From Bradyrhizobium cosmicum (lineage in GTDB: Bacteria > Pseudomonadota > Alphaproteobacteria > Rhizobiales > Xanthobacteraceae), in the NCBI RefSeq assembly GCF_007290395.2, contig NZ_CP041656.2, positions 4,340,001-4,404,000 of the forward strand: DNA of 64,000 nt, written 5' to 3'. The notes below the pieces were generated by a model, which saw only the letters and a program-made list of their open reading frames with translations, was not told the DNA's origin and ran no database searches. The position numbers and the translations under genes were made by a program. Of the stretch, positions 1 through 64,000 are shown piece after piece (position 1 is the stretch's first letter; each line of letters opens with the position of its first letter).

Positions 1-1
1 C

Positions 2-223
2 GCGACGATCATCAACCAGATCGGCGTGAAGAACCTCTCACGCGTGTTCGAGTCCCGGATACCGCTGGCCACCTTCGACCTTGCCATCGGCCTGAAGAAG
101 GGTGAGCAGCGCTTGATGGACAAGCTCAACGCCTGGATCACCGAGAACGTCAAGAACGGCAAGCTCAACACGATCTACAAGAAATTCCACGGCGTCGAGC
201 TGCCGCCGGACATGCGCAGCTAA
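2..223 (+). CDS. ABC transporter substrate-binding protein, family 3 type (C-terminal fragment)
   Basis: The window opens inside this gene, and only the last 73 codons are present, ending at TAA. The visible end (LATFDLAIGLKKGEQRLMDK followed by a helix with NAWITENVKNGKLNTIYKKF) is the typical C-terminal helix of periplasmic amino-acid binding proteins of solute-binding family 3, where a 'large N.wi..l..dG.l..iy.k.fg' pattern closes the second lobe. It would capture a polar amino acid or related solute in the periplasm for an ABC permease. The partner genes would lie upstream, outside the window. The specificity cannot be judged. Confidence 0.75.
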   Translation, partial: ATIINQIGVKNLSRVFESRIPLATFDLAIGLKKGEQRLMDKLNAWITENVKNGKLNTIYKKFHGVELPPDMRS

Positions 224-235
224 GACCAGCAACAA

Positions 236-263
236 CCGTGGCAGCCGCGCGCGGCTGCCACGG
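236..263. terminator. Perfect 28-bp palindrome after the binding-protein gene
   Basis: Two 14-base arms (first arm CCGTGGCAGCCGCG) form an uninterrupted perfect inverted repeat 12 bases after the stop codon at 223. There is no T-run, so it is either a factor-assisted terminator or an RNA-stabilising hairpin between the binding protein and the following isomerase gene. Confidence 0.45.
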
Positions 264-290
264 ACCATGCAAAATCAAGAAGGGCATCAC

Positions 291-737
291 ATGCGTCTCG
301 TCATCGGATCCGACCACGCCGGCTGGCCGCTCAAGCAGACCGTCATCGACCACATCCGCAGCCTCGGCCACGACGTCGTCGACGTCGGCTCCTATGACGA
401 CAAGCCGGTGGACTTCCCCGACATCGCACGCGCCGTGGCGCAGAAGGTGACATCGGGCGAGGCAGCGCGCGGCATCATGGTTTGCGGCACAGGCGTCGGT
501 GCCTCGATCGCCGCCAACAAGATGAAGGGTATCCGCGCCGCGGTCTGCCACGACATTCACTCCGCCCATCAGTGCGTCGAGCATGACGACGTCAACGTCA
601 TGTGCATCGGCGCGCAGATCGTCGGCGCGTGGCTTGCCGTCGATCTCGTCTCCTCCTATCTCTCCGCCGAATTTTCGACCGATGAGGATTTCCGCCGCCG
701 CGTCGAGAAGCTGCGCGTGATGGACGAGCAAGGCTGA
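291..737 (+). CDS. rpiB: RpiB/LacA/LacB family sugar-phosphate isomerase
   Basis: This 148-residue protein matches ribose-5-phosphate isomerase B and related galactose-6-phosphate or tetrose-phosphate isomerases in length and motifs. It begins MRLVIGSDHAG, which carries the D-H phosphate and ring-opening motif, and has the CGTGVGASIAANK loop with the catalytic Cys near residue 65 to 70. The start at 291 is chosen because AGAAGG lies just upstream and the family begins exactly there; an in-frame ATG at 267 would add eight unrelated residues. RpiB-type enzymes in rhizobia often sit in sugar or polyol catabolic loci (for example erythritol), so the substrate may not be ribose-5-phosphate. Confidence 0.85.
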   Translation: MRLVIGSDHAGWPLKQTVIDHIRSLGHDVVDVGSYDDKPVDFPDIARAVAQKVTSGEAARGIMVCGTGVGASIAANKMKGIRAAVCHDIHSAHQCVEHDDVNVMCIGAQIVGAWLAVDLVSSYLSAEFSTDEDFRRRVEKLRVMDEQG

Positions 738-792
738 CGGCCTGCAGAATGGTAGCCTGGAAATAGTTGTGCCCGAAGCCGCGGTCCCGTGA

Positions 793-842
793 CCCGGACG
801 CAGCGCACCGCTCCTTAAGCGGTGCGCTGCAGCGCGTCCGGG
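793..842. repeat. Dispersed palindromic repeat (nested hairpin)
   Basis: A 13-bp perfect stem (GCAGCGCACCGCT, loop CCTTA, then its complement, 800-830) is nested in a second pair of arms, CCCGGACGC and GCGTCCGGG. The structure lies between the isomerase and the TSUP permease and resembles the short GC-rich repeats scattered between genes in Bradyrhizobium. It could fold into a stable RNA hairpin and act as a terminator for the isomerase gene. Confidence 0.6.
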
Positions 843-932
843 ACACGGAGGGCGCGACCGTGGAACGAAGCACCGCCATTCACGCCTTTCCCCTCCTCCG
901 GCTAGACTGTTCCGATTCCCGGAGTCCTGCTC

Positions 933-1658
933 TTGGCTTTTCTGTTCGTCCTCACCGTCGGCCTGCTCGCCGGCACCATCTCAGGCATCGTCGGCACGGG
1001 ATCGTCGATCATGCTGATGCCGGTGCTTGTCTATGCCTATGGGCCGAAGGAGGCCGTGCCGATCATGGCGGTCGCCTCCGTCATGGCGAATTTTTCGCGA
1101 ATCCTGGCCTGGTGGCGCGAGGTCGACTGGCGGGCCTGCGCGGCCTATTCGGTGACAGGCATTCCCGCCGCCGCGCTCGGGGCGCGGACGCTGCTGGCGC
1201 TGCCCTCGCATGCCGTCGATCTGGCCATCGGCAGCTTTCTGATCGCGATGGTGCCGGTGCGGCACTGGCTGGCGCAGCACGATCTTAAGGCCAATCTCTG
1301 GCACCTCGCCATCGGCGGCGCGATCATCGGCTATCTCACCGGCATCGTGGTCTCGACGGGCCCGCTCAGCGTGCCGCTGTTCCTGTTCTACGGGCTCAGC
1401 CAGGGCGCTTTCCTCGCCACCGAAGCCGCCTCTTCGCTCGGCCTCTACTTCGCGAAATCCGTGACGTTCGAGCGTTTCGGCGCGCTGACCGGCGACGTCT
1501 TCGTGAAGGGCCTGGTCGCAGGCTCCTCCCTGATGTCAGGCGCCTTCATCGCCAAACGCTTCGTGCTGCATCTGAAGCCAGAGATGTTCCGCCTGGTGAT
1601 GGACGCGATCATGATCGCTGCCGGGCTCTCGATGATCTGGAATGCAGCGCAGACGTAA
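933..1658 (+). CDS. TSUP (TauE/SafE) family sulfite/organosulfonate exporter-type permease
   Basis: This 241-residue integral membrane protein has about eight hydrophobic segments and the TSUP hallmark near the N terminus: a glycine-rich G-x-I-S-G-I-V-G-x-G-S stretch around residues 15 to 25, repeated more loosely in the second half. The family moves small anions such as sulfite, sulfoacetate or related sulfonates across the inner membrane. The start is a TTG codon at 933 with GGAG nine bases upstream; no in-frame ATG gives a full first helix. No sulfur-metabolism neighbours are present, so the substrate is unknown. Confidence 0.8.
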   Translation: MAFLFVLTVGLLAGTISGIVGTGSSIMLMPVLVYAYGPKEAVPIMAVASVMANFSRILAWWREVDWRACAAYSVTGIPAAALGARTLLALPSHAVDLAIGSFLIAMVPVRHWLAQHDLKANLWHLAIGGAIIGYLTGIVVSTGPLSVPLFLFYGLSQGAFLATEAASSLGLYFAKSVTFERFGALTGDVFVKGLVAGSSLMSGAFIAKRFVLHLKPEMFRLVMDAIMIAAGLSMIWNAAQT

Positions 1659-1669
1659 TCGCGGCGCGC

Positions 1670-3739
1670 TCAGGCGGCAAATTCCGGCGCGATCGGCGGG
1701 CTCTCGGCAAGGATGCGGCTTTCGGGCACCGCCTGTCCCTCGAGCCATTGCAGCACGGCCTCGATCGGCTGCGGCCGCTGATAGAGAAAGCCCTGCCCGA
1801 GCGTCACGCCCATCTCGCGCATGGCCTGCGCCTGCTCGGCCCGCTCGATGCCTTCGGCGACCAGCGTGAGCCCCAAAGTGCCGGCGAGCGATGCGATGAC
1901 CCCGACGATCGCCTGGTCCTCCGCGCTGCCGGGAATCTCGCTGATGAAGGCCTTGTCGATCTTGACCTTGTCCAGCGGGAAGCGCCTGAGATGGGCGAGC
2001 GAGCTGTAGCCGGTGCCGAAATCGTCGAGCGCGATGGTCGCGCCGAGGCGCCGCAGGCGGTGCAGCGTCTCGGAAGCGCTGGCGATATTGTTGATCAGCG
2101 AGCCCTCGGTGATCTCGAGTTCCAGGGACGAAGGCGCAACATCGAAGCGCGCACAGGTCTCGCGCAGCTCGGCGGCGAGCGAGTGGTCGGCGAGCTCGGA
2201 CGGCGGCAGGTTGATCGCGATCCGGATCTGCGGCCTGCCCGCGGACGCGAGGCGCCGCAGCGCGCGGCAGGCATCGGTCAGCACATAGCGCGTCAACCGC
2301 GCATTGTTGCCGCTGCGCTCGATCAGCGGCAGGAATTCGCCGGGGCCGATCACGCCATGCTCGGGATGACGCCAGCGAATGAGCGCCTCGAGGCCGACGA
2401 CGGCCTGGCTCTCGAGATCGACCAGGCTCTGATACCAGACCTCGAATTGCCCCTCGGCGAAACCCGTAGGAATGGCGAGCTCGAGATCGCGGCGGCGGCG
2501 GTAGTCGCGCTGCAGCGCTTCGTCGAGCACCGCGACGGTGCCGGGCGCCTTGCTCTTGGCATGGTAGAGCGCGATGTCGGCAAGCGCCGGCAGGTGCGAC
2601 AGCTCGGGATCGCCGGCGCGGCGCACCGCAAGGCCGATGCTGGCGCGCGGAATGACCTGCTTGTCGTGCAGGCGGATCGGCTCGGAGATGGCATTCAGCA
2701 ACTGGCGCGCAAACGCCTGTGCGGTCGCTGCGTTGCTGACCTCGGGACGGATGACGACGAATTCGTCGCCGCCGAGCCGCGCGACCCAGTCCTGTGGCTC
2801 GACCGCCTCACGCAGTCGCTCGGAGATGTGCACCAGGAACTTGTCGCCGGCATCATGGCCGAAAGTGTCGTTGATGCCCTTGAAGTCATCGAGATCGATG
2901 AAGCAGAACGCGATCAGGGAGTCCAGCGAGCCGGCATCGCTGCTCAAGGTCACGAGTCGCTCGGACATCGAGCGGCGATTGGGCAGCCCCGTGAGCGGAT
3001 CGTGCGAGGCCATGTGGCCGAGCCGGTCGAGCGCACCCGACGTGGTGTGCTGCATGGAATTGAAGGCACGCGCGAGCTGACCAAACTCGTTCGAGGATTT
3101 GATGTCCGCCGGATACGCGCGGCCGTCCTGCTTGCTGCGCTGGATCGCGGACATGATCGCGGCGAGCGGCTTGCCGATGAAGATGTTGGCCGAAATCCGC
3201 AAAGCGACCACGGTCGCGAGCGTTGCGAGCAGGCCGACGACGATCAGCAGCATCAGCTGGCTGCTGGTATCCGTATAAACGGTCGCATAGGAATAGACGA
3301 TCGCGATGCGGCCGGCCTGAACGGCGATGTTGCCGTTGCGATAGTTGATCGGACGCGACACTTCCGCGACGGACTGATCCGACGGACGCGCCACCACACG
3401 CGCGATCGCAACCCCGGTGTCGTCGTAGACCGCCGCCGCGGCAATGGTCTCGTCGTGCATGATTTCGTTGAGCACGTTCGTGACCTGGTCGTAGCGCATT
3501 TTCCAGAGCGGCTCGGCGATCAGCTCGGCGCGGCTCTCGGCGACGCGGGCAACGCGAGCGTCCAGTTGCCTGATCTGCGACCAGAAACTCGAGACCTCGA
3601 CGCCGGCGGACGCGAGCAGTTGCACCACCAGCAGCACCGGCACCGTGGCCCAGATCATCGCCCGGACCACCGAGCGGGAGCGTGAAGGCGCCGGCGTCTC
3701 GTTGCGACCCGGATCGGTCATGTCGTTACCGTTTCGCAT
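1670..3739 (-). CDS. Membrane-bound GGDEF-EAL bifunctional c-di-GMP enzyme
   Basis: In this 689-residue protein, a transmembrane helix lies near residues 26 to 47, then a periplasmic sensor of about 110 residues, a second helix at 160 to 182, a HAMP-like linker, a GGDEF domain (intact GGDEF at 323 to 327) and an EAL domain (EALIRW from 451, DDFGTGYSS, EGIE). Both active-site signatures are intact, so it may both make and degrade cyclic di-GMP. The product-inhibition RxxD site five residues before GGDEF reads EPQD, so feedback control is probably lost. Its ATG shares bases with the stop of the upstream periplasmic binding-protein gene (TGATG), which suggests coupled translation and a joint sensory role. 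Confidence 0.9.
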   Translation of the reverse strand: MRNGNDMTDPGRNETPAPSRSRSVVRAMIWATVPVLLVVQLLASAGVEVSSFWSQIRQLDARVARVAESRAELIAEPLWKMRYDQVTNVLNEIMHDETIAAAAVYDDTGVAIARVVARPSDQSVAEVSRPINYRNGNIAVQAGRIAIVYSYATVYTDTSSQLMLLIVVGLLATLATVVALRISANIFIGKPLAAIMSAIQRSKQDGRAYPADIKSSNEFGQLARAFNSMQHTTSGALDRLGHMASHDPLTGLPNRRSMSERLVTLSSDAGSLDSLIAFCFIDLDDFKGINDTFGHDAGDKFLVHISERLREAVEPQDWVARLGGDEFVVIRPEVSNAATAQAFARQLLNAISEPIRLHDKQVIPRASIGLAVRRAGDPELSHLPALADIALYHAKSKAPGTVAVLDEALQRDYRRRRDLELAIPTGFAEGQFEVWYQSLVDLESQAVVGLEALIRWRHPEHGVIGPGEFLPLIERSGNNARLTRYVLTDACRALRRLASAGRPQIRIAINLPPSELADHSLAAELRETCARFDVAPSSLELEITEGSLINNIASASETLHRLRRLGATIALDDFGTGYSSLAHLRRFPLDKVKIDKAFISEIPGSAEDQAIVGVIASLAGTLGLTLVAEGIERAEQAQAMREMGVTLGQGFLYQRPQPIEAVLQWLEGQAVPESRILAESPPIAPEFAA

Positions 3740-4896
3740 CAGTCAGCAGTACCTTCCAGGGGCGCCAGCGACGAGATCAGCGCATCGCTGGAGAAATCGT
3801 ACTGGCCGCAGCGTCCTGCCTTCGCCCTGAACCGGGTGAAATCGATCCTGTCGAAGGCACGGGCCTTGATGAGGTCGCCGACCGAGGCAAGGTTGGCGCG
3901 GGTGATCGCGGATGTCTTGACCTCGACATGAGGGGAAGCGACTGCGAAATCGCAGCCATCGGCATAGTCGCGCAAGAGCACGATCGACCAGCCGCCGAGC
4001 AGGAAGTGGCCGCCGTCCGTCATAAGCAGGCGGCCCGCCCTGATCGCGCGCAGCGCGTCCTCCGACCAGTTGAGGCCGACCACCTGGATATCCTCGCCGG
4101 GCGCCAGGCCCGCCGTCGAGGCGGCCTTGATAGCTCCGAGCGCCATCGGATCGTTTCCGGCCCAGATGCCGGCGGGCCGAATCCCCTTGCGCGAGGCCCA
4201 GCTCAGATAATTCATTGTGACCTGCTCGGCCTCGGACTGCGTCCAGTTGGCGAACAGCATCCGGTCCACCACCACATCAGGCGCGGCCGCGACCGCAAGC
4301 TGGAGACCGGCATTGCGGGCGATCGATGACGGCGTGATTTCGTCGCCGCCGATGCCGAGAATGTGGATCTTGCCGTCAGCGCTCTGCCATTTTTCGGCGC
4401 GCGCCCTGCCGATCAGGGCGTTGGCCATCCGGGCCCCCGCGGTCTGGAGATCGGTCGTGATATCGCCGAGCCAGGTTTTGAGGATTTGGCGCGGCGCTCC
4501 GAGACGCGCCGCATCGTTACCGATCAGCGTGTTCGACAACAACAGCGTCTTGACGCCGGCAGCTTCGGCAGCCTCCAGGATCGGAACGGCTGCGGATTCC
4601 TCGTTCGACAGGATGAGAAAATCCGGCTTGTCGGTGCGCGCTACCACACCGAGCCCCAATTCCTGCATGGTGCGGTAATTGCGCTCGCTGGTGAGCACCT
4701 CGACACGTGCATCGAGCTTTCGTCCGGCCGCCTGCATGGTCTGCGCGACCATGTCCCAGTAGACCTCGCCGGTCTTGCCGGGATTGACGAAAACGATGTC
4801 GAGCGGCCTTGCATCGACGGCGACGGCCCGGCTGACGGGCGCGAGAACGCCGCAGGCCATGCCCACAGCGAGCAATATGCGCAAAAATGCCGTCAT
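3739..4896 (-). CDS. Periplasmic sugar-type (LacI-fold) substrate-binding protein
   Basis: An N-terminal signal peptide (MTAFLRILLAVGMACGVLAP, cleaved after about AVA) is followed by a periplasmic-binding-protein fold of the peripla_BP_4/LacI class: IVFVNPGKTGEVYWDMV near the start, an ILSNEE loop and GIWAGNDPMALGAIKA in the second lobe. ATG at 4896 is preferred; a GTG at 4908 is the alternative. No permease or ATPase gene is nearby. The stop codon overlaps the start of the GGDEF-EAL gene. The likely role is to bind a small ligand in the periplasm and report it to the sensor domain of that enzyme rather than to feed a transporter. Confidence 0.8.
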   Translation of the reverse strand: MTAFLRILLAVGMACGVLAPVSRAVAVDARPLDIVFVNPGKTGEVYWDMVAQTMQAAGRKLDARVEVLTSERNYRTMQELGLGVVARTDKPDFLILSNEESAAVPILEAAEAAGVKTLLLSNTLIGNDAARLGAPRQILKTWLGDITTDLQTAGARMANALIGRARAEKWQSADGKIHILGIGGDEITPSSIARNAGLQLAVAAAPDVVVDRMLFANWTQSEAEQVTMNYLSWASRKGIRPAGIWAGNDPMALGAIKAASTAGLAPGEDIQVVGLNWSEDALRAIRAGRLLMTDGGHFLLGGWSIVLLRDYADGCDFAVASPHVEVKTSAITRANLASVGDLIKARAFDRIDFTRFRAKAGRCGQYDFSSDALISSLAPLEGTAD

Positions 4897-5098
4897 CGTC
4901 CTAGCCACCCCGTATCGGTTCCGAAACTGGACCCGCGTCCGCTAACATTTGGCAAAGCCCGGCGAGCTGCGGCGACGTAGCCCTAACAAAGGGTGTATCT
5001 GCCGCACCGAATTGCGCTCATTGGAGCGCCATCGGATGCCCTCGCTGCCCGTCATTCCGTGCTATCAGCAAACTCGAGATTCCCGACTCGTTGTCCCC

Positions 5099-6547
5099 AT
5101 GGCCAAGAACACGCTGTCCTTCGTCTGCCAGAATTGCGGCGCGGCCTATAACCGCTGGCAGGGCAAGTGCGAGTCCTGCGGCGAGTGGAATACGCTTGCC
5201 GAGGAGGACACGACCGGCAGCGTGCCGGTTTCGATCCGCTCCAAGCGCAAGGGCCGGACGTTTGCGCTGGAAAGCCTGTCGGGAAAGACCCAGGACGCGC
5301 CGCGCCTGTCCTCGGGGATGACCGAACTCGACCGCGTCACCGGCGGCGGCTTCGTTCGCGGATCGGTGCTGCTGGTCGGCGGCGATCCCGGCATCGGCAA
5401 GTCGACGCTGCTGACGCAGGCAACGAGCCTGATGGCGCGCGCCGGCCACCGCATCGTCTACATCTCCGGCGAAGAAGCCATTGCCCAGGTGCGGCTCCGC
5501 GCCGAGCGGCTCGGCCTGTCGGATGCACCGGTGCAGCTCGCGGCCGAGACCTCGGTCGAGGATATCGTCTCGACGCTCTCGGAAGGCGCGGTGCCGCGGC
5601 TGATCGTGATCGACTCGATCCAGACCATGTGGACCGACACGGTGGAATCCGCGACCGGCACCGTCACGCAGGTGCGCGCCTCGGCGCAGGCGCTGATACG
5701 GTTTGCCAAGAAGACGGGCGCCGCCATCATCCTGGTCGGCCACGTCACCAAGGATGGCCAGATCGCCGGCCCCCGCGTCGTCGAGCACATGGTCGACGCG
5801 GTCATGTCCTTCGAGGGCGAAGGCTCGCAGCAATTCCGGATCCTGCGCGCCGTGAAGAACCGTTTCGGCCCGACCGACGAGATTGGTGTGTTCGAGATGA
5901 CCGGCCTTGGCCTGCGCGAGGTCACAAATCCCTCCGAGCTGTTCCTGTCCGAGCGCGACCTCGGCACGCCCGGCACCGCAGTCTTTGCGGGCATCGAGGG
6001 CACACGGCCCGTTCTGGTCGAATTGCAGGCACTGGTGGCGCCCACCTCACTTGGTACACCGCGGCGCGCAGTGGTCGGCTGGGATCAGAGCCGGCTCTCC
6101 ATGGTGCTGGCGGTGCTGGAGGCCCATTGCGGGGTCAAGCTGTCCGGCCACGACGTCTATCTCAACGTTGCGGGCGGTTTGCGTATCCACGAGCCAGCGG
6201 CCGATATGGCCGCTGCGGCCGCGCTGGTTTCCTCGCTGGTTAATGCGCAGTTACCCACTGACGCGGTCTATTTCGGAGAGATTTCACTCTCCGGTGTCAT
6301 TCGCCCGGTTGCGCAGACCCCGGCTCGGTTGAAAGAAGCGGCCAAGCTCGGCTTCAAGCGCGCCGTGCTCCCCGAATCGGCCCGGGGCGGCGATGCGGGC
6401 GGCGACGCCGGACTGTCCCTGAACGCGATCAACAGCCTGACCACCCTGGTCGCCGAGATCGCCGCCCGCGGATCCCGCCGCGGCGAACAGAACCCGCCGG
6501 CAGAGAAAAATGCCACACCGGCAAGATTCCGCCGCGGAGAGGGTTAG
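5099..6547 (+). CDS. radA: DNA repair protein RadA (Sms)
   Basis: This 482-residue protein has all RadA features in order: a four-cysteine zinc finger (C10, C13, C24, C27), a RecA-like ATPase with Walker A GDPGIGKST, the RadA-specific KNRFG motif, and a C-terminal Lon-protease-like domain (VAGGLRIHEPAADMAAA). RadA is a branch-migration helicase that processes recombination intermediates. The start at 5099 gives the conserved MAKNTLSFVCQNCG beginning; an in-frame ATG at 4949 would add 50 non-conserved residues. The C-terminal tail of about 25 residues is charged and probably disordered. Confidence 0.95.
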   Translation: MAKNTLSFVCQNCGAAYNRWQGKCESCGEWNTLAEEDTTGSVPVSIRSKRKGRTFALESLSGKTQDAPRLSSGMTELDRVTGGGFVRGSVLLVGGDPGIGKSTLLTQATSLMARAGHRIVYISGEEAIAQVRLRAERLGLSDAPVQLAAETSVEDIVSTLSEGAVPRLIVIDSIQTMWTDTVESATGTVTQVRASAQALIRFAKKTGAAIILVGHVTKDGQIAGPRVVEHMVDAVMSFEGEGSQQFRILRAVKNRFGPTDEIGVFEMTGLGLREVTNPSELFLSERDLGTPGTAVFAGIEGTRPVLVELQALVAPTSLGTPRRAVVGWDQSRLSMVLAVLEAHCGVKLSGHDVYLNVAGGLRIHEPAADMAAAAALVSSLVNAQLPTDAVYFGEISLSGVIRPVAQTPARLKEAAKLGFKRAVLPESARGGDAGGDAGLSLNAINSLTTLVAEIAARGSRRGEQNPPAEKNATPARFRRGEG

Positions 6548-6714
6548 CTGGAGGTGACGTCCCCCGCCCCCGCCGCTATACAGCCGTCACAAAAGCAGCA
6601 TGGGATTGCGTGGTTGCGGCCTTGCCGGGAACGCCGTCTGGCCTTCAGTTAGGGCGGCGGCCAAGCACCGATTCGCTGAGCACCTTTGAGAGTACGAGCG
6701 GACCAGACCAGCCG

Positions 6715-7344
6715 ATGCCAGTAACCATCCTCGACCTGATCCTGCTCGGTGTGATGCTGATCTCGGGCCTGCTCGCAATGGTCCGCGGCTTCATGCGCGA
6801 AATCCTGTCGATCGCAGCCTGGGGCGCGGCGGCGATCGTGACGCTGTACTCGTTCTCGAAGCTGCTGCCGACCGCAAAGACCTATTTCAACAACGACACG
6901 GTCGCCAGCGTGGTCGTGGTCGCCGGCGTATTCGTCGGTACCCTGGTCGTGGTTTCCGTGATCACGGTCCGGATCTCCGACATGATCCTGGATTCGCGCA
7001 TCGGCGCGCTGGACCGCACCCTCGGCTTCCTGTTTGGCCTCGCTCGCGGGCTTTTGATCGTCGTGGTCGCCTTCCTGTTCTTCACCTGGCTTGTTCCGGA
7101 CAAGCAGCGCCCGGACTGGGTCACGGGGGCGAAATCCCGCGTGGTGCTGCAGGGAACCGGGGATTGGCTGATGGCCCTCTTGCCGGATGACCCCGAGAAC
7201 ACCATCTTGAAGAGATTCAAGAAAAACAAACCAGATGATGATCAAGCTGATTCCGAACAGCAGCCTTCGGCTACTGGCGACGGATACAGCAAACCGGCTC
7301 GTGACAGCCTGAAAAAGCTGATCGAGAAACCTGCGGCGCGTTGA
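6715..7344 (+). CDS. cvpA: CvpA family inner-membrane protein
   Basis: This 209-residue protein has four hydrophobic helices in the first 150 residues, beginning with the family-typical D-L-I-L-L-G-V-M-L-I-S-G and the G-F-M-R-E-I-L-S turn, followed by a polar C-terminal tail. CvpA is needed for colicin V export in E. coli and for envelope homeostasis more widely; its molecular activity is not settled. The gene sits directly upstream of purF, the classic cvpA-purF pairing. The start at 6715 is chosen from homology; the upstream in-frame region reads as non-coding. Confidence 0.88.
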   Translation: MPVTILDLILLGVMLISGLLAMVRGFMREILSIAAWGAAAIVTLYSFSKLLPTAKTYFNNDTVASVVVVAGVFVGTLVVVSVITVRISDMILDSRIGALDRTLGFLFGLARGLLIVVVAFLFFTWLVPDKQRPDWVTGAKSRVVLQGTGDWLMALLPDDPENTILKRFKKNKPDDDQADSEQQPSATGDGYSKPARDSLKKLIEKPAAR

Positions 7345-7372
7345 TTAGGCCCTAAAGAGAGGCGCGGACGAG

Positions 7373-8896
7373 ATGCGACACCCTGACCAGGACGCCCAGC
7401 TTGATCTCGACTTGAACCGGCCCTCTGGCCCAGCCGCGATCGAGCTACAGGACGATCTGGAGGGAGATACGCTGCGCGAGGAATGTGGCGTCTTCGGCAT
7501 CTACGGCCACCCCGACGCGGCCGCCATCACCGCCCTCGGCCTCCACGCCCTTCAGCACCGCGGCCAGGAAGCGGCCGGCATCGTCTCCTACGACGGCTCC
7601 CGCTTTCATTCCGAACGTCGCCTCGGCCTCGTCGGCGACACCTTTTCCCGCCGCGAGGTGATCGACCGCCTGCCTGGCACCATGGCGGTCGGCCATGTCC
7701 GCTATTCCACCACCGGCGCCACCATCCTGCGCAACGTCCAGCCGCTGTTCGCGGAGCTCAATGCCGGCGGCCTTGCGGTCGCCCACAACGGCAACCTCAC
7801 CAATGGCCTGACGCTGCGCCGCGAGCTCGTGAAGAGCGGCGCGATGATGCAGTCGACCACCGACACCGAGGTGATCCTGCACTTGGTCGCGCGCTCCAGG
7901 CGCAGCCGCTTCATCGAACGCTACATCGACGCGCTGCGCGAGATCGAAGGCGCCTATGCGCTGGTCTCGCTGACCAACAAGAAGCTGGTCGGCGCGCGCG
8001 ATCCGCGCGGCATCCGTCCCCTGGTGCTTGGCGACCTGGACGGTTGCCCGATCCTGACCTCCGAGACCTGCGCGCTCGACATCATCGGCGCGCGCTTCGT
8101 CCGCGACATCGAGCCCGGCGAAGTCATCGTGTTCGACGAAAACGGCCAGGACATCCACAAGCCGTTCCCGCCGATGGCGCCGCGTCCCTGCATCTTCGAA
8201 TACATCTATTTCTCCCGGCCCGATTCCATCGTCCACGGCCGCTCGGTCTACGAGGTGCGCAAGGCCTTCGGCGCTCAGCTCGCCCGCGAGAGCCATGTCC
8301 CGGTCGACGTCGTCGTGCCGGTGCCGGATTCCGGCGTGCCCGCCGCGGTCGGCTACAGCCAGCATTCCGGCGTGCCGTTCGAACTCGGCATCATCCGCAA
8401 CCACTATGTCGGCCGCACCTTCATCCAGCCGACGCAGGCGATCCGCGAATCCGGCGTGCGCATGAAGCATTCGGCGAACCGTGCCGCGATCGAAGGCAAG
8501 CGCATTATCCTGATCGACGACTCGCTGGTGCGCGGCACCACCTCGAAGAAGATCGTGCGCATGATGCGCGATGCCGGCGCCAAGGAAGTGCATTTCCGCC
8601 TCGCCTCGCCGCCGATCCTCTATCCCGACTATTACGGCATCGACCTGCCCGACCGCGGCGGCCTTCTCGCGGCGACGCACTCGCTGGAAGAGATGCGCGA
8701 GATCATCGGCGCCGACTCGCTCGCCTTCCTGTCGATCGACGGCATGTATCGCGCCATGGGCGAGCCCGGCCGCGACCCCGCCAATCCGAAATTCTCGGAC
8801 CACTGCTTCACCGGGGCGTATCCGACCCACCTCACCGACCAGACCCAGACCGAGCAACAGCCGCGGCAGCTGTCGCTGCTGGCGGAAGCGAGCTGA
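7373..8896 (+). CDS. purF: Amidophosphoribosyltransferase
   Basis: PurF catalyses the first committed step of purine synthesis: transfer of the glutamine amide to PRPP to give 5-phosphoribosylamine. The 507-residue product has an N-terminal propeptide of about 37 residues ending before the catalytic cysteine (EECGVFGIYG, Cys near residue 38), an Ntn-type glutaminase domain, and a phosphoribosyltransferase domain with the PRPP motif IILIDDSLVRGTTSKK. It follows cvpA by 28 bases, so the two are probably cotranscribed. All key residues seen are intact. Confidence 0.96.
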   Translation: MRHPDQDAQLDLDLNRPSGPAAIELQDDLEGDTLREECGVFGIYGHPDAAAITALGLHALQHRGQEAAGIVSYDGSRFHSERRLGLVGDTFSRREVIDRLPGTMAVGHVRYSTTGATILRNVQPLFAELNAGGLAVAHNGNLTNGLTLRRELVKSGAMMQSTTDTEVILHLVARSRRSRFIERYIDALREIEGAYALVSLTNKKLVGARDPRGIRPLVLGDLDGCPILTSETCALDIIGARFVRDIEPGEVIVFDENGQDIHKPFPPMAPRPCIFEYIYFSRPDSIVHGRSVYEVRKAFGAQLARESHVPVDVVVPVPDSGVPAAVGYSQHSGVPFELGIIRNHYVGRTFIQPTQAIRESGVRMKHSANRAAIEGKRIILIDDSLVRGTTSKKIVRMMRDAGAKEVHFRLASPPILYPDYYGIDLPDRGGLLAATHSLEEMREIIGADSLAFLSIDGMYRAMGEPGRDPANPKFSDHCFTGAYPTHLTDQTQTEQQPRQLSLLAEAS

Positions 8897-8937
8897 CGGC
8901 GTCGCTGCCATCCCGGGTGCCATAAGAGGCTCCTTTT

Positions 8938-9024
8938 CGTCATGGCCGGGCTTGTCCCGGCCATCCACGTCTGTAATACCCGCCGTAAAGAACGTGGATG
9001 CCCGGGACAAGCCCGGGCATGACG
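8938..9024. repeat. Dispersed palindromic repeat, CCGGGCTTGTCCCGG type
   Basis: Two imperfect inverted arms (GGCCGGGCTTGTCCCGGCC with ATCCACG, and the complement ending GGGACAAGCCCGGGC) flank a roughly 25-base spacer between purF and the next gene. Each arm is itself partly palindromic. The form matches a well-known multicopy intergenic element of Bradyrhizobium. It may act as a transcription terminator for purF. Confidence 0.75.
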
Positions 9025-9037
9025 GAAGTATTCGACG

Positions 9038-9778
9038 ATGACAAAGCCCCTCGCCGACCGCATCGCTCTCGTTACCGGCGCCTCGCGCGGCATCGGCTAT
9101 GCCACGGCCATCGCGCTTGCAAAAGCGGGCGCGCATATCGTTGCGACGGCGCGCACGCAGGGCGGATTGGAAGAGCTTGACGACGAGATCCGCAAGCACG
9201 GCGGCGGCGCCACGCTGGTGCCGCTCAACCTGACCGATTCCGACGGCATCGCGCGGCTCGGGGCCGGCCTGCACGAGCGTTACGGCAAGCTCGACATCCT
9301 CGTCGGCAACGCCGGCGTGCTCGGCCCCTCCTCGCCGATCGGCCATATCGAGCTGAAAACCTTCACAGACGTGATGGCGGTGAACGTCACCGCGAACTTC
9401 CAGCTGATCCGCTGCATGGAGCCGCTGCTCAGGCAATCCGACGCCGGCCGCGCCGTGTTCATCACCTCGGGCGCCGCCAACAAGGCGACCGCCTATGTGA
9501 GCCCCTACGCCGCCTCCAAGGCGGCGCTGGAAACGCTGGCGCGCGCCTGGGCGCAGGAAACCGCGAACACGCCTCTCCGTGTCAACCTGTTCAACCCCGG
9601 CCCGATCCGCACCCGCATGCGCGCAACCCTGATGCCGGGCGAGGATCCCGCAACGCTGGAGACGCCCGAGCAGGTCGCCGAATTCATCGTCCCGATGTGC
9701 GCGCCCGACTGGACAGAGACCGGCAAGTTCTACGACTACAAGAGCCGCAGCCTGATGAGCTTCCGCTCGCCGGCCTGA
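9038..9778 (+). CDS. Short-chain dehydrogenase/reductase
   Basis: This 246-residue classical SDR has the Rossmann nucleotide-binding motif TGASRGIG near residue 14, the structural NAG motif (GNAGVLG), a catalytic serine in ITSGAA and the Y-x-x-x-K pair in PYAASK. It would be an NAD(P)-dependent oxidoreductase acting on an alcohol or ketone. A GGAAG sequence stands upstream of the ATG. The C-terminal end (TGKFYDYKSRSLMSFRSPA) does not suggest a specific substrate. It stands alone between purF and a secreted propeller protein. Confidence 0.85.
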   Translation: MTKPLADRIALVTGASRGIGYATAIALAKAGAHIVATARTQGGLEELDDEIRKHGGGATLVPLNLTDSDGIARLGAGLHERYGKLDILVGNAGVLGPSSPIGHIELKTFTDVMAVNVTANFQLIRCMEPLLRQSDAGRAVFITSGAANKATAYVSPYAASKAALETLARAWAQETANTPLRVNLFNPGPIRTRMRATLMPGEDPATLETPEQVAEFIVPMCAPDWTETGKFYDYKSRSLMSFRSPA

Positions 9779-9854
9779 TTGACTTGGAGACCTCCCCGCG
9801 ATTGACTGCACGCGCTCAAGCGGCAGCAAGCCGCAAGCCAAAAGGGAGGTTGCT

Positions 9855-11003
9855 ATGGCACCATGGCATGATCGCGCCGGCCTCAACCGTGCGCTCGCAA
9901 ATGTCTGTCGCGCCTTCTCCATCCTGATTGCGGCCATCGCCTTCATATGTCCGGGCGTTGCAACCGCCGGCAACATCCCGACCTTCGCGGTCGATACCTC
10001 CTGGCCAAAGCAGCTTCCGAACAACTGGATCCTCGGCCAAGTCGGCGGCATCACCGTCGACTGGCAGGGCCACATCTGGGTGATCCATCGCCCACGCTCG
10101 CTCACAGACGACGAGAAGGGCGCGAGCCTCACACCGCCACGCTCGAAATGCTGCGTGTCGGCGCCGCCCGTGCTCGAGTTCGACGCCGAGGGCAATCTGC
10201 TGCGGTCCTGGGGCGGTCCAGGCGCAGGCTACGAATGGGTCGGCCGCGAGCACGGCATCGAGGTCGACGAGCGAGGCTTCGTCTGGGTCGGCGGCAATGC
10301 CGACAACGACAACGCAATTTTGAAGTTCACGCTCGACGGCAAGTTCGTGGCCCAGATCGGCAAGATCGCGCCGAGCCTCGGCAGCAACGACACGACGCAG
10401 CTCGGCAAGCCCGCCGAGACCGCGATCGACAAGGAGGCCAACGAGATCTACGTCGCCGACGGCTATGGCAACCGCCGCGTCATCGTGTTCGATGCCACAA
10501 CGCTCGCCTACAAGCGGCACTGGGGCGCCTACGGCAACAAGCCTGACGACGCCAAGCAGGCGGCCTATGATCCCAAGGCGCCGGTGTCGCAGCAATTCGG
10601 CAATCCCGTCCACTGCGTGAAGCTCGCCAATGACGGGTTCGTCTACGTCTGCGACCGCATCAACAACCGCATCCAGGTGTTCAGGAAGGACGGCACCTTC
10701 GTGAAGGAGTTCTTCTTCGAGAAGAACACGCTGGGCAACGGTGCCGTGTGGGACATCGCGATCTGGCCTGATCCAAAGCAGACTTATCTGCTGAGCGCCG
10801 ACGGCGAGAACAACGAGATCCGGGTCATCAAGCGCGACGACGGCAGCGTGGTCGGCAGCTTCGGGCACAACGGCCGCAATGCCGGGCAATTCCATTGGGT
10901 GCATGCCATGGCGATCGACGCCAAGGGTAACGTCTATACCGCCGAGGTCGATACCGGAAAGCGCATCCAGAAATTCAGGCTGACGTCGGACGCTCTTAAA
11001 TAA
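9855..11003 (+). CDS. Secreted NHL/six-bladed beta-propeller protein
   Basis: This 382-residue protein has a signal peptide in about the first 37 residues (hydrophobic AFSILIAAIAFICPGVATA) and then repeated propeller strands of the NHL type, such as HGIEVDERGFVWVGG, NEIYVADGYGNRRVIVF and DGFVYVCDRINNRIQVF. The family is related to the lyase domain of peptidyl-alpha-hydroxyglycine alpha-amidating enzymes, but most bacterial members have no proven activity. A strong Shine-Dalgarno GGGAGG precedes the ATG. It may bind carbohydrate or protein partners in the periplasm. Confidence 0.75.
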   Translation: MAPWHDRAGLNRALANVCRAFSILIAAIAFICPGVATAGNIPTFAVDTSWPKQLPNNWILGQVGGITVDWQGHIWVIHRPRSLTDDEKGASLTPPRSKCCVSAPPVLEFDAEGNLLRSWGGPGAGYEWVGREHGIEVDERGFVWVGGNADNDNAILKFTLDGKFVAQIGKIAPSLGSNDTTQLGKPAETAIDKEANEIYVADGYGNRRVIVFDATTLAYKRHWGAYGNKPDDAKQAAYDPKAPVSQQFGNPVHCVKLANDGFVYVCDRINNRIQVFRKDGTFVKEFFFEKNTLGNGAVWDIAIWPDPKQTYLLSADGENNEIRVIKRDDGSVVGSFGHNGRNAGQFHWVHAMAIDAKGNVYTAEVDTGKRIQKFRLTSDALK

Positions 11004-11049
11004 CGTCCCCAACAGCGCCCTGACGCATTCTGCCCAAAAGTTAACCGAC

Positions 11050-11082
11050 GGATGACGCTTCGACGCAGCGTCATCCGGCTTT
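11050..11082 (+). terminator. Hairpin terminator candidate after the propeller gene
   Basis: A perfect 9-bp stem (GGATGACGC, nine-base loop, GCGTCATCC) begins 47 bases after the propeller gene's stop and is followed by GGCTTT. The U-tract is short, so termination may be partial. Confidence 0.5.
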
Positions 11083-11182
11083 AGGCGCATTGCCGCAGAC
11101 CGCGGGACAAGGTACAGGCATCAACCGGACCAAGGCTTCGCAAGAGAGCCGTCCGCATATTTGACAATGGAGGAAACCTTTT

Positions 11183-12409
11183 ATGACGACGACGTTCGCG
11201 CGCCGCTCTGCGGCCCTTCTGGCCTGTGCCGCTTTCGGTTTTGCCACATCCGCCTACGCTCAGGACAAGACCGTCACGATCGGCGTGCTCAATGACATGT
11301 CCAGCCTCTACGCCGACATCGGCGGTCCCGGCGCCGTTGTGGCGGTCAAGATGGCGGTTGAGGATTCCGGCCTCCTCGCCAAGGGCTGGAAGATCGAGGT
11401 CATCAGCGGCGATCACCAGAACAAGCCTGACGTCGGGGTCAACATCGCGCGGCAGTGGATCGACACCCAGAAGGTCGATGTGATCGCCGACACGCCGAAC
11501 TCCGGCGTTGCGCTGGCCGTCAGCAACGTCGCCAAGGAAAAGAACGCGGTCCTGCTCAACAATGGCGGCGCCAGTGCCGACCTCACCGGCAAGGCCTGCA
11601 ACGCCAACACCATCTCTTTCACCTACGACACCTACATGCTCGCCAACGGCACCGGCAAGGCGCTGACCAAGGCCGGCGGCGACAGCTGGTTCTTCCTGAC
11701 CGCCGACTATGCCTTCGGCGCCGCGCTCGAGCGCGACACCAGCGCGGTCGTCACCGCGAACGGCGGCAAGGTGCTCGGCGGCGTGAAGCATCCGCTCAAT
11801 ACGTCGGACTTCTCGTCCTTCCTGCTGCAGGCGCAGAACTCGAAGGCGAAGATCATCGGGCTTGCCAATGCTGGCGGCGACACCACCAACTCGATCAAGC
11901 AGGCGGCCGAGTTCGGCATCGTCGAAGGCGGCCAGAAGCTCGCCGCGCTGCTGCTCTTCATCAACGACGTCCACTCGCTCGGGCTGAAGACCGCGCATGG
12001 CCTGACTTTCACCGAGTCGTTCTACTGGGACCTCAACGAAGGCACCCGCGCCTTCTCGAAGCGCTTCCAGGAAAAGGCGGCCAACAAGGCGATGCCGTCA
12101 ATGACGCAGGCCGGCAATTATGCGGCCATTCTGCATTACCTGAAGGCACTCGACGCCCTCGGTGGCAATCCGCATGACGGCGCCAAGGTCGTCGCCAAGA
12201 TGAAGGAGCTTCCGACCGAAGATGCGCTGTTCGGCAAGGGCCCGCTGCGCGAGGACGGTCGCCGCATCATCCCGGCCTATCTGTTCGAGGTGAAGAAGCC
12301 GGAAGAATCGAAGGGCCCGTGGGACTACTACAAGCTGGTCGCGACCATCTCGGCGGAAGATGCGGCCAAGCCGCTCAAGGACAGCGAGTGCCCGCTGGTG
12401 AAGAAATAA
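11183..12409 (+). CDS. Branched-chain amino acid-type ABC substrate-binding protein (orphan)
   Basis: This 408-residue Leu/Ile/Val-type (peripla_BP_6) binding protein has a signal peptide (cleavage after about AYA, residue 26) and the sequence KTVTIGVLNDMSSLYADIGG at the mature N terminus. It closely resembles the binding protein at 24196-25416 along its whole length, including the shared motifs LYAD.GGPG, SGDHQNKPD, TADYAFGAALERDT and NAGGDTTNSIKQAAEFGIV. No permease or ATPase genes adjoin it, so it may feed the Liv transporter at 22.3-27 kb with a different ligand. GGAGG lies just upstream of the ATG. Confidence 0.9.
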   Translation: MTTTFARRSAALLACAAFGFATSAYAQDKTVTIGVLNDMSSLYADIGGPGAVVAVKMAVEDSGLLAKGWKIEVISGDHQNKPDVGVNIARQWIDTQKVDVIADTPNSGVALAVSNVAKEKNAVLLNNGGASADLTGKACNANTISFTYDTYMLANGTGKALTKAGGDSWFFLTADYAFGAALERDTSAVVTANGGKVLGGVKHPLNTSDFSSFLLQAQNSKAKIIGLANAGGDTTNSIKQAAEFGIVEGGQKLAALLLFINDVHSLGLKTAHGLTFTESFYWDLNEGTRAFSKRFQEKAANKAMPSMTQAGNYAAILHYLKALDALGGNPHDGAKVVAKMKELPTEDALFGKGPLREDGRRIIPAYLFEVKKPEESKGPWDYYKLVATISAEDAAKPLKDSECPLVKK

Positions 12410-12426
12410 CCCAGCCAACACTGTGT

Positions 12427-12463
12427 AAGGTGGGCAAGGGCGCTCTTGCGCCGTGCCCACCTT
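12427..12463. terminator. Bidirectional hairpin between convergent genes, dispersed-repeat type
   Basis: Arms AAGGTGGGCA and TGCCCACCTT enclose a smaller GGGCGC/GCGCC stem. The element lies between the binding-protein gene (+) and der (-), and can serve both. The sequence resembles another multicopy Bradyrhizobium intergenic element. Confidence 0.65.
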
Positions 12464-12547
12464 CTCTCAACGAGTTGACGCAGTCGCGATGGTCACGCTT
12501 CAGCCTTCGCTCTTCGAGCTACGGCGGACAAGTCGCGCTGCCCGAGC

Positions 12548-13930
12548 CTACGACGGCCGCTTGCGCTTGTGGGCGAAGGGATTGGCCTTCTCGCGCAACG
12601 TGATCCGCACCGGCGTGCCCGGCAGTTCGAAAGCCTCGCGCATCGAATTGACGAGGTAGCGCATGTACGATTGCGGCACGGCGTCCGCGCGCGAGCAGAA
12701 CAGCACGAAGCTCGGCGGACGTGCCTTGGTCTGCGTGATGTAGTTCAGCTTCAGGCGGCGGCCGGACACCGCGGGCGGCGGATTGGCCTGGACTGCTTCC
12801 TCGAACCAGCGGTTCAAGGCCGCTGTCGAGACGCGCCTGTTCCAGACCGCATAGGCATCCTGGATCGCCTGCATCAGGCGGTCGATGCCCTCGCCCATCA
12901 GGCCGGACACAGCGACGATCGGCACCCCCTTGACCTGCGGCAGCAAGTGGTCGGCATCCCGGCGCAAATTGGAGATGGCGCCGCCACCCTTGCTTTCCAT
13001 CAGGTCCCATTTGTTGACGGCGAGCACGACCGCGCGGCCCTCGCGCTCGATCAGATCGGCGATGCGCAGGTCCTGCTCCTCGAACCGATTCTGGGCGTCC
13101 ATCATCATCACGACGACTTCGGCAAAACGCACCGCACGCAGCGCGTCCGCGACCGAGAGCTTTTCCAGCTTCTCCTCGATGCGCGAGCGCCGGCGCAGGC
13201 CCGCGGTATCGAACACGCGGAATTCGCGGCCCTTCCAGTTGATCTCGACCGCGATGGAATCGCGCGTCGTGCCGGCCTCCGGGCTCGTCAGCAGGCGCTC
13301 TTCACCGAGCAGGTGATTGATGAATGTCGACTTGCCGGCATTGGGCCGGCCGACGATGGCGACCCGGATCGGGCGGGTCGCGGCCTCTTCCTCGGTGAGC
13401 GGCGCGTCGTCCTCGGCTTCGTCTTCCTCGACCGGCTCCGGCATCAGCTCGCGGAGCGCATCGTAGAGCTCGCCCATGCCCTCGCCATGCTCGGCCGAGA
13501 TCTGGATGGGATCGCCAAGGCCGAGCGCGAAGGCCTCCATCGCGCCAGCATCGCCATGCTTGCCTTCGCTCTTGTTGGCGACCAGCAGCACCGGCTTGTT
13601 GGCCTTGCGGGCGAAATCGGCGAAGGCTCGATCGGTGGGTGTCAGGCCGATGCGGGCATCGATCACGAAGAACAGCGCATCAGCCTGCGCGATCGCCGCC
13701 TCCGTCTGCTCCTGCATGCGCGCCGTCAGGGAGCCCTTGGCGCCCTCGTCAAGGCCGGCGGTGTCGATGATGGTGAATTCGAGGTCGCCGAGCCTGGCCT
13801 CGCCCTCGCGGCGGTCGCGGGTGACGCCGGGCAGGTCATCGACAAGCGCGAGCTTCTGCCCAACCAGGCGGTTGAACAGCGTCGACTTGCCGACGTTGGG
13901 TCGGCCGATAATGGCAATCGTGAAGGACAT
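12548..13930 (-). CDS. der: Ribosome biogenesis GTPase Der (EngA)
   Basis: Der is an essential double GTPase that assists maturation of the 50S ribosomal subunit. The 460-residue product carries two tandem G domains, each with an intact P-loop (GRPNVGKST near residue 8 and GRPNAGKST near 190), DTAGL G3 motifs and NKxD-type G4 motifs, then a KH-like C-terminal domain and a basic tail ([13 protein letters not shown]). It is the last gene of a three-gene unit with the lipoprotein and YfgM-like genes upstream. Confidence 0.96.
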
Positions 13931-13979
13931 CGGTCATTCGTGCGCTGCGAAGGCCGCGCCTGTCAATGTAATGAAGTGA

Positions 13980-14525
13980 TCAGCGCGAGAAGCTGCCGCT
14001 CGGCATCGGCGCCGGGAAAGCTCCCTGCGACTGCTGCTGCGTGGTCTGGGTCGGTTGCGCCTGCTGGGCGGGCTGATCCGGTGGCGGCGCGGTGGTGCGC
14101 CTGCGGACGATCTTCTGCTTGGGCGGCGGAGCGGCCGTGGGCGGTGCGGCCTCCGGCTGGGCCTCGCCATCGACTTCGCCCGCCGGGGCCTCAGCGGGAG
14201 TTGCCGCGGTGGCTGGCTGCCTGGTCTTCTTCGCCTTGGCACCCTTTGCCGGCTTGGCCTCGGACGGCGGCTCCGCCGGCAAGGCCGCGACGGCGGGCGC
14301 GTTCGGATCCGGCTGCTGCTGAGCACCCTTGTACATGTCGCGCGGCACGCCCTGCTCGAGGCCCGGCACGCCCTCGGGGAAGACCGGCTTGCGGTCTCCC
14401 GGCAGCTTCTTCTTGGTGTCGAGGAAGTCGAGCATGTCGCTGGGATCGAAGCTGGAGCAGCCGGCCAGAACGCCCGTGAAGGCGATCAGGACGGCGGCTG
14501 CGATCAAGCGTGGCGTGCGGCGCAT
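13980..14525 (-). CDS. Proline/alanine-rich lipoprotein of unknown function
   Basis: This 181-residue protein has a lipoprotein signal (lipobox LAGC, Cys near residue 23) followed by a short folded-looking stretch (SSFDPSDMLDFLDTKKKLPG) and a long low-complexity tail rich in Pro, Ala, Gln and Lys. It lies between a YfgM-like gene and der, the place where many proteobacteria carry the BamB beta-propeller lipoprotein. No propeller repeats are visible. It is probably membrane-anchored with a periplasmic disordered tail. The function is unknown. Confidence 0.75.
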   Translation of the reverse strand: MRRTPRLIAAAVLIAFTGVLAGCSSFDPSDMLDFLDTKKKLPGDRKPVFPEGVPGLEQGVPRDMYKGAQQQPDPNAPAVAALPAEPPSEAKPAKGAKAKKTRQPATAATPAEAPAGEVDGEAQPEAAPPTAAPPPKQKIVRRRTTAPPPDQPAQQAQPTQTTQQQSQGAFPAPMPSGSFSR

Positions 14526-14555
14526 ATCGGTGTCTCGTCTCAGCTCTCGGGACCG

Positions 14556-15209
14556 TCAGCTCTTGGCGACGGGCGGCAGCAGGGCCTGGAGCGCCTCGGC
14601 ACGCGAGCGCAGGCCCGGCGGCGTTTCGCCGTCATCAGCGATCGCGTCGAGCCATTTGCGGGCCGCGGTGGTATCGTTGTTACGCCAGGCCGACAGCGCC
14701 AGGATCTCGCGCGCAGTGTGGCGGAACGTCGATTTGGGCGCGGCGGAGGACTCCAGCCGCTGCTGCATGTCGGCATAGGACGCGCTGTCGACCAGCAAGC
14801 CGGCGGCGCGGATCCTCGCCAGATCCTGCCACTCACCGCCGATGCCGCGGTCGGCGGCAATGTCGTCAAACATCTTGGCCGCGGCCTTGGGATCGCGAGC
14901 CGACGCCTCGGCAGCAGCACGCAGCCGCGCCAGAGTGCGATAACCCCAGGGCGCCTTGGCGGCGAGCTCGGCAAAGGCGGCCTCGGCCTCCGCGTGCTTG
15001 TCCTGGTCGGACAGCTCGGCGGCCTTCTCGAAGGCGGCGCCGGCCTCGGCGGCCTTCTTGCCCTCAAGATACTGGTAGCCGCGCCAGCCGCCGACGGCGG
15101 CCACGACCAGCACCATCAGGGCGATGAAGAAGATGGAATACTTATCCCACAGCTTCTTGAGCTGTTCGCGACGGACTTCCTCGTCGACTTCGTCAAATAA
15201 TTCAGACAC
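14556..15209 (-). CDS. YfgM-like tetratricopeptide membrane-anchored protein
   Basis: This 217-residue protein begins with an acidic cytosolic stretch (MSELFDEVDEEVRREQLKKL), then one transmembrane helix at about residues 27 to 47, then a helical periplasmic domain with TPR-like repeats. This is the YfgM architecture, a periplasmic chaperone-network component associated with the Sec translocon. It is the first gene of the operon with the lipoprotein gene (30-base gap) and der. A YfgM-like gene upstream of der is a common proteobacterial arrangement. Confidence 0.8.
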   Translation of the reverse strand: MSELFDEVDEEVRREQLKKLWDKYSIFFIALMVLVVAAVGGWRGYQYLEGKKAAEAGAAFEKAAELSDQDKHAEAEAAFAELAAKAPWGYRTLARLRAAAEASARDPKAAAKMFDDIAADRGIGGEWQDLARIRAAGLLVDSASYADMQQRLESSAAPKSTFRHTAREILALSAWRNNDTTAARKWLDAIADDGETPPGLRSRAEALQALLPPVAKS

Positions 15210-15376
15210 TTAAGCTAATCCCATGCCCGGCCGGGCGCGCGCGCCAGATTGTTCGCGTCAAATACCGGTCCCCACGTGGCGGCGGCGATACCCTATCGAT
15301 ATGGCGGAGGCAAGGCAAAGCAAGCCCAATCAAGGCGTTAACGACCCGGGAGCGCCCGGAGGCCGGCGCGCCCGGT

Positions 15377-16987
15377 TCAGGCTCCCAGCAGCTCCCGCAA
15401 CTGCCGCTTCAGCACCTTGCCATTGGCGTTCCGGGGCAACGGCTCGGCGGTGATCGTCATCGTTTCGGGGACCTTGTAGTCGGACAGCCGCTCGGCGCAC
15501 CAGGCCCGCAGGGCTTCACCGGCGACCGGCCCGCGCGTTACCACCACGGCGTGGACGCGCTCGCCCAGCACCGGACATGCCTTGGCAACGATCGCGCTCT
15601 CGATCACCGCGGGGTGGCCGGCCAGCACGGATTCGACCTCGGCGGAATAGATCTTCAGTCCACCCCGGTTGATCATGTCCTTCTGCCGGTCGAACACGCG
15701 GACGAACCCCTCGGCATCGACCGAACCGAGATCGCCGGAGTGCCAGAATCCGCCGGTGAAGCTCTCGGCCGTGGCCTTCGGGTTGTTCCAATAGCCCTTG
15801 ATGACGGAGGCGCTCTGGATCCAGAGCTCGCCGATCTCGCTGTGGGGCAGCTCGCGCCCGTCCGTCCCCATCGCGACGATGCGCGCACCCGGACACGGCA
15901 GACCGACGCTGTCGATGTGGCTCGCCGTCAATTCGCCCGGCATGATCGTCGAGGGCGATGTCGTCTCGGTCGAGCCGTAGCAATTCGCGAGCTTCAGGCC
16001 GGGAATCGTGGCCTTGAGCTTCTCGATGGTCGCGACCGGCATCGGCGCGCCGCCGAAGCCGCCGATGCGCCAGCTCGACAGATCGTAGGTGTCGAAATCG
16101 GGCTGGAGCAGGCAGAGATTGTACATCGCCGGAACCATTACCGTGTAGGTGACGCGTTCACGCGCGGCGAGCTTGAGATATTCGGCGGCCTTGAACTCCG
16201 GCATGATGATCAGCGCACCGCCGCAGCGGACCATCGTCGTGATGTTGGCGACGACGCCGGTGACATGACCGAGCGGCACCGCCGCGATCGAACGGTCCGC
16301 CGAGGTCAATTGCAGGCAGGAGACGAACACCATCGAGGAATGGACGATGTTGCAATGGGCGAGCATCGCGCCCTTCGGCTTGCCGGTCGTACCCGAGGTG
16401 TAGAGGATCATCGCGGTGTCCTCTTCGTCGACCTCGACCGGCGCTGGTGCCGGCGGGTTGTCAGCGAATTTGGCGAAACGCGAGAGCGCCGGATCATCAT
16501 CGATGGCGATGCGGTGGACCACATCGGGCACGTCCAACTCGTCGGGCAGGCGTTCCGCGAGCGCCGCCTCGTGGATCAGGATCCTGGCGCCGCAATCGGC
16601 GAGCACATAGGCGATCTCCGGCTTCTGCTGGCGCGTGCCGAGCAGCACCGTGACCAACCCCTCATGCGCGGCGGCGAACAACAACAGCGGAAATTCGATG
16701 CGGTTGCCGAGCAGGATCGCGACACGGTCGCCGCGCTGGAGCCCCAGCTTGCGAAAGCCCGCAGCGATCCGCGTGGCCCGCTCCACCGCCTGTCGCCAGC
16801 TCAGGCGAACATTGCCTGCGATCAGCGCTTCGCCATCGGCATTGCGGGCGCAGGCGTCCGCAACCATCGCCCACAGGCTCATCGGCCGATCGCAGAAGGC
16901 CGGCACCACCCGATCACCAAAGCGCGCCTCGAGCCGCATCGGCGGAATCTGAGAATACGACCAGTCCATCGGAATGCCTCGACCCAT
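15377..16987 (-). CDS. Acyl-CoA synthetase / AMP-dependent ligase
   Basis: This 536-residue member of the class I adenylate-forming family has the phosphate-binding loop YTSGTTGKPKGAM, the A5 motif NCYGSTE, the A7 region GELWIQS then HSGDLG, the hinge-like FDRQKDMINRGGLKIYSAEVE, and the C-terminal catalytic lysine in PRNANGKVLKRQL. It would activate a carboxylic acid with ATP and ligate it to CoA. ATG at 16987 is preferred because AAGGTG lies nine bases upstream; GTG at 16999 and ATG at 16969 are alternatives. There is no pathway context, so the acid is unknown. Confidence 0.88.
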   Translation of the reverse strand: MGRGIPMDWSYSQIPPMRLEARFGDRVVPAFCDRPMSLWAMVADACARNADGEALIAGNVRLSWRQAVERATRIAAGFRKLGLQRGDRVAILLGNRIEFPLLLFAAAHEGLVTVLLGTRQQKPEIAYVLADCGARILIHEAALAERLPDELDVPDVVHRIAIDDDPALSRFAKFADNPPAPAPVEVDEEDTAMILYTSGTTGKPKGAMLAHCNIVHSSMVFVSCLQLTSADRSIAAVPLGHVTGVVANITTMVRCGGALIIMPEFKAAEYLKLAARERVTYTVMVPAMYNLCLLQPDFDTYDLSSWRIGGFGGAPMPVATIEKLKATIPGLKLANCYGSTETTSPSTIMPGELTASHIDSVGLPCPGARIVAMGTDGRELPHSEIGELWIQSASVIKGYWNNPKATAESFTGGFWHSGDLGSVDAEGFVRVFDRQKDMINRGGLKIYSAEVESVLAGHPAVIESAIVAKACPVLGERVHAVVVTRGPVAGEALRAWCAERLSDYKVPETMTITAEPLPRNANGKVLKRQLRELLGA

Positions 16988-17041
16988 TGCTTTTGTCACC
17001 TTCCGCGCACGGGCATGCGGGTCCTGTCGCGTGCGGATCTG

Positions 17042-17626
17042 TTACCCGCCCATCACGGGAACACCGATCACGACCGGATGGAACGCAAACGCCAGCGCCA
17101 GATAGGCGACCACGCCGACCGCAACCGCGATCAGGTCGTTGGTGACGCCACCCACGGGAATCGGAGGGCCACCCCCGTCGGTGCGATGCTTTAGTGAGAT
17201 GCGGTCATAGACCGCCCAGCCCAGAAAGGATCCGAACAGGATCATCGAGCCGAGGTCACCGTTGGCGAGCAGGTGCGCCGCAGCCCACAGCTTGATGCCG
17301 GCCAGCATCGGATGCTTCAGCGTCGCGTAGATACGGCCACGCAGATAGGAGGCAACCACCAGAATGACGGCGGGGAGCATCAGCGCGATGGTGATGTGCT
17401 TCATCGCCTTCGGCGGATACCAGACGTCGATCCAGCCGGTCGCGCGATAATTGGCAAAGCCCCAGATAATGAGCGCCAGACCGGCGAGCGACACCACCGC
17501 ATAGAGGATCTTGTAAGTCCCCTCGCCCAGCCGCGCGATGGCCTGAGCTCGCGCGTCACGTTTCGTCGTGAAAATATGGGGCCCAAAAAACAGCACCAGC
17601 CCCAGGATCATGACCAGCAGACCCAC
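17042..17626 (-). CDS. NnrU family membrane protein
   Basis: This 194-residue protein has about six transmembrane helices and the NnrU family pattern (LFFGPHIFT at the N terminus, KHPMLAGIKLWAAAHLLANGD in the middle). NnrU was named from a denitrification locus in Rhodobacter; related proteins (MddA/NnrU superfamily) include S-methyltransferases. The histidine-rich KHPML..AAHL motif is intact. No nitrogen-oxide genes are nearby, so its role here cannot be inferred. It lies downstream of a secreted unknown protein on the same strand. Confidence 0.82.
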   Translation of the reverse strand: MGLLVMILGLVLFFGPHIFTTKRDARAQAIARLGEGTYKILYAVVSLAGLALIIWGFANYRATGWIDVWYPPKAMKHITIALMLPAVILVVASYLRGRIYATLKHPMLAGIKLWAAAHLLANGDLGSMILFGSFLGWAVYDRISLKHRTDGGGPPIPVGGVTNDLIAVAVGVVAYLALAFAFHPVVIGVPVMGG

Positions 17627-17692
17627 GACATTCTCCCCTCAACCAGCGCCCCGCCAATGGCCTATCATTGATTGGCTGATACCCGCAATGCG

Positions 17693-18271
17693 CTACTTGC
17701 CCAGCTCCCGATTGTCGACATAGCGGATCGCGATCGGCCGCCCGGCCAGCGCACCGCCGAGGCCGCTGGTGAATTTGAGCGGCAGGCAGGCCTTCAGCGA
17801 TGAATTGATCGCATTGAGATAAGTGGTCCGGGTGTCCGCGGGCACGCCTGCGGTCGCAAAGGTCAGGCGCGGCGGACCGATCAGGCCACCTGCCTTGTTG
17901 AAGCTGAAACGCACCGACATCTGCATGCCCGCACGAGCATGGTCCGATGGCGGCGACCAGCAGGTGCGTAGCTCGGCGAAGAGATCCCCGATCGTAGCGA
18001 GATCGTGATCGGGCTTTTGATATTTGGCGCGGTCCGAATCCTGCGGCACGCTCTCGATCGTGAGTTGGAGGTTTTCCCCGTAGGGATAGTCGATCTCGGG
18101 AATGCAAGGACCGGGTTCGAGCGGACTGCAGTACGAGGGCGTGCAGGGCCGATTGTCGAGCACGCTGCACGGCTCGTGCGCAAACGGGACCGGGTTGATC
18201 TGGCGACGTTGCGCATCGGCGGCAGCCATCGATATCACCAGCAGGAAAAGAATGAAGATGCCGCGCCACAT
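17693..18271 (-). CDS. Secreted protein of unknown function
   Basis: This 192-residue protein has a clear signal peptide (MWRGIFILFLLVISMAAADA, cleaved near residue 20). The mature part has a Pro/Cys-rich N-terminal segment with about five cysteines between residues 35 and 58 (CSVLDNRPCTPSYCSPLEPGPC), which could form disulfides, then a domain reminiscent of TonB-C/energy-transducer-like strands (MSVRFSFNKAGGLIGPPRLTF). It would act in the periplasm. The gene is on the same strand as nnrU, 66 bases away. I do not recognise the family. Confidence 0.7.
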   Translation of the reverse strand: MWRGIFILFLLVISMAAADAQRRQINPVPFAHEPCSVLDNRPCTPSYCSPLEPGPCIPEIDYPYGENLQLTIESVPQDSDRAKYQKPDHDLATIGDLFAELRTCWSPPSDHARAGMQMSVRFSFNKAGGLIGPPRLTFATAGVPADTRTTYLNAINSSLKACLPLKFTSGLGGALAGRPIAIRYVDNRELGK

Positions 18272-18378
18272 GATGTGAACTCACGATGCCACAAGGCTGA
18301 GACGTGGTATCGTCCGTGAGTGCGTCAAGCCCGCAGGCGTTCACATGCTCGCGCTCGACCGCAGAATGGGGAAGTGCC

Positions 18379-20001
<1,623 letters not shown>

Positions 20002-20087
20002 GGCGGCAGCGTTTGGCAGGGAATATGGGCCGGATCAAGCCTCATTTGGTGATTGCGGAGCCGTCCGGCCAGCCCCATATCGGCTTT

Positions 20088-20140
20088 GGGAAGGACGGCC
20101 TTCCCGCTCGTCAGCATATCAGCCGCGGGGACGACCCTGC
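20088..20140 (+). promoter_or_regulatory. Guanidine-II (mini-ykkC) riboswitch
   Basis: Two consecutive hairpins, each capped by an ACGR tetraloop, stand immediately before the exporter gene. The first is GGGAAGG-ACGG-CCTTCCC (20088-20105). The second is GCGGGG-ACGA-CCCTGC (20125-20140, one G-U pair). The linker is 19 bases. This is the defining structure of the guanidine-II class. The ribosome-binding site GAAGGGAGGG begins four bases after the second hairpin, which fits translational control: guanidinium bound to the loops should free the site. The downstream gene is the expected target class. Confidence 0.9.
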
Positions 20141-20158
20141 CTTGAAGGGAGGGTCGTC

Positions 20159-20473
20159 ATGGCCTGGAGCATCCTGTTCATCGCCGGCCTGCTGGAGATC
20201 GCCTGGGCGATCGGCCTCAAATACACCGAGGGCTTTACCAGGCTCGTTCCCTCGGCCCTCACGCTCGCGGCCATGGCCGGCAGCGTCATCCTGCTGGGCT
20301 TTGCCCTCAAATCGCTGCCGATTGGAACCGCCTATGCGGTCTGGACCGGGATCGGCGCGGTCGGCACCGCGGCGCTGGGCATCATCCTGTTCGGCGAGCC
20401 CGCCACGGCGCTCCGCCTCGCCAGCATCGGATTGATCGTCGCCGGCATTGTCGGGCTGAAGCTCGTCACCTGA
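20159..20473 (+). CDS. sugE: SugE-type SMR exporter, probable guanidinium exporter Gdx
   Basis: This 104-residue protein has four transmembrane helices and is closely similar to E. coli SugE/Gdx along its length ([17 protein letters not shown] with the essential Glu near residue 13; [18 protein letters not shown]). The SugE branch of the small multidrug resistance family exports guanidinium in exchange for protons, which agrees with the guanidine-II riboswitch in its leader. The start at 20159 follows the Shine-Dalgarno GAAGGGAGGG. The partner for dual topology is not needed, since Gdx works as an antiparallel homodimer. Confidence 0.93.
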
Positions 20474-21473
20474 CGAAGATCTTGACCGCCCACCAGGTCA
20501 GAGCCGCGACGATCGCCGAGGCTGGCATCGTGATCACCCAGGCATAGACGATCGAGCTGGCGACGTTCCAGCGCACCGCCGAGAGGCGGCGGGCTGCGCC
20601 GACGCCGACGATGGCGCCGGTGATGGTATGGGTGGTCGAGACGGGAACCCCGAGGAAGGTCGCCATGAACAGCGTAGCGGCGCCACCGGTTTCGGCGCAA
20701 AAGCCCTGCATCGGCGTCAATTTGGTAATGCGTAATCCCATCGTGCGCACGATGCGCCAGCCGCCCATCAGCGTCCCCATCGCCATCGCTGCCTGGCACG
20801 ACAGCACGACCCAGAACGGCACGAAGAAATCGCCGCCGAGTTGGCCCTGCGAATAGAGCAGCACGGCGATGATGCCCATGGTCTTCTGCGCGTCGTTACC
20901 ACCATGGCCGAGCGAATAGAGCGATGCGGACGCGAACTGCAGGATGCGGAAGGCGCGGTCGACCGCGAACGGCGTCGACCGCACCGACGCCCAGGACACG
21001 ATCGCCACCAGCACCATCGCCAGCAGGAATCCGACCAGCGGGGAGAGGACGATCGCGATCACCGTCTTCGACAATCCGCTCCAGACCGCCGCCGAAACCC
21101 CGGCCTTGGCGACGCCTGCACCGAACAACCCGCCGATCAGCGCGTGCGACGACGATGATGGAATGCCGAGCGCCCAGGTCACGAGGTTCCAGACGATGGC
21201 GCCGACGAGGGCCGCGAAGATCACCTGCGCATCGACGATCGCGGGATCGATGATGCCGGTGCCGATAGTCTGGGCGACGTGCAGCCCGAACACCATGAAG
21301 GCGACGAAATTGAAGAAAGCAGCCCAAAACACCGCAAATTGCGGCCGCAGCACCCGGGTGGAGACGATGGTCGCGATCGAATTGGCGGCATCGTGCAGGC
21401 CGTTCAGGAAATCGAACAGCAGCGCGACGGCAATCAATCCGACCAGGACGGGTAGACCCAACGCAGCATCCAC
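20466..21473 (-). CDS. pit: Low-affinity inorganic phosphate transporter Pit
   Basis: This 335-residue PiT-family permease has about ten transmembrane helices and the two conserved signatures [16 protein letters not shown] at the N terminus and a [10 protein letters not shown] loop in the second half. It imports phosphate as a metal-phosphate complex with protons. The length matches the rhizobial Pit form. It lies 15 bases downstream of a DUF47 gene, the orfA-pit arrangement known from Sinorhizobium. Its last bases overlap the 3' end of the convergent sugE gene by eight. Confidence 0.93.
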
Positions 21474-21488
21474 GGCGCGGCCCCTGCC

Positions 21489-22133
21489 CTACACTTGCTC
21501 GATGACGATGCTGTTGATCTCGTTCGCGACGTCGTCGAAACGGTCGGCCACCTTCTCGAGGTGATCGTAGATCTCGACGCCGACGATGAAATCCATTGCG
21601 CTGCCGTCGCGATGCTTCAGGAACAGCTCCTTCATCCCGATGTCGTGGAGATCGTCGACCCGGCCCTCGAGCTTGGTCAGTTCTTCCGTAATCGCGGTCA
21701 GCATCGCGACGTTCTTGCCGATCTCCTGCATCAGCGGCAGCGCACGGCCGACCAGATTGGCGCATTCGATCAGAAGCCCGCCGATCTCGCGCATCGGCGG
21801 CTCGAAAGTGCGGACCTCGAACAGCATCACGGCCTTGGCGGTCTGCTGCATCTGGTCGATCGCATCGTCCATCGACGTGATGAGGTTCTTGATGTCGCCG
21901 CGGTCGAACGGGGTGATGAAGGTGCGGCGCACCGCCGTCAGCACTTCACGGGTGATGTTGTCGGCGTCGTTCTCGAACTGGTTGACGCGCTGACAGTAGA
22001 CCGGCGTCTCCTCACCCCCGTTGAGCATGCCCTGAAGCGCGATCGAACCCTGGATCACGGTCTTGGCGTGGCGGTCGAACAAGTCGAAGAACCGTTCTTC
22101 CTTGGGCAGGAAAGCGCGAAACCATCGCATCAT
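21489..22133 (-). CDS. DUF47 family phosphate-transport accessory protein (OrfA/PitA-associated)
   Basis: This 214-residue, mainly helical cytosolic protein of the PhoU-like DUF47 family starts with the typical MMRWFRAFLPKEERFFDLFD and has the family's D-D-A-I-D-Q-M-Q metal-binding helix. These proteins accompany Pit permeases and are thought to regulate them. The gene forms an operon with pit. A PhoB-box-like sequence lies about 42 to 60 bases upstream, which hints at phosphate control. Confidence 0.9.
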   Translation of the reverse strand: MMRWFRAFLPKEERFFDLFDRHAKTVIQGSIALQGMLNGGEETPVYCQRVNQFENDADNITREVLTAVRRTFITPFDRGDIKNLITSMDDAIDQMQQTAKAVMLFEVRTFEPPMREIGGLLIECANLVGRALPLMQEIGKNVAMLTAITEELTKLEGRVDDLHDIGMKELFLKHRDGSAMDFIVGVEIYDHLEKVADRFDDVANEINSIVIEQV

Positions 22134-22174
22134 GGAAATAGTCTACCGGTTGGAAATGGCCCGGCCCGAATGAG

Positions 22175-22192
22175 CCGTCACAAAACTGTCAT
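22175..22192 (+). promoter_or_regulatory. Pho-box-like direct repeat upstream of DUF47-pit
   Basis: CCGTCAC-AAAA-CTGTCAT consists of two 7-base units spaced by four bases. The second is an exact match and the first a 5/7 match to the PhoB unit CTGTCAT. It reads on the plus strand, opposite to the operon it precedes. In Sinorhizobium meliloti the homologous orfA-pit operon is repressed by PhoB, so a non-activating orientation is plausible. Confidence 0.45.
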
Positions 22193-22289
22193 AGACCATT
22201 TTCATTCCGCGCGCGTGCCACCTCACGCCCGCGAAGCCGGATCATCCACTGCTTTCACGCACCAATTAAATTGGTGCGATATCAACGAT

Positions 22290-23258
22290 TTAGAGAGACC
22301 GCCGGAAGTAATGCGCGATTTCTCCGATGACGCCACGGCGGAAGGTGAGCACGCAGACCACGAAGATCGAGCCCTGGATCACCGTCACCCACTGGCCGAA
22401 CCCCGCCAGATATTGCTGCATGGCGATGATCGCGAAGGCGCCGACCACGGGACCGAAGATGGTGCCGAGACCGCCGACCAGCGTCATCAACACGACCTCG
22501 CCCGACATCGACCAGTGCACGTCGGTGAGCGAGGCGTTCTGCGCCACGAACACCTTGAGCGAACCGGCAAAGCCGGCGAGCGTGCCCGACAGGACGAACG
22601 CCAGGAACTTGTACTGGTCGGTCCGGTAGCCGAGCGAGATCGCGCGGGGCTCGTTCTCGCGGATCGCCTTCAGCACCTCGCCGAACGGCGAATTGATGAT
22701 GCGGTAGATCAGCAGGAAGCCGGCAAGGAAGCCGACCAGCACGACGTAGTACAGAGTCGTCGGCTTGGAGAGATCGAACAGGCCGAACATGCGCCCTTGC
22801 GGGATGCCCTGGATGCCGTCCTCGCCATGGGTGAACGGTGCCTGGAGGTAGATGAAGTAGAGCAGCTGCGACAGCGCCAGCGTGATCATCGAGAAGTAGA
22901 TGCCCTGGCGGCGGATCGAGATGTAGCCGGTGATGAGCGAGAGCACGAAGGCGCCGGCGACGCCGACGAGGATGCCGAGTTCCGGAGGCAGCGCCCACAC
23001 CTTCAGCGCATGCGCACTGCAATAGCCGGCCGTGCCGAGGAACATGGCGTGACCGAACGACAACAGGCCACCATAGCCGATCAGAAGATTGAAGGCGCAG
23101 GCGAGCAGCGCGAAGCACAGCGCCTGCATCACGAAGAACGGGTAAATGCCGCTGAATGGCACCGCGGCCAGCAGCAGCGCCATCACCACGAATACGATCA
23201 TCTCGTCGCGAATAGCGCGCGGGGCTACCGGCAGCGTGTCGTCCGTCAAGGCTGTCAT
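22290..23258 (-). CDS. livM: Branched-chain amino acid ABC transporter permease LivM
   Basis: This 322-residue integral membrane protein has about nine helices and the LivM signature region YGGLLSFGHAMFLGTAGYC. It also carries the permease-ATPase coupling loop with ENEPRAISLGYRTDQYKFLAF. It forms the inner-membrane channel together with LivH. The gene is the last of the five-gene liv operon, one base after livH. The C terminus (CVLTFRRGVIGEIAHYF) is typical of the family. Confidence 0.94.
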   Translation of the reverse strand: MTALTDDTLPVAPRAIRDEMIVFVVMALLLAAVPFSGIYPFFVMQALCFALLACAFNLLIGYGGLLSFGHAMFLGTAGYCSAHALKVWALPPELGILVGVAGAFVLSLITGYISIRRQGIYFSMITLALSQLLYFIYLQAPFTHGEDGIQGIPQGRMFGLFDLSKPTTLYYVVLVGFLAGFLLIYRIINSPFGEVLKAIRENEPRAISLGYRTDQYKFLAFVLSGTLAGFAGSLKVFVAQNASLTDVHWSMSGEVVLMTLVGGLGTIFGPVVGAFAIIAMQQYLAGFGQWVTVIQGSIFVVCVLTFRRGVIGEIAHYFRRSL

Positions 23259-23259
23259 A

Positions 23260-24123
23260 TCAGGCCGCCCTTCCCGTCAATCCCGTTGGCTTCACCAAGA
23301 GCACCAGCACCATCAGCACGAACACGACGGTGTTGGAGGCCTCGGGGTAGAAATACTTGGTCAGGCCCTCGATCACACCGAGTGCGAAGCCGGTGATGAT
23401 GGAGCCCATGATCGATCCCATGCCGCCGATCACGACCACCGCGAACACCACGATGATGAGGTCAGCGCCCATCAGGGGCCGCACCTGGTTGATCGGCGCC
23501 GAGAGCACGCCGGCGAGCGCGGCAAGGCCGACGCCAAGACCGTAGGTCAGGGTGATCATGCGCGGCACGTTGACGCCGAAGGCGCGCACCAGCGTCGGAT
23601 TTTCAGTGGCGGCGCGCAGGTAAGCGCCGAGCCGCGTCTTCTCGATCAGGAACCAGGTAGCGATACACACCACCAGCGAGAAGATGACGACCCAGCCGCG
23701 ATAGACGGGCAGGAACATGAAGCCGAGATTCATGCCGCCCTTGAGCTGGTCCGGAATGGCGTAAGGCAGGCCGGACGAGCCGAAGTAGTTCTGGAACACG
23801 CCCTGCACGATTAGGGCGATGCCGAAGGTCAGCAGCAGGCCGTAGAGATGATCGAGCCCGGTCAGCCATTGCAGCATGGTCCGTTCCAGGATCATGCCGA
23901 AGATGCCGACGATGATCGGCGCGATCAGCAGCGCCCACCAGTAATTAATGCCGCCGAGGTTCAACAGAAAATAGGCGACGAAGGCACCCATCATGTAGAC
24001 CGCGCCATGGGCGAAATTGATGATGTTGAGCATGCCGAAGATCACGGCGAGCCCGAGACTGAGCAGCGCGTAAAACGAGCCGTTGATCAGTCCCACCAGT
24101 AGCTGAGCGTAAAGAGCCTGCAT
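23260..24123 (-). CDS. livH: Branched-chain amino acid ABC transporter permease LivH
   Basis: This 287-residue permease has about eight transmembrane helices. The N-terminal pattern LINGSFYALLSLGLAVIFGM and the nearby NFAHGAVYMMGA are diagnostic of LivH. The coupling helix region ENPTLVRAFGVN is present. It pairs with LivM as a heterodimer in the inner membrane. The gene lies 72 bases downstream of the binding-protein gene, with a hairpin between them. Confidence 0.94.
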   Translation of the reverse strand: MQALYAQLLVGLINGSFYALLSLGLAVIFGMLNIINFAHGAVYMMGAFVAYFLLNLGGINYWWALLIAPIIVGIFGMILERTMLQWLTGLDHLYGLLLTFGIALIVQGVFQNYFGSSGLPYAIPDQLKGGMNLGFMFLPVYRGWVVIFSLVVCIATWFLIEKTRLGAYLRAATENPTLVRAFGVNVPRMITLTYGLGVGLAALAGVLSAPINQVRPLMGADLIIVVFAVVVIGGMGSIMGSIITGFALGVIEGLTKYFYPEASNTVVFVLMVLVLLVKPTGLTGRAA

Positions 24124-24163
24124 CGATCCCGCACCCGGTCCCTTCGGCGTTCCCCTGACAGTC

Positions 24164-24188
24164 GCCCGCAGACCTTAAGCCTGCGGGC
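24164..24188 (-). terminator. Intercistronic hairpin between the liv binding protein and livH
   Basis: Arms GCCCGCAG and CTGCGGGC with a nine-base loop lie eight bases after the binding-protein stop on the minus strand. There is no T-run. Such hairpins often stabilise or partly terminate the message, giving more binding protein than permease. Confidence 0.5.
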
Positions 24189-24195
24189 CGTTATC

Positions 24196-25416
24196 CTACT
24201 TCTTAAGCAGCGCGCACTTGCTCTCGGAGAGCGGCGTGAAGGCCTGGTCGCCCGACACCGTGCCGACCAGCTTGTAGAAGTCCCACGGTCCCTTGGACTC
24301 GGATGGCTTCTTCACCTCGAACAGATAGGCGCTGTGGATGGTACGGCCGTTTGGCTGGATCTCGCCCTTGCCGAACAGGTCGTCCTCGGTCGGCATCGAC
24401 TTCATCTTCTCGACGACCTTGACGCCGTCATGCGGATTGCCGCCGAGCGCGTCCAGCGCCTTGAGATAGTGGCGCACGCCGGCATAGACGCCCGCCTGCA
24501 CCATGGTCGGCATCGCGCCGTTCTTCATCTTCTCCGAGAACTTCTTGGAGAAAGCGCGGGTCTGGTCGTTCATGTCCCAGTAGAACGTCTCGGTGAAGTT
24601 GAGGCCCTGCGCGGTCTCGAGGCCGATCGCCTTGACGTCGGTGAGGAACAGCAGCAGCGCCGCGAGCTTCTGCCCGCCCTTGACGATGCCGAACTCGGCC
24701 GCCTGCTTGATCGAATTGGTGGTGTCGCCGCCCGCGTTGGCAAGGCCGATGATCTTGGCCTTGGACGCCTGCGCCTGGAGCAGGAACGAGGAGAAGTCCG
24801 GCGTATTGAGCGGATGCTTGACGCCGCCGATCACCTTGCCGCCATTGGCGGCGATAACCGAGGTGGTGTCGCGCTCGAGCGCCGCGCCGAAGGCGTAGTC
24901 CGCGGTCAGGAAGAACCAGGTGTCGCCGCCGGCCTTCACCAGCGCCTGGCCCGTGGTGTGGGCCAGCATGTAGGTATCGTAGGTCCAGTGCACGGTGTTG
25001 GGCGAGCACTGCGCGTTGGTGAGATCCGAGGTCGCCGCACCGGAGTTGATGTAGACGCCGTTCTTTTCCTTGATGACGTTGTTGACGGCGAGCGCCACAC
25101 CCGAGTTCGGCACGTCGACGATGATGTCGACCTTGTCGACGTCGAACCACTGCCGCGCGATCGCGGTGCCGATGTCGGGCTTGTTCTGGTGATCGCCCGA
25201 GATGATGTCGATCTTCCAGCCCTTCCCCACCAGGCCGGAATCTTCGACGGCCATCTGGGCGGCGAGCGTCGAGCCGGGACCGCCGAGGTCGGCATAGAGG
25301 CCGGACTGATCGGACAGCGCACCGATCTTGACGGTCTTGTCCTGCGCGAAGGCTACGCCGGCCGTGGTGACGGCCAACGCCGTGCCGAGCAGAAACGACG
25401 CAATCGACTTCTTCAT
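24196..25416 (-). CDS. Branched-chain amino acid-type ABC substrate-binding protein of the liv operon
   Basis: This 406-residue protein has a signal peptide (MKKSIASFLLGTALAVTTAG, cleavage after AFA) and a peripla_BP_6 fold. It is a close relative of the orphan at 11183-12409. It lies between livF and livH and would deliver a branched-chain amino acid or another small carboxylate to the LivHM channel. Key stretches such as SGDHQNKPDIGTAIARQWFD and TADYAFGAALERDT are intact. The actual ligand cannot be read from sequence; this family also binds aromatic acids and amides. Confidence 0.92.
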   Translation of the reverse strand: MKKSIASFLLGTALAVTTAGVAFAQDKTVKIGALSDQSGLYADLGGPGSTLAAQMAVEDSGLVGKGWKIDIISGDHQNKPDIGTAIARQWFDVDKVDIIVDVPNSGVALAVNNVIKEKNGVYINSGAATSDLTNAQCSPNTVHWTYDTYMLAHTTGQALVKAGGDTWFFLTADYAFGAALERDTTSVIAANGGKVIGGVKHPLNTPDFSSFLLQAQASKAKIIGLANAGGDTTNSIKQAAEFGIVKGGQKLAALLLFLTDVKAIGLETAQGLNFTETFYWDMNDQTRAFSKKFSEKMKNGAMPTMVQAGVYAGVRHYLKALDALGGNPHDGVKVVEKMKSMPTEDDLFGKGEIQPNGRTIHSAYLFEVKKPSESKGPWDFYKLVGTVSGDQAFTPLSESKCALLKK

Positions 25417-25464
25417 GTGACTTCCCTCGTGAATATTCTCTTGGTCGTTTGACGCTTGGCCGCC

Positions 25465-26211
25465 TTAGACGCCGAGATAGGTGTGGAGCTTGTCCATGTT
25501 GGCGGCAAGCTCCGAATTGGAAAATCCGTCAATGATCTTGCCATGCTCGACCACGTAGTAGCGGTCGGCGACGGTCGATGCGAAGCGGAAGTTCTGCTCG
25601 ACCAGGAGGATCGTAAAGCCCTCCTTCTTGAGCCGCGCAATGGTGTGGCCGATCTGCTGGATGATGACAGGCGCAAGACCTTCGGTCGGCTCGTCCAGCA
25701 TCAGGAAGCTCGCGCCGGTGCGCAGGATGCGCGCGATCGCGAGCATCTGCTGCTCGCCGCCGGACAGCTTCGTGCCCTGGCTGTTGAGACGTTCCTTCAG
25801 ATTGGGAAACAGGTCGAAGATCTGCTCGAGCGGCAATCCGCCCGGGCGGACCACCGGCGGGAGCAACAAATTCTCCCGCACATCGAGACTGGAGAAAATC
25901 CCGCGCTCTTCCGGGCAGAACGCGATGCCCATCCGGGCGATCTTGTCGGAGGTCGCGCGAATGATCTCCTGGTTGTTGAACTTCACCGAGCCGGTGCGCT
26001 TGCCGATGATGCCCATGATCGACTTCAGCGTGGTCGTCTTGCCGGCGCCGTTGCGCCCGAGCAGGGTGACGACCTCGCCGGCGTTCACGTCGAAATTGAT
26101 CCCGTGCAGGATGTGGGACTCGCCGTACCAGGCTTCCAGGTTGCGCACCTGGAGGAGGTTGCCTCCGGTCGCAGCCTTTGCCGGAGCGTCCGCAATCACA
26201 GTCTCAACCAT
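25465..26211 (-). CDS. livF: Branched-chain amino acid ABC transporter ATPase LivF
   Basis: This 248-residue ATP-binding protein has Walker A GRNGAGKTTTLKS near residue 51, the ABC signature LSGGEQQMLAIAR and Walker B FLMLDEPTEGLAP, as expected for LivF. A 20-residue extension precedes the family start (NLEAWYGESHILHG). It pairs with LivG to power LivHM. Its start overlaps the livG stop by eight bases, which indicates translational coupling. Confidence 0.95.
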   Translation of the reverse strand: MVETVIADAPAKAATGGNLLQVRNLEAWYGESHILHGINFDVNAGEVVTLLGRNGAGKTTTLKSIMGIIGKRTGSVKFNNQEIIRATSDKIARMGIAFCPEERGIFSSLDVRENLLLPPVVRPGGLPLEQIFDLFPNLKERLNSQGTKLSGGEQQMLAIARILRTGASFLMLDEPTEGLAPVIIQQIGHTIARLKKEGFTILLVEQNFRFASTVADRYYVVEHGKIIDGFSNSELAANMDKLHTYLGV

Positions 26212-26959
26212 GACCAGCTCCCAGATAGGCTTCCTTGACGCGCTCGTCCTTGGTGAGCTCGGCGTAATTGCCCTGCGCGAGCACCTGCCCGCGCGTCAGC
26301 ACGGTGATGATGTCGGAGAGATTGGCGACGACGCTCAAATTATGCTCGACCATCAGGATGGTATATTTCGCCGAGATCCGCTTGATCAGCGCCGCGATCT
26401 TGTCGATGTCCTCGTGGCCCATGCCGGCCATCGGCTCGTCCAGCAGCATCATCTCAGGGTCGAGCGCCAGCGTGGTTGCGATCTCCAGTGCGCGTTTGCG
26501 CCCATAGGGCATCTCGACTGCCGGCGTATTGGAAAACTCGCTGAGACCGACGTCGTTCAACAGCTCCTGCGCGCGGTTATTGTAGCGGTTGAGCACCGAC
26601 TTGGAACGCCAGAAGTCGAAGGAGCTGCCGTGCTGACGCTGAAGCGCGACACGAACGTTCTCCAGCGCGGTGAGATGCGGAAACACCGCGGAAATCTGGA
26701 ATGAACGGACCAGCCCCATGCGAGCTACGTCTGCCGGCGCCATCGCGGTAATGTCCTGTCCCTTGTACAGGATTTTTCCGGCAGACGGTTTTAGGAACTT
26801 GGTCAGAAGATTGAAGCACGTCGTCTTGCCGGCCCCGTTCGGGCCGATCAACGCGTGAATGCTCCCACGGCGAACCTTGAGCGCAACGTCGCGGACGGCG
26901 AAGAAGCCCGCGAACTCCTTGGTCAAGCCTTCCGTTTCGAGAATGAACTCATCGGCCAA
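26204..26959 (-). CDS. livG: Branched-chain amino acid ABC transporter ATPase LivG
   Basis: This 251-residue ATP-binding protein has Walker A GPNGAGKTTCFN, Walker B MMLLDEPMAGMGHEDI and the LivG-specific C-terminal stretch IMVEHNLSVV. Its signature reads MPYGRKRALEIA rather than LSGGQ, a variation common in LivG subunits. It is the first gene of the liv operon. About 300 bases of upstream sequence separate it from the divergent PAS_5 gene and should hold the operon promoter. Confidence 0.94.
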   Translation of the reverse strand: MADEFILETEGLTKEFAGFFAVRDVALKVRRGSIHALIGPNGAGKTTCFNLLTKFLKPSAGKILYKGQDITAMAPADVARMGLVRSFQISAVFPHLTALENVRVALQRQHGSSFDFWRSKSVLNRYNNRAQELLNDVGLSEFSNTPAVEMPYGRKRALEIATTLALDPEMMLLDEPMAGMGHEDIDKIAALIKRISAKYTILMVEHNLSVVANLSDIITVLTRGQVLAQGNYAELTKDERVKEAYLGAGHG

Positions 26960-27157
26960 ACAGATTTCCCCCTGCCCGCGCTATACGCGTGGCTGTCCTT
27001 GGTTGCTTCGGCATTCCGGAGGCCCTGGAGCCCACCCGGAACCGCCGCCTCCGGGCGCGGAATATGCCGGAGGTGACGGGGGTTAGGCAAGGCGGAAAGC
27101 TGAGCAGATCAGGCCTCCCGCCGGGAGACGAATGCTCCCTTAGTCGGAGGTGTTTCG
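26960..27157. other. Intergenic control region of liv operon and PAS_5 gene
   Basis: No convincing gene was found here. The sequence is GC-rich in the part near livG and has a short inverted repeat, CCTCCCGCCGGGAG (27115-27126 core). It should contain the divergent promoters, but no -10 or -35 pair is good enough to mark. Confidence 0.4.
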
Positions 27158-27271
27158 ATGTCGCGCCTGCCCGGCCTCCCGGTTCGCATGGCACCGGTCA
27201 TCAAGCTGTCGTTAACGGTCTTTCGTCCCCCGCGCCAGCCTTCATCAAAAATTTTCCCGCAGCGAGGATGA
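27158..27271 (+). CDS. Putative 37-residue leader ORF before the PAS_5 gene
   Basis: ATG at 27158 is preceded by a good Shine-Dalgarno (GGAGG, seven-base spacing). The frame runs 37 codons (MSRLPGLPVRMAPVIKLSLT at the start) to TGA at 27269-27271, only three bases before the GTG start of the PAS_5 gene. This layout suggests translational coupling or a leader peptide. The composition is basic and hydrophobic. It may also be fortuitous; conservation in relatives would decide. Confidence 0.35.
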   Translation: MSRLPGLPVRMAPVIKLSLTVFRPPRQPSSKIFPQRG

Positions 27272-27274
27272 TGC

Positions 27275-27949
27275 GTGCGTTCTATCGCCGGGAATATTGT
27301 CTTGGATTTTGCAAGCGCCGCTCCATCCGTCGTCAAGTCGATCAGGCAGCGTGATCTTTTGAACACGTGGCTGCGACTTTTTGCGCGCGCGCAGACGGCG
27401 CCGGCGGTCTGGGAATATCAGCCTGCCCGACTCGAGGAAGAGCTGTCCGATCTCATCTATTATACTGTGGACATTTCGACACCGACGCCGCGCCTCACCA
27501 TCCAGAGCGAAGGCACGCGCATCTCGCGCGCTTATGGACATACCGGCAAGGGCGTCCTGCTCGACGACTATATCGGGCCACGGCTCGCGCCCTTCGTGAT
27601 GCCGTTCTATCATGAGTGCGTGGCGCGCGGGCTTCCGGTCTATAGCGTTGCCGACATCGACGACGTCTATGGCCGCGTGGTTGCCTATGAACGGCTACTG
27701 CTGCCGTTCCAGACCGACGGCAAGGTCTGTCACATCATCGCCTCGCTCAAGACGTTCTGCGAGGACGGCGGCTTCGAGATCAAGAATCTGATGCGCGGAA
27801 ATGACGCGCTGCCCCGGCCGAAACTGCGCGCTGTGATCGATCAGGACCTCTTCCATCGCGCACCCGGTCGCATCGCGGCCGCGGACGTCGTCGAGTTCGC
27901 CGATCAGTCCGGCCCCGCCGTCACCCCCGAAACCATCGAGCTGAACTAG
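27275..27949 (+). CDS. PAS_5-family protein
   Basis: This 224-residue cytosolic protein matches the alphaproteobacterial PAS_5 family: LLNTWLRLFARAQTAPAVWEY, DLIYYTVDI, and YERLLLPFQTDGKVCHIIASL near residues 145 to 165. The family is a PAS-like single-domain protein of unknown signal, often present in several copies in Bradyrhizobium. The start is GTG at 27275, with GAGG upstream. It is divergent from livG. No output domain is present, so it would act through a partner. Confidence 0.8.
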   Translation: MRSIAGNIVLDFASAAPSVVKSIRQRDLLNTWLRLFARAQTAPAVWEYQPARLEEELSDLIYYTVDISTPTPRLTIQSEGTRISRAYGHTGKGVLLDDYIGPRLAPFVMPFYHECVARGLPVYSVADIDDVYGRVVAYERLLLPFQTDGKVCHIIASLKTFCEDGGFEIKNLMRGNDALPRPKLRAVIDQDLFHRAPGRIAAADVVEFADQSGPAVTPETIELN

Positions 27950-27973
27950 CCGTCAGCGCGCTCGGATGGCGAC

Positions 27974-28327
27974 CTATTTGGTCCTGACGTCCTTGGCATA
28001 GACGTCCGGCTTGAAGCCGACCAGGAGCTTGCCGCCGACTTCCAGCACCGGTCGCTTGATCATCGATGGTTGCGCTAGCATCAATGCCAGCGCCTTCTTT
28101 TCGGTAAGGCCTTCCTTGTCGGCGTCGGGCAGTTTCTTGAAGGTCGTTCCGGCGCGGTTGAGCAGCGTCTCCCAGCCGACTTTGTCGCTCCACTGCTTGA
28201 GCTTGTCCTTCTCGATGCCCGCCGCCTTGTAGTCGTGGAATTCATAGGCGACGCCGTTCGTGTCGAGCCAGGCGCGCGCTTTCTTCATGGTGTCGCAGTT
28301 CTTGATGCCGTAGATGATGTTGGGCAA
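27974..28327 (-). CDS. ArsC/Spx-family reductase (YffB-like)
   Basis: This 117-residue thioredoxin-fold protein begins IIYGIKNCDTMKKARAWLD, with a single cysteine followed by DTMKKA, which is characteristic of the YffB branch of the ArsC/Spx family. The Arg of the ArsC active site is represented in KRPVLEVGGKLLVGF. YffB-like proteins are thought to be glutathione-dependent thiol reductases, and arsenate activity has not been demonstrated for them. It is convergent with the PAS_5 gene (24-base gap). Confidence 0.85.
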   Translation of the reverse strand: MPNIIYGIKNCDTMKKARAWLDTNGVAYEFHDYKAAGIEKDKLKQWSDKVGWETLLNRAGTTFKKLPDADKEGLTEKKALALMLAQPSMIKRPVLEVGGKLLVGFKPDVYAKDVRTK

Positions 28328-28428
28328 GACGTTCCTCGCATGCGTCGTATCGTGACCGCAGCGTTGTACGAAACTCCGGTTCGCGCGACAATATTGCGAA
28401 CCAAGTCAGCCCCCCGAACGGACATTCC

Positions 28429-28800
28429 ATGCACGTTACCCACGATCCCGCCGCGGCCTCGTCGCCGACTATCGACTTCAACACCTTCCTCGCGGTCGAT
28501 ATTCGCGTCGGCACCATCGTCGATGCGAAGCCGTTTCCGGAGGCGCGCAAGCCGGCGTGGCGGCTGTGGATCGACTTCGGTCCCGTGATCGGCGTACGCA
28601 AGAGTTCGGCGCAAATCACGGAGAACCATCCGCTGGAGACGCTGGTGGGACAACAGGTCGCGGCGGTCGTCAATTTCCCGCCACGCCAGATCGGGCCTGT
28701 CGTCTCGGAGGTGCTGACGCTCGGCTTTCCCGATGCCGACGGCAAGGTCGTGCTGGTGCAGCCGAGCAAACCGGTGCCCAACGGCGGACGGCTGTTCTAG
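28429..28800 (+). CDS. csaA: CsaA-type tRNA-binding domain protein
   Basis: This 123-residue protein consists of one OB-fold tRNA-binding domain: FLAVDIRVGTIVDAKPFPEARKPAW, QITENHPLETLVGQQVAAVVNF and GFPDADGKVVLVQP. CsaA works as a dimeric tRNA-binding, chaperone-like protein in Bacillus; the alphaproteobacterial role is less clear. The stop is one base from the stop of the convergent GST gene, so there is no room for a separate terminator. Confidence 0.88.
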   Translation: MHVTHDPAAASSPTIDFNTFLAVDIRVGTIVDAKPFPEARKPAWRLWIDFGPVIGVRKSSAQITENHPLETLVGQQVAAVVNFPPRQIGPVVSEVLTLGFPDADGKVVLVQPSKPVPNGGRLF

Positions 28801-28801
28801 C

Positions 28802-29506
28802 TCACGGCCGCTTCGGAATGTTCAGCCCGCGCTGCACGGCCGGCCGCGCGAGACCTCGTTCGAGCCAAGCGGCCACCGACTTGAATTGGCTGAATTCGAC
28901 GAGATCGCCGGCACCGTAGAAGCCGATAAGATTGCGCACCCAGCCGAGCATGGAAATGTCGGCGATAGTGTAGTCGTCATCCATGAACCATTGCCGTCCC
29001 GCAAGATGCGTCTCCATCACGCCGAGCAGACGCCTGGACTCGCCCACGTAACGTTCGAGCGGCCGCTTGTCCTCGAAATCCTTGCCGGCGAATTTGTGGA
29101 AGAAGCCGACCTGGCCGAACATCGGCCCGATGCCGCCCATCTGGAAATGCACCCACTGGATGGTCTGGTAACGGCGCGTAGCGTCTTCGGACAAAAGCTT
29201 TCCGGTCTTCTCCGCCAGATATTGCAGGATCGCGCCGGACTCGAACAGCGGCATCGGCCTTCCGCCGGGGCCGTTGGGATCGAGGATCGCCGGGATCTTG
29301 CCGTTCGGATTGAGCGAGAGGAATTCCGGCGTCTTCTGGTCGTCCTTGCCGAAGTCGACGAGATGCACCTCGTAAGGCAATCCAATCTCCTCCAGCATGA
29401 TCGAAACCTTGACGCCGTTGGGTGTCGGCAGCGAATAGAGCTGAAGCAGCTCGGGATGCTCGGCCGGCCAGCGCCTGGTGATTGCAAATGCGGAGAGATC
29501 TGACAT
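28802..29506 (-). CDS. Glutathione S-transferase family protein (YghU/Ure2-like)
   Basis: This 234-residue protein has an N-terminal thioredoxin fold (LQLYSLPTPNGVKVSIMLEE, with the N-G-x-K-V pattern of the nu-class/YghU group) and a helical C-terminal domain. NPNGKIPAILDPNGPGGRPM and ESGAILQYLAEKTGKL form the glutathione-binding region. Enzymes of this type act as glutathione-dependent disulfide reductases or peroxidases. The start at 29506 follows the sequence AAGGATC; longer in-frame starts give non-conserved sequence. Confidence 0.88.
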   Translation of the reverse strand: MSDLSAFAITRRWPAEHPELLQLYSLPTPNGVKVSIMLEEIGLPYEVHLVDFGKDDQKTPEFLSLNPNGKIPAILDPNGPGGRPMPLFESGAILQYLAEKTGKLLSEDATRRYQTIQWVHFQMGGIGPMFGQVGFFHKFAGKDFEDKRPLERYVGESRRLLGVMETHLAGRQWFMDDDYTIADISMLGWVRNLIGFYGAGDLVEFSQFKSVAAWLERGLARPAVQRGLNIPKRP

Positions 29507-29571
29507 CGGGGATCCTTCGAGCTGGTATTGAGCCGCGCCTAATCTAGGCGGGGTGCAGATCGGCGCAAGGT

Positions 29572-30237
29572 TCAATAATTGATCTCCATCCGCAGTCCGC
29601 GCGGATCGATCTCCTCGCCGCCGACACGCTGCGTGCTGTCGCGCGCGGCGACCGCGCAAGCACAGGCATCAATGAGATCGTCGCGGCCGATGCCGGTGCC
29701 GTGACGTTGTGTCAGCCATTTCCGCACGCATGTGAACCCGCGTTGCTCCAGCAACGCGATGCGCTGTTCGCGACCATGCGGCGATGTCTTCGGCGCAAGC
29801 CGGATCTGACCGGCGAGATTCCAGAACACCAATTCCGGATGCGCTTCGCCGACAATGGCTTGTCGCGCCGGCGTCATGATCGCGTCGACGTCCCTGATCT
29901 TGTCCCTGATATTCCAGAGCTGCGCGGACACGCCCATGCCCCTGCCTTCATGCTCCCAGTAATGGCGATTGGCTGCCCCCATGTCAGAGAACTTCCAGAG
30001 GTCGCACCGCGCACCGAGGAACACGGCAGGACCAATCAATTTTCGGGCCTCCTTGTCGCAGCAACGATAGCCGCTCGGCTTCAAACCGATCGGCATGTCG
30101 ATCATCGCGCGCGCATGCGGCAAGGCGAGCAAGCGCGTCAGGCCAGGCGAATAATCGAAACCGTGATCGCCGCGATCATCGATCCACGCGGCGACCCAGC
30201 CGAAGCGAAATCCATCGAGACCGAGATAGTTTGGCAC
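29572..30237 (-). CDS. DUF429 family protein
   Basis: This 221-residue protein matches DUF429, a family with an RNase H-like fold of predicted nuclease or regulatory activity: NYLGLDGFRFGWVAAWI at the N terminus, MIDMPIGL in the centre, then EAHPELVFWNLAG and DDLIDACACAVAA near the end. The Asp residues of these motifs would form a metal site. The function is unknown. It lies between a GST and a serine hydrolase on the same strand but with intervening gaps. Confidence 0.82.
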   Translation of the reverse strand: MPNYLGLDGFRFGWVAAWIDDRGDHGFDYSPGLTRLLALPHARAMIDMPIGLKPSGYRCCDKEARKLIGPAVFLGARCDLWKFSDMGAANRHYWEHEGRGMGVSAQLWNIRDKIRDVDAIMTPARQAIVGEAHPELVFWNLAGQIRLAPKTSPHGREQRIALLEQRGFTCVRKWLTQRHGTGIGRDDLIDACACAVAARDSTQRVGGEEIDPRGLRMEINY

Positions 30238-30267
30238 GCTGTCGATCCTGACGTGCCCTCTCGCCGA

Positions 30268-31452
30268 TCAGCCGCCGACTGCCTGGTAGGCCAGGCGCTT
30301 GAACTCGAAGAAGAACGGATTCCAGAAACCCATGTGGCGCTGGGCCATCAGCACGCCGGCGGTGTTGGCCTGCGGGCAGATCCACCAATGGGTGCCGGCA
30401 AGGCCGCCCCACTGGAATTCGCCGGTCGAATTCGGCGGATCGAACGGCGTCGGAGCGAAGGTGACGGCGCCGCCGAGACCAAAGCCCTTGCCGGGGATCG
30501 GCCCGAGATTGGCAAAACGGATGGTCTGCCCGGCGGCCAATTGGTTGGTCATCATCTGCCGCAGCGTCTCCGGCTTGAGCAGCGCATCCGGGCCGGGCAG
30601 CAGTGCACGCACCAGTGCGAGCATGTCCGGCAGGGTCGAAACCAGACCACCGCCGCCCGACAGCCGCGGGAATGGACGGCGATAGGCTTGCGGATAAGGC
30701 AGATTGTCGGCCCGCGTCAGACCGGGCTTCATTGGATCGAGCACGTCGGCGCCGGTGTAGAGCGCAACCAGCCTGCCCTGCTGTGCCTCAGGCACGTGGA
30801 AACCGGTGTCGGTCATGCCGAGCCGATCGAATATCCGCTCCTTGAAATAGGCGTCCAGCGACTTCCCGGAGACCACCTCGACGACACGACCAAGCACGTC
30901 GGTCGCCACCGAATATTCCCAGCTTGTGCCGGGCTGATAGGACAGCGGCAGATCGGCGAGCTGGTCGATCATGTCAGTCAGCGGCGTCAGCGGATTGAGC
31001 ACGCGCGCTTCGTTGTAACCCTTGAACAGCACCGAGCCGGGATCGAAGATGCCGTAGCTGAGGCCCGAGGTGTGGGTCAGGAGCTGGCGGATCGTGATCG
31101 GGCCCTTCGCCGGCTCGACGTCGGCAAGGCTCGAGGCGCCCTGCTTCAGCACCTTGCGATTGCCGAGCTGCGGCAGGACTTTTTCGACGGCGTCATCGAG
31201 CCCGATGTGTCCCTCTTCGACGAGCAGCATGATCGAGCAGGTGACGAAGATCTTGGTGTTGGAATACGCGCGGAAAATGTGATCGGGCCGGAGCGCGGTC
31301 TTCGCCTCGCGATCGGCGAAACCGACGCATTGCTGATCGACGACATCGCTGCCCTTCAGCACGGCCCAGGACACGCCCGGAATGATCTCCCGATCGACAT
31401 AGCGCTGCATCGTCGTCCGTGCGGCGGAAAAATCCGGTGTTCTGGCGTCCAT
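30268..31452 (-). CDS. Serine hydrolase, beta-lactamase/esterase family
   Basis: This 394-residue protein of the class C beta-lactamase-like family has the catalytic S-x-x-K in RAYSNTKIFVTC, and Y-S-V at the position of the Y-x-N motif in TSWEYSVATDVLG. The C-terminal part contains GLAGTHWWICPQANTAGVLM. No signal peptide is seen, so it is probably a cytosolic esterase rather than a beta-lactamase. The start at 31452 has GGGAAA seven bases upstream. Similarity is to the EstB-like group; the natural substrate is unknown. Confidence 0.85.
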   Translation of the reverse strand: MDARTPDFSAARTTMQRYVDREIIPGVSWAVLKGSDVVDQQCVGFADREAKTALRPDHIFRAYSNTKIFVTCSIMLLVEEGHIGLDDAVEKVLPQLGNRKVLKQGASSLADVEPAKGPITIRQLLTHTSGLSYGIFDPGSVLFKGYNEARVLNPLTPLTDMIDQLADLPLSYQPGTSWEYSVATDVLGRVVEVVSGKSLDAYFKERIFDRLGMTDTGFHVPEAQQGRLVALYTGADVLDPMKPGLTRADNLPYPQAYRRPFPRLSGGGGLVSTLPDMLALVRALLPGPDALLKPETLRQMMTNQLAAGQTIRFANLGPIPGKGFGLGGAVTFAPTPFDPPNSTGEFQWGGLAGTHWWICPQANTAGVLMAQRHMGFWNPFFFEFKRLAYQAVGG

Positions 31453-31526
31453 GTGTGTTTCCCCCAAATTATGGTTGGGCTCGGTATAGCGTGAATTGGC
31501 TGGATATGAAGCCCGGCGGACCGCGC

Positions 31527-32219
31527 TCATCCCTCTTTCATCAGGGCGGTGACGTGCAGGCGGCGACGAATTGTCATCCCCTGCCGCTGATACAGGGCGA
31601 TCGCCGAGGCATTGCTCGAGAACACATGCAGGAACGGAATTTCACCGCGCGCCTCGATCTGGCGCGCGATCGCCGCGAGCAGCGCCTGCGCATAACCGCG
31701 GCCACGGTGATCGGGATGGACACAGACCGCCGTCATCTCGACGAACTTTCCCGGCTTCATCCGCTCGCCGGCCATCGCCACCAGTTCATTGCCTGCGCGA
31801 ATGCCGAGAAAGGTGCCGAGCTCATATGTCCGCGCGGCAAACGGGCCGGGCTTGGTCAGCGCGGTCAGCGCCATCATGGCAGGAACGTCGGCTGCGCCCA
31901 GTGTGACGATCTCGGCATCGCGAAGCGGACTGTCGGCCGGCGAGCCGATCATCTGCTCGCCGGTCTCCGAGAGCACGACCTTGAAGCCGGCGGGAATGTT
32001 GACGGGGTCCGGCGTGAACAGCGCGGCAACTTGCGAGGCCGGCAGGATATCACCCAGCGCGGCAAAGCTTGCCGCCGACATGTCCGCCATGTCGGCAAAC
32101 GGCGTCATGTCCACGGGATAACGCAGAGCCCGCGGGCCGCCTTCCGCAAGATGCTTCTGGCTGGTCGTCAGCGCGCTCCAGATCGGCCGATCGAGCAGCG
32201 CCACATCGCTGTCGGACAC
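31527..32219 (-). CDS. GNAT family N-acetyltransferase
   Basis: This 230-residue protein has the acetyl-CoA binding motif A in its C-terminal half (VHPDHRGRGYAQALLAAIARQ). The following strand and helix read FLHVFSSNASAIALYQRQGM, the usual GNAT end. The N-terminal half is the FR47-like extension. The start is GTG at 32219, preceded by AAGGA at eight bases, and overlaps the region just after the Lin0512 stop codon, so the two genes are probably cotranscribed. Confidence 0.85.
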   Translation of the reverse strand: MSDSDVALLDRPIWSALTTSQKHLAEGGPRALRYPVDMTPFADMADMSAASFAALGDILPASQVAALFTPDPVNIPAGFKVVLSETGEQMIGSPADSPLRDAEIVTLGAADVPAMMALTALTKPGPFAARTYELGTFLGIRAGNELVAMAGERMKPGKFVEMTAVCVHPDHRGRGYAQALLAAIARQIEARGEIPFLHVFSSNASAIALYQRQGMTIRRRLHVTALMKEG

Positions 32220-32223
32220 CGGC

Positions 32224-32571
32224 CTAGTCCTTCTCGAAGCTGACGATGACGGCGGCGTTGGCGATGAGGATGGGGTCGTTGGCCACTTCCGTGGCCGAGG
32301 GAATCTCGAGTCCGCCCTTGACCGCGGTCACGGTCACCGTGCCGTAAGGTAGCTCCTTGGCAACAGCTTCCTTGTCCACCGCCTCGGGGTTGGGCACGGC
32401 GATCGTGACGTCGACGAACATGTCGTTGGCGGTCTTGCCGATCATCCGGAAGAAGCCGAGGCTCGAATGCCTGATCGCATCCGACACCGCTCGCTTCGCC
32501 GCCTTGGTGGCATCCCGGCCGTGGACGTCGACGCCCATACCCATCTCGGTGATACAGCGAACGCGGGTCAT
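32224..32571 (-). CDS. Lin0512 family protein
   Basis: This 115-residue protein of the conserved Lin0512 family shows the pattern EMGMGVDVHGRDATKAAKRAVSDAI near the N terminus and PYGTVTVTAVKGGLEIPS in the second half. The family is small, cytosolic and widespread, with no established function. Its stop lies four bases before the GTG of the acetyltransferase gene, suggesting a two-gene operon. All parts of the family pattern appear intact. Confidence 0.85.
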   Translation of the reverse strand: MTRVRCITEMGMGVDVHGRDATKAAKRAVSDAIRHSSLGFFRMIGKTANDMFVDVTIAVPNPEAVDKEAVAKELPYGTVTVTAVKGGLEIPSATEVANDPILIANAAVIVSFEKD

Positions 32572-32637
32572 GTCTTATTCCTGTTGTTGATGGGATGATG
32601 CAAGTTGTTATCGCGTTTTGGATGATCGGCATACTCT

Positions 32638-32720
32638 GTCATTGCGAGGAGCGAAGCGACGAAGCAATCCAGCTGTCCCTGCGGAAAGATCCTGGGTTGT
32701 TTCGCTACGCTCGCAATGAC
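32638..32720. repeat. Dispersed palindromic repeat, GTCATTGCGAG type
   Basis: Arms GTCATTGCGAGGAGCGAAGC and its near-complement GCTACGCTCGCAATGAC enclose GAAGCAATCC...GGGTTGTTTC. This is a well-known multicopy intergenic hairpin element of Bradyrhizobium. It lies between Lin0512 and the TPP-enzyme gene. Confidence 0.75.
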
Positions 32721-32745
32721 GGGCGAGGTGAGAGTTTCGATTGAA

Positions 32746-34410
32746 TCACGCCTTCGCTTTCTGATGCGCCCGCAGCTCATCCACCAGCACCCGCACATTC
32801 TCCGAATAGTCGATCGGGATCACGACCAGGTGCACGCCGCCCTCCTTGAACGCCGCATCAAGCGTCGGAGCAAAGCTGTCGATGCTCTCGATGCGATGGC
32901 CCTTCGCGCCATAGGCCTTCGCATACAGCACAAAGTCCGGATTGCCGAACGTCATGCCGAAATCGGCGAAATGATCGACGGCCTGCTTCCAGCGGATCAT
33001 GCCGTAGGCGTGGTCTTCCAGCACCAGGACGACGAGATTGAGCTTGAGCCGGACGGCGGTCTCCATTTCCTGGCTGTTCATCATGAAGCCGCCGTCGCCG
33101 GCGACCGCGAGCACACGTCGCTCGGGATAAAGCATCGCGGCCATCATCGCCGACGGCAGGCCGGCGCCCATGGTCGCCAGCGCATTGTCGAGCAGCAGCG
33201 TGTTGGCGACGCGGGTGCGGTAGTTGCGCGCGAACCAGATCTTGTACATGCCGTTGTCGAGCGCAACGATGCCGTTCTCCGGGATCACCTGCCTGATGTC
33301 GTGCACGATCCGCTGCGGCGTCGGCGGCCATCGCGCCTCGGTGGCGCGGTCGGCAAGATGCCCCAGAATCTCCTCCCGCAACGGCAGCAGCGCCGCTGCC
33401 TGCGGCAGCTTGCCTTCGAGACGATCTGCTAACAACTCGAGGCTCGGGCCGACGTCTCCGACGACCTCCGCATCGGGGAAATAGACCTGCTCGACGCTGG
33501 CCGAGGTGTAGCTGACGTGGATGACCTTCGGCCCCGACGGCCCCATGATGAAGGGGGGCTTCTCGATGGGATCGTGACCGATCGCGACGATCAGATCGGC
33601 GGCCTCGATCGCGTCGTGCACGTAGTCGCGCTCGGACAGCGCCGCGGTGCCCATATAGAGATTGGTGCCGCCGGGCACGGTGCCCTTGCCCATCTGCGTG
33701 GTGAAGAACGGAATGCCGGTCCGGCGCACGAAGCTTGCGATGCCGTGCGTCGAACGTGGCCGGCTGGTCGCGGCGCCCATCATCACGAGCGGGCGTTTTG
33801 CAGCCAGAATCATTCCCGCGGCGCGGTCGAGCGCGGCGCGGTGGGCGACGGGAATTTCGATGGGGTGAACCGGGATCACGGGAACGGCCGGCACTTCATC
33901 GCCAGCAATGTCCTCCGGCAGTTCGAGATGGACGGGTCCCGGCCGCTCCTCCATCGCCACGCGGAAGGCGTCGCGCACCACGGTCGGAATGCTGGACGCG
34001 CTGATGATCTGCCGCGACAGCTTCGTCAGCGGCTTCATGCTCGCGACCACGTCCACGATCTGGAAGCGCGCCTGCCGGCTGCTCATGATCGGCTTCTGGC
34101 CGGTGATCAGGATCATCGGCATCGCGCCGAGATGCGCATAGGCCGCGCCGGTGGACAGATTGAGCGCGCCGGGGCCGAGCGTCGACAGACACACACCCGG
34201 CTTGCCGGTGAGCCGGCCATGGGTGGCGGCCATGAAGGCGGCGGCCTGCTCATGGCGGGTCAGGATCAGCTGGATCTTAGAGGTGCGCAGCGATTCGACG
34301 AGGTCGAGGTTCTCCTCGCCCGGAACACCGAAGATGCGATCGACGCCTTCGTTCTCCAGAGCCGCGACGAACAGGTCCGATCCCTTGACTTTGTGGTCCT
34401 GCCCGCTCAT
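32746..34410 (-). CDS. Acetolactate synthase-like thiamine pyrophosphate enzyme
   Basis: This 554-residue TPP-dependent enzyme has all three domains: an N-terminal pyrimidine-binding domain with the catalytic glutamate in TRHEQAAAF, a central domain, and a C-terminal TPP domain with the GDG...N motif (VAGDGGFMMNSQEMETAV). GPGALNLSTGAAYAHLGAMP resembles catabolic acetolactate synthases and related carboligases. No regulatory small subunit is nearby. ATG at 34410 fits the family start (MSGQDHKVKGSDLFVAALE). It would condense pyruvate or a similar 2-oxo acid; the precise reaction is uncertain. Confidence 0.86.
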   Translation of the reverse strand: MSGQDHKVKGSDLFVAALENEGVDRIFGVPGEENLDLVESLRTSKIQLILTRHEQAAAFMAATHGRLTGKPGVCLSTLGPGALNLSTGAAYAHLGAMPMILITGQKPIMSSRQARFQIVDVVASMKPLTKLSRQIISASSIPTVVRDAFRVAMEERPGPVHLELPEDIAGDEVPAVPVIPVHPIEIPVAHRAALDRAAGMILAAKRPLVMMGAATSRPRSTHGIASFVRRTGIPFFTTQMGKGTVPGGTNLYMGTAALSERDYVHDAIEAADLIVAIGHDPIEKPPFIMGPSGPKVIHVSYTSASVEQVYFPDAEVVGDVGPSLELLADRLEGKLPQAAALLPLREEILGHLADRATEARWPPTPQRIVHDIRQVIPENGIVALDNGMYKIWFARNYRTRVANTLLLDNALATMGAGLPSAMMAAMLYPERRVLAVAGDGGFMMNSQEMETAVRLKLNLVVLVLEDHAYGMIRWKQAVDHFADFGMTFGNPDFVLYAKAYGAKGHRIESIDSFAPTLDAAFKEGGVHLVVIPIDYSENVRVLVDELRAHQKAKA

Positions 34411-34519
34411 GTCGCCTCCGCGCGTTGTGCTGCTCCCATGAACTGGGAGCAATCACATGGTAGCCGCTCGCGGCGACAGCACAACTCACAATGCGGCGCG
34501 CAACTGCTTCAAAACCCTC

Positions 34520-34575
34520 ATCGCGAGCGCAGCGAAGCGATCCAGAGTCTCTTAGCGGACGCATGTCTGGATTGC
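34520..34575. repeat. Partial copy of the GCGAGCGAAGC-type dispersed repeat
   Basis: CGCGAGCGCAGCGAAGCGATCCAGA and the facing TCTGGATTGC form a shorter and more degraded relative of the element at 32638-32720. It lies between the TPP-enzyme gene and a LysR gene and partly reaches the end of the latter. Confidence 0.5.
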
Positions 34576-34583
34576 GCCGACGC

Positions 34584-35477
34584 TCACGGCTTGGCTTCGG
34601 CGAAAATGCCGGCGATCCACTCCAGGAACACGCGCAGGCGCAGCGCGAGCTGGCGGTTCTGCGGATAGAGCGCGCAGAGCGGCGTCGGCGACGGCGGATG
34701 GTCCGCCAGCACCTCGACCAGCGCCCCGCTCGCGAGATCGTCCGCAAAGCGATAGCGCGGAGCCTGCGCAAGACCAAAGCCAAGCCGCGCGAGGTCGGCC
34801 ATCGTGTCGGAATTGTTGACGCGAACCCGGCTCGGCAGCACGACATGGCGAAGCGTGCCGGCGATGGAAAATTCCAACGGAAGAACGTCGCCGGTGCGCG
34901 AGGAGAGGAAGGCCACCATCTGATGGCCGTCGAGTGCGTCCGGCGTCGCCGGCGTGCCGTGGCTCGCCAGATAGGCCGGGCTTGCCACCGTAATCTCCGC
35001 GATGGTGCCGAGGCGACGCAGGATCATGCCGCTGTCCTCGGGCTCGCCTGAGCGGATCACGCAATCGATGCCCTCGCGCACGAGATCGACGAGGCGGTCG
35101 CCCTGCCCGATCTGCAAGTCGAGCTGCGGATAGCGCGCCAGGAACGCGGGCAGGTGCGGCAGGATGAAGGTGCGCGTCAGCAAAGGATGCGCGTCGATAC
35201 GCAACAGGCCGCGCGGTTGTGCATCGCGCATCGCGGCTTCCGCTTCCTCGACCTCCGCCAGGATGGCGACGCAGCGGCGGTAATAGTCCTCGCCGTCGAG
35301 CGTCGGCGTGACATGCCGCGTCGTCCGTTCCAGCAGGCGCGCGCCCAGCCGCGCTTCCAGGCCGCGCAGCACCTCGCTCGCCGTCGAGCGGGGAATGCCG
35401 AGGTCGGCGGCTGCAGCCGTAAAGCTCTGCCGCTCGACCAGGCGGACAAACAGGCGCATGGCGTCGAAACGGTCCAT
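34584..35477 (-). CDS. LysR family transcriptional regulator
   Basis: This 297-residue protein has the N-terminal winged-helix domain MDRFDAMRLFVRLVERQSFT followed by AAAADLGIPRSTASEVLRGLEARLGARLLERTT, and a C-terminal periplasmic-binding-like effector domain. It is divergent from the SDR/tautomerase pair beginning at 35582 and is the likely regulator of that pair. A short palindrome (GGTGA-TTGT-TCACC, 35480-35493) sits directly before its start, which could be an autoregulatory site. Confidence 0.9.
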   Translation of the reverse strand: MDRFDAMRLFVRLVERQSFTAAAADLGIPRSTASEVLRGLEARLGARLLERTTRHVTPTLDGEDYYRRCVAILAEVEEAEAAMRDAQPRGLLRIDAHPLLTRTFILPHLPAFLARYPQLDLQIGQGDRLVDLVREGIDCVIRSGEPEDSGMILRRLGTIAEITVASPAYLASHGTPATPDALDGHQMVAFLSSRTGDVLPLEFSIAGTLRHVVLPSRVRVNNSDTMADLARLGFGLAQAPRYRFADDLASGALVEVLADHPPSPTPLCALYPQNRQLALRLRVFLEWIAGIFAEAKP

Positions 35478-35479
35478 GG

Positions 35480-35493
35480 GGTGATTGTTCACC
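35480..35493. promoter_or_regulatory. Candidate LysR operator (14-bp palindrome)
   Basis: GGTGATTGTTCACC has 5-bp arms and a four-base centre. It lies between the divergent LysR gene and SDR gene, directly next to the regulator's start. LysR sites are usually T-N11-A palindromes, and this one is shorter, so the assignment rests on position and symmetry only. Confidence 0.3.
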
Positions 35494-35581
35494 ACAGCCG
35501 ACAAGTGATGGCAAGTCTTGGGCGATTATCCGGCAATGGCGATCGCGTATCTCCCGGTCAGACCTATCGAGGAGACCCACC

Positions 35582-36325
35582 ATGACCACCACCCCATCCC
35601 AGCGCGCCGCCATCGTCACCGGCGGCTCCCGCGGCATCGGCGCGGCGATCGCCCGCCGGCTGGCGCGGGACGGAATTGCGGTTGCCATCAACTATGCCAG
35701 TGGCCGCGACGCCGCGGACGCACTCGTTGCCGAGATCGAGGCCGCCGGCGGACACGCCATCGCCGTGCAGGCCGATCTTGCCGATCCGGCAACCCCATCG
35801 CTGCTGTTCGATGCGGCCGTGCGCGCCTTCGGCGGCGTCGACATCCTCGTCAACAATGCCGGAGTCATGGAACTCGGGCCACTCGCCGAGATGACGGACG
35901 CGTCGTTCGCGCGGCAGATGTCGATCAATCTCGAAAGCGTGTTCAGGTCCTTGCGCGAAGCGGCGCGGCGGCTCCGCGACGGCGGCCGCATCGTCAACTT
36001 CTCATCCAGCGTGGTCGGCCTCTATCAGCCCGGCTACGGCGTCTACGCCGCGACCAAGGCCGCGGTCGAAGCCATGACGCATATCCTCGCCAAGGAGCTC
36101 GGCGGCCGGCGCATCACGGTCAACGCGGTGGCGCCCGGTCCGGTCGAGACCCGACTGTTCATGGACGGCAAGAGCGAGCAGCAGGTGCGCGCCATTGCCG
36201 CCATGAACCCGTTCGGCCGCCTCGGCCAGCCCGACGACATCGCCGGCGTCGTTGCCTTCCTGGCCGGCCGCGACAGCGGCTGGATCAACGGCCAGATCAT
36301 TCGCGCCAACGGCGGCGTGATCTGA
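35582..36325 (+). CDS. SDR family oxidoreductase (3-oxoacyl-ACP reductase-like)
   Basis: This 247-residue classical SDR has TGGSRGIGAAIA as the nucleotide-binding loop, NNAGVME, a catalytic serine in NFSSSV, and YGVYAATK (Y-x-x-x-K). The C terminus GWINGQIIRANGGVI is typical of FabG-like reductases. It is preceded by GGAGA and followed after 35 bases by a tautomerase gene. The divergent LysR gene probably controls it. The substrate is unknown; quinone or ketone reduction is common for such LysR-SDR pairs. Confidence 0.88.
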   Translation: MTTTPSQRAAIVTGGSRGIGAAIARRLARDGIAVAINYASGRDAADALVAEIEAAGGHAIAVQADLADPATPSLLFDAAVRAFGGVDILVNNAGVMELGPLAEMTDASFARQMSINLESVFRSLREAARRLRDGGRIVNFSSSVVGLYQPGYGVYAATKAAVEAMTHILAKELGGRRITVNAVAPGPVETRLFMDGKSEQQVRAIAAMNPFGRLGQPDDIAGVVAFLAGRDSGWINGQIIRANGGVI

Positions 36326-36360
36326 CACGCAGGACGACACCTCACAGGGAGACGACAATC

Positions 36361-36594
36361 ATGCCTTTCGCCAACATCAAGATCCCGCAGGCCGCGCTCT
36401 CGCGAACCCAGAAGGCGGAGATCGTGCATCGCCTCACCGCGCTGTTCGTCGACTATTTCGGCGAAGCGGCGCGGCCGCACACGATGGTCCTGATCGAGGA
36501 AGTCCCCGACGGTGGCTATGGCCGCGCCGACGAGGTATTCGTCGTTCCAGACGCTTATCGCGCCGGCGATTCCGTCACGGCAGCTTCAGGCTGA
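36361..36594 (+). CDS. 4-oxalocrotonate tautomerase family protein
   Basis: This 77-residue protein starts MPFANIKIPQAAL, so Pro1 after methionine removal would be the catalytic base. The helix TQKAEIVHRLTALFVDYFGE and the strand TMVLIEEVPDGGYGRADE follow the tautomerase pattern. The Shine-Dalgarno GGGAGACG precedes the ATG. It is probably cotranscribed with the SDR gene. The enol-keto substrate is not known. The reading frame continues from an open frame antisense to nothing and is clearly coding. Confidence 0.85.
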   Translation: MPFANIKIPQAALSRTQKAEIVHRLTALFVDYFGEAARPHTMVLIEEVPDGGYGRADEVFVVPDAYRAGDSVTAASG

Positions 36595-36613
36595 GCGCGC
36601 GGGCGACCTCCGC

Positions 36614-37171
36614 CTACTCGGCGGCCTCGCTGTGGGGAACGCCCTGCTCGACCTCGAGCTGAAGGATGTCGTTGAAGCGGTTGAAGGCGCCGCACAGCGC
36701 GATGCGCCAGGTCAGTTCGACGATCTGGGCTTCCGAGAAATGCGCGCGAAGGCGAGCAAAGATCTCGTCGCGGGTCTTGTTCCAGTTGTTGGTAACGGCG
36801 ATGGAATATTCGACGACGAGCTTGTCGAGCTGATCGAGCTCGGGATGGTCCTTGTAGTCGACGAGGCGCGCGGCGCCCTGCTCCGAAACGCCCTGCACCG
36901 CCAATTTGGGCGCGTGATGAGAGACGCAATAGTCGCACTTGTTGAGCAGCGAGACTGTGACCAGCGCAAGCTCGAGATGGCGCTTCGACACCTGGCCTTC
37001 GCTGGCGAGATCGACCAGCAGCGACCACATATGTTTGAAGATCGGTAGCCGATGCGCCATGACACCGGCCTGGTTCTCGAACGCACCGTAAGTCGCCATC
37101 TTGTCCCACAGCGGCCTCAGCGCCTCCGGCAAATCGTCCCTGGTCTTGATCGAAACGCGCGACATGGCCAT
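36614..37171 (-). CDS. Carboxymuconolactone decarboxylase/AhpD-like protein
   Basis: This 185-residue helical protein has the CMD/AhpD redox motif C-x-x-C followed by histidine (NKCDYCVSHHAPKL). AhpD-like members act as alkylhydroperoxidase reductases using that cysteine pair; others lack it and decarboxylate lactones. The presence of both cysteines and the histidine favours a peroxidase-type activity. It is convergent with the tautomerase gene (19-base gap). No partner AhpC gene lies in the window. Confidence 0.88.
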   Translation of the reverse strand: MAMSRVSIKTRDDLPEALRPLWDKMATYGAFENQAGVMAHRLPIFKHMWSLLVDLASEGQVSKRHLELALVTVSLLNKCDYCVSHHAPKLAVQGVSEQGAARLVDYKDHPELDQLDKLVVEYSIAVTNNWNKTRDEIFARLRAHFSEAQIVELTWRIALCGAFNRFNDILQLEVEQGVPHSEAAE

Positions 37172-37234
37172 TCATCCCTGGTTGGAGGATACATGTTGCC
37201 ATAACGGCAGCCCCTCCGCCTCGATTGCGATCGC

Positions 37235-37588
37235 ATGACACCCAAGACATTTGAAACGCGCTGCCTGCGCCTGCCTTCCGTCACCAAGGTGGTGCAGTGG
37301 GAAGGCACCTCCGTGTTCAAGGTCGGCGGCAAGATGTTCGCGCTCAGCGGTGGCTTTGCCTCGGGTTCCGGCGGCTACATGTTCAAGGTCTCGGACATGG
37401 CCTACGCGATCCTGATCGAACATGGCGTGGCACGGCCCGCGCCGTATCTGGCGCGCGCAAAATGGGTGCAACTCGCCGGCAACAACGCGCTGCCGGACGC
37501 CGAGCTCACGGCCTATCTGGCGCAGGCTCATGCACTGATCGTCGCCAAGCTCACCCGCAAATCGCGCAAGTCCCTGGGGCTGGACTGA
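37235..37588 (+). CDS. MmcQ/YjbR family protein
   Basis: This 117-residue single-domain MmcQ/YjbR protein shows LRLPSVTKVVQWEGTSVFKVGGKMFAL at the start and the typical lysine-rich end HALIVAKLTRKSRKSLGLD. The fold resembles a DNA-binding CyaY-like domain; the biological role is unknown. It is divergent from the CMD gene. Two tryptophans of the family (one here in VQWEG, one in AKWVQL) are conserved. Confidence 0.88.
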   Translation: MTPKTFETRCLRLPSVTKVVQWEGTSVFKVGGKMFALSGGFASGSGGYMFKVSDMAYAILIEHGVARPAPYLARAKWVQLAGNNALPDAELTAYLAQAHALIVAKLTRKSRKSLGLD

Positions 37589-37689
37589 CCGCTCCCCAGA
37601 ACGTGATGGGATGATTACCGTCCTCCCATTGGACTTTTGTTGCACTGCACCTAACTCAGCCGCAGAGCCCATTCGAGATGGAGTGTTCC

Positions 37690-37845
37690 ATGAGCAATCC
37701 CAACACCACCGTATCCTCCAAAGCTCATCGCTATGAACTCGTGCATGGCGACGGCGCCGACTTCGTCGCCTACCAGCGCCGCCGTGAGGACGGACTCTGG
37801 CAGACCTTTGCGACCTGGATGATTCCCCGCGCGATCTGCAGCTAA
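37690..37845 (+). CDS. Small protein of unknown function, 51 residues
   Basis: An open frame with ATG at 37690 and TAA at 37843 encodes 51 residues with protein-like character: an AHRYELVHGDGADFVAYQRR segment, then DGLWQTFATWMIPRAICS. The aromatic-rich second half and good codon use argue for a real gene. It is too small to be listed by many gene finders. There are no known motifs. It stands alone between the YjbR and MarR-GNAT genes. Confidence 0.6.
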   Translation: MSNPNTTVSSKAHRYELVHGDGADFVAYQRRREDGLWQTFATWMIPRAICS

Positions 37846-37902
37846 AGCGACGAGGCCTGCCGCCGTTGACCGGGAAATGATCTCTGACTAAAGTCAGGTA
37901 TC

Positions 37903-38775
37903 ATGCTCGATCCCGTTTCCCGCGTCCGCCGCTTCAACCGTGCCGTCACGTCCGCCGTCGGCGCGCTCGATACTTCGTTCCTCGGGCGCGGCCGGCCGCT
38001 GGGCGCAGCGCGCGTGCTCAACGCGATCGGCCATGGACGCTCGGATGTTGCCGATATCCGCGACTATCTCGGCCTCGATTCCGGGCTGATGAGCCGGCTG
38101 CTGCGCGGCCTTGAGGATGAAGGGATGGTGGAGACCTCCGCGCACGACGGCGATGCAAGGCGGCGCGTGGCGAAGCTGACGCGCGCGGGCCGGCGCGAAT
38201 TCGCGGCCTATGAGGCGCTGTCGAACACACAGGCGGAGAGCTTCCTGGCGCAACATTCGCGGCGCGAGGCGCTGCTGGCGGCGATGGACTTGGTCGCTTC
38301 AGCGTTGACGCGCGAGCGCGTCGCGCTCGCCGAGATGGACCCGCAGAGCGATGAAGCCCGCTATTGCCTCGGCGAGTACTATGCCGAGCTCGGCCGCCGC
38401 TTCAAGCAGGGTTTTGACGTCTCATTGTCGCGCGATCCTGACGCCAAGGACATGCGCCGTCCGTGCGGCACGTTCATCGTGGCAATGTCGGACACGCTGC
38501 CGATCGGCTGTGTCGGGCTGAAGGGTACGGATCACGGCTACGCCGAGATCAAGCGCCTGTGGGTCGCGCCCGCCGCGCGCGGATTGCGGCTCGGCCGGCT
38601 CCTGATGGACGCGACCGAGGATGCCGCGCGCGGGCTCGGCATCGCGCTGCTGCGGCTCGACACCAACAGCGCGCTGGCTGAAGCCGGCCAGCTCTACCGC
38701 ACCACGGGCTGGCGCGAGATCCCGCGCTTCAACGACGATCCGTATCCGGATCTGTTTTTCGAAAAACGTCTGTAG
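37903..38775 (+). CDS. MarR-GNAT fusion protein
   Basis: This 290-residue protein has an N-terminal MarR-type winged helix (VLNAIGHGRSDVADIRDYL, SGLMSRLLRGLEDEGMVETS, DARRRVAKLTRAGRREF) joined to a C-terminal GNAT acetyltransferase (IKRLWVAPAARGLRLGRLLMD, then ALAEAGQLYRTTGWREIPRF). The fusion couples a DNA-binding regulator to an acetyl-CoA-dependent enzyme in one chain, an arrangement seen repeatedly in bacteria. It may acetylate a small molecule or sense acetyl-CoA. No operator is evident nearby. Confidence 0.88.
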   Translation: MLDPVSRVRRFNRAVTSAVGALDTSFLGRGRPLGAARVLNAIGHGRSDVADIRDYLGLDSGLMSRLLRGLEDEGMVETSAHDGDARRRVAKLTRAGRREFAAYEALSNTQAESFLAQHSRREALLAAMDLVASALTRERVALAEMDPQSDEARYCLGEYYAELGRRFKQGFDVSLSRDPDAKDMRRPCGTFIVAMSDTLPIGCVGLKGTDHGYAEIKRLWVAPAARGLRLGRLLMDATEDAARGLGIALLRLDTNSALAEAGQLYRTTGWREIPRFNDDPYPDLFFEKRL

Positions 38776-38830
38776 GTGGGCATCGACTCCCTGGCTGCTG
38801 CGTTATGATCAACCTCGCCGGAGCCCGATC

Positions 38831-39232
38831 ATGACAAGAGACGACCTCGCCGACCTCTACCGCGGTTACATCGCCTGCCTGAACCGGCAGGACTGGCCGG
38901 CACTCGGACAGTTTGTGCATGAGAGCGTCGCTCACAACGCACGACAGGTCGGGCTCCCCGGTTATCGCGCAATGCTGGAGCAGGATTATCGCGAGATTCC
39001 GGATCTGCATTTCAACATCGCGTTGCTGATCTCCGATCCGCCCAACATCGCCGCCCGACTCCAATTCGATTGCACGCCGGCGGGGACATTCCTGGCGCTT
39101 CCTGTGAACGGCAAGCGCGTGTCCTTCTCGGAGAACGTGTTCTACGAGTTCCGAGAAGGAAAGATCTGGCGGGTATGGTCGGTGATCGAAAAGACCGCGA
39201 TCGAAGCACAGCTCTCGCGCGCGGAGAGCTGA
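38831..39232 (+). CDS. SnoaL-like ester cyclase family protein
   Basis: This 133-residue NTF2-fold protein resembles predicted ester cyclases: LYRGYIACLNRQDWPALGQFV, GYRAMLEQDYREIPDLHF and the C-terminal GKIWRVWSVIEKTAIEAQL. SnoaL proteins close polyketide rings, but most bacterial members outside antibiotic clusters have unknown substrates. The GGAG upstream of ATG 38831 supports this start; longer in-frame starts run back into the MarR-GNAT gene. It may form an operon with that gene. Confidence 0.8.
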   Translation: MTRDDLADLYRGYIACLNRQDWPALGQFVHESVAHNARQVGLPGYRAMLEQDYREIPDLHFNIALLISDPPNIAARLQFDCTPAGTFLALPVNGKRVSFSENVFYEFREGKIWRVWSVIEKTAIEAQLSRAES

Positions 39233-39251
39233 GCCAACCAAGCGTGGACGG

Positions 39252-40475
39252 TCACGCCGTCGCTGGCGCTGCCGCCTCGCCCTGCGGCCTTGCGAACGGC
39301 CTGAAATTCATCGCCATCAGGAAGGCGCCGAGGCCCATCGCCCAGGAGGCGACATAGAGCCAGGCGTAGCTGGCGAACGCGTCGTAGATCAGCCCGCCGG
39401 CGAGCGGGCCGGTCGCCATGCCGAGGCTGCCGGCCATCGCCGTGCCGCCGATCACCGTGCCCATCATGCGTAGCGGAAAGTTTTCGCGGATCAGCACCGC
39501 ATAGAGCGGCATGGTGCCGGCATAAATGAAGCCGAAGACGGCGCCGACCACGTAGAACGTCGCGAGCTGATGCGCGACGACATAGGCGAGCGCGCCGAAT
39601 GCCTGCAGCAGCAGGCCCGAGACCAGCACCCGCTTGGCGCCAAAGCGGTCGCCCAGCAAGCCGAAGGCGATGCGCCCGCCGAGGCCGGCAAAGCCCTCGA
39701 TGCTGTAGATCGTCACCGCCGCGACCAGCGGAATGCCGCAGCTGACGGCATAGCTGACGGTGTGGATGATCGGACCGGAATGGGTGGCGCAGCAGAAGAA
39801 ATTGGTCGCGAGCAGGATCAGGAATTGCGGCGAGCGCAGCGCCTCGCCCATCGACATCTCGTTCTGCCCGGCGCCCTCGCCCGCCCGCGCGGCCATGGCG
39901 TGCGCGAGCGCGGGCGGACGGCGCACCAGCAGCGCCACCGGGATCATGATGGCGCCGACCACCAGCGCCACGATCTGCATCGCGGTGCGCCAGTCATGGT
40001 TGGAGACGAGCCACGCCGCGAGCGGCGCCATCGTCATCGGCGCCACGCCCATGCCGGCCGACACCAGCGACACCGCGAGGCTGCGATGGGTGTCGAACCA
40101 GCCGGTGACGGTCGCCATCATCGGCGCGAAGATCGCCGCGCAGGAGGCGCCGGTCAGGAGGCCGAACACGATCTGGAACGTCAGCAGCGACGTCGCATGG
40201 CTCGCGGCGAACAGGCTCAGCGTCAGCACGATTGATCCCGTCAGCACGACCGGGAGCGGGCCGAACCTGTCGCTCAGCGTGCCCCACACCATGCTGGTGA
40301 AAGCCATCGCCAGAAAGCCGATCGTCATCGCGCCGGAGATGCCGGTGACCGACCAGCCGGTGTCCTTGGCGATCGGCTGCAGGAACACCGGCAGCGAAAA
40401 CATGCCGCCGATGGCGACACAGCCAAGCAAGCCGCCGGCGGCGACGATCACCCAGCGATAGGAGGAAGCATTCAT
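39252..40475 (-). CDS. MFS transporter
   Basis: This 407-residue protein has twelve predicted transmembrane helices and MFS motif A in the first half (WGTLSDRFGPLPVVL) and a related loop in the second (FGLLGDRFGAKRVLV). The form resembles the oxalate/formate or monocarboxylate (OFA-like) branch. The gene is convergent with the SnoaL-like gene and divergent from the DHFR-family gene. Substrate and direction are unknown. Confidence 0.88.
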   Translation of the reverse strand: MNASSYRWVIVAAGGLLGCVAIGGMFSLPVFLQPIAKDTGWSVTGISGAMTIGFLAMAFTSMVWGTLSDRFGPLPVVLTGSIVLTLSLFAASHATSLLTFQIVFGLLTGASCAAIFAPMMATVTGWFDTHRSLAVSLVSAGMGVAPMTMAPLAAWLVSNHDWRTAMQIVALVVGAIMIPVALLVRRPPALAHAMAARAGEGAGQNEMSMGEALRSPQFLILLATNFFCCATHSGPIIHTVSYAVSCGIPLVAAVTIYSIEGFAGLGGRIAFGLLGDRFGAKRVLVSGLLLQAFGALAYVVAHQLATFYVVGAVFGFIYAGTMPLYAVLIRENFPLRMMGTVIGGTAMAGSLGMATGPLAGGLIYDAFASYAWLYVASWAMGLGAFLMAMNFRPFARPQGEAAAPATA

Positions 40476-40613
40476 GTTGGTCTCCCGTCAGATCTGTCTG
40501 CGTGAAAGACGGATGGGAACCGCGCGGGCCGACATCGTCGCGGCGGATTTTTGCACGCCTTGACCGTCGTTGCCAAATTCTGGATGTGAAGCTCGATCAG
40601 CCCCCCTCCTGCG

Positions 40614-41183
40614 ATGCCGATGGTAACGACATTGAACACATCCTCCAAAAAGACGACCGGCCATGTCTTCATCGCCGCCAGCGTCGATGGCTACATTGCC
40701 CGGTCCGATGGCGACATCGACTGGCTGAGCAGATACGCAGCCTCCGGCGAGAACACCGGCTACGACGCGTTCATGGACACGATCGACGGGCTGGTGATGG
40801 GCCGCGCCACCTTCGAGAAGGTGCTGTCGTTCGACAGCTGGCCCTTCACGAAGCCCGTCGTCGTCCTGAGCCAAACCCTGTCGCAAGCCGACCTGCGCGC
40901 CGACCTCGGCGGCAAGGTCCGGATCTCATCGCTGGCGCCCCAGCCTCTCATGCAGGCACTGGCGCGCGAGGGATGGCGACGGGCCTATGTCGACGGCGGA
41001 CGGGTGATCCAGTCGTTCCTGCAGGAGAGGCTGATCAGCGACATCGTGCTGACGCGCATTCCGGTACTGCTCGGCGACGGCATCCCCCTGTTTGGCCGGC
41101 TCGCAGCCGATCTGCCGCTCCGACATGTGGAAACGACGACGTTCGCGTCCGGGATGGTGCAGAGCCGATACGAACTCGACTGA
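40614..41183 (+). CDS. Dihydrofolate reductase family protein (RibD C-terminal type)
   Basis: This 189-residue protein begins GHVFIAASVDGYIARSDGDIDWL, the hallmark of the YyaP/RibD C-terminal group within the DHFR superfamily, followed by GRATFEKVLSF and VDGGRVIQSFLQERLISDI. These NADPH-dependent reductases are rarely true DHFRs; many act on riboflavin-pathway-like or unknown substrates. ATG at 40614 or 40620 are both possible. It is convergent with a DUF308-like membrane protein gene. Confidence 0.85.
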   Translation: MPMVTTLNTSSKKTTGHVFIAASVDGYIARSDGDIDWLSRYAASGENTGYDAFMDTIDGLVMGRATFEKVLSFDSWPFTKPVVVLSQTLSQADLRADLGGKVRISSLAPQPLMQALAREGWRRAYVDGGRVIQSFLQERLISDIVLTRIPVLLGDGIPLFGRLAADLPLRHVETTTFASGMVQSRYELD

Positions 41184-41232
41184 TGCCGCACAACCAAGAT
41201 CGCAAAAACAACCCCATGCACAGTAGACGGCG

Positions 41233-41270
41233 CTTGCAGGATCAATGACTTAGGATGTCGGTCCTGCAAG
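41233..41270. terminator. Bidirectional hairpin between convergent genes
   Basis: CTTGCAGGA and TCCTGCAAG form a perfect 9-bp stem with a 20-base loop, placed between the DHFR-family gene (+) and the membrane protein gene (-). It has no T-run on either side. Confidence 0.45.
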
Positions 41271-41294
41271 GCCCGGATTTCGGAGGCGGTGGTC

Positions 41295-41873
41295 TCACAT
41301 CGCGGCGCGACGGCGCCAGTCGCCGACGGTGAGCCAGATTGCCGAGACGAGGAAATAGAGCGCGCCGACCCCGGCGTAGCCCGTGACGGTCGCGATCGAC
41401 GGCACCGCGGGCGTGGAGGCCTGGAAGATGAAGAAGCCGCCGGCCAGCGCCGACTGGGCGCCGCTGAGCACCATGGCCCATTGCGCGCCAAAACTCTTCC
41501 AGCGCCGGATCGCCGTCCCCAGCTGGAGCAGGCCAGCCAGGATCGCCCAGGCCCCGAACACCGCGAGTACAAGGTTCATGCTCATCTGCAAGGCGATCAG
41601 GACCGCGACGGTGGTCGCCAAGCTGGCCAGAACATTGAGCGCCTGCGTGCGGTTCTGCCCGAAGCCCCCGCTGCGCAGGGCATCAACGAAGTTGGCCGCT
41701 GCATCCCATGCCGGGTAGAGCACGAGCAAGGCGCCGGCGATCAGCGCCGACGACGATCCTGCGGCAAACGCGGCCGCAACCCAGGCGACGGAGAAGGCCG
41801 CGCGGATGAAATAGTATTGCTTCAGCCACCGCTCGCGGTCCGCACGAGCGAGATCCAGTTGATAATGCGTCAT
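41295..41873 (-). CDS. DUF308-like multi-pass membrane protein
   Basis: This 192-residue protein has about five to six transmembrane helices, an acidic-aromatic start (MTHYQLDLARADRERWLKQYYF) and short polar loops. It resembles the DUF308/HdeD type of small membrane proteins, but I am not certain of the family. It lies downstream of a TetR gene on the same strand and carries the same operator sequence before its start as that gene does, so it is the likely regulated target, perhaps a stress or efflux-related protein. Confidence 0.65.
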   Translation of the reverse strand: MTHYQLDLARADRERWLKQYYFIRAAFSVAWVAAAFAAGSSSALIAGALLVLYPAWDAAANFVDALRSGGFGQNRTQALNVLASLATTVAVLIALQMSMNLVLAVFGAWAILAGLLQLGTAIRRWKSFGAQWAMVLSGAQSALAGGFFIFQASTPAVPSIATVTGYAGVGALYFLVSAIWLTVGDWRRRAAM

Positions 41874-41887
41874 TGCAACCTCCTATG

Positions 41888-41903
41888 TACCTACTAGTTG
41901 GTA
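41888..41903. promoter_or_regulatory. TetR-type operator, site 1 (before the membrane-protein gene)
   Basis: TACCTACTAGTTGGTA is a near-palindrome (each half TACC.A.T) 15 bases upstream of the start of the membrane-protein gene. It is identical at 14 of 16 positions to the site before the TetR gene at 42577-42592. Confidence 0.75.
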
Positions 41904-41981
41904 GTTTCCTCGCGCGCCGCGCGCGCGATCGCGTTCACCCCCAAGTGCCGCGGGGTGTCGTGGTCGTCTCGCCGATCTCTC

Positions 41982-42566
41982 TCAGTGCTTGCCGGACAGC
42001 CGCTCCAGCAGCGGAGCAGTGATCACGCCGAACATCTTTGGATCGCCATAGGCGCGCGCCGACAGCATCGCGCCGTGGATGGTCGCCATGAATCCTTCAG
42101 CCTCGACCCGGGGCGGGGCGGAGATTTTCAGTCGCCCCTTCCGTTTGCCGCGCTCCATCACCGATGTCAGCCACGACGCAAGGAAGCGGAAATGCGCGCG
42201 GACTTCGAGTGCCACCTCCTCCGGCAGGATCGGAAGCTCGCTGGCCAGCAGCGCGCAGACGCAGAAGGGAGCCGTCGCGTCGGTGATGCACGCCTCCCAA
42301 TACGCGACATAGTTTTCGAGCTGCGCGCGCGCGTCGGGAATGTTGCGCTCGAGCGCCGCCAGCCCGGCCTGGGCCTCCTCGCGATAGCGCGCCACGAGGG
42401 TGCGGACCAGATCGACCTTGCTGGCGAAATGGTGGTGAATGCTCGGCTTGCGGATGCCGACCACCTCGGCAACATCAGCGTAGCTGAAGCCGTTGTAACC
42501 GCCCGCGATGATGAGCGTGCGGGCGCACGCCAGAATGTCGTCAGCGGTGGAAGATACATTCGTCAT
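41982..42566 (-). CDS. TetR/AcrR family transcriptional regulator
   Basis: This 194-residue protein has an N-terminal TetR helix-turn-helix (ILACARTLIIAGGYNGFSYADVAEVVGIRKPSIHHHFASK) and a variable ligand-binding C-terminal part of the YcdC/AcrR type. A 16-bp near-palindrome sits directly upstream of its own start and again before the membrane-protein gene downstream, so it probably represses both. The ligand is unknown. Confidence 0.92.
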   Translation of the reverse strand: MTNVSSTADDILACARTLIIAGGYNGFSYADVAEVVGIRKPSIHHHFASKVDLVRTLVARYREEAQAGLAALERNIPDARAQLENYVAYWEACITDATAPFCVCALLASELPILPEEVALEVRAHFRFLASWLTSVMERGKRKGRLKISAPPRVEAEGFMATIHGAMLSARAYGDPKMFGVITAPLLERLSGKH

Positions 42567-42576
42567 AGGGCATAGC

Positions 42577-42592
42577 TACCTTCCAGTTGGTA
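42577..42592. promoter_or_regulatory. TetR-type operator, site 2 (before tetR)
   Basis: TACCTTCCAGTTGGTA lies 10 bases upstream of the TetR gene start and matches site 1 at 14 of 16 positions. The ends TACC and GGTA form the palindrome. It points to autoregulation. Confidence 0.75.
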
Positions 42593-42718
42593 GGGCGTCA
42601 AGAATGAGGCGCTTCAACCATCCGTGAGTGGCAAGCAGCGTGGCGCTGCATATGGAGACCCTTACAGATCCCCACTGGATTGAGCACTCCGCCAACGACG
42701 TTCCCGGCCAGCGCGCCT

Positions 42719-43702
42719 TCAGTTGACCGCCAGGACAACCTTTCCAAATCCTCCGCCGCGCTCCACGCTGCGATGGGCATCGGCGGCGCGTTCCAGCGGA
42801 AACACCCGGTCGACCAACGGTTTCAGCCCACCCGACACAAACAGCGGCAGGAAACCTTCCGAGAAGCGACGAACCATCGCCCGCTTTTCGTCCACGCCGC
42901 GCGATTTCATGACCGTACCGACCAATCGCAAGTGGTTGTGGAGCAGCAGGTTGAGCGGCATCGAGGTGTCGTGCTGGCCGCTCAAAAGGCCGACTTGCAC
43001 CAGTGTTCCGCCGGGCCGGAGGCTGCGAAGGTTGCGCGGCAGGTAGTCGCCGCCGACGAAATCGATCACGGCGTCGACGCCACCATGATCCGTAAGGCTC
43101 GCGACCACGCTTTCGAAATCATCGGCCCGGTAGTCGATCACAGTGGCCGCGCCGATCTCGCCGACATCCGCCAACCGCGAAGCGTTCGCCGTTGCGTAGA
43201 CGACGGCGCCCAGCGCACGCGCGACCTGCACGCAGGCGGAGCCCACTCCGCCCGCGGCGCCGTGAATGAGCACGGTTTGACCTTGCCTGATGCCTCCGAG
43301 ATGCGAGACCGCTTCGACCGCTGTGACGAATGATTCCATGATCGCCGCGCCCTCGACGAATGAGACATTGTCCGGAAGCCTGAGCGCCATGTCACGGTCG
43401 ACCCGGGCGAACTCGGCATATGCTCCCCCGCCCACGATCGCCATCACACGTTCCCCGATCGAGACGTCATCGACTTCGCTGCCGACGCCAACAACTTCAC
43501 CGGCCAGTTCGAGGCCAAGCAGGTTGCTCTCGCCAAAGCTCTGGTTGCCGTAGGCGCCGGAGCGCTGAAGAATATCCGCGCGGTTGATCCCTGCCGCCTT
43601 CACATGCACCAGCAGGTCGCGGGGGCGAATCTCGGGCCTCGGCACCTCGGCCACGCGGAGAACCTCCGCCGGACCGAAGCTGTCATAGACGACACCTCTC
43701 AT
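42719..43702 (-). CDS. Zinc-independent quinone oxidoreductase-type alcohol dehydrogenase
   Basis: This 327-residue medium-chain dehydrogenase/reductase of the quinone oxidoreductase branch shows the GroES-like start MRGVVYDSFGPAEVLRVAEV, GLELAGEVVGVG, and the NADPH loop VLIHGAAGGVGSACVQVARAL. No structural zinc cysteine cluster is present. It would reduce a quinone or an activated alkene with NADPH. Its start overlaps the upstream SRPBCC-like gene by four bases (ATGA), so the two are translated together. Confidence 0.9.
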   Translation of the reverse strand: MRGVVYDSFGPAEVLRVAEVPRPEIRPRDLLVHVKAAGINRADILQRSGAYGNQSFGESNLLGLELAGEVVGVGSEVDDVSIGERVMAIVGGGAYAEFARVDRDMALRLPDNVSFVEGAAIMESFVTAVEAVSHLGGIRQGQTVLIHGAAGGVGSACVQVARALGAVVYATANASRLADVGEIGAATVIDYRADDFESVVASLTDHGGVDAVIDFVGGDYLPRNLRSLRPGGTLVQVGLLSGQHDTSMPLNLLLHNHLRLVGTVMKSRGVDEKRAMVRRFSEGFLPLFVSGGLKPLVDRVFPLERAADAHRSVERGGGFGKVVLAVN

Positions 43703-44250
43703 TTCGCCTGCTCCTGCGCCCGGGCCTTGGCGCGGCGCGCGATGCTGGCGGCGAACAACGGCGTCTCGCGGCGATTGTGGTCGCTTCCGGCCGCCTGGCG
43801 CGCTTTGGCAGCGTCGTCGAAAGACAGGCTGTGCTTGTCCAGGAATGCCATGAAGACATCGGTCGGGTGTGCCGTGACGCTGTTCGTATAGCGGGTACGT
43901 CCTCCATCGACGGTTTCGGCCTTCAGCTCCCAGATCACGTTGACCTGGGTCCTGCCATTGGCCGTGAACACGTCCGAGATTGAATTCATGCGGCAGTAGG
44001 TCTTGCCGGCCTCATCAGCGACATAGTGCTGAACGACCAGGCCGGTGCCGATCTGCTCGACGTTGATCATCATGCGGCGTCCGTCGTCGGTGGTGCTGAC
44101 GCCTGCCGCAATGTGATCAGGCGGGCAGCAACGCAGATATTCGGCTTCCGCGAGCGTGAACAGCCATTCGGCAATGTCCACCTGGTCAAGCGGTACATCA
44201 ATGTCCGCGGTGTAGGCCGATTGCGACAGGATGCGATCGAGAACCTTCAT
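43699..44250 (-). CDS. SRPBCC-like (START-fold) protein
   Basis: This 183-residue protein probably has a hydrophobic-ligand-binding helix-grip fold: an N-terminal strand followed by DIAEWLFTLAEAEYLRCC, then long antiparallel strands (RMMINVEQIGTGLVVQHYVAD, RTQVNVIWELKAETVDGG) and a C-terminal helix. The tail is basic (ARRAKARAQEQAK). It precedes the quinone oxidoreductase gene with an ATGA overlap, and both are divergent from a LysR gene. The ligand is unknown. Confidence 0.65.
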   Translation of the reverse strand: MKVLDRILSQSAYTADIDVPLDQVDIAEWLFTLAEAEYLRCCPPDHIAAGVSTTDDGRRMMINVEQIGTGLVVQHYVADEAGKTYCRMNSISDVFTANGRTQVNVIWELKAETVDGGRTRYTNSVTAHPTDVFMAFLDKHSLSFDDAAKARQAAGSDHNRRETPLFAASIARRAKARAQEQAK

Positions 44251-44370
44251 GATAGTCTCCTTATCAAGGGCTTAGGCCGGCAAGGCCCGCCTTCGAGGGA
44301 GGAGATACGGCTTTTGAGGTTTGATGATAATGAACGTTGAACTCGAAACCCTTTTGCGAAAGGCGCAAAG

Positions 44371-45288
44371 ATGAAAGATCCGCGTTTTGCGGAGCATCTG
44401 GCCATCTATGTCGACGTGGTTCGTGGCGGGAGTTTCTCCAGCGCCGCGCGTCATCGCGGGGTCACACCCTCGGCCATCGTCAGGCAGATCGACGCGCTCG
44501 AGCATAGTCTCGGAGTGCCCCTGCTGGTACGCTCGACCCGCGCGCTCGCGGTGACCGATGCCGGAGAACGACTGTTCGAACGCGCGCAGCGGTTGCTCGA
44601 TGACCTGGCGGACACGCACGCCGAGATCGCCGCTTTCGATGGCGCGGTCGCCGGCGTTCTTCGCCTTGCCTGCTTTCCGACCTTCGGCAAGCGCTACGTG
44701 ATCCCCACCCTCGAAACGGTCATGCGGGACCATCCCGGCCTCATGATCGAGCTCGATCTCACTGAACGGCTCGCCGATCCCGTGCTGGAGCGGTTGGACG
44801 CCGTGATCCGGATCGGCGAACTTGCCGACAGTACGCTCATCGCGACCAAGCTGGCATCGCAGACCAGGATATTGGTCGCCACTCCGGCCTATCTCGATCG
44901 TCATGGTACGCCGACCGTGGGGAAAGACCTCACCGGCCATCGGCTGATTGATAAATTGCACGGCGCCGACCTGCTCGGCTGGACGGACGTGCTCGGTAAC
45001 CCCGCGGGCACGGCGCCCGAACAGCAAGCCGTGTTTCGATGCGACGATTTCGAAGCGATGCGTCTCGCGGCGCTCGCCAGCATTGGCGTTGCATTCCTCG
45101 CCGACTGGGTGGTCGGCCCAGATGTGCGGGCCGGTACGCTGACACGAATCCCGATCGACGGCGAACCGTGGAACGAGACGAAGACCGGCATCTACCTTTT
45201 GCGGGCCCTGGCTCAGCCGTCTGCAAAACTGACCCTCCTGACCGCCGCCTTGCGGGAGTCCATCGGGTCGCCGCCGGTGTGGGCGTAG
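44371..45288 (+). CDS. LysR family transcriptional regulator
   Basis: This 305-residue protein has a typical LysR helix-turn-helix at the N terminus (FAEHLAIYVDVVRGGSFSSA, then ARHRGVTPSAIVRQIDALEHSLGVPLLVRSTR) and a substrate-binding-like effector domain. It is divergent from the SRPBCC/quinone reductase pair and should control it, in the manner of many LysR-regulated reductase genes. A TTTGCG-AAAGG-CGCAAA structure (44353-44369) directly precedes the ATG, with AAAGG as a likely ribosome-binding site in its loop. Confidence 0.92.
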   Translation: MKDPRFAEHLAIYVDVVRGGSFSSAARHRGVTPSAIVRQIDALEHSLGVPLLVRSTRALAVTDAGERLFERAQRLLDDLADTHAEIAAFDGAVAGVLRLACFPTFGKRYVIPTLETVMRDHPGLMIELDLTERLADPVLERLDAVIRIGELADSTLIATKLASQTRILVATPAYLDRHGTPTVGKDLTGHRLIDKLHGADLLGWTDVLGNPAGTAPEQQAVFRCDDFEAMRLAALASIGVAFLADWVVGPDVRAGTLTRIPIDGEPWNETKTGIYLLRALAQPSAKLTLLTAALRESIGSPPVWA

Positions 45289-45307
45289 TGCGGATGCCAA
45301 TCACATC

Positions 45308-45808
45308 ATGACCATCCGCCCCATCATCCGCTACCCCGACAGGCGCCTCGCGATGCCGGCCCGCCCCGTCACCGCGTTCGACGAGGCCCTGCGCGAACTC
45401 GCAGCGGATTTGCTGGAGACGATGCGCGCCGCACCCGGCATCGGCATCACCGCGCCGCATATCGGCGTGCCCTTCCGCGTCGTCGTGCTCGAGCTCGACG
45501 CCAGGGAGGGTCCGCGGACCTACGTCAATCCGGAGATCACATGGGCTTCGCCCGAGCTGATCATGCACCGCGAGGGCAGCGTCTCGATGCCCGGGGTCAA
45601 CGACGAGGTCCAGCGTCACGCACGCGTGCGGATCGACTATTGGGATCTCGACGGCACCATGCACAGCGAGGAGTCCGACGGCTTGCGCGCCGTCTGCCAC
45701 CAGCACGAGATCGACCAGCTCGACGGCATGTTCTGGATCCAGCGGCTGTCGCGGCTGAAGCGGGAGCGGCTGGTGAAGAAGTTCGAGAAGTTGGCGCGGG
45801 GTTCGTAG
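45308..45808 (+). CDS. Peptide deformylase-like protein with altered metal site
   Basis: This 166-residue PDF-fold protein aligns over its full length. Motif 1 reads GIGITAPHIG instead of GIGLAAPQ, motif 2 reads EGSVSM (Ser91 instead of the metal-binding Cys of EGCLS), and motif 3 reads HEIDQ (Gln137 instead of the second metal-binding His of HExxH). His133 and the catalytic Glu134 remain. Two of three metal ligands are lost, so deformylase activity is unlikely, and the protein may have a binding or different catalytic role. It is the only PDF homologue in the window; the true enzyme should lie elsewhere. Confidence 0.85.
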   Translation: MTIRPIIRYPDRRLAMPARPVTAFDEALRELAADLLETMRAAPGIGITAPHIGVPFRVVVLELDAREGPRTYVNPEITWASPELIMHREGSVSMPGVNDEVQRHARVRIDYWDLDGTMHSEESDGLRAVCHQHEIDQLDGMFWIQRLSRLKRERLVKKFEKLARGS

Positions 45809-45922
45809 CGGGCGAGCCGAAGGCGTAACCCACAACTGCATTTGCCCGCGGAAAGAAACAGGTGGATGACACCAGCGCACTGCGTTTCGCGCAGCCACGG
45901 GCTCATCCACAGACGCTCCGTC

Positions 45923-46594
45923 TCATCGAACCGCTGTGATGCCGGCAAGGATCAAGTCTACGCCGGCAAGGAATTGCTCGCGATCGTCGTGGTCGCGCAG
46001 TTGCGCCGCCATCTGCCGCACGAATGGATACTTCGCAGGATCGAGCGCGGTCCACTGCGCTGCGACGGAGCCGAGAAAAGCCGATCGATCCGTGCCGGGA
46101 GCGACGAGCCGGGCGTTCGCAGCGTTCTGTCCGGCGACGCCGAGGATGTAGTGCAGGAGCGCGGTCACGGAGTTGAACTGCGCCGCGCGGGGTCCGCCAA
46201 GCGCGTGAAGCTGTCCGCTGACGCTCTCGATGATCTCCAGCGTTGCGGGCCGCCATGGCTCGCGAAAGAGCTGGGAACCGACCCACGGATGCGCATCGAT
46301 GGCGTCGAACACGCCCAGCGCAATCGCACGGATCGCCTCCTGCGGCTCCTTGCTGCCGGCCACCGCGGTGATGACACGGGCGATGACTTCATCGGCGGCT
46401 GCAGCCAACATTTCATTCTTGTCGGCGACGTGCCAGTAGATTGCTCCGCTCCCCGTTGCCAGCCTTCCAGCGAGCGCACGGACGGTCAGAGCGCCCTCGC
46501 CGCCGGCGTCGAGGATGTCGATCGCGGCCGCGACGATCCGCTCCCTGGATAGCGCCTCGGTGCGGCGTGCAATTCGGTGAGTCTTCTTCGGCAT
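45923..46594 (-). CDS. TetR/AcrR family transcriptional regulator
   Basis: Translation from the chosen start gives 223 residues with an N-terminal helix-turn-helix (RERIVAAAIDILDAGGEGAL, then TVRALAGRLATGSGAIYWHVADKNEML) and a TetR_C-type effector domain. ATG at 46594 (MPKKTHRIARR) is preferred; 46603 is possible. The 46681 start is not, since it would place two strong operators inside the gene. It is divergent from a TetX-like monooxygenase gene and probably represses it through the two palindromes between them. Confidence 0.9.
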   Translation of the reverse strand: MPKKTHRIARRTEALSRERIVAAAIDILDAGGEGALTVRALAGRLATGSGAIYWHVADKNEMLAAAADEVIARVITAVAGSKEPQEAIRAIALGVFDAIDAHPWVGSQLFREPWRPATLEIIESVSGQLHALGGPRAAQFNSVTALLHYILGVAGQNAANARLVAPGTDRSAFLGSVAAQWTALDPAKYPFVRQMAAQLRDHDDREQFLAGVDLILAGITAVR

Positions 46595-46614
46595 TGACGC
46601 CATCTTGACATGAA

Positions 46615-46650
46615 TGGAACGCCGCTCCAATACTTTGGAACGCCGTTCCA
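46615..46650. promoter_or_regulatory. Tandem TetR operators between tetR and the monooxygenase
   Basis: Site 1 (46615-46629) is TGGAACGCCGCTCCA and site 2 (46636-46650) is TGGAACGCCGTTCCA. Site 2 is a perfect palindrome around a central C, and site 1 has one mismatch. Their centres are 21 bases apart, two helical turns, so two dimers could bind on the same face. They lie between the divergent start codons and would control both genes. Confidence 0.85.
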
Positions 46651-46671
46651 TAGCTCTTCGTAAAGGATCCG

Positions 46672-47811
46672 ATGACGCCAACGGTTACGATTGTCGGTGC
46701 AGGCCTCGGTGGCCTTACACTCGCACGCGTCCTTCACCTTCATGGCATTCCCGCGACCGTGTACGAGGCCGAAGCTTCGGCAATCGCGCGGACACAGGGC
46801 GGGATGCTCGACATCCACAACGACAGTGGACAGCTTGCGTTGAAGGACGCAGGCTTGTTCGGCGAATTCCGCGGGCTCATCCACGAAGGCGGACAAGCCA
46901 CGCGCGTGCTCGACCCTCAGGCTCGCGTGCTGCTCGACCGACCGGACGACGGCACGGGCGGACGGCCCGAGGTGCATCGCGGTGCCCTGAGGCGCCTGCT
47001 GCTCGATTCCCTGCCCGCCGGGGCGGTCCGGTGGGACAAGAAGCTCACCGGCGTTGTCGCGCGCGGCGACGGGCGGCATGAGCTGAGATTTGCCGATGGC
47101 TCCAGCTCAAGCACAAACCTGCTCGTGGGTGCGGATGGCGCGTGGTCGAGGGTGCGGCCCCTGTTGTCGAAGGCCGTGCCGGACTATGTCGGCACCTCGT
47201 TCATCGAGATGTATCTCCACGACGCTGACATCAGGCACCCGGCGACGGCCGAAGCGGTCGGCGGCGGCGCATTGTTCGCGCTCGCGCCCGGCAAAGGCAT
47301 TTTCGCGCACCGCGAGCCCGAGAACGTCCTTCACGCCTATATCGCGTTGAAACGCCCGGCCGAATGGTTCTCCGCCCTCGACTTCAGCGACGCCGCCGCA
47401 GCGGTCGCGCGCGTCGCGACCGAGTTCGACGGCTGGACGCCGGCGCTGACCGCGTTGATCACCGACGCCGATACGCTACCGGTACTGCGCATGCTCCACA
47501 CGCTGCCGAACGACCATCGCTGGGCGCGCGTGCCTGGAGTGACGCTCGTCGGCGATGCCGCGCATTTGATGCCGCCCGCCGGCGATGGCGCGAACCTCGC
47601 CATGCTCGACGGCGCCGAGCTCGGGAAGGCGATCGCCGCGCGTCCCCGCGACATCGAAGCTGCGCTTGCGACTTACGAAAATGTGATGTTCTCCCGCAGC
47701 CAATCGGCCGCGACCGGCGCGCATCAGATCCTCGAGCTCTGCCTCGGCGAGCGCGCGCCGTTCAGCCTGCTCGAGTTCTTCAGCGGCATGCGCGGGCCGG
47801 AGCGCGGCTGA
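46672..47811 (+). CDS. TetX-like FAD-dependent monooxygenase
   Basis: This 379-residue flavoprotein of the PHBH/TetX type has the FAD Rossmann motif GAGLGGLTLARVL near residue 9, then EAEASAIARTQGGMLDIHN, which parallels the GGTLDL segment of TetX, a GADGAWSRVR segment, and the FAD-binding VGDAAHLMPPAGDG. TetX hydroxylates and so inactivates tetracyclines; these similarities are family-level and do not prove that activity here. Control by the divergent TetR gene supports a role against an aromatic or antibiotic compound. Confidence 0.85.
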   Translation: MTPTVTIVGAGLGGLTLARVLHLHGIPATVYEAEASAIARTQGGMLDIHNDSGQLALKDAGLFGEFRGLIHEGGQATRVLDPQARVLLDRPDDGTGGRPEVHRGALRRLLLDSLPAGAVRWDKKLTGVVARGDGRHELRFADGSSSSTNLLVGADGAWSRVRPLLSKAVPDYVGTSFIEMYLHDADIRHPATAEAVGGGALFALAPGKGIFAHREPENVLHAYIALKRPAEWFSALDFSDAAAAVARVATEFDGWTPALTALITDADTLPVLRMLHTLPNDHRWARVPGVTLVGDAAHLMPPAGDGANLAMLDGAELGKAIAARPRDIEAALATYENVMFSRSQSAATGAHQILELCLGERAPFSLLEFFSGMRGPERG

Positions 47812-47914
47812 ATCGTTCCAACCACGCCTGCGTCAAACCGCCCCGCAAGGCGAACAAAAGCGCCTGCCCGAACGTTTACTTCACTCCGCCCGCTTCTTAC
47901 AGGATGGAGCATTC

Positions 47915-48265
47915 ATGAAAGTTCGCAAATTCGCCATCGCCGACGCTTCGCTCGAACGCTCACCGGGGCAGGACGGCGACATCTTCGCCGGTAACGTAAT
48001 TGACCAGCACCATGGCGGGCCAATCACCATCGGCTTCGGCCGCTACGGACCGAATCAGAATCTCGACGAAAAGCTCTCGGTCGACGATGTCATGCTCGTC
48101 TTGGAAGGAAAGCTCTCGGTCACCAGCGACGGAAACACGGTCACCGCAGGTCCCGGGGAGATCGTCTATATGCCGAAGGGCGAGACGGTCACGATCCGCT
48201 CGCACGAGCAAGGCGCGGTCACCGCCTACGTTACCTATCCCCATTGGCAGGAAGCGCGCGGCTGA
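47915..48265 (+). CDS. EutQ-like cupin domain protein
   Basis: This 116-residue small cupin barrel shows strands DDVMLVLEGKLSVTSDGNTVTAGPGEIVYMPKG in the EutQ-like pattern, with the C-terminal half ending VTYPHWQEARG. Most metal-binding histidines of typical cupins are missing, as in EutQ-like members, so it may bind a small ligand rather than catalyse. It may be cotranscribed with the TetX-like gene (about 100 bases away). It is convergent with an AraC gene. Confidence 0.75.
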   Translation: MKVRKFAIADASLERSPGQDGDIFAGNVIDQHHGGPITIGFGRYGPNQNLDEKLSVDDVMLVLEGKLSVTSDGNTVTAGPGEIVYMPKGETVTIRSHEQGAVTAYVTYPHWQEARG

Positions 48266-48288
48266 GCCGCGAGCCTGATCATTGCCGA

Positions 48289-48324
48289 CGGCCTGTCGCT
48301 TTACTGACAAGAAGAGGCAGGCCG
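48289..48324. terminator. Hairpin between convergent cupin and AraC genes
   Basis: CGGCCTG and CAGGCCG arms with a 22-base loop lie between the stops of the cupin gene (+) and the AraC gene (-). The stem is short and lacks a T-run. Confidence 0.35.
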
Positions 48325-48335
48325 CGGTCAAAGCG

Positions 48336-49217
48336 CTATTTCAGAGGAAGAAAGACGTCCGCGACCGTCTCGTGCTCAGGCACCTCCGGGAAGAAGCTCA
48401 GCCGCTGGCAATAGATCGGGAAGTCGCGCACTTCCTCGCCGCTGGCCGGAAGCCAATCGCGATAGAGATAGAGCGCGGCGGGCTCCAGATTGTCGGTGTA
48501 GCCGACCACGCGCAGCACGGCGCAACGTCCGCCGGGGATCCCGCCGGCCTTGATCGCCTCGCTGAATCCCGCGACCGGCTGGTCGGTGCCGACACAGAGG
48601 TCCACGCTGTAGTCAGCCGGCGAGGCAGGACGCCGCTCGGACCGCCAGACATTGTAGGTTGGACTTGTGCTGGGGTGCAGGTTCGCCGCCTTGCGGCAGG
48701 CAATGAACCTCTGGATGGTGGCGCGAAGTGCTTCGGGGCTCCCCCGATGCTCCATGATCGCCACCTTCGTGGGTGGCACATCGCGGATCGTCACGTCGTT
48801 GGTGGAAAAAATCGTCTGCATCAGCTTGCTCCTCGCGTTGTCGAGAGGCCCGAAGGCCGCAAGCCACGGCTCCCACACAGGCGATTTCCGGAACGACGAC
48901 GGCGACTGCCCGAGCCGTTGCCGAAAGGCGCGGGCGAAGGCATCGGGCGCGTCGTAGCCGGCATCCATCGCGATGTCGGTAACATCGAGGGCGTCAGCGT
49001 AGGCCAGCTGATGCGACGCGCGCTTCAGACGGGCGAGCTGGACGTAGCGATGCACCGACAGCCCGAAGGTCGCCGTGAACTGCCGGTGGAAATGGAATTT
49101 CGAGAAGGCGGCGACAGCACTCAACATGTCGAGGTCCAGATCGGCGTCGAGGTGACGGTCGATATGGTCCAGCACCCGCCGCATCCGGTCCTGATAATTT
49201 TGCAGCGCCGCCTTCAT
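48336..49217 (-). CDS. AraC family regulator with GyrI-like ligand domain
   Basis: This 293-residue protein has an N-terminal AraC double helix-turn-helix (MRRVLDHIDRHLDADLDLDML, AFSKFHFHRQFTATFGLSVHRY, DIAMDAGYDAPDAFARAFRQRLGQSP) and a C-terminal GyrI-like/Rob-type ligand-binding domain (VAIMEHRGSPEALRATIQRF). This is the Rob-like architecture, with the DNA-binding part first. Such regulators often respond to drugs or small hydrophobic compounds. The gene stands alone and its target is not evident. Confidence 0.9.
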   Translation of the reverse strand: MKAALQNYQDRMRRVLDHIDRHLDADLDLDMLSAVAAFSKFHFHRQFTATFGLSVHRYVQLARLKRASHQLAYADALDVTDIAMDAGYDAPDAFARAFRQRLGQSPSSFRKSPVWEPWLAAFGPLDNARSKLMQTIFSTNDVTIRDVPPTKVAIMEHRGSPEALRATIQRFIACRKAANLHPSTSPTYNVWRSERRPASPADYSVDLCVGTDQPVAGFSEAIKAGGIPGGRCAVLRVVGYTDNLEPAALYLYRDWLPASGEEVRDFPIYCQRLSFFPEVPEHETVADVFLPLK

Positions 49218-49322
49218 CGTCCCAGCTCCGTGGCTGAATACAGTTAGCCGCGGACGGCCATGATGCGCTCGACCGATCTTGCGGTTTGTCAGGGTGCTCC
49301 CCGTGGCATCCGTTGACCTCCG

Positions 49323-49424
49323 CTGTCGTCGCCCGGCTCGACCGGGCGACCCTGTACGCCGCGGCCTCTCGGCTCGTTCACGATCGTCTCTGAATACTGG
49401 ACCGCCCGATCAAGTCGGGCGATG
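49323..49424. repeat. Dispersed palindromic repeat, GTCGTCGCCCGG type
   Basis: Arms GTCGTCGCCCGGCTCGACCG and CGCCCGATCAAGTCGGGCGATGAC face each other across about 60 bases containing CTGAATACTGGACCGCCCG. The element is another multicopy Bradyrhizobium-type intergenic repeat, located between the AraC gene and the serine hydrolase gene. Confidence 0.65.
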
Positions 49425-49466
49425 ACACCGAGTATGTTGCACCAAGAGACGATTCAGCAGTCGGCC

Positions 49467-50729
49467 CTACCCGCCCGCCATCAATTGCTTCGCCAGCGCC
49501 ATGTAGGCCGGCAGCGTCACGGGATCGTTGGCGGCGTTGCCCGCCACAGGATGCGAGGCGTAGCGCGCGATCACCATCTCGGCTTTGGGATCAATGTAGA
49601 TGCCCTGGCCGTAGACGCCGCGCGCCATGTAGGCGCCGTGGGCGTTGTGCGTAACCCACCATTGGTTGCGGTAGGACGCGCCCGGCAGCGTGGTGTAGCC
49701 GGCCGGCTTGAATTTTTCGGGGTCGCCGCCGCGCGCGATATCCTCGACGACGGTTTCAGGCACGATCTGGCGGCCGTTGAAGCGGCCATGATTGCGCATG
49801 GTCTCGCCGAAGCGGGCGAGATCGCGCAACGTGGTGGAGAGACCGCCGCCGCCGCTTTCGGTGCCGATGCGGTCGACGTGATAATGCGCGTCCTCCTCCG
49901 CGCCCATCGGCTGCCAGATCCGCTCCGAGAGGAAGTCGGACAGCGTCATGCCGCTGGCACGCCTGATGACCCAGGCCAGCACATCGGTGTTGACGGTCTT
50001 GTAGGCGAAGGCCTTGCCGTGCTCGCCCTGCTTCGTCTGCGCGACGAGGAAATCGAAAATGGTGGTCGGGCCGTCATAGTCAGGCGGGATCGGCGCCATG
50101 CCGTTGGCGCGCCGCAGTCCCCAGACGTGTGAATTCTTGTCGGTGTAGACCTCGGTGTATGCGAGCCCCGTGGTCATATCCATGACCTCGTGCACACGCG
50201 CATCGCCGAACGCGCTGGCCTTCAGCTCCGGCACATAGTCCGTGACGGGCGCCTGCGGATCGATCCTGCCCTCGCTGACCAGAATGCCGCCCAGCACACC
50301 GGTGAACGACTTCGTCACCGACATCCCGATATGCGGCTTGTGCGGCTTCAGCGCGCCGAAATAGCGCTCATAGATCAGCCTGCCCCGATGCAGCACGGCA
50401 ATGCCGTCGGTGTAGGTCTCCTCCAGCATCTTTGCGAAGGTCATGGGCCGGCCGTCCATCGTAACCGAAGTGACCGCGCCGATGTCGTGGTCCTCGCGCG
50501 GCAGCGGCGACGCCGGCCCTGCCCCGCGCCAGACGTTCACCGTGGGCACCAGCTGGCGGATGTTGCTCCAGGCCCAGCGCAGTTCGGGGAAGCTGCGGAA
50601 CGAGCCGTCCTGGAAGGTGATGAGGCGGTCCGGGGACGGCGGGAAGCCGCGCATCCAGCCGAGCGTTTCGGGATCGGTTTCTTTGGCGGTGGATGGGCTG
50701 GCGGCGGGTGTGGCGGTAGACATGGACAA
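49467..50729 (-). CDS. Serine hydrolase, NylB-like (6-aminohexanoate-dimer hydrolase) family
   Basis: This 420-residue protein has the catalytic S-x-x-K in MSVTKSFTGVLGG and a Y-x-x-x-N-like element in FAYKTVNTDVLAW. The overall form (WRGAGPASPLPREDHDIGAV near the N terminus, GRLIYERYFG before the Ser) resembles NylB-type hydrolases. The preceding region is hydrophilic without a signal peptide, so it is cytosolic. Activity on amide or ester substrates is likely; nylon-oligomer hydrolysis is only one property found in this family. It is followed downstream by the repeat at 49323. Confidence 0.82.
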   Translation of the reverse strand: MSMSTATPAASPSTAKETDPETLGWMRGFPPSPDRLITFQDGSFRSFPELRWAWSNIRQLVPTVNVWRGAGPASPLPREDHDIGAVTSVTMDGRPMTFAKMLEETYTDGIAVLHRGRLIYERYFGALKPHKPHIGMSVTKSFTGVLGGILVSEGRIDPQAPVTDYVPELKASAFGDARVHEVMDMTTGLAYTEVYTDKNSHVWGLRRANGMAPIPPDYDGPTTIFDFLVAQTKQGEHGKAFAYKTVNTDVLAWVIRRASGMTLSDFLSERIWQPMGAEEDAHYHVDRIGTESGGGGLSTTLRDLARFGETMRNHGRFNGRQIVPETVVEDIARGGDPEKFKPAGYTTLPGASYRNQWWVTHNAHGAYMARGVYGQGIYIDPKAEMVIARYASHPVAGNAANDPVTLPAYMALAKQLMAGG

Positions 50730-51076
50730 TGGCTCCAGACGTGCGGCGCGGATGTCGTAGCATCAGATGAAATGGCGGACATCCAGCGTTTGTGCCGGGC
50801 ACCTAAGCGCCGGACACCGGCGGTGCAACGGTTGAGCACCGGCGCTCGAAGCGAAATCGCGACGCTGGATTAGTATCCCGCTGTTTGCAAAAGTCGGTGA
50901 CCTTCGCACCCATCAAGCTCGCGAAAGCTGAACAAGAGCGGCGCTCAGGTGCACGCACGCGGCCGCGTCTGGGGCCAGCTGATCTTCCAAGATTTGTTTT
51001 GGAAGGAGCCGTAATCGATCTACGGCCGGGTGATGGAGGCCGAAAGCTGGTCGCGCGCGCCGTTCGAAGAGAGCTC
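50730..51076. other. Intergenic stretch with a possible decayed gene on the plus strand
   Basis: No intact gene was found. On the plus strand, in the frame ending at TAG 51078-51080, the sequence reads like a protein (GRVWGQLIFQDLFWKEP, TAA at 51012-51014, then SIYGRVMEAESWSRAPFEES), with a TAA inside it, which suggests a small pseudogene remnant. A hairpin (CTTCCAA/TTGGAAG) lies near 50985-51006. The function of the possible ancestor is not recognised. Confidence 0.25.
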
Positions 51077-51166
51077 GTAGGGCGGATTTGCGAAGCGTAA
51101 TCCGCCATGTTGTGCACGACTCGACGGAGAGATGGCGGATTGCGCCTTACGGCTAATCCGCCCTAC
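51077..51166. repeat. Dispersed palindromic repeat, GTAGGGCGGAT type
   Basis: GTAGGGCGGAT at one end and ATCCGCCCTAC at the other, with AATCCGCCAT/ATGGCGGATT inside, make a long perfect-ended hairpin. It belongs to the family of multicopy intergenic elements of Bradyrhizobium and marks the left side of the region that holds the protease-nuclease gene. Confidence 0.75.
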
Positions 51167-51215
51167 GAGACTGCGACCGGTAAATTCCAGTTCTTCAGCC
51201 TGCAGTGCAGCCGGA

Positions 51216-51599
51216 TCACTTCTTAGTCGCGCCCTCGGATGGCAGCGCTACCGACCCGCCGATTTTTGTCGAGACCACGTAGACGTCGACGCCGCTCATC
51301 GAGCATTCCTCGCTTGATGCCTGATTTTTCGTGATGACCTCGATCGTCTTGCCATCCCTGGTGTGAAACGTGATGTCGTAAACCTGCTGGTGGAGGTCTT
51401 TGCCGATCTTTTCGGATGCGAGACGAACGGCCTTGGTCTGCGCCTCGATCACTGACGGGATATCAATCAGGCCGGCGTTCTTGAGGTGCACGAGGGCCAT
51501 GTTGGTGGGCCAACTCGCGCAGTCCGGAGACTTCGCGAGAGCCACCGCAGCCGGCATGGCAAATATTGCGGCCACCACCACTTTCAACGCGGAGCGCAT
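51216..51599 (-). CDS. Secreted protein of unknown function, 127 residues
   Basis: From ATG 51599 the product has a signal peptide (MRSALKVVVAAIFAMPAAVA, cleaved after about ALA) and a mature domain of about 100 residues: DCASWPTNMALVHLKNAGLI, QVYDITFHTRDGKTIEVITK and CSMSGVDVYVVSTKIGGSVA. Two cysteines could form a disulfide. The start overlaps the stop of an upstream small ORF as TGATG. The family is not recognised; the layout is typical of small periplasmic proteins in variable regions. Confidence 0.7.
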   Translation of the reverse strand: MRSALKVVVAAIFAMPAAVALAKSPDCASWPTNMALVHLKNAGLIDIPSVIEAQTKAVRLASEKIGKDLHQQVYDITFHTRDGKTIEVITKNQASSEECSMSGVDVYVVSTKIGGSVALPSEGATKK

Positions 51600-51739
51600 C
51601 AATGCAAGTCCTTGATGGTGTGGTCGCCACTTTTCCGGATCTGCGTGCCCATCTTGATGGGCAGGACGGCAGCGACCATGCCGTCGCGGTCGCCGCGCTT
51701 GCAAAGCTTCTCGCCAGGCTTGAGCTTCTGAAGTCCCAT
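51599..51739 (-). CDS. Possible small lysine-rich protein coupled to the secreted protein
   Basis: A 46-residue frame (MGLQKLKPGEKLCKRGDRDG, ending SGDHTIKDLH) ends in TGA that shares bases with the next ATG (TGATG). No good Shine-Dalgarno stands before the ATG at 51739; the frame is open further upstream to 51829 and includes a TTG preceded by GGAGAAGG. The sequence looks protein-like. It may be a small real gene or a fragment. Confidence 0.35.
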   Translation of the reverse strand: MGLQKLKPGEKLCKRGDRDGMVAAVLPIKMGTQIRKSGDHTIKDLH

Positions 51740-51788
51740 ATCGGTCAACAAGGCCTTCTCCGTTCGGTTCGCCGCCAGAAACCATAGG

Positions 51789-51953
51789 TCATGATGGTAC
51801 CTCCTTTGCGCCGGCTTCGGCCAGCGCACGCATGAAATTCGGCGTCGACCAGGTCGCTACGCCGGTCCTCGCGAAGTCGCGGTCCGTCGTCCAGACGACA
51901 GCACGGCATGCCTGGACAGGAACACGGATTGTAGTGTTATAAGTCAGTTGCAT
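51789..51953 (-). pseudogene. Possible PIN-domain C-terminal remnant (54 codons)
   Basis: Reading the minus strand from ATG 51953 gives 54 residues, whose end VVWTTDRDFARTGVATWSTP resembles the C-terminal strand-helix of VapC-like PIN nucleases (…TTDRDFAR…G…W..P). The first two thirds of a PIN domain are absent. The TGA overlaps a following ATG (ATGA) that has a strong AAGGAGGT upstream but opens only a 14-codon frame. It is probably a truncated toxin gene at the edge of an inserted region. The match is by eye and needs a profile search. Confidence 0.35.
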
Positions 51954-52010
51954 TATCTTGATTTACTCGTCCTGCCTGCATTTTGGTTTGGTGAATTTCG
52001 GAGGGTGACG

Positions 52011-53984
52011 GTGATAGACGAAGAAGCCGACGCAAAAGAACCTCGCAAAGATATCGTAGCAACGCAGTCGAGCGCTCTTTCGCGCGAGGCTGAAAAGATG
52101 GTCGGCGAAACATCCACTTACGCTACGCCCGCCATGCGGCAAGAACGACGCGCCCGCGCCTCGGCGGACAAGCGGTTTGCCCTTCGTAAAACGCTCGTCG
52201 AACCCGACCGCAGCGACCCAAACGGGTTCGAGCGCATCATCGGCAACAGCGACCTGATGTCGATTAACTTCCTAGATCGCGGCAGGCGGACGGCGGCGGC
52301 GGTTTGCCGAATCAAAGTGCCGAGCGACGGCGGCGCCTGGTACGGCACGGGCTTTCTTGTCGGGCCTCGCCTCCTGCTCACCAACCATCATGTGCTCGGC
52401 AATGCCGACGAAGCAAGCCAGGCCGAAGCTGAATTCGGTTATGAGCACGACTTCGACGGCGTATTGCAGGAGCCGGTCCGCTTCAATTTGCGTCCGCACG
52501 AAATTTTCTATACCAACGCCGAACTCGATTTCACATTCGTCGCCGTCACACCGCTCTCGGACGAATGCGTGCCGATCGCCCGTTACGGAATCCTGCCGCT
52601 CATTCCCCTCTCCGGCAAGGCCGTCGACGGGGAATGGGTTACGATAATCCAGCATCCCGGCAGCGAACCAAAGCAAATCGCGATCCGCGCCAGTCAGGTC
52701 ATCGGGCTCGACCCCAGGTATGTGCCAGGGGTCGATCTAGATCATTTTATTCACTACTCGACCGACACCGAACCGGGCTCATCTGGAGCGCCGGTTCTTA
52801 ACGACCAATGGCAAGTGCTGGCCCTGCACCACAAAGCGGTGCCGGCGCCAGAAAATCCGGAAAGCGAAAGCAAAGAACCGACATGGATCGCCAACGAAGG
52901 TGTGCGGATCAGTGCGATATTCAAGCACCTGAAAGGCGAAAGGTTCGCGAAACCGCAGGCCGGGCTGGTGCTTGACCGTCTCGACCTGTCGCTCGGGTTT
53001 CCGGCACTGGGTAACAGCGCGACACCTGGAGAATCGTTGCTTGAGGCCGATCGCCGCCCGCTCGACCCGGCGAGATGGGCGCACGTCTCCGGCTATGACG
53101 CGTCGTTTCTGAGTGAGACGATTGCGCTGCCGAAAATCTACGCGCCCGCGCGCGCAAAAAATCTGGTCGCGCCACTGCTGGACGGTTCAGGTTACGAACT
53201 CGTCTATCATCACTTCACGTCCGTGATCCGCGCGGATCGTAAATTTCCCTTGTTCACCGCGGTGAACATCGACGGCGACAGACTGGTTCATCCTGGAAAA
53301 CGCAAAGACACGTGGCGGCGCGACGCTCGCATCGCCGATGAATTTCAGCCCGACGGCGACTTTTACGAAAAGGCCAAAGGAACAGACCCGGTGCAGTTCA
53401 GCCGCGGCCATCAGGTACGGTTGCTTGACCCTTGCTGGAGCACTTTGACGAAGAAAGCAAATGCGCTGGCGGAGTCTCAACTGGCGTCCGAGGATACGTT
53501 TCATTATACGAACGCGGCGCCGCAGGTTCAGGGCTACAACGACATCGACTGGGGCGATCTAGAAGACTACCTGCTCGATAAGGCGCAGACATCGCACAAG
53601 CGCCTCACCGTCTTTACCGGACCGATCTATCGTGATGACGACCCGATGTACGGCAAGGCGCGCAAAGGCGGCCCATGGAAGATTCCATTGTCGTTCTGGA
53701 AAGTCGCCGTGCTGCAGAAGACACCCACAAAGGTCGCGGCTGCCGCCTTCATCATTGGCCAAACGCAATACGTTCAAGCGCTGTTTGAGGCCAAGGTTTT
53801 CTCCGGGCTGAAGCCTTACACCCCCAACGAACTCCACACCATGCACATCCAGACGACGGTTAAAACCATCGAGACGGAAACCGGTCTCGATTTTTCGGCG
53901 GTACGTCCCTTCGATTCGCAAGGCGGCCTCGAATCGACCCGGCAAACCCGATGGCTCAATGATAGCAGTGACGTAATCATTTGA
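52011..53984 (+). CDS. Trypsin-like protease fused to a DNA/RNA non-specific (NUC) endonuclease
   Basis: This 657-residue protein starts at GTG 52011 with GGAGG six bases upstream; GTG 52005 and TTG 51948 are alternatives. Residues about 1 to 75 are charged and probably disordered. About 90 to 290 is a trypsin/V8-like serine protease (WYGTGFLVG, His127 in LLTNHHVL, Asp173 in AELDFTFVAV, Ser258 in TEPGSSGAPV). About 390 to 640 is a NUC endonuclease with SRGH in place of DRGH (His467), TNAAPQ (Asn501), YNDIDW and a FTGPIYRDDDP loop. The two domains are joined by a linker of about 100 residues. There is no signal peptide. Codons are less GC-rich than in neighbours. Confidence 0.9.
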   Translation: MIDEEADAKEPRKDIVATQSSALSREAEKMVGETSTYATPAMRQERRARASADKRFALRKTLVEPDRSDPNGFERIIGNSDLMSINFLDRGRRTAAAVCRIKVPSDGGAWYGTGFLVGPRLLLTNHHVLGNADEASQAEAEFGYEHDFDGVLQEPVRFNLRPHEIFYTNAELDFTFVAVTPLSDECVPIARYGILPLIPLSGKAVDGEWVTIIQHPGSEPKQIAIRASQVIGLDPRYVPGVDLDHFIHYSTDTEPGSSGAPVLNDQWQVLALHHKAVPAPENPESESKEPTWIANEGVRISAIFKHLKGERFAKPQAGLVLDRLDLSLGFPALGNSATPGESLLEADRRPLDPARWAHVSGYDASFLSETIALPKIYAPARAKNLVAPLLDGSGYELVYHHFTSVIRADRKFPLFTAVNIDGDRLVHPGKRKDTWRRDARIADEFQPDGDFYEKAKGTDPVQFSRGHQVRLLDPCWSTLTKKANALAESQLASEDTFHYTNAAPQVQGYNDIDWGDLEDYLLDKAQTSHKRLTVFTGPIYRDDDPMYGKARKGGPWKIPLSFWKVAVLQKTPTKVAAAAFIIGQTQYVQALFEAKVFSGLKPYTPNELHTMHIQTTVKTIETETGLDFSAVRPFDSQGGLESTRQTRWLNDSSDVII

Positions 53985-54035
53985 CCGGATCAAACTCGCG
54001 ACGGAAATCAATCGGCTGCGTCGCGGCGCGGCCTC

Positions 54036-55634
54036 TCACTCCCACTCAATCGTTCCGGGCGGCTTGCTCGTCACGTCGTACACCACCCGGTTCACGCCCT
54101 TCACCTCGTTGATGATGCGCGTCGCGGTCTCACCCAAAAACTTCATGTCGAACTGGTAGAAGTCCGCGGTCATGCCGTCGGTGGAGGTGACGGCGCGGAG
54201 GCCTACGACGAAGTCATAGGTGCGGCCGTCGCCCATGACGCCGACCGTCTTCACCGGGAGCAGCACCGCAAAGGCCTGCCAGATGTCGTCGTAGAGGCCG
54301 TGCTTGCGGATCTGGTCGATGTAGACGGCGTCGGCCTTGCGCAGGATGTCGAGCTTGTCCTTTGTGATCTCGCCGGGGCAGCGGATGGCAAGGCCCGGCC
54401 CGGGGAACGGGTGGCGGCCGACGAAGATTTCGGGCAGGCCGAGCTCGCGGCCGAGCTTGCGCACTTCGTCCTTGAACAGCTCGCGCAAGGGCTCGACGAG
54501 CTTCATGTTCATACGTTCAGGGAGACCGCCGACATTGTGGTGCGACTTGATCGTGACCGAAGGGCCGCCGGTGAAGGAGACGCTCTCGATCACGTCGGGA
54601 TAGAGCGTGCCTTGCGCGAGGAAGTCGGCGCCGCCGATCTTCTTGGCCTCCGCCTCGAACACCTCGATGAAGAGACGGCCGATGGTCTTGCGCTTGGTTT
54701 CGGGGTCGGTGACGCCTTCGAGCTCGCCGAGGAATTGCTTGGACGCATCCACGTGCACGAGCGGGATGTTGTAGTGGTGGCGGAACAGGTCGACGACGGT
54801 CTTGGCTTCGTCGAGGCGCAGCATGCCGTGGTCGACGAACACGCAGGTGAGCTGGTCGCCGATGGCTTCGTGGATCAGCACGGCCGCGACCGCTGAATCG
54901 ACGCCACCGGAGAGGCCGCAGAGCACCTTGCCCTTGCCGACCTGGGCGCGGATCTTGGCGATCTCCTCCTCGCGGAAGGCACGCATGGTCCAGTCGCCGG
55001 AGAGGCCGGCGATCTTGCGGACGAAATTGCGGATCAGCTTGGCGCCGTCCGGCGTGTGCACCACTTCGGGGTGGAACATCAGGCCGTAATATTTGCGCGT
55101 CTCGTCCTGGATGATCGCGAACGGCGCGTTCGGCGAGGTGCCGGCCACCGAGAAGCCCGGCGGCATCTTGGTGATGCGGTCGCCATGGCTCATCCAGACC
55201 TGGTTCTTGCCGCCCGGCGACCAGACGTCCTCGAACAGCTTGCTCGGCGCCTTGACCTCGACATCGGCACGGCCGAACTCGCGGTGGTGGCCGCCCTCGA
55301 CGGTGCCGCCCAGTTGCTCCGCCATGGTCATCTGGCCGTAGCAGATGCCGAGCACCGGCACGCCGGAGGCGAAGATCAATTGGGGCGCCCGCGGGGAGCC
55401 TGCCTCATGCACCGACTCCGGCCCGCCGGAGAGGATCACCGCTTTCGGCTTCATCTCCTTAAAGGCCTCTTCGGCCTTGTTGAACGGGACGATCTCGCAA
55501 TAGACGCCGTCCTCGCGCACGCGACGCGCAATCAGCTGCGTCACCTGGCTGCCGAAGTCGACGATGAGAATCTTGTCATGCGCCGAGGCCACGGAGGGCG
55601 TCGACGCGGAGCGGTCGTGCTGTGCTGCTGTCAT
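54036..55634 (-). CDS. guaA: GMP synthase (glutamine-hydrolysing)
   Basis: GuaA converts XMP to GMP using ATP and glutamine. The 532-residue product has an N-terminal class I glutaminase domain (Cys in [16 protein letters not shown] motif in WMSHGDRI) and a C-terminal ATP-pyrophosphatase domain ([14 protein letters not shown]). The typical end PPGTIEWE is present. ATG at 55634 gives the natural start; the longer in-frame start at 55712 would add 26 unrelated residues. It lies directly after the protease-nuclease gene in convergent orientation (51-base gap). Confidence 0.95.
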
Positions 55635-55719
55635 GGCAAGCAGATACGCGACGTGCGACCGGCCCGCAACCGCGCGCGGCACGCACCCACATTCTTCTTT
55701 GGGCATGGACAAACGTAAA

Positions 55720-55740
55720 TAGGTAAGTATTATTGACCTA
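55720..55740. promoter_or_regulatory. AT-rich inverted repeat between guaA and the NTF2-like gene
   Basis: TAGGT-N11-ACCTA, quasi-palindromic at 15 of 21 positions, lies in the divergent intergenic region about 86 bases upstream of guaA and 44 bases upstream of the NTF2-like gene. It is a possible operator; no regulator gene is adjacent. Confidence 0.3.
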
Positions 55741-55783
55741 ATTTGCTCCGGTTCACACAGGAGCCCAATCAGGGAGAACGTTC

Positions 55784-56155
55784 ATGTCACAACACCATCA
55801 GCCATCAACGCTTGCCGCGCTCAGCCACACCTGGGTTGAGGCCTGGAATGCGCGCGATCTTGAGCGCGTGCTCGCGCTTTACGCCGAGGACGCCGTGATG
55901 ACGTCCGACCGCATCCCCGTGATGGGGTTCGATGCCAGCGGCACCGTGCGCGGCAAGGACGCGTTGCGGGCCTATTGGGGCAAGGCGCTCGGGCTGATCC
56001 CGAACCTGCATTTCACGGTGATCGACGTGTTCGTCAGTCCGGACAGCGCGGTCGTGTTCTACGAGAACGAGCGGGGCAAGCGGATCTGCGAATATCTGCG
56101 GGTGAACGAGGCCGGGCTGATCGTGCAGGGCTCGGCGAACCAATTGCCGCACTGA
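55784..56155 (+). CDS. NTF2-like (SnoaL-type) family protein
   Basis: This 123-residue cone-shaped NTF2-fold protein shows LSHTWVEAWNARDLERVLALYAEDAVMTSD and GKDALRAYWGKALGLIPNLHF, with a FYENERGKRICEYLRVNEAG end. Such proteins bind small hydrophobic ligands or act as hydrolases and isomerases; no catalytic residues can be assigned. The gene is between guaA and an HxlR gene and may be controlled by the inverted repeat upstream. Confidence 0.8.
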   Translation: MSQHHQPSTLAALSHTWVEAWNARDLERVLALYAEDAVMTSDRIPVMGFDASGTVRGKDALRAYWGKALGLIPNLHFTVIDVFVSPDSAVVFYENERGKRICEYLRVNEAGLIVQGSANQLPH

Positions 56156-56188
56156 CGTCGCGATCCAGTTGAGGAGGCCCGCGCGCAT

Positions 56189-56641
56189 TCAGCGCTTGCG
56201 CGCGCCGACCTTTCTCACCCTGGTGTCGGACCATGTCAGCGGCCGGCCCGCCCGCGACGGAAGCACGAGCTTGCCGACCCGCTGGCCCGCCTCGTCCACC
56301 AGATCGGAATGCACTTCGCCTCGGGCATACAGATTGGCTTCACCCCACTGGCGCAGGCTGACGACGACCGGAAACAGGTCGCGCCCCTTCTTCGTCAGCG
56401 CATATTCCTGATAGGCACTGCCGTCGGAGGCCGGCACCGGCTCGAGCACGCCAAGCTCCACCAGCCTGTACAGGCGCGCGCTGAGCATGCCCTTGGCAAT
56501 GCCCAGATTCTTCTGGAAGTCGCCGAACCGGCGCAGGCCATCGAAGGCATCGCGCACGATCAGCAGCGACCACACGTCCCCGATGGCGTCGAGTGCGCGC
56601 GCCACCGGGCAGCTCGCGTCGGCAAAACCGGTCCGCTTCAT
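56189..56641 (-). CDS. HxlR family transcriptional regulator
   Basis: This 150-residue protein has the HxlR winged-helix signature: CPVARALDAIGDVWSLLIVRDAFDGLRRF near residues 11 to 40, the NLGIAKGMLSARLYRLVELGVLE recognition region, and the YALTKKGRDLFPV wing. The cysteine at about residue 11 may sense electrophiles or oxidants. It is divergent from an MFS gene; operators of the GGTCTTA...TAAGACC type lie between them. Confidence 0.92.
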   Translation of the reverse strand: MKRTGFADASCPVARALDAIGDVWSLLIVRDAFDGLRRFGDFQKNLGIAKGMLSARLYRLVELGVLEPVPASDGSAYQEYALTKKGRDLFPVVVSLRQWGEANLYARGEVHSDLVDEAGQRVGKLVLPSRAGRPLTWSDTRVRKVGARKR

Positions 56642-56660
56642 TCGCAGCCCCCTTCAAGCT

Positions 56661-56716
56661 GGTCCCAAAATAAGACTAGACAGCGCATGATGCAACTGGT
56701 CTTATTTTAAGACCAG
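56661..56716. promoter_or_regulatory. Operator pair between hxlR-type gene and MFS gene
   Basis: The right-hand site (56696-56716) is a perfect 21-bp palindrome: CTGGTCTTA, centre TTT, TAAGACCAG. A second, weaker copy GGTCCCAAAATAAGAC lies at 56661-56676, 37 bases upstream. Both lie between the divergent starts, so the HxlR protein probably controls itself and the transporter. Confidence 0.8.
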
Positions 56717-56738
56717 ATCGAATAGGCCGGAGACGACG

Positions 56739-57995
56739 ATGACGGGGAACGACACCACGACAGCGGGCCTGGAAGCCGGTGATATGACCGGGCGCGGGCT
56801 CTCTGGCGCAATGGCGCTGCTGTTCGCGCTGACCTGCGGCCTGAGCGTCGCCAACATCTACTTCGCGCAGCCCCTGCTTGACGCCATGGCGCACGATCTC
56901 GACATCGCGCCCGCTGCGATCGGCATGGTGGTGACGTTCACGCAGATCGGCTACGCGTTCGGCCTGATCCTGATCGTGCCGCTCGGCGATCTCCGGGATC
57001 GCCGCAGCCTGATCGTCGGCCAGACGGTGCTCTCAGCCATCGGGCTCGTGGTCATCGGCACGGCGTCGCACGCCGCGGTCCTGCTTGCGGGGATGGCGCT
57101 GGTCGGCGTGCTCGCCGTCGTCGTCCAGGTCCTCGTTGCGTTTGCGGCGACGCTGGCGACGCCGGACGGCCGCGGCCGCGCCATCGGCACCGTCACCAGC
57201 GGCGTTGTCGCGGGCATCCTGCTGGCGCGGTTCGCCTCCGGCGCGCTGGCCGATATCGGCGGCTGGCGCATGGTCTATTTGGTCTCGGCCGGCCTCATGC
57301 TCGCCCTCGCCGCCCTGCTCCTGCGCGTGCTGCCGTCCGACCGGCCCGCCGCGATGGCCGGAGCGTCCTATCCGTCGTTGCTGCGCTCGACGGCCTCGCT
57401 GTTTGCCGAGGAGCCGCTGCTGCGAGAGCGCGCATTGTTTGCGTTTCTGATCTTCGCTGATCTTAATGTATTCTGGACCTCGATCGTGCTCCCGCTCTCG
57501 GCGCCTCCCCTCGCTCTGTCGCACACCACGATCGGGCTGCTCGGCATCGCCGGATTCGCCGGAGCACTTGCGGCGCGAAACGCCGGACGCCTCGCTGATC
57601 TCGGATGGGGTCAGCGCACCACCGGCCTCTCGCTGATGCTGATGCTGGCTGCCTGGGCTCCGATCGCCTGCCTGCAAACCTCGCTGTGGCTCGTGGTCGC
57701 AGGCGTCATCATGCTGGATTTCGGGCTTCAGGCCGTGCATGTGACCAGCCAGAGCCTGATCGTCGCCGCGCGCCCGGATTCGGCCAGCCGACTGATCGGG
57801 GGCTACATGGTGTTCTACTCGGTCGGAAGCGCTGTCGGCGCGATCACCTCGACGATGGTGTACGCGATGGCCGGCTGGACCGGCGTGTGCATGCTCGGCG
57901 CCGGGATCAGCGCCGCCGCTCTGCTGGCCTGGGTCATGATTGCAAGCAGGATGCAGGTGCCCCACCCCTGCGCATTGACGCAACAGCAAAGATGA
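56739..57995 (+). CDS. MFS transporter
   Basis: This 418-residue protein has twelve hydrophobic segments and the MFS motif A in the first half (VPLGDLRDRRSLIVG). The pattern GLSVANIYFAQPLLDAMAHDL near the N terminus is typical of the drug-proton antiporter DHA/YnfM-like group. It follows GGAG and is divergent from the HxlR regulator. Efflux of a small toxic compound sensed by HxlR is a reasonable inference; the substrate is not known. Confidence 0.88.
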   Translation: MTGNDTTTAGLEAGDMTGRGLSGAMALLFALTCGLSVANIYFAQPLLDAMAHDLDIAPAAIGMVVTFTQIGYAFGLILIVPLGDLRDRRSLIVGQTVLSAIGLVVIGTASHAAVLLAGMALVGVLAVVVQVLVAFAATLATPDGRGRAIGTVTSGVVAGILLARFASGALADIGGWRMVYLVSAGLMLALAALLLRVLPSDRPAAMAGASYPSLLRSTASLFAEEPLLRERALFAFLIFADLNVFWTSIVLPLSAPPLALSHTTIGLLGIAGFAGALAARNAGRLADLGWGQRTTGLSLMLMLAAWAPIACLQTSLWLVVAGVIMLDFGLQAVHVTSQSLIVAARPDSASRLIGGYMVFYSVGSAVGAITSTMVYAMAGWTGVCMLGAGISAAALLAWVMIASRMQVPHPCALTQQQR

Positions 57996-58055
57996 GGACT
58001 GCGGCGCTCGCATCCGATAACAAGGGCTCCGCCGGCATAAAGACAGGATTCCACC

Positions 58056-58388
58056 ATGAAACTCCCCACCTCCCCCTTCACCGTCACCGACTGGAGCAAA
58101 GTCGAGCCGACCACGCATGCCGGCGAGACCGGCCAGGCGCTGTGGCGCACGCTCAACACCGGCGATCTCCGGGTGCGGATGGTGGAGTATTCGCCGGGCT
58201 ATCTCGCCGACCATTGGTGCGACCGTGGCCACGTGATCTTCGTCGTGAAGGGCGAGCTCGACAGCGAGCTGCGCGACGGGCGCAAATTCAAGCTCACCGC
58301 GGGCATGAGCTACCAAGTCTCCGATTTCGGCGACCCCGCGCACCGGTCGTCCACGGCCACCGGCGCCACGCTTTTCATCGTGGACTGA
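58056..58388 (+). CDS. DHCW-motif cupin fold protein
   Basis: This 110-residue small cupin carries the signature DHWCDRGHVIFVVKGELDSELRDG, the DHCW-type motif, in the first barrel strands. It belongs to a family of uncharacterised single-domain cupins with a probable metal site (the two His and Cys of the motif, plus His in DPAHRS). It lies downstream of the MFS gene on the same strand (60-base gap) and may be in the same operon. The function is unknown. Confidence 0.85.
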   Translation: MKLPTSPFTVTDWSKVEPTTHAGETGQALWRTLNTGDLRVRMVEYSPGYLADHWCDRGHVIFVVKGELDSELRDGRKFKLTAGMSYQVSDFGDPAHRSSTATGATLFIVD

Positions 58389-58460
58389 GGCACGCCGGGT
58401 CGGTTCAATTGCACCGCAAAATAGCAAAGTCACGCGACATGCCGGGGCGCGGGTGGTGCC

Positions 58461-58488
58461 TTGAAGTAGCCCAAAATCTCGCTATAAT
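58461..58488 (+). promoter_or_regulatory. Sigma-70 type promoter of cspA
   Basis: TTGAAG (58461-58466), a 16-base spacer and a perfect TATAAT (58483-58488) make a strong housekeeping promoter upstream of the cold-shock gene. The message would carry a leader of about 150 bases before the ATG at 58649, a length usual for cold-regulated csp transcripts. Confidence 0.7.
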
Positions 58489-58648
58489 GTGATCATCGAT
58501 ACTTGGCCGAACGACTGGGCCGCTTCGCTTCGTTGCAGACGGGCGCGCACGCTTCAGATGACTTCTCCAAACATCGACTGAACAGGATCATGGGCGCAGC
58601 GACGCGTTCCGGTCCGCGTGCGTACCATCTCTAACAAAGGAAATTCCC

Positions 58649-58858
58649 ATGGCTATGGGCACCGTGAAGTGGTTCAACACCCAAAAGGGTTATGGTTTCA
58701 TCCAGCCGGACGACGGCCAGAAGGACGTGTTCGTCCACATCAGCGCTGTCGAACGCGCCGGCCTGTCGACCCTCAACGAGGGCCAGAAGGTCTCGTTCGA
58801 CATCGTCGCCGACCGCCGCAGCGGCAAGTCGTCGGCTGATAATCTCCGCGTCGGCTAA
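58649..58858 (+). CDS. cspA: Cold-shock protein, CspA family
   Basis: This 69-residue single cold-shock domain has both RNA-binding motifs intact: [10 protein letters not shown] (RNP1) and [10 protein letters not shown] (RNP2). It acts as an RNA chaperone, binding single-stranded nucleic acid. A promoter with perfect TATAAT lies 160 bases upstream, leaving a long leader, and a strong rho-independent terminator follows the gene. The Shine-Dalgarno AAAGGAAA precedes the ATG. Bradyrhizobium carries several such genes; this one has a complete transcription unit of its own. Confidence 0.95.
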
Positions 58859-58911
58859 CGCCCGCGCACCGTTCTGAGCTCGGACGTACCGGCAGAGCGC
58901 AACTATTGGAA

Positions 58912-58951
58912 AGCCCCGCGACCGGGATCCGGTTTGCGGGGTTTTTGTTTT
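58912..58951 (+). terminator. Rho-independent terminator of cspA
   Basis: A CCCCGC/GCGGGG stem with an inner ACCGG/CCGGT stem is followed by TTTTTGTTTT. It begins 53 bases after the cspA stop, and is the clearest intrinsic terminator in the window. Confidence 0.85.
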
Positions 58952-58957
58952 GGCCCT

Positions 58958-59058
58958 GTCATTCCGGGGCTCGCGAAGCGAGAGCCCGGCATCCATCAGG
59001 CCGCAGGGACTGCCCAGCGATGGATTCCGGGCTCGCCCTGCGGGCGCCCCGGAATGAC
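58958..59058. repeat. Dispersed palindromic repeat, GTCATTCCGGGGC type
   Basis: GTCATTCCGGGGC and GCCCCGGAATGAC form perfect 13-bp ends of a 101-bp element with inner GCGAAGCGAGAGCCCGG and GGCATCCAT sequences. It is a typical multicopy Bradyrhizobium intergenic element, placed between the cspA terminator and rsmB. Confidence 0.8.
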
Positions 59059-59070
59059 GAGGGCGCAAGA

Positions 59071-60372
59071 TCAGGCCGTCTTCTTCAGCACCGACACGAA
59101 AAACCCGTCCGTCCCGGTCCGCCGCGGCGTCATCAGCCAGCCCTCCGGCGACTGCAGCGCGGCGTCCGCGAACGCTTCCGCCTTGTCCCAGAGCACGCTG
59201 GCGGTCTGCTCGGGCGGAACGACCGCAAACCCGGGATGCCGCGCGACGAATGCCCTCACCTGCTCGCCATTCTCTTTAGATAGCACCGAGCAGGTGATGT
59301 AGGCGATGCGGCCGCCGGCCTTGACCAGCGGCACGGCGCGATCCAGCACCGCGGCCTGGTCGCGCAGGCGGATCTCCAGCGCGCCCGGCCGCATGCGCCA
59401 TTTGGCGTCGGGGTTGCGGCGCCAGGTTCCGGTTCCGGTGCAGGGCGCGTCGATGACGACGAGGTCGGCGGTGCCGCTGATGTCGGCCAGCGGATCGACC
59501 TCACCCTTGGGCGTGCGGATATCGGCGTTGTGGACGCCGGCGCGCGACAGCCGTTCATGGATCGGCGCAAGCTGGCGCTTGTCGCTATCGGTCGCGATCA
59601 AGCGGCCCTTGCCCTGCATCATCGCGGCCAGCGCCAGCGTCTTGCCGCCGGCGCCCGCACAGAGATCGATCACCTGCTCGCCGGGCTTTGCCGCGGTGAG
59701 CTGGGCCGCAAGCTGCGATCCTTCATCCTGCACTTCAACGGCGCCCTTGATGAAATCCTCTTCCGACTGGATGCCGGGATTGCGCGCATCGGCCGAAAGC
59801 TCGATGCGCAGGCCGTTTGCCGACCAGGGCGTCGGTTTCGCATGAAGATGAGCAAGCCCGCGCAGCACCTTGTCCCGATTGGACTTTAGCGTGTTGACGC
59901 GCAGGTCGAGCGGCGCCCGGCTCGCCATCGCGGCGGCCTCGGCAACGCGGTCCTCGCCGAACGCTTTCGCCAGATGGGAATCGAGCCATTCGGGATAGTC
60001 GCCGGCGATGGCGGCCGGAGCATCCTTCAGGGAACGCGAGGCGAGCGCCGCCTGCTCGGCGTCCGTCAACGGCGCCGGCGCAAACCGGCTGCCGTCGAAC
60101 AAGGCGGCCATGGTGGCCGTATCCATGTTGCGCTCGAGGCGGAGCATGCCGATCAGCCGCGCCCGCGCGGTATCGGCATCCATCAGCCAGGCGCTCGAGG
60201 CATAGCGGCGCAGCACGTCCCAGACGAGGCCGGCGATCGCGGCACGGTCGCCCGAGCCGGCAAAGCGGTGCGCGGTGCCCCACTCCTTCAGCGCCTTGGC
60301 CGCGGGCACGCGGTCTTTCTCGATGGTGTCGATCAGTTCGATGGCTGCGGACAGCCGGGCAGCGGGAGTCAT
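59071..60372 (-). CDS. rsmB: RsmB/NOP family rRNA cytosine-C5 methyltransferase
   Basis: This 433-residue protein has an N-terminal NusB-like helical domain (AIELIDTIEKDRVPAAKALKEW) and a SAM-dependent methyltransferase domain with the two catalytic cysteines of the RsmB/NOP type: DAPCTGTGTWRRNPD and YITCSVLSKENG. The SAM-binding loop reads DLCAGAGGKTLALA. RsmB methylates C967 of 16S rRNA; a closely related substrate is possible. The gene is followed (on its strand) by the repeat at 58958. Confidence 0.9.
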   Translation of the reverse strand: MTPAARLSAAIELIDTIEKDRVPAAKALKEWGTAHRFAGSGDRAAIAGLVWDVLRRYASSAWLMDADTARARLIGMLRLERNMDTATMAALFDGSRFAPAPLTDAEQAALASRSLKDAPAAIAGDYPEWLDSHLAKAFGEDRVAEAAAMASRAPLDLRVNTLKSNRDKVLRGLAHLHAKPTPWSANGLRIELSADARNPGIQSEEDFIKGAVEVQDEGSQLAAQLTAAKPGEQVIDLCAGAGGKTLALAAMMQGKGRLIATDSDKRQLAPIHERLSRAGVHNADIRTPKGEVDPLADISGTADLVVIDAPCTGTGTWRRNPDAKWRMRPGALEIRLRDQAAVLDRAVPLVKAGGRIAYITCSVLSKENGEQVRAFVARHPGFAVVPPEQTASVLWDKAEAFADAALQSPEGWLMTPRRTGTDGFFVSVLKKTA

Positions 60373-60407
60373 TTGAATCTTTCAGATTGGATCCGGCGCC
60401 CAAGCGC

Positions 60408-60779
60408 CTAGATCAGCAACAGCATTTTCAGCGCGAAGTAGATCCACATCGCCAACAGCACGAGCACGCCGGCGAGCCAGACCGTCGAACGCGGACCGGG
60501 CTTGTCGGAGGAGGCGAAGATGCCGGCATGGGCAAACCGCGTCACCACGAACACCCAGGACATCAGCACGATGAAAAGATCTGCATGGCGGAGCGGCAAT
60601 GCCAGCGCGATCAGGGCGTAGAACAGCACCGGCAGCTCGAACTCGCCAAGCGCAATGTCGGGGCTCCTGGCCTCGCCCGAGACCGACGCCTTGCGGCGCC
60701 GGAACACCACGCCGATCAGGAGCGCGAAGGTGAGACCCACCTGCACGAAGACAGGCAGCAAAACCATTTGAATGGACAT
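60408..60779 (-). CDS. MAPEG family membrane protein
   Basis: This 123-residue protein has four transmembrane helices in the MAPEG pattern: LLPVFVQVGLTFALLIGV, then the polar loop RSPDIALGEFELPVLFYALI, VLMSWVFVVTRFAHAGIF and a last helix. MAPEG proteins are glutathione S-transferases or related enzymes in the membrane. The R-x-x-H element (VTRFAHA) is kept. The start at 60779 gives the family start; a longer in-frame start adds eight residues. Confidence 0.85.
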   Translation of the reverse strand: MSIQMVLLPVFVQVGLTFALLIGVVFRRRKASVSGEARSPDIALGEFELPVLFYALIALALPLRHADLFIVLMSWVFVVTRFAHAGIFASSDKPGPRSTVWLAGVLVLLAMWIYFALKMLLLI

Positions 60780-60934
60780 CGGAACTTTCCCGTCAGGCGG
60801 CATGCCGCGGACCCGTCATTAGCCGCGACTTCTGGCGCTGACAATCAACCAGTTGAACCGGTGTTCCCGATCCCGCGACCAAATGGCGATAGTTGAAGCG
60901 ATTTTTGGCCGCTTAAGGCCGCCAGGCGAGCGCC

Positions 60935-61549
60935 ATGACCATCCTGTCCAGCCTCTGGAGCGAATCCGCCGACGGCCGGCTCGGCATCCTGATGTCGGCG
61001 CTGTCAGGCATCGCGGCAGCGCTTGCCGTGGCGCTGGCGATGACAGTGTATTTCCGCCTGAGCTACCGGACCTGGCGCGACGTCGCCAGGCACGGTCTCG
61101 CCGTACTCGCCGCGATTGTCCTGTTCGCCTTTGCCGCCTACGACATGCGCCATGCCGCGCTAGCCTATCTCGGCCTCAACCCGTCCAGGCCCGCCGTCGA
61201 GTTCGAGATCCGCATGCCCAGGGAGACGCTGACGACGGTGTCCGATGCCCAGATCGAGCTGCACACCGACCGCAACCAGACGCTGGCGCTTGTCGACGGC
61301 GTGCGCGAGCTCGGCGACGGCCGCGCGCTGCTGCGTGGCGCGGTCGTGCTCAACCATCGCACCGCGGACCGCGTGCTGGCCGTCAACCTGCCCGGCAAGG
61401 GCACCTTCGAATTCCGTCTCCGCCTATCTGCCGAGCCGCACCGCTCGAAGGACTTCAGCCCGTGGCATCTCGCCGATCGCGTCGCCTCGCCGGTGGCGGG
61501 CGCAGTTGCTCCGCAGGACGCCTACACGATCCGCTACCGCGTGTTCTAA
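60935..61549 (+). CDS. Membrane protein of unknown function with FixH-like domain
   Basis: This 204-residue protein has two transmembrane helices at about 18 to 38 and 52 to 70, then an extracytoplasmic domain of about 130 residues with beta-strand pattern (VEFEIRMPRETLTTVSDAQIELHTD, GRALLRGAVVLNHRTADRVLAVNL). The fold suggests an immunoglobulin-like or FixH-like domain, but there is no clear family. No conserved catalytic residues were spotted. It is upstream of a metallophosphoesterase gene (70-base gap). Confidence 0.6.
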   Translation: MTILSSLWSESADGRLGILMSALSGIAAALAVALAMTVYFRLSYRTWRDVARHGLAVLAAIVLFAFAAYDMRHAALAYLGLNPSRPAVEFEIRMPRETLTTVSDAQIELHTDRNQTLALVDGVRELGDGRALLRGAVVLNHRTADRVLAVNLPGKGTFEFRLRLSAEPHRSKDFSPWHLADRVASPVAGAVAPQDAYTIRYRVF

Positions 61550-61618
61550 ACTTTGTTCACGGCGATGCATGCCCGCACCGTCATCGTTCCGACGCGCGAC
61601 CCCGGCTAAGCTGACCGC

Positions 61619-62461
61619 ATGTCCGAATTTCGCCTGACGCAGATTTCCGACACCCATCTCGGCCGGCGCTTCCCCGGCCTGATCGCCAACTTCCACCGAG
61701 TCAGTGAGCACATCGACGCTAACAGGCCCGATCTCGTCGTCAACACCGGCGACGTTTCGTTCGACGGGCCGACCAGCCGCGACGATATCGAGTTCGCCAA
61801 GGGCCTGCACGAGGCCCTGCCCGTCGCCTGCCGCTACATTCCCGGCAATCACGACATCGGCGACAATCCGACCGCAATCGGGCCGGCCCCCAAGCCTCCG
61901 GTCACCGAAGCTCACCGCCAGCAGTTTCGCGACATCATCGGCGAAGACCATTGGTCGTTCGAGCAAGCGGGCTGGCACTTCATCGGCCTCAACACGCTGG
62001 TGATGAATGCGGGGCTGGCGTTCGAGGCCGAGCAGTTCGACTGGCTGTCTCGGGAGATCGCGCGGGCGAGCGGAAAGCCGGTCGCGCTGTTCCTGCACAA
62101 GCCGCTGTTCCTCAATTCGCCCGACGACCCCGAAACCCCGGAGACCTCGATCCGCTACGTGCCGCAGCCGGCACGCGCGCGGCTGATCGGGATGTTCGCG
62201 GGCGTCGATCTGCGCCTGATCGCCAGCGGCCACGTCCACCAGCGGCGCGAATTTACCTTCCGCCATACGCGCCACGTCTGGGCGCCATCGGCAGGCTTTG
62301 TCATCAACGACAAGCGCCAAGAGCGGATTGGAAACAAGGAAGTTGGCCTGGTCGAATACCGCTTCAAGTCCGACAGTTTCGAAGTCCGCCACGTCCGCGC
62401 CGCCGGACAGGTCGATGTCGATATCGAGGAGTTGTTCGCCCAGATGGGCGGGGGGCACTAA
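61619..62461 (+). CDS. Metallophosphoesterase
   Basis: This 280-residue calcineurin-like phosphoesterase has all five metal-binding motifs in order: ISDTHLG (D, H), NTGDVSFDG, PGNHDIGDN, a FLHKPLF element, and ASGHVHQRREF. This is the class III-like cAMP phosphodiesterase/Icc group. Two metal ions at these residues hydrolyse phosphodiesters, but the substrate is unknown. The gene follows the membrane protein on the same strand, and the pair may be cotranscribed. Confidence 0.88.
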   Translation: MSEFRLTQISDTHLGRRFPGLIANFHRVSEHIDANRPDLVVNTGDVSFDGPTSRDDIEFAKGLHEALPVACRYIPGNHDIGDNPTAIGPAPKPPVTEAHRQQFRDIIGEDHWSFEQAGWHFIGLNTLVMNAGLAFEAEQFDWLSREIARASGKPVALFLHKPLFLNSPDDPETPETSIRYVPQPARARLIGMFAGVDLRLIASGHVHQRREFTFRHTRHVWAPSAGFVINDKRQERIGNKEVGLVEYRFKSDSFEVRHVRAAGQVDVDIEELFAQMGGGH

Positions 62462-62470
62462 CCGCGCTCG

Positions 62471-62761
62471 TCAGGCGACGCTCTTGAGATCCTGCTGGAT
62501 CGCGGCGAGCAAGGATTGCAGCGCGTCGCTGTTGACCGGCTTCGCCTCAGCCTTCACGGACTGAACATTGGCTGGCGCGGCGGCCTTGACCGGACGCTTC
62601 GGAAATGGCGGCGGAGGCATCGCGGGCTGCGTGAGCGCGTCCTCGTTGTCGGTGTGCACGAACTTGCCATGAATGACGTCGTCACGACGGCCCATGACAT
62701 ACATCGCCGTCCAATAGCCGGCGGCCAGAACAATGACGCAGAAAATACCGATCTCTAACAT
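62471..62761 (-). CDS. Small membrane-anchored protein of unknown function
   Basis: This 96-residue protein has one transmembrane helix at about residues 3 to 21 (IGIFCVIVLAAGYWTAMYVM), a basic linker, and a Pro/Ala/Lys-rich tail ending in an amphipathic segment (LQSLLAAIQQDLKSVA). The topology suggests an N-out anchor with a cytosolic tail. The family is not recognised. It is convergent with the metallophosphoesterase gene (9-base gap between stops). Confidence 0.7.
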   Translation of the reverse strand: MLEIGIFCVIVLAAGYWTAMYVMGRRDDVIHGKFVHTDNEDALTQPAMPPPPFPKRPVKAAAPANVQSVKAEAKPVNSDALQSLLAAIQQDLKSVA

Positions 62762-62821
62762 CGCAACACCCGAAATATGTGCGATGATTCAATGCCTTCG
62801 CTTCGAGGTCAATGAACGACC

Positions 62822-62897
62822 GGTCACACCTGCGGTTTTTACGGGCAGGTGTGGCCGATCGGTGACTCTTTATTAACCACTCCCGCCTGGGGAGTGG
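62822..62897 (-). terminator. Two consecutive hairpins after the reductase gene
   Basis: The first, CACACCTGC/GCAGGTGTG (62825-62853), and the second, CCACTCCC/GGGAGTGG (62877-62897), lie downstream of the reductase gene on the minus strand. No long T-run follows, so they may act as a weak terminator or protect the 3' end. They also form the upstream region of the small membrane protein. Confidence 0.5.
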
Positions 62898-62935
62898 CCA
62901 ATCTGCAACCAGGTCTTGCAGCCAAACGTTGGCAA

Positions 62936-63958
62936 TTAAGCCTTGTCCGGCCCGACCCGTACCAGCTGCTTGCCGAAATTGGCGCCCTTCAGCAGCCCGA
63001 TGAAGGCGCCCGGCGCGCTGTCCAGGCCCTCGGTAACGAACTCCTTGTACTTGACCTTGCCGTCGCGGACCCAGCCAGACATGTCGCGCAGGAAGTCGCC
63101 ATGGCGAGAGGCGAAGTCGGAGACGATGAAGCCGCGGAAGTTCAGCCGCTTGGTCAGGATCGTACGCATCATCGCGCCGGCCCATTTTGGCGGCTTGGAC
63201 TCGGTGTCGTTGTAATGCGCGATCAGTCCGCAGACCGGAATGCGCGCGAACGGATTGAGCAGCGGGAACACCGCCTCGAACACGGCACCGCCGACATTCT
63301 CGAAATAGACGTCGATGCCTTTCGGGCAGGCTTCCTTCAGCTTCGCGGCGAGATCGGGATCGCGATGGTCGAGGCAGGCGTCGAAGCCGAGCTCCTTCAC
63401 CACGTAGTCGCACTTGTCCTTGCCGCCGGCGATGCCGACCGCGCGGGCGCCCTTGATCTTGGCGATCTGGCCGACGGCCGAGCCGACCGCACCGGAGGCG
63501 CCGGCGACGACGACGGTCTCGCCTTCCTGCGGCTTGCCGATGTCGAGCAGGCCCGTATAGGCGGTCATGCCGGGCATGCCGAGCACGCCGATGGCGGTCG
63601 AGATCGGTGCGAGCTTCGGATCGACCTTGGCGAGCCCCTTGCCGTCCGAGATCGCGTGGGTCTGCCAGCCCGCGCGCGCGAGCACGATGTCGCCCTTGGC
63701 GAAGTTCGGATTGTTGGACGCAGCGACTTCGCAGACCGTACCGGCTTCCATCACACCGCCGACAGGCACCGGCGTCGCGTAGGACGGACCGTCGCTCATG
63801 CGCCCGCGCATGTACGGATCGAGCGACAGCCAGATCGTGCGCAGCAGGACTTCGCCCTGCCCCGGTGTCGGGACAGCGAATTCCTCGGTGCGGAAATCGG
63901 ACGGCTTTGGTTCGCCGACGGGACGCGCGGCAAGAACGATGCGTTTTGCTTGGGACAT
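62936..63958 (-). CDS. NADP-dependent oxidoreductase (alkenal/one reductase family)
   Basis: This 340-residue medium-chain dehydrogenase of the zinc-free leukotriene B4 12-hydroxydehydrogenase/CurA type shows ILSL-like DPYMRGRMSDGPSYA, GMPGMTAYTGLLDIGKPQEGE, the NADPH loop VVAGASGAVGSAVGQIAKIKG and YFENVGGAVFEAVF. It would reduce the C=C bond of alpha,beta-unsaturated carbonyls or related compounds with NADPH. The final residues are KQLVRVGPDKA. Nothing suggests a pathway partner. The remaining 42 bases of the window after its start carry no visible gene. Confidence 0.9.
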   Translation of the reverse strand: MSQAKRIVLAARPVGEPKPSDFRTEEFAVPTPGQGEVLLRTIWLSLDPYMRGRMSDGPSYATPVPVGGVMEAGTVCEVAASNNPNFAKGDIVLARAGWQTHAISDGKGLAKVDPKLAPISTAIGVLGMPGMTAYTGLLDIGKPQEGETVVVAGASGAVGSAVGQIAKIKGARAVGIAGGKDKCDYVVKELGFDACLDHRDPDLAAKLKEACPKGIDVYFENVGGAVFEAVFPLLNPFARIPVCGLIAHYNDTESKPPKWAGAMMRTILTKRLNFRGFIVSDFASRHGDFLRDMSGWVRDGKVKYKEFVTEGLDSAPGAFIGLLKGANFGKQLVRVGPDKA

Positions 63959-64000
63959 GGGGGCTTCCTCCGGATTGCTGTCGCCGCGAACGGAAGCGGA

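What the first reader, a model, noticed from the sequence alone, without database searches (positions are those of the whole stretch)
52011..53984. Trypsin-like protease fused to NUC endonuclease: candidate self-regulated nuclease system
Both domains have complete-looking active sites: the triad His127, Asp173 and Ser258, and the NUC residues His467 and Asn501 with the SRGH variant. There is no signal peptide, so a non-specific nuclease sits in the cytosol with a protease in the same chain. The simplest inference is that an infection or damage signal triggers proteolysis that activates or frees the nuclease, as in other protease-effector conflict systems. It stands in an AT-richer patch beside repeats and a likely broken toxin gene.
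Basis: partly seen in the sequence, partly recalled or inferred. Interest (0 to 1): 0.82.

Follow-up and report, generated by a model that had tools for sequence, protein, structure and literature searches.

The report
Protease fused to DNA-cutting enzyme
A soil bacterium carries a horizontally acquired single gene joining a protein-cutting enzyme to a DNA/RNA-cutting enzyme, a member of an already predicted family of bacterial cell-death and defence proteins whose stand-alone form has not, as far as I found, been tested.

Summary
The 657-residue ORF at 52011-53984 (+) is Trypsin_2 plus Endonuclease_NS; both active sites are intact in almost all of 88 full-length relatives, and none shows a secretion-like N-terminus. 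The architecture is not new: noted in 2008, predicted in 2020 as the 'NucA-trypsin' conflict system. A protein of the same architecture, Caulobacter LypC, was tested in 2026: its peptidase is essential for host lysis, its nuclease residues are not. The window protein matches LypC's nuclease (35%) but hardly its protease, and no LypA/LypB gene lies beside it. New here: it occupies the guaA 3' slot, where other Bradyrhizobium carry integrases and defence-like genes among others; it is compositionally foreign and groups with relatives from other genera; its protease has a glutamyl-endopeptidase-like pocket and a FAM111A/V8-like fold. Most likely it is a latent cytosolic executioner whose protease acts first; self-release of the nuclease is plausible but unproven.

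The parts
52000..52004 (+). GGAGG, likely ribosome-binding site of the GTG start at 52011
   Evidence: sequence; start agrees within one residue with the closest annotated homologues
52011..53984 (+). 657-aa trypsin-like protease / Endonuclease_NS fusion
52068..52298 (+). residues 20-96: mostly helical N-terminal module with conserved residues (R59, E74, R75, D81, L82, G91) and the helix 86-96 that precedes the protease barrel
   Evidence: secondary structure; conservation
52344..52826 (+). Trypsin_2 domain (residues 112-272), triad H127 D173 S258; S1-pocket T253 and, one residue past the Pfam range, H273
   Evidence: conservation; alignment to glutamyl endopeptidases
52995..53042 (+). low-confidence linker between the domains (residues 329-344, pLDDT under 50)
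   Evidence: a low-confidence linker (314-322) also in a Bacillota homologue
53181..53897 (+). Endonuclease_NS (NucA/EndoG-like) domain (residues 391-629): R410, S464-R-G-H467, N501, N510, E518
   Evidence: conservation; fold
51801..54037 (.). inserted segment, borders approximate: in two Bradyrhizobium genomes 23 and 61 bases separate the matched flank from the guaA match
   Evidence: L122, L125; in L122 the flank match stops at window position 51601
51808..51897 (-). remnant of the C-terminus of a VapC/PIN-like gene (label recalled); broken here, intact copies exist in other genomes
54036..55712 (-). guaA (GMP synthase); its 3' end borders the insert
   Evidence: found in 145 of 146 genomes of the genus; 3' end as integration site in other bacteria
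51216..51785 (-). flank gene without Pfam match that lies next to guaA in genomes without the insert

Best explanation
A horizontally acquired member of the predicted NucA-trypsin conflict family that stands alone at its locus. SHOWN by sequence: one chain without a secretion-like start, with a helical N-terminal module, a trypsin-fold protease whose S1-pocket residues (T253, H273) match glutamate-specific V8-type proteases, a flexible linker and a NucA/EndoG-type nuclease; both active sites kept together in almost all relatives examined; location in the guaA 3' integration slot. INFERRED: the protein is kept latent, since an active non-specific nuclease in the cytosol would kill the host and no conserved neighbouring inhibitor gene was seen. 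An infection or damage signal brings copies together, perhaps through the conserved N-terminal helix, as dimerisation activates the protease it most resembles in fold, human FAM111A. The protease then cuts after Glu in target proteins and possibly in its own Glu-containing linker. Cell death or growth arrest follows, with nucleic-acid degradation by the freed or uncovered nuclease as a likely but unproven second step.
Against: LypC nuclease mutants still lyse, so nuclease release may not be the killing step. In FAM111A, dimerisation is dispensable for autocleavage and the preferred P1 is Phe, so neither dimer-triggered self-cutting nor Glu specificity follows from the fold. No linker column is a conserved Glu; the best has 36 of 88. 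No gating insertion in the nuclease was shown. Neighbours of relatives are only sparsely defence-like, without a control. A Bradyrhizobium subfamily (26 of 146 genomes) sits at one fixed locus. In guaA slots the 14 HNH genes form one cluster and may be one inherited insertion; the same slots also hold LysR (4), glyoxalase (3), periplasmic-binding (2) and other metabolic genes, and no control site was scanned. The neighbour test ignored ORFs under 80 codons, so a small inhibitor could be missed.
Confidence: 0.5

Rival explanations
1. The protease is the working part, as in LypC: it cuts a separate lytic or regulatory target, and the nuclease domain is structural, regulatory or only an auxiliary activity.
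For: LypC S296A abolishes lysis, H471A and N505A do not, and C. endophyticus LypC lacks the nuclease. The nuclease domain is homologous to LypC's (35% over 301 aa, E 1e-35).
Against: Nuclease catalytic residues are kept in 87-88 of 88 relatives, which a structural-only domain would not need. The protease domains of the window protein and LypC barely align (37 residues), and no LypA or LypB gene lies beside the window gene.
Confidence: 0.27
2. A DNA-repair-type enzyme that clears protein-DNA obstacles: a FAM111A-like protease removes the protein and the EndoG-like domain cuts the DNA. No immune role.
For: Closest fold of the protease is FAM111A, which helps replication past DNA-protein crosslinks. 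One subfamily has a fixed chromosomal locus in Bradyrhizobium.
Against: Patchy presence (50 of 146 genomes of the genus match the profile, own genome and partial matches included), transfer between genera, plasmid carriage (118 of 72,556 records) and an integration slot are unlike a repair gene. A non-specific nuclease is a poor repair tool.
Confidence: 0.1
3. A leftover of a decayed island, no longer selected.
For: Only a 2.2-kb insert remains, with a broken PIN-like gene beside it and no integrase ORF in it. Broken copies exist elsewhere (L031 split by a transposase gene; L175 in two frames).
Against: The reading frame, start, ribosome site and every catalytic residue are intact.
Confidence: 0.1

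Closest known systems
NucA-trypsin conflict system ('System 3', Kaur et al. 2020, PMC7159879; passages seen)
   Same: NucA (Endonuclease_NS) and trypsin domains, fused in one protein in some cases there; proteolytic deployment of the nuclease predicted there
   Different: No EAD1, STAND or second peptidase gene beside it here. That paper found the system mostly in alphaproteobacteria (45 organisms in its Table 1); relatives of this fusion carry labels of ten phyla (some are metagenome bins)
LypC of the Caulobacter LypABC CARD-NLR-like system (PMC13236601; passages seen)
   Same: Same order: trypsin-like domain, flexible linker, NucA-type endonuclease; nuclease domain 35% identical over 301 aa
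   Different: Protease domain hardly alignable; no LypA/LypB operon here
MBL pro-nuclease plus trypsin-like protease pairs of Hachiman, AVAST, Lamassu and DRT (Tuck et al. 2025, PMC12799240; abstract and Results section read)
   Same: Same logic: a trypsin-like protease controls a non-specific nuclease inside the cell
   Different: There the nuclease has another fold and is always a separate gene, and Hachiman's protease cuts after Ile; here Glu is predicted and no sensor or ATPase is fused
FAM111A serine protease domain (PMC10920703; passages seen)
   Same: Best fold match of the protease part, including the region of the N-terminal helix
   Different: Human, chymotrypsin-like P1 preference; relation by fold only
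V8/Esp glutamyl endopeptidases; EndoG, Serratia nuclease and Anabaena NucA
   Same: Catalytic and S1-pocket residues; nuclease fold and active-site residues (identity of those residues recalled)
   Different: The solved bacterial ones are secreted single-domain enzymes (recalled); here both domains are in one chain without a secretion-like start

Membership tests
NucA-trypsin conflict system (Kaur 2020, System 3) | NucA/Endonuclease_NS domain | tested here: met
   PF01223 E 6.9e-38; active-site residues in 87-88 of 88
NucA-trypsin conflict system (Kaur 2020, System 3) | trypsin-like peptidase in the same protein or operon | tested here: met
   PF13365 E 1.9e-22 in the same chain
NucA-trypsin conflict system (Kaur 2020, System 3) | optional additions: EAD1, STAND or further peptidase genes in the operon (a subset in the paper, not defining) | tested here: not met
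   Adjacent genes are guaA, a small gene without Pfam match and a PIN-like remnant. EAD1 search of the own genome was empty, but so were all its controls.
NucA-trypsin conflict system (Kaur 2020, System 3) | proteolysis deploys the nuclease | not testable with these tools
   a prediction in the paper as well
LypABC / CARD-NLR system | LypC-like trypsin-endonuclease architecture with homologous nuclease | tested here: met
   same domain order; nuclease 35% over 301 aa, E 1e-35
LypABC / CARD-NLR system | LypC-type protease domain | tested here: inconclusive
   only 37 residues align by BLASTP, E 0.026
LypABC / CARD-NLR system | LypA and LypB genes beside the LypC-like gene in one operon | tested here: not met
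   ten neighbouring ORFs from 48336 to 60372 show no NLR or CARD-protease; LypA/LypB hits in the loci fetched by then are confined to Caulobacteraceae loci
LypABC / CARD-NLR system | LypA and LypB anywhere in the genome | tested here: inconclusive
   no match for LypB or LypA. The LypB query hits 5 of 12 genomes including congeners G122 and G148 but misses G246, where a 1025-aa protein clusters with LypB by BLASTP, so diverged forms can be missed. No positive control was run for LypA with this tool.
MBL pro-nuclease/trypsin pair (Tuck 2025) | MBL-fold nuclease in a separate gene beside a protease fused to a defence enzyme | tested here: not met
   Endonuclease_NS in the same chain; no such neighbours among ten ORFs
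MBL pro-nuclease/trypsin pair (Tuck 2025) | gating insertions with conserved cleavage residues | tested here: inconclusive
   low-confidence stretches 329-344 and 589-612; no conserved Glu column in the linker; model coordinates not available
Glutamyl endopeptidase (V8-type) | Thr/Ser at 190 and His at 213 (chymotrypsin numbering, recalled) in S1 | tested here: met
   T253 87/88, H273 88/88, aligned to T and H of Esp
Glutamyl endopeptidase (V8-type) | cleavage after Glu | not testable with these tools
   needs an enzyme assay
Secreted Serratia/NucA-type nuclease | signal peptide | tested here: not met
   0 of 88 by a crude hydropathy test of the first 45 residues
FAM111 proteases | activating dimer through the helix before the barrel | tested here: inconclusive
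   fold match spans model 75-332, helix 86-96 included; no dimer was modelled

The most novel reading that the evidence does not exclude
The stand-alone branch is a self-contained cell-death machine in one polypeptide: a dimerisation-switched, glutamate-specific, FAM111A-like protease that by cutting its own linker or gate turns on the EndoG-like nuclease tethered to it, with no NLR, CARD or other partner, and spread by plasmids and islands across bacteria and archaea.
Probability: 0.22. Interest if true: 0.72.

Novelty: new member of a known kind. Interest (0 to 1): 0.42.

Why it matters
The architecture was predicted in 2020, and its closest tested relative gave a surprising answer: protease needed, nuclease not. 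This branch shows no linked NLR partner, keeps both active sites and is widespread, so it is a clean system to ask whether protease and nuclease are coupled, what triggers a protease without a fused sensor, and whether V8/FAM111A-type proteases are old parts of immune death pathways. The guaA 3' slot in Bradyrhizobium is also a useful place to look for new defence genes.

Tried and rejected
Conserved operon partner: none across the family. The only wide recurring set is rhizobial (a 974-aa protein without Pfam match, an exo_endo_phos protein, a polysaccharide lyase); a papain-family gene follows in 3 loci and a metalloprotease-like gene (label recalled) precedes in 3. One search stopped part-way with an error and was rerun.

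Phage or viral carriage: no match in 50,697 phage records; in viral contigs, 3 pattern matches but no relative, with patterns that reach close relatives only.

PADLOC: only weak protease-part matches, best RT-Protease_XI at E 4e-07. NCBIfam: nothing above cut-off.

Defence neighbours: 124 immediate neighbours of 34 relatives gave 28 PADLOC families, none in more than 2 members. No control set was run, so neither enrichment nor its absence is shown.

Conserved cleavage site: Glu is frequent in the linker but no column is conserved. Fixed interdomain arrangement: pTM 0.52 and 0.55 gave no support.

EAD1 in the own genome: empty, but so were all controls. Wein et al. 2025 is not held; it is known only through PMC13236601.

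Full report
WHAT IS THERE. The ORF at 52011-53984 (+) starts at a GTG with GGAGG at 52000-52004 and codes for 657 residues. Pfam finds Trypsin_2 (112-272, E 1.9e-22) and Endonuclease_NS (391-629, E 6.9e-38). PADLOC gives only weak matches of the protease part; NCBIfam gives nothing above cut-off.

DISTRIBUTION. The 55 rows of the tree carry labels of ten phyla, archaea included; some are metagenome bins. 118 of 72,556 plasmid records match; no phage record does. In the genus, 50 of 146 genomes match the profile, own genome and partial matches included. 26 of the 146 carry one subfamily at 575-599 bits; all 11 of these whose surroundings I fetched, and one broken copy, lie at one chromosomal locus (12 of 20 stretches). 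The window type is separate: its nearest relatives are Beijerinckiaceae, Mesorhizobium, Tardiphaga, Ensifer and rhizobial plasmids at 75-80%, and the Bradyrhizobium label needs three changes on the tree. One more Bradyrhizobium record (L051) falls in yet another clade, though it was not labelled in that test; some long branches there are unsure.

LOCATION. The gene lies 51 bases from the 3' end of guaA, a site used by integrative elements in other bacteria (PMC7775301, passages). In two congeners 23 and 61 bases separate the matched flank from the guaA match (L122, L125), which defines an insert of about 2.2 kb. It holds a PIN-like toxin remnant (label recalled) and the fusion gene. In some congeners a piece of the guaA 3' end is repeated a few kb away, as expected for integrated elements. 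In 59 guaA slots, 108 ORFs scanned gave HNH_2 14, TIR 3, GmrSD 2, AAA_21 2, CHAT 1, nSTAND1 1, integrase arm domain 3, phage integrase 2, AlpA 2 and CagX 1, but also LysR 4, glyoxalase 3 and various metabolic genes (first 25 of 81 families shown). PADLOC agrees for HNH (14), mad3 (3) and PtuA/GajA-like ATPases (2) (first 25 of 179 families shown). Separate scans of ten slot genes found an FRG/PDC-S15 protein and a DpnII-MboI/nucleotidyltransferase protein besides HNH, TIR-nSTAND1 and AAA_21; the other five of the ten had no PADLOC match and no TIR or STAND domain. The 14 HNH genes form one cluster, the slots are not a random sample, and no control site was scanned. The gene's GC3 is 0.68 against 0.81-0.89 for four nearby genes.

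NEIGHBOURS OF RELATIVES. No partner gene is conserved across the family (ORFs under 80 codons were not examined). In rhizobia a set with a 974-aa protein, an exo_endo_phos protein and a polysaccharide lyase recurs, even beside a relative only 38% identical. Immediate neighbours of 34 diverse relatives rarely match PADLOC.

LITERATURE. A 2008 survey (PMC2605481, passages) already listed a Tryp-Endonuclease_NS protein in Fusobacterium. Kaur 2020 (PMC7159879, passages) defined the NucA-trypsin system, including fused forms, and predicted proteolytic deployment of the nuclease; the 2021 sequel repeats it (PMC8195603, passages). Tuck 2025 (PMC12799240, abstract and Results read) showed protease-activated pro-nucleases of another fold. 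Caulobacter LypABC (PMC13236601, passages) includes LypC, a trypsin-endonuclease protein whose peptidase is required for lysis while its nuclease residues are not. I found LypABC in fetched genomes: LypC in L245 has S, H and N at the published positions after a 33-residue start offset. The window protein matches its nuclease domain at 35% over 301 residues but only 37 residues of its protease. No LypA/LypB gene lies beside the window gene, and none was found in its genome; the LypB search works in 5 of 12 genomes but missed a diverged one in G246. Searches for a paper on the stand-alone form found none beyond these; they cover only the open-licence library.

MECHANISM. Shown by sequence: two intact enzymes in one chain without a secretion-like start, tethered by a flexible Glu-containing linker, horizontally acquired. 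Inferred: latency, a trigger, dimer-dependent activation by analogy with FAM111A (where autocleavage did not need the dimer), Glu-specific cleavage, and nuclease release. The LypC result is the strongest argument against assuming that the nuclease does the killing; the near-perfect conservation of nuclease residues in this branch is the strongest argument for it.

VERDICT. Already predicted as a kind; new as a member and as a documented unlinked, mobile, widely distributed branch. Interest moderate.

Noticed in passing
window 54036 (guaA 3' end) and L120-L139, L180-L219: The guaA 3' slot in Bradyrhizobium is highly variable; among its genes are integrase/AlpA, TIR-nSTAND1, GmrSD, CHAT, FRG, HNH and OLD-like ATPase genes, beside metabolic ones; looks like a defence hotspot worth mining with a control.
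   Followed up: partly
window 20087-20139 (+): Guanidine-II riboswitch above Rfam's gathering score.
   Followed up: no
L174 11-3484 (the gene continues into L173): A Bradyrhizobium gene with two Trypsin_2 stretches and PLD-like domains in its 1157-aa fetched part: the protease family also fused to another hydrolase/nuclease fold.
   Followed up: no
L176 6950-8002 (-): EAD11-trypsin protein in the same genome (G158) as a chromosomal-locus fusion gene.
   Followed up: no
L160-L169, L179: A second trypsin-NUC subfamily sits at one fixed locus near LysR and transporter genes in many Bradyrhizobium; broken in L175.
   Followed up: partly
L028, L029, L031, L032, L037, L047-L049: Rhizobial gene set (974-aa protein without Pfam match, exo_endo_phos protein, polysaccharide lyase; in single loci also S1/P1 nuclease, CHAT or C25 peptidase) recurs in part or whole beside fusion genes.
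   Followed up: partly
G122 C13:419063-429910 and G148 C1:8177657-8188283: Bradyrhizobium genomes with a LypB-like match about 8 kb from an endonuclease-domain match of a 767-aa frame, so CARD-NLR-like loci may exist in the genus.
   Followed up: no
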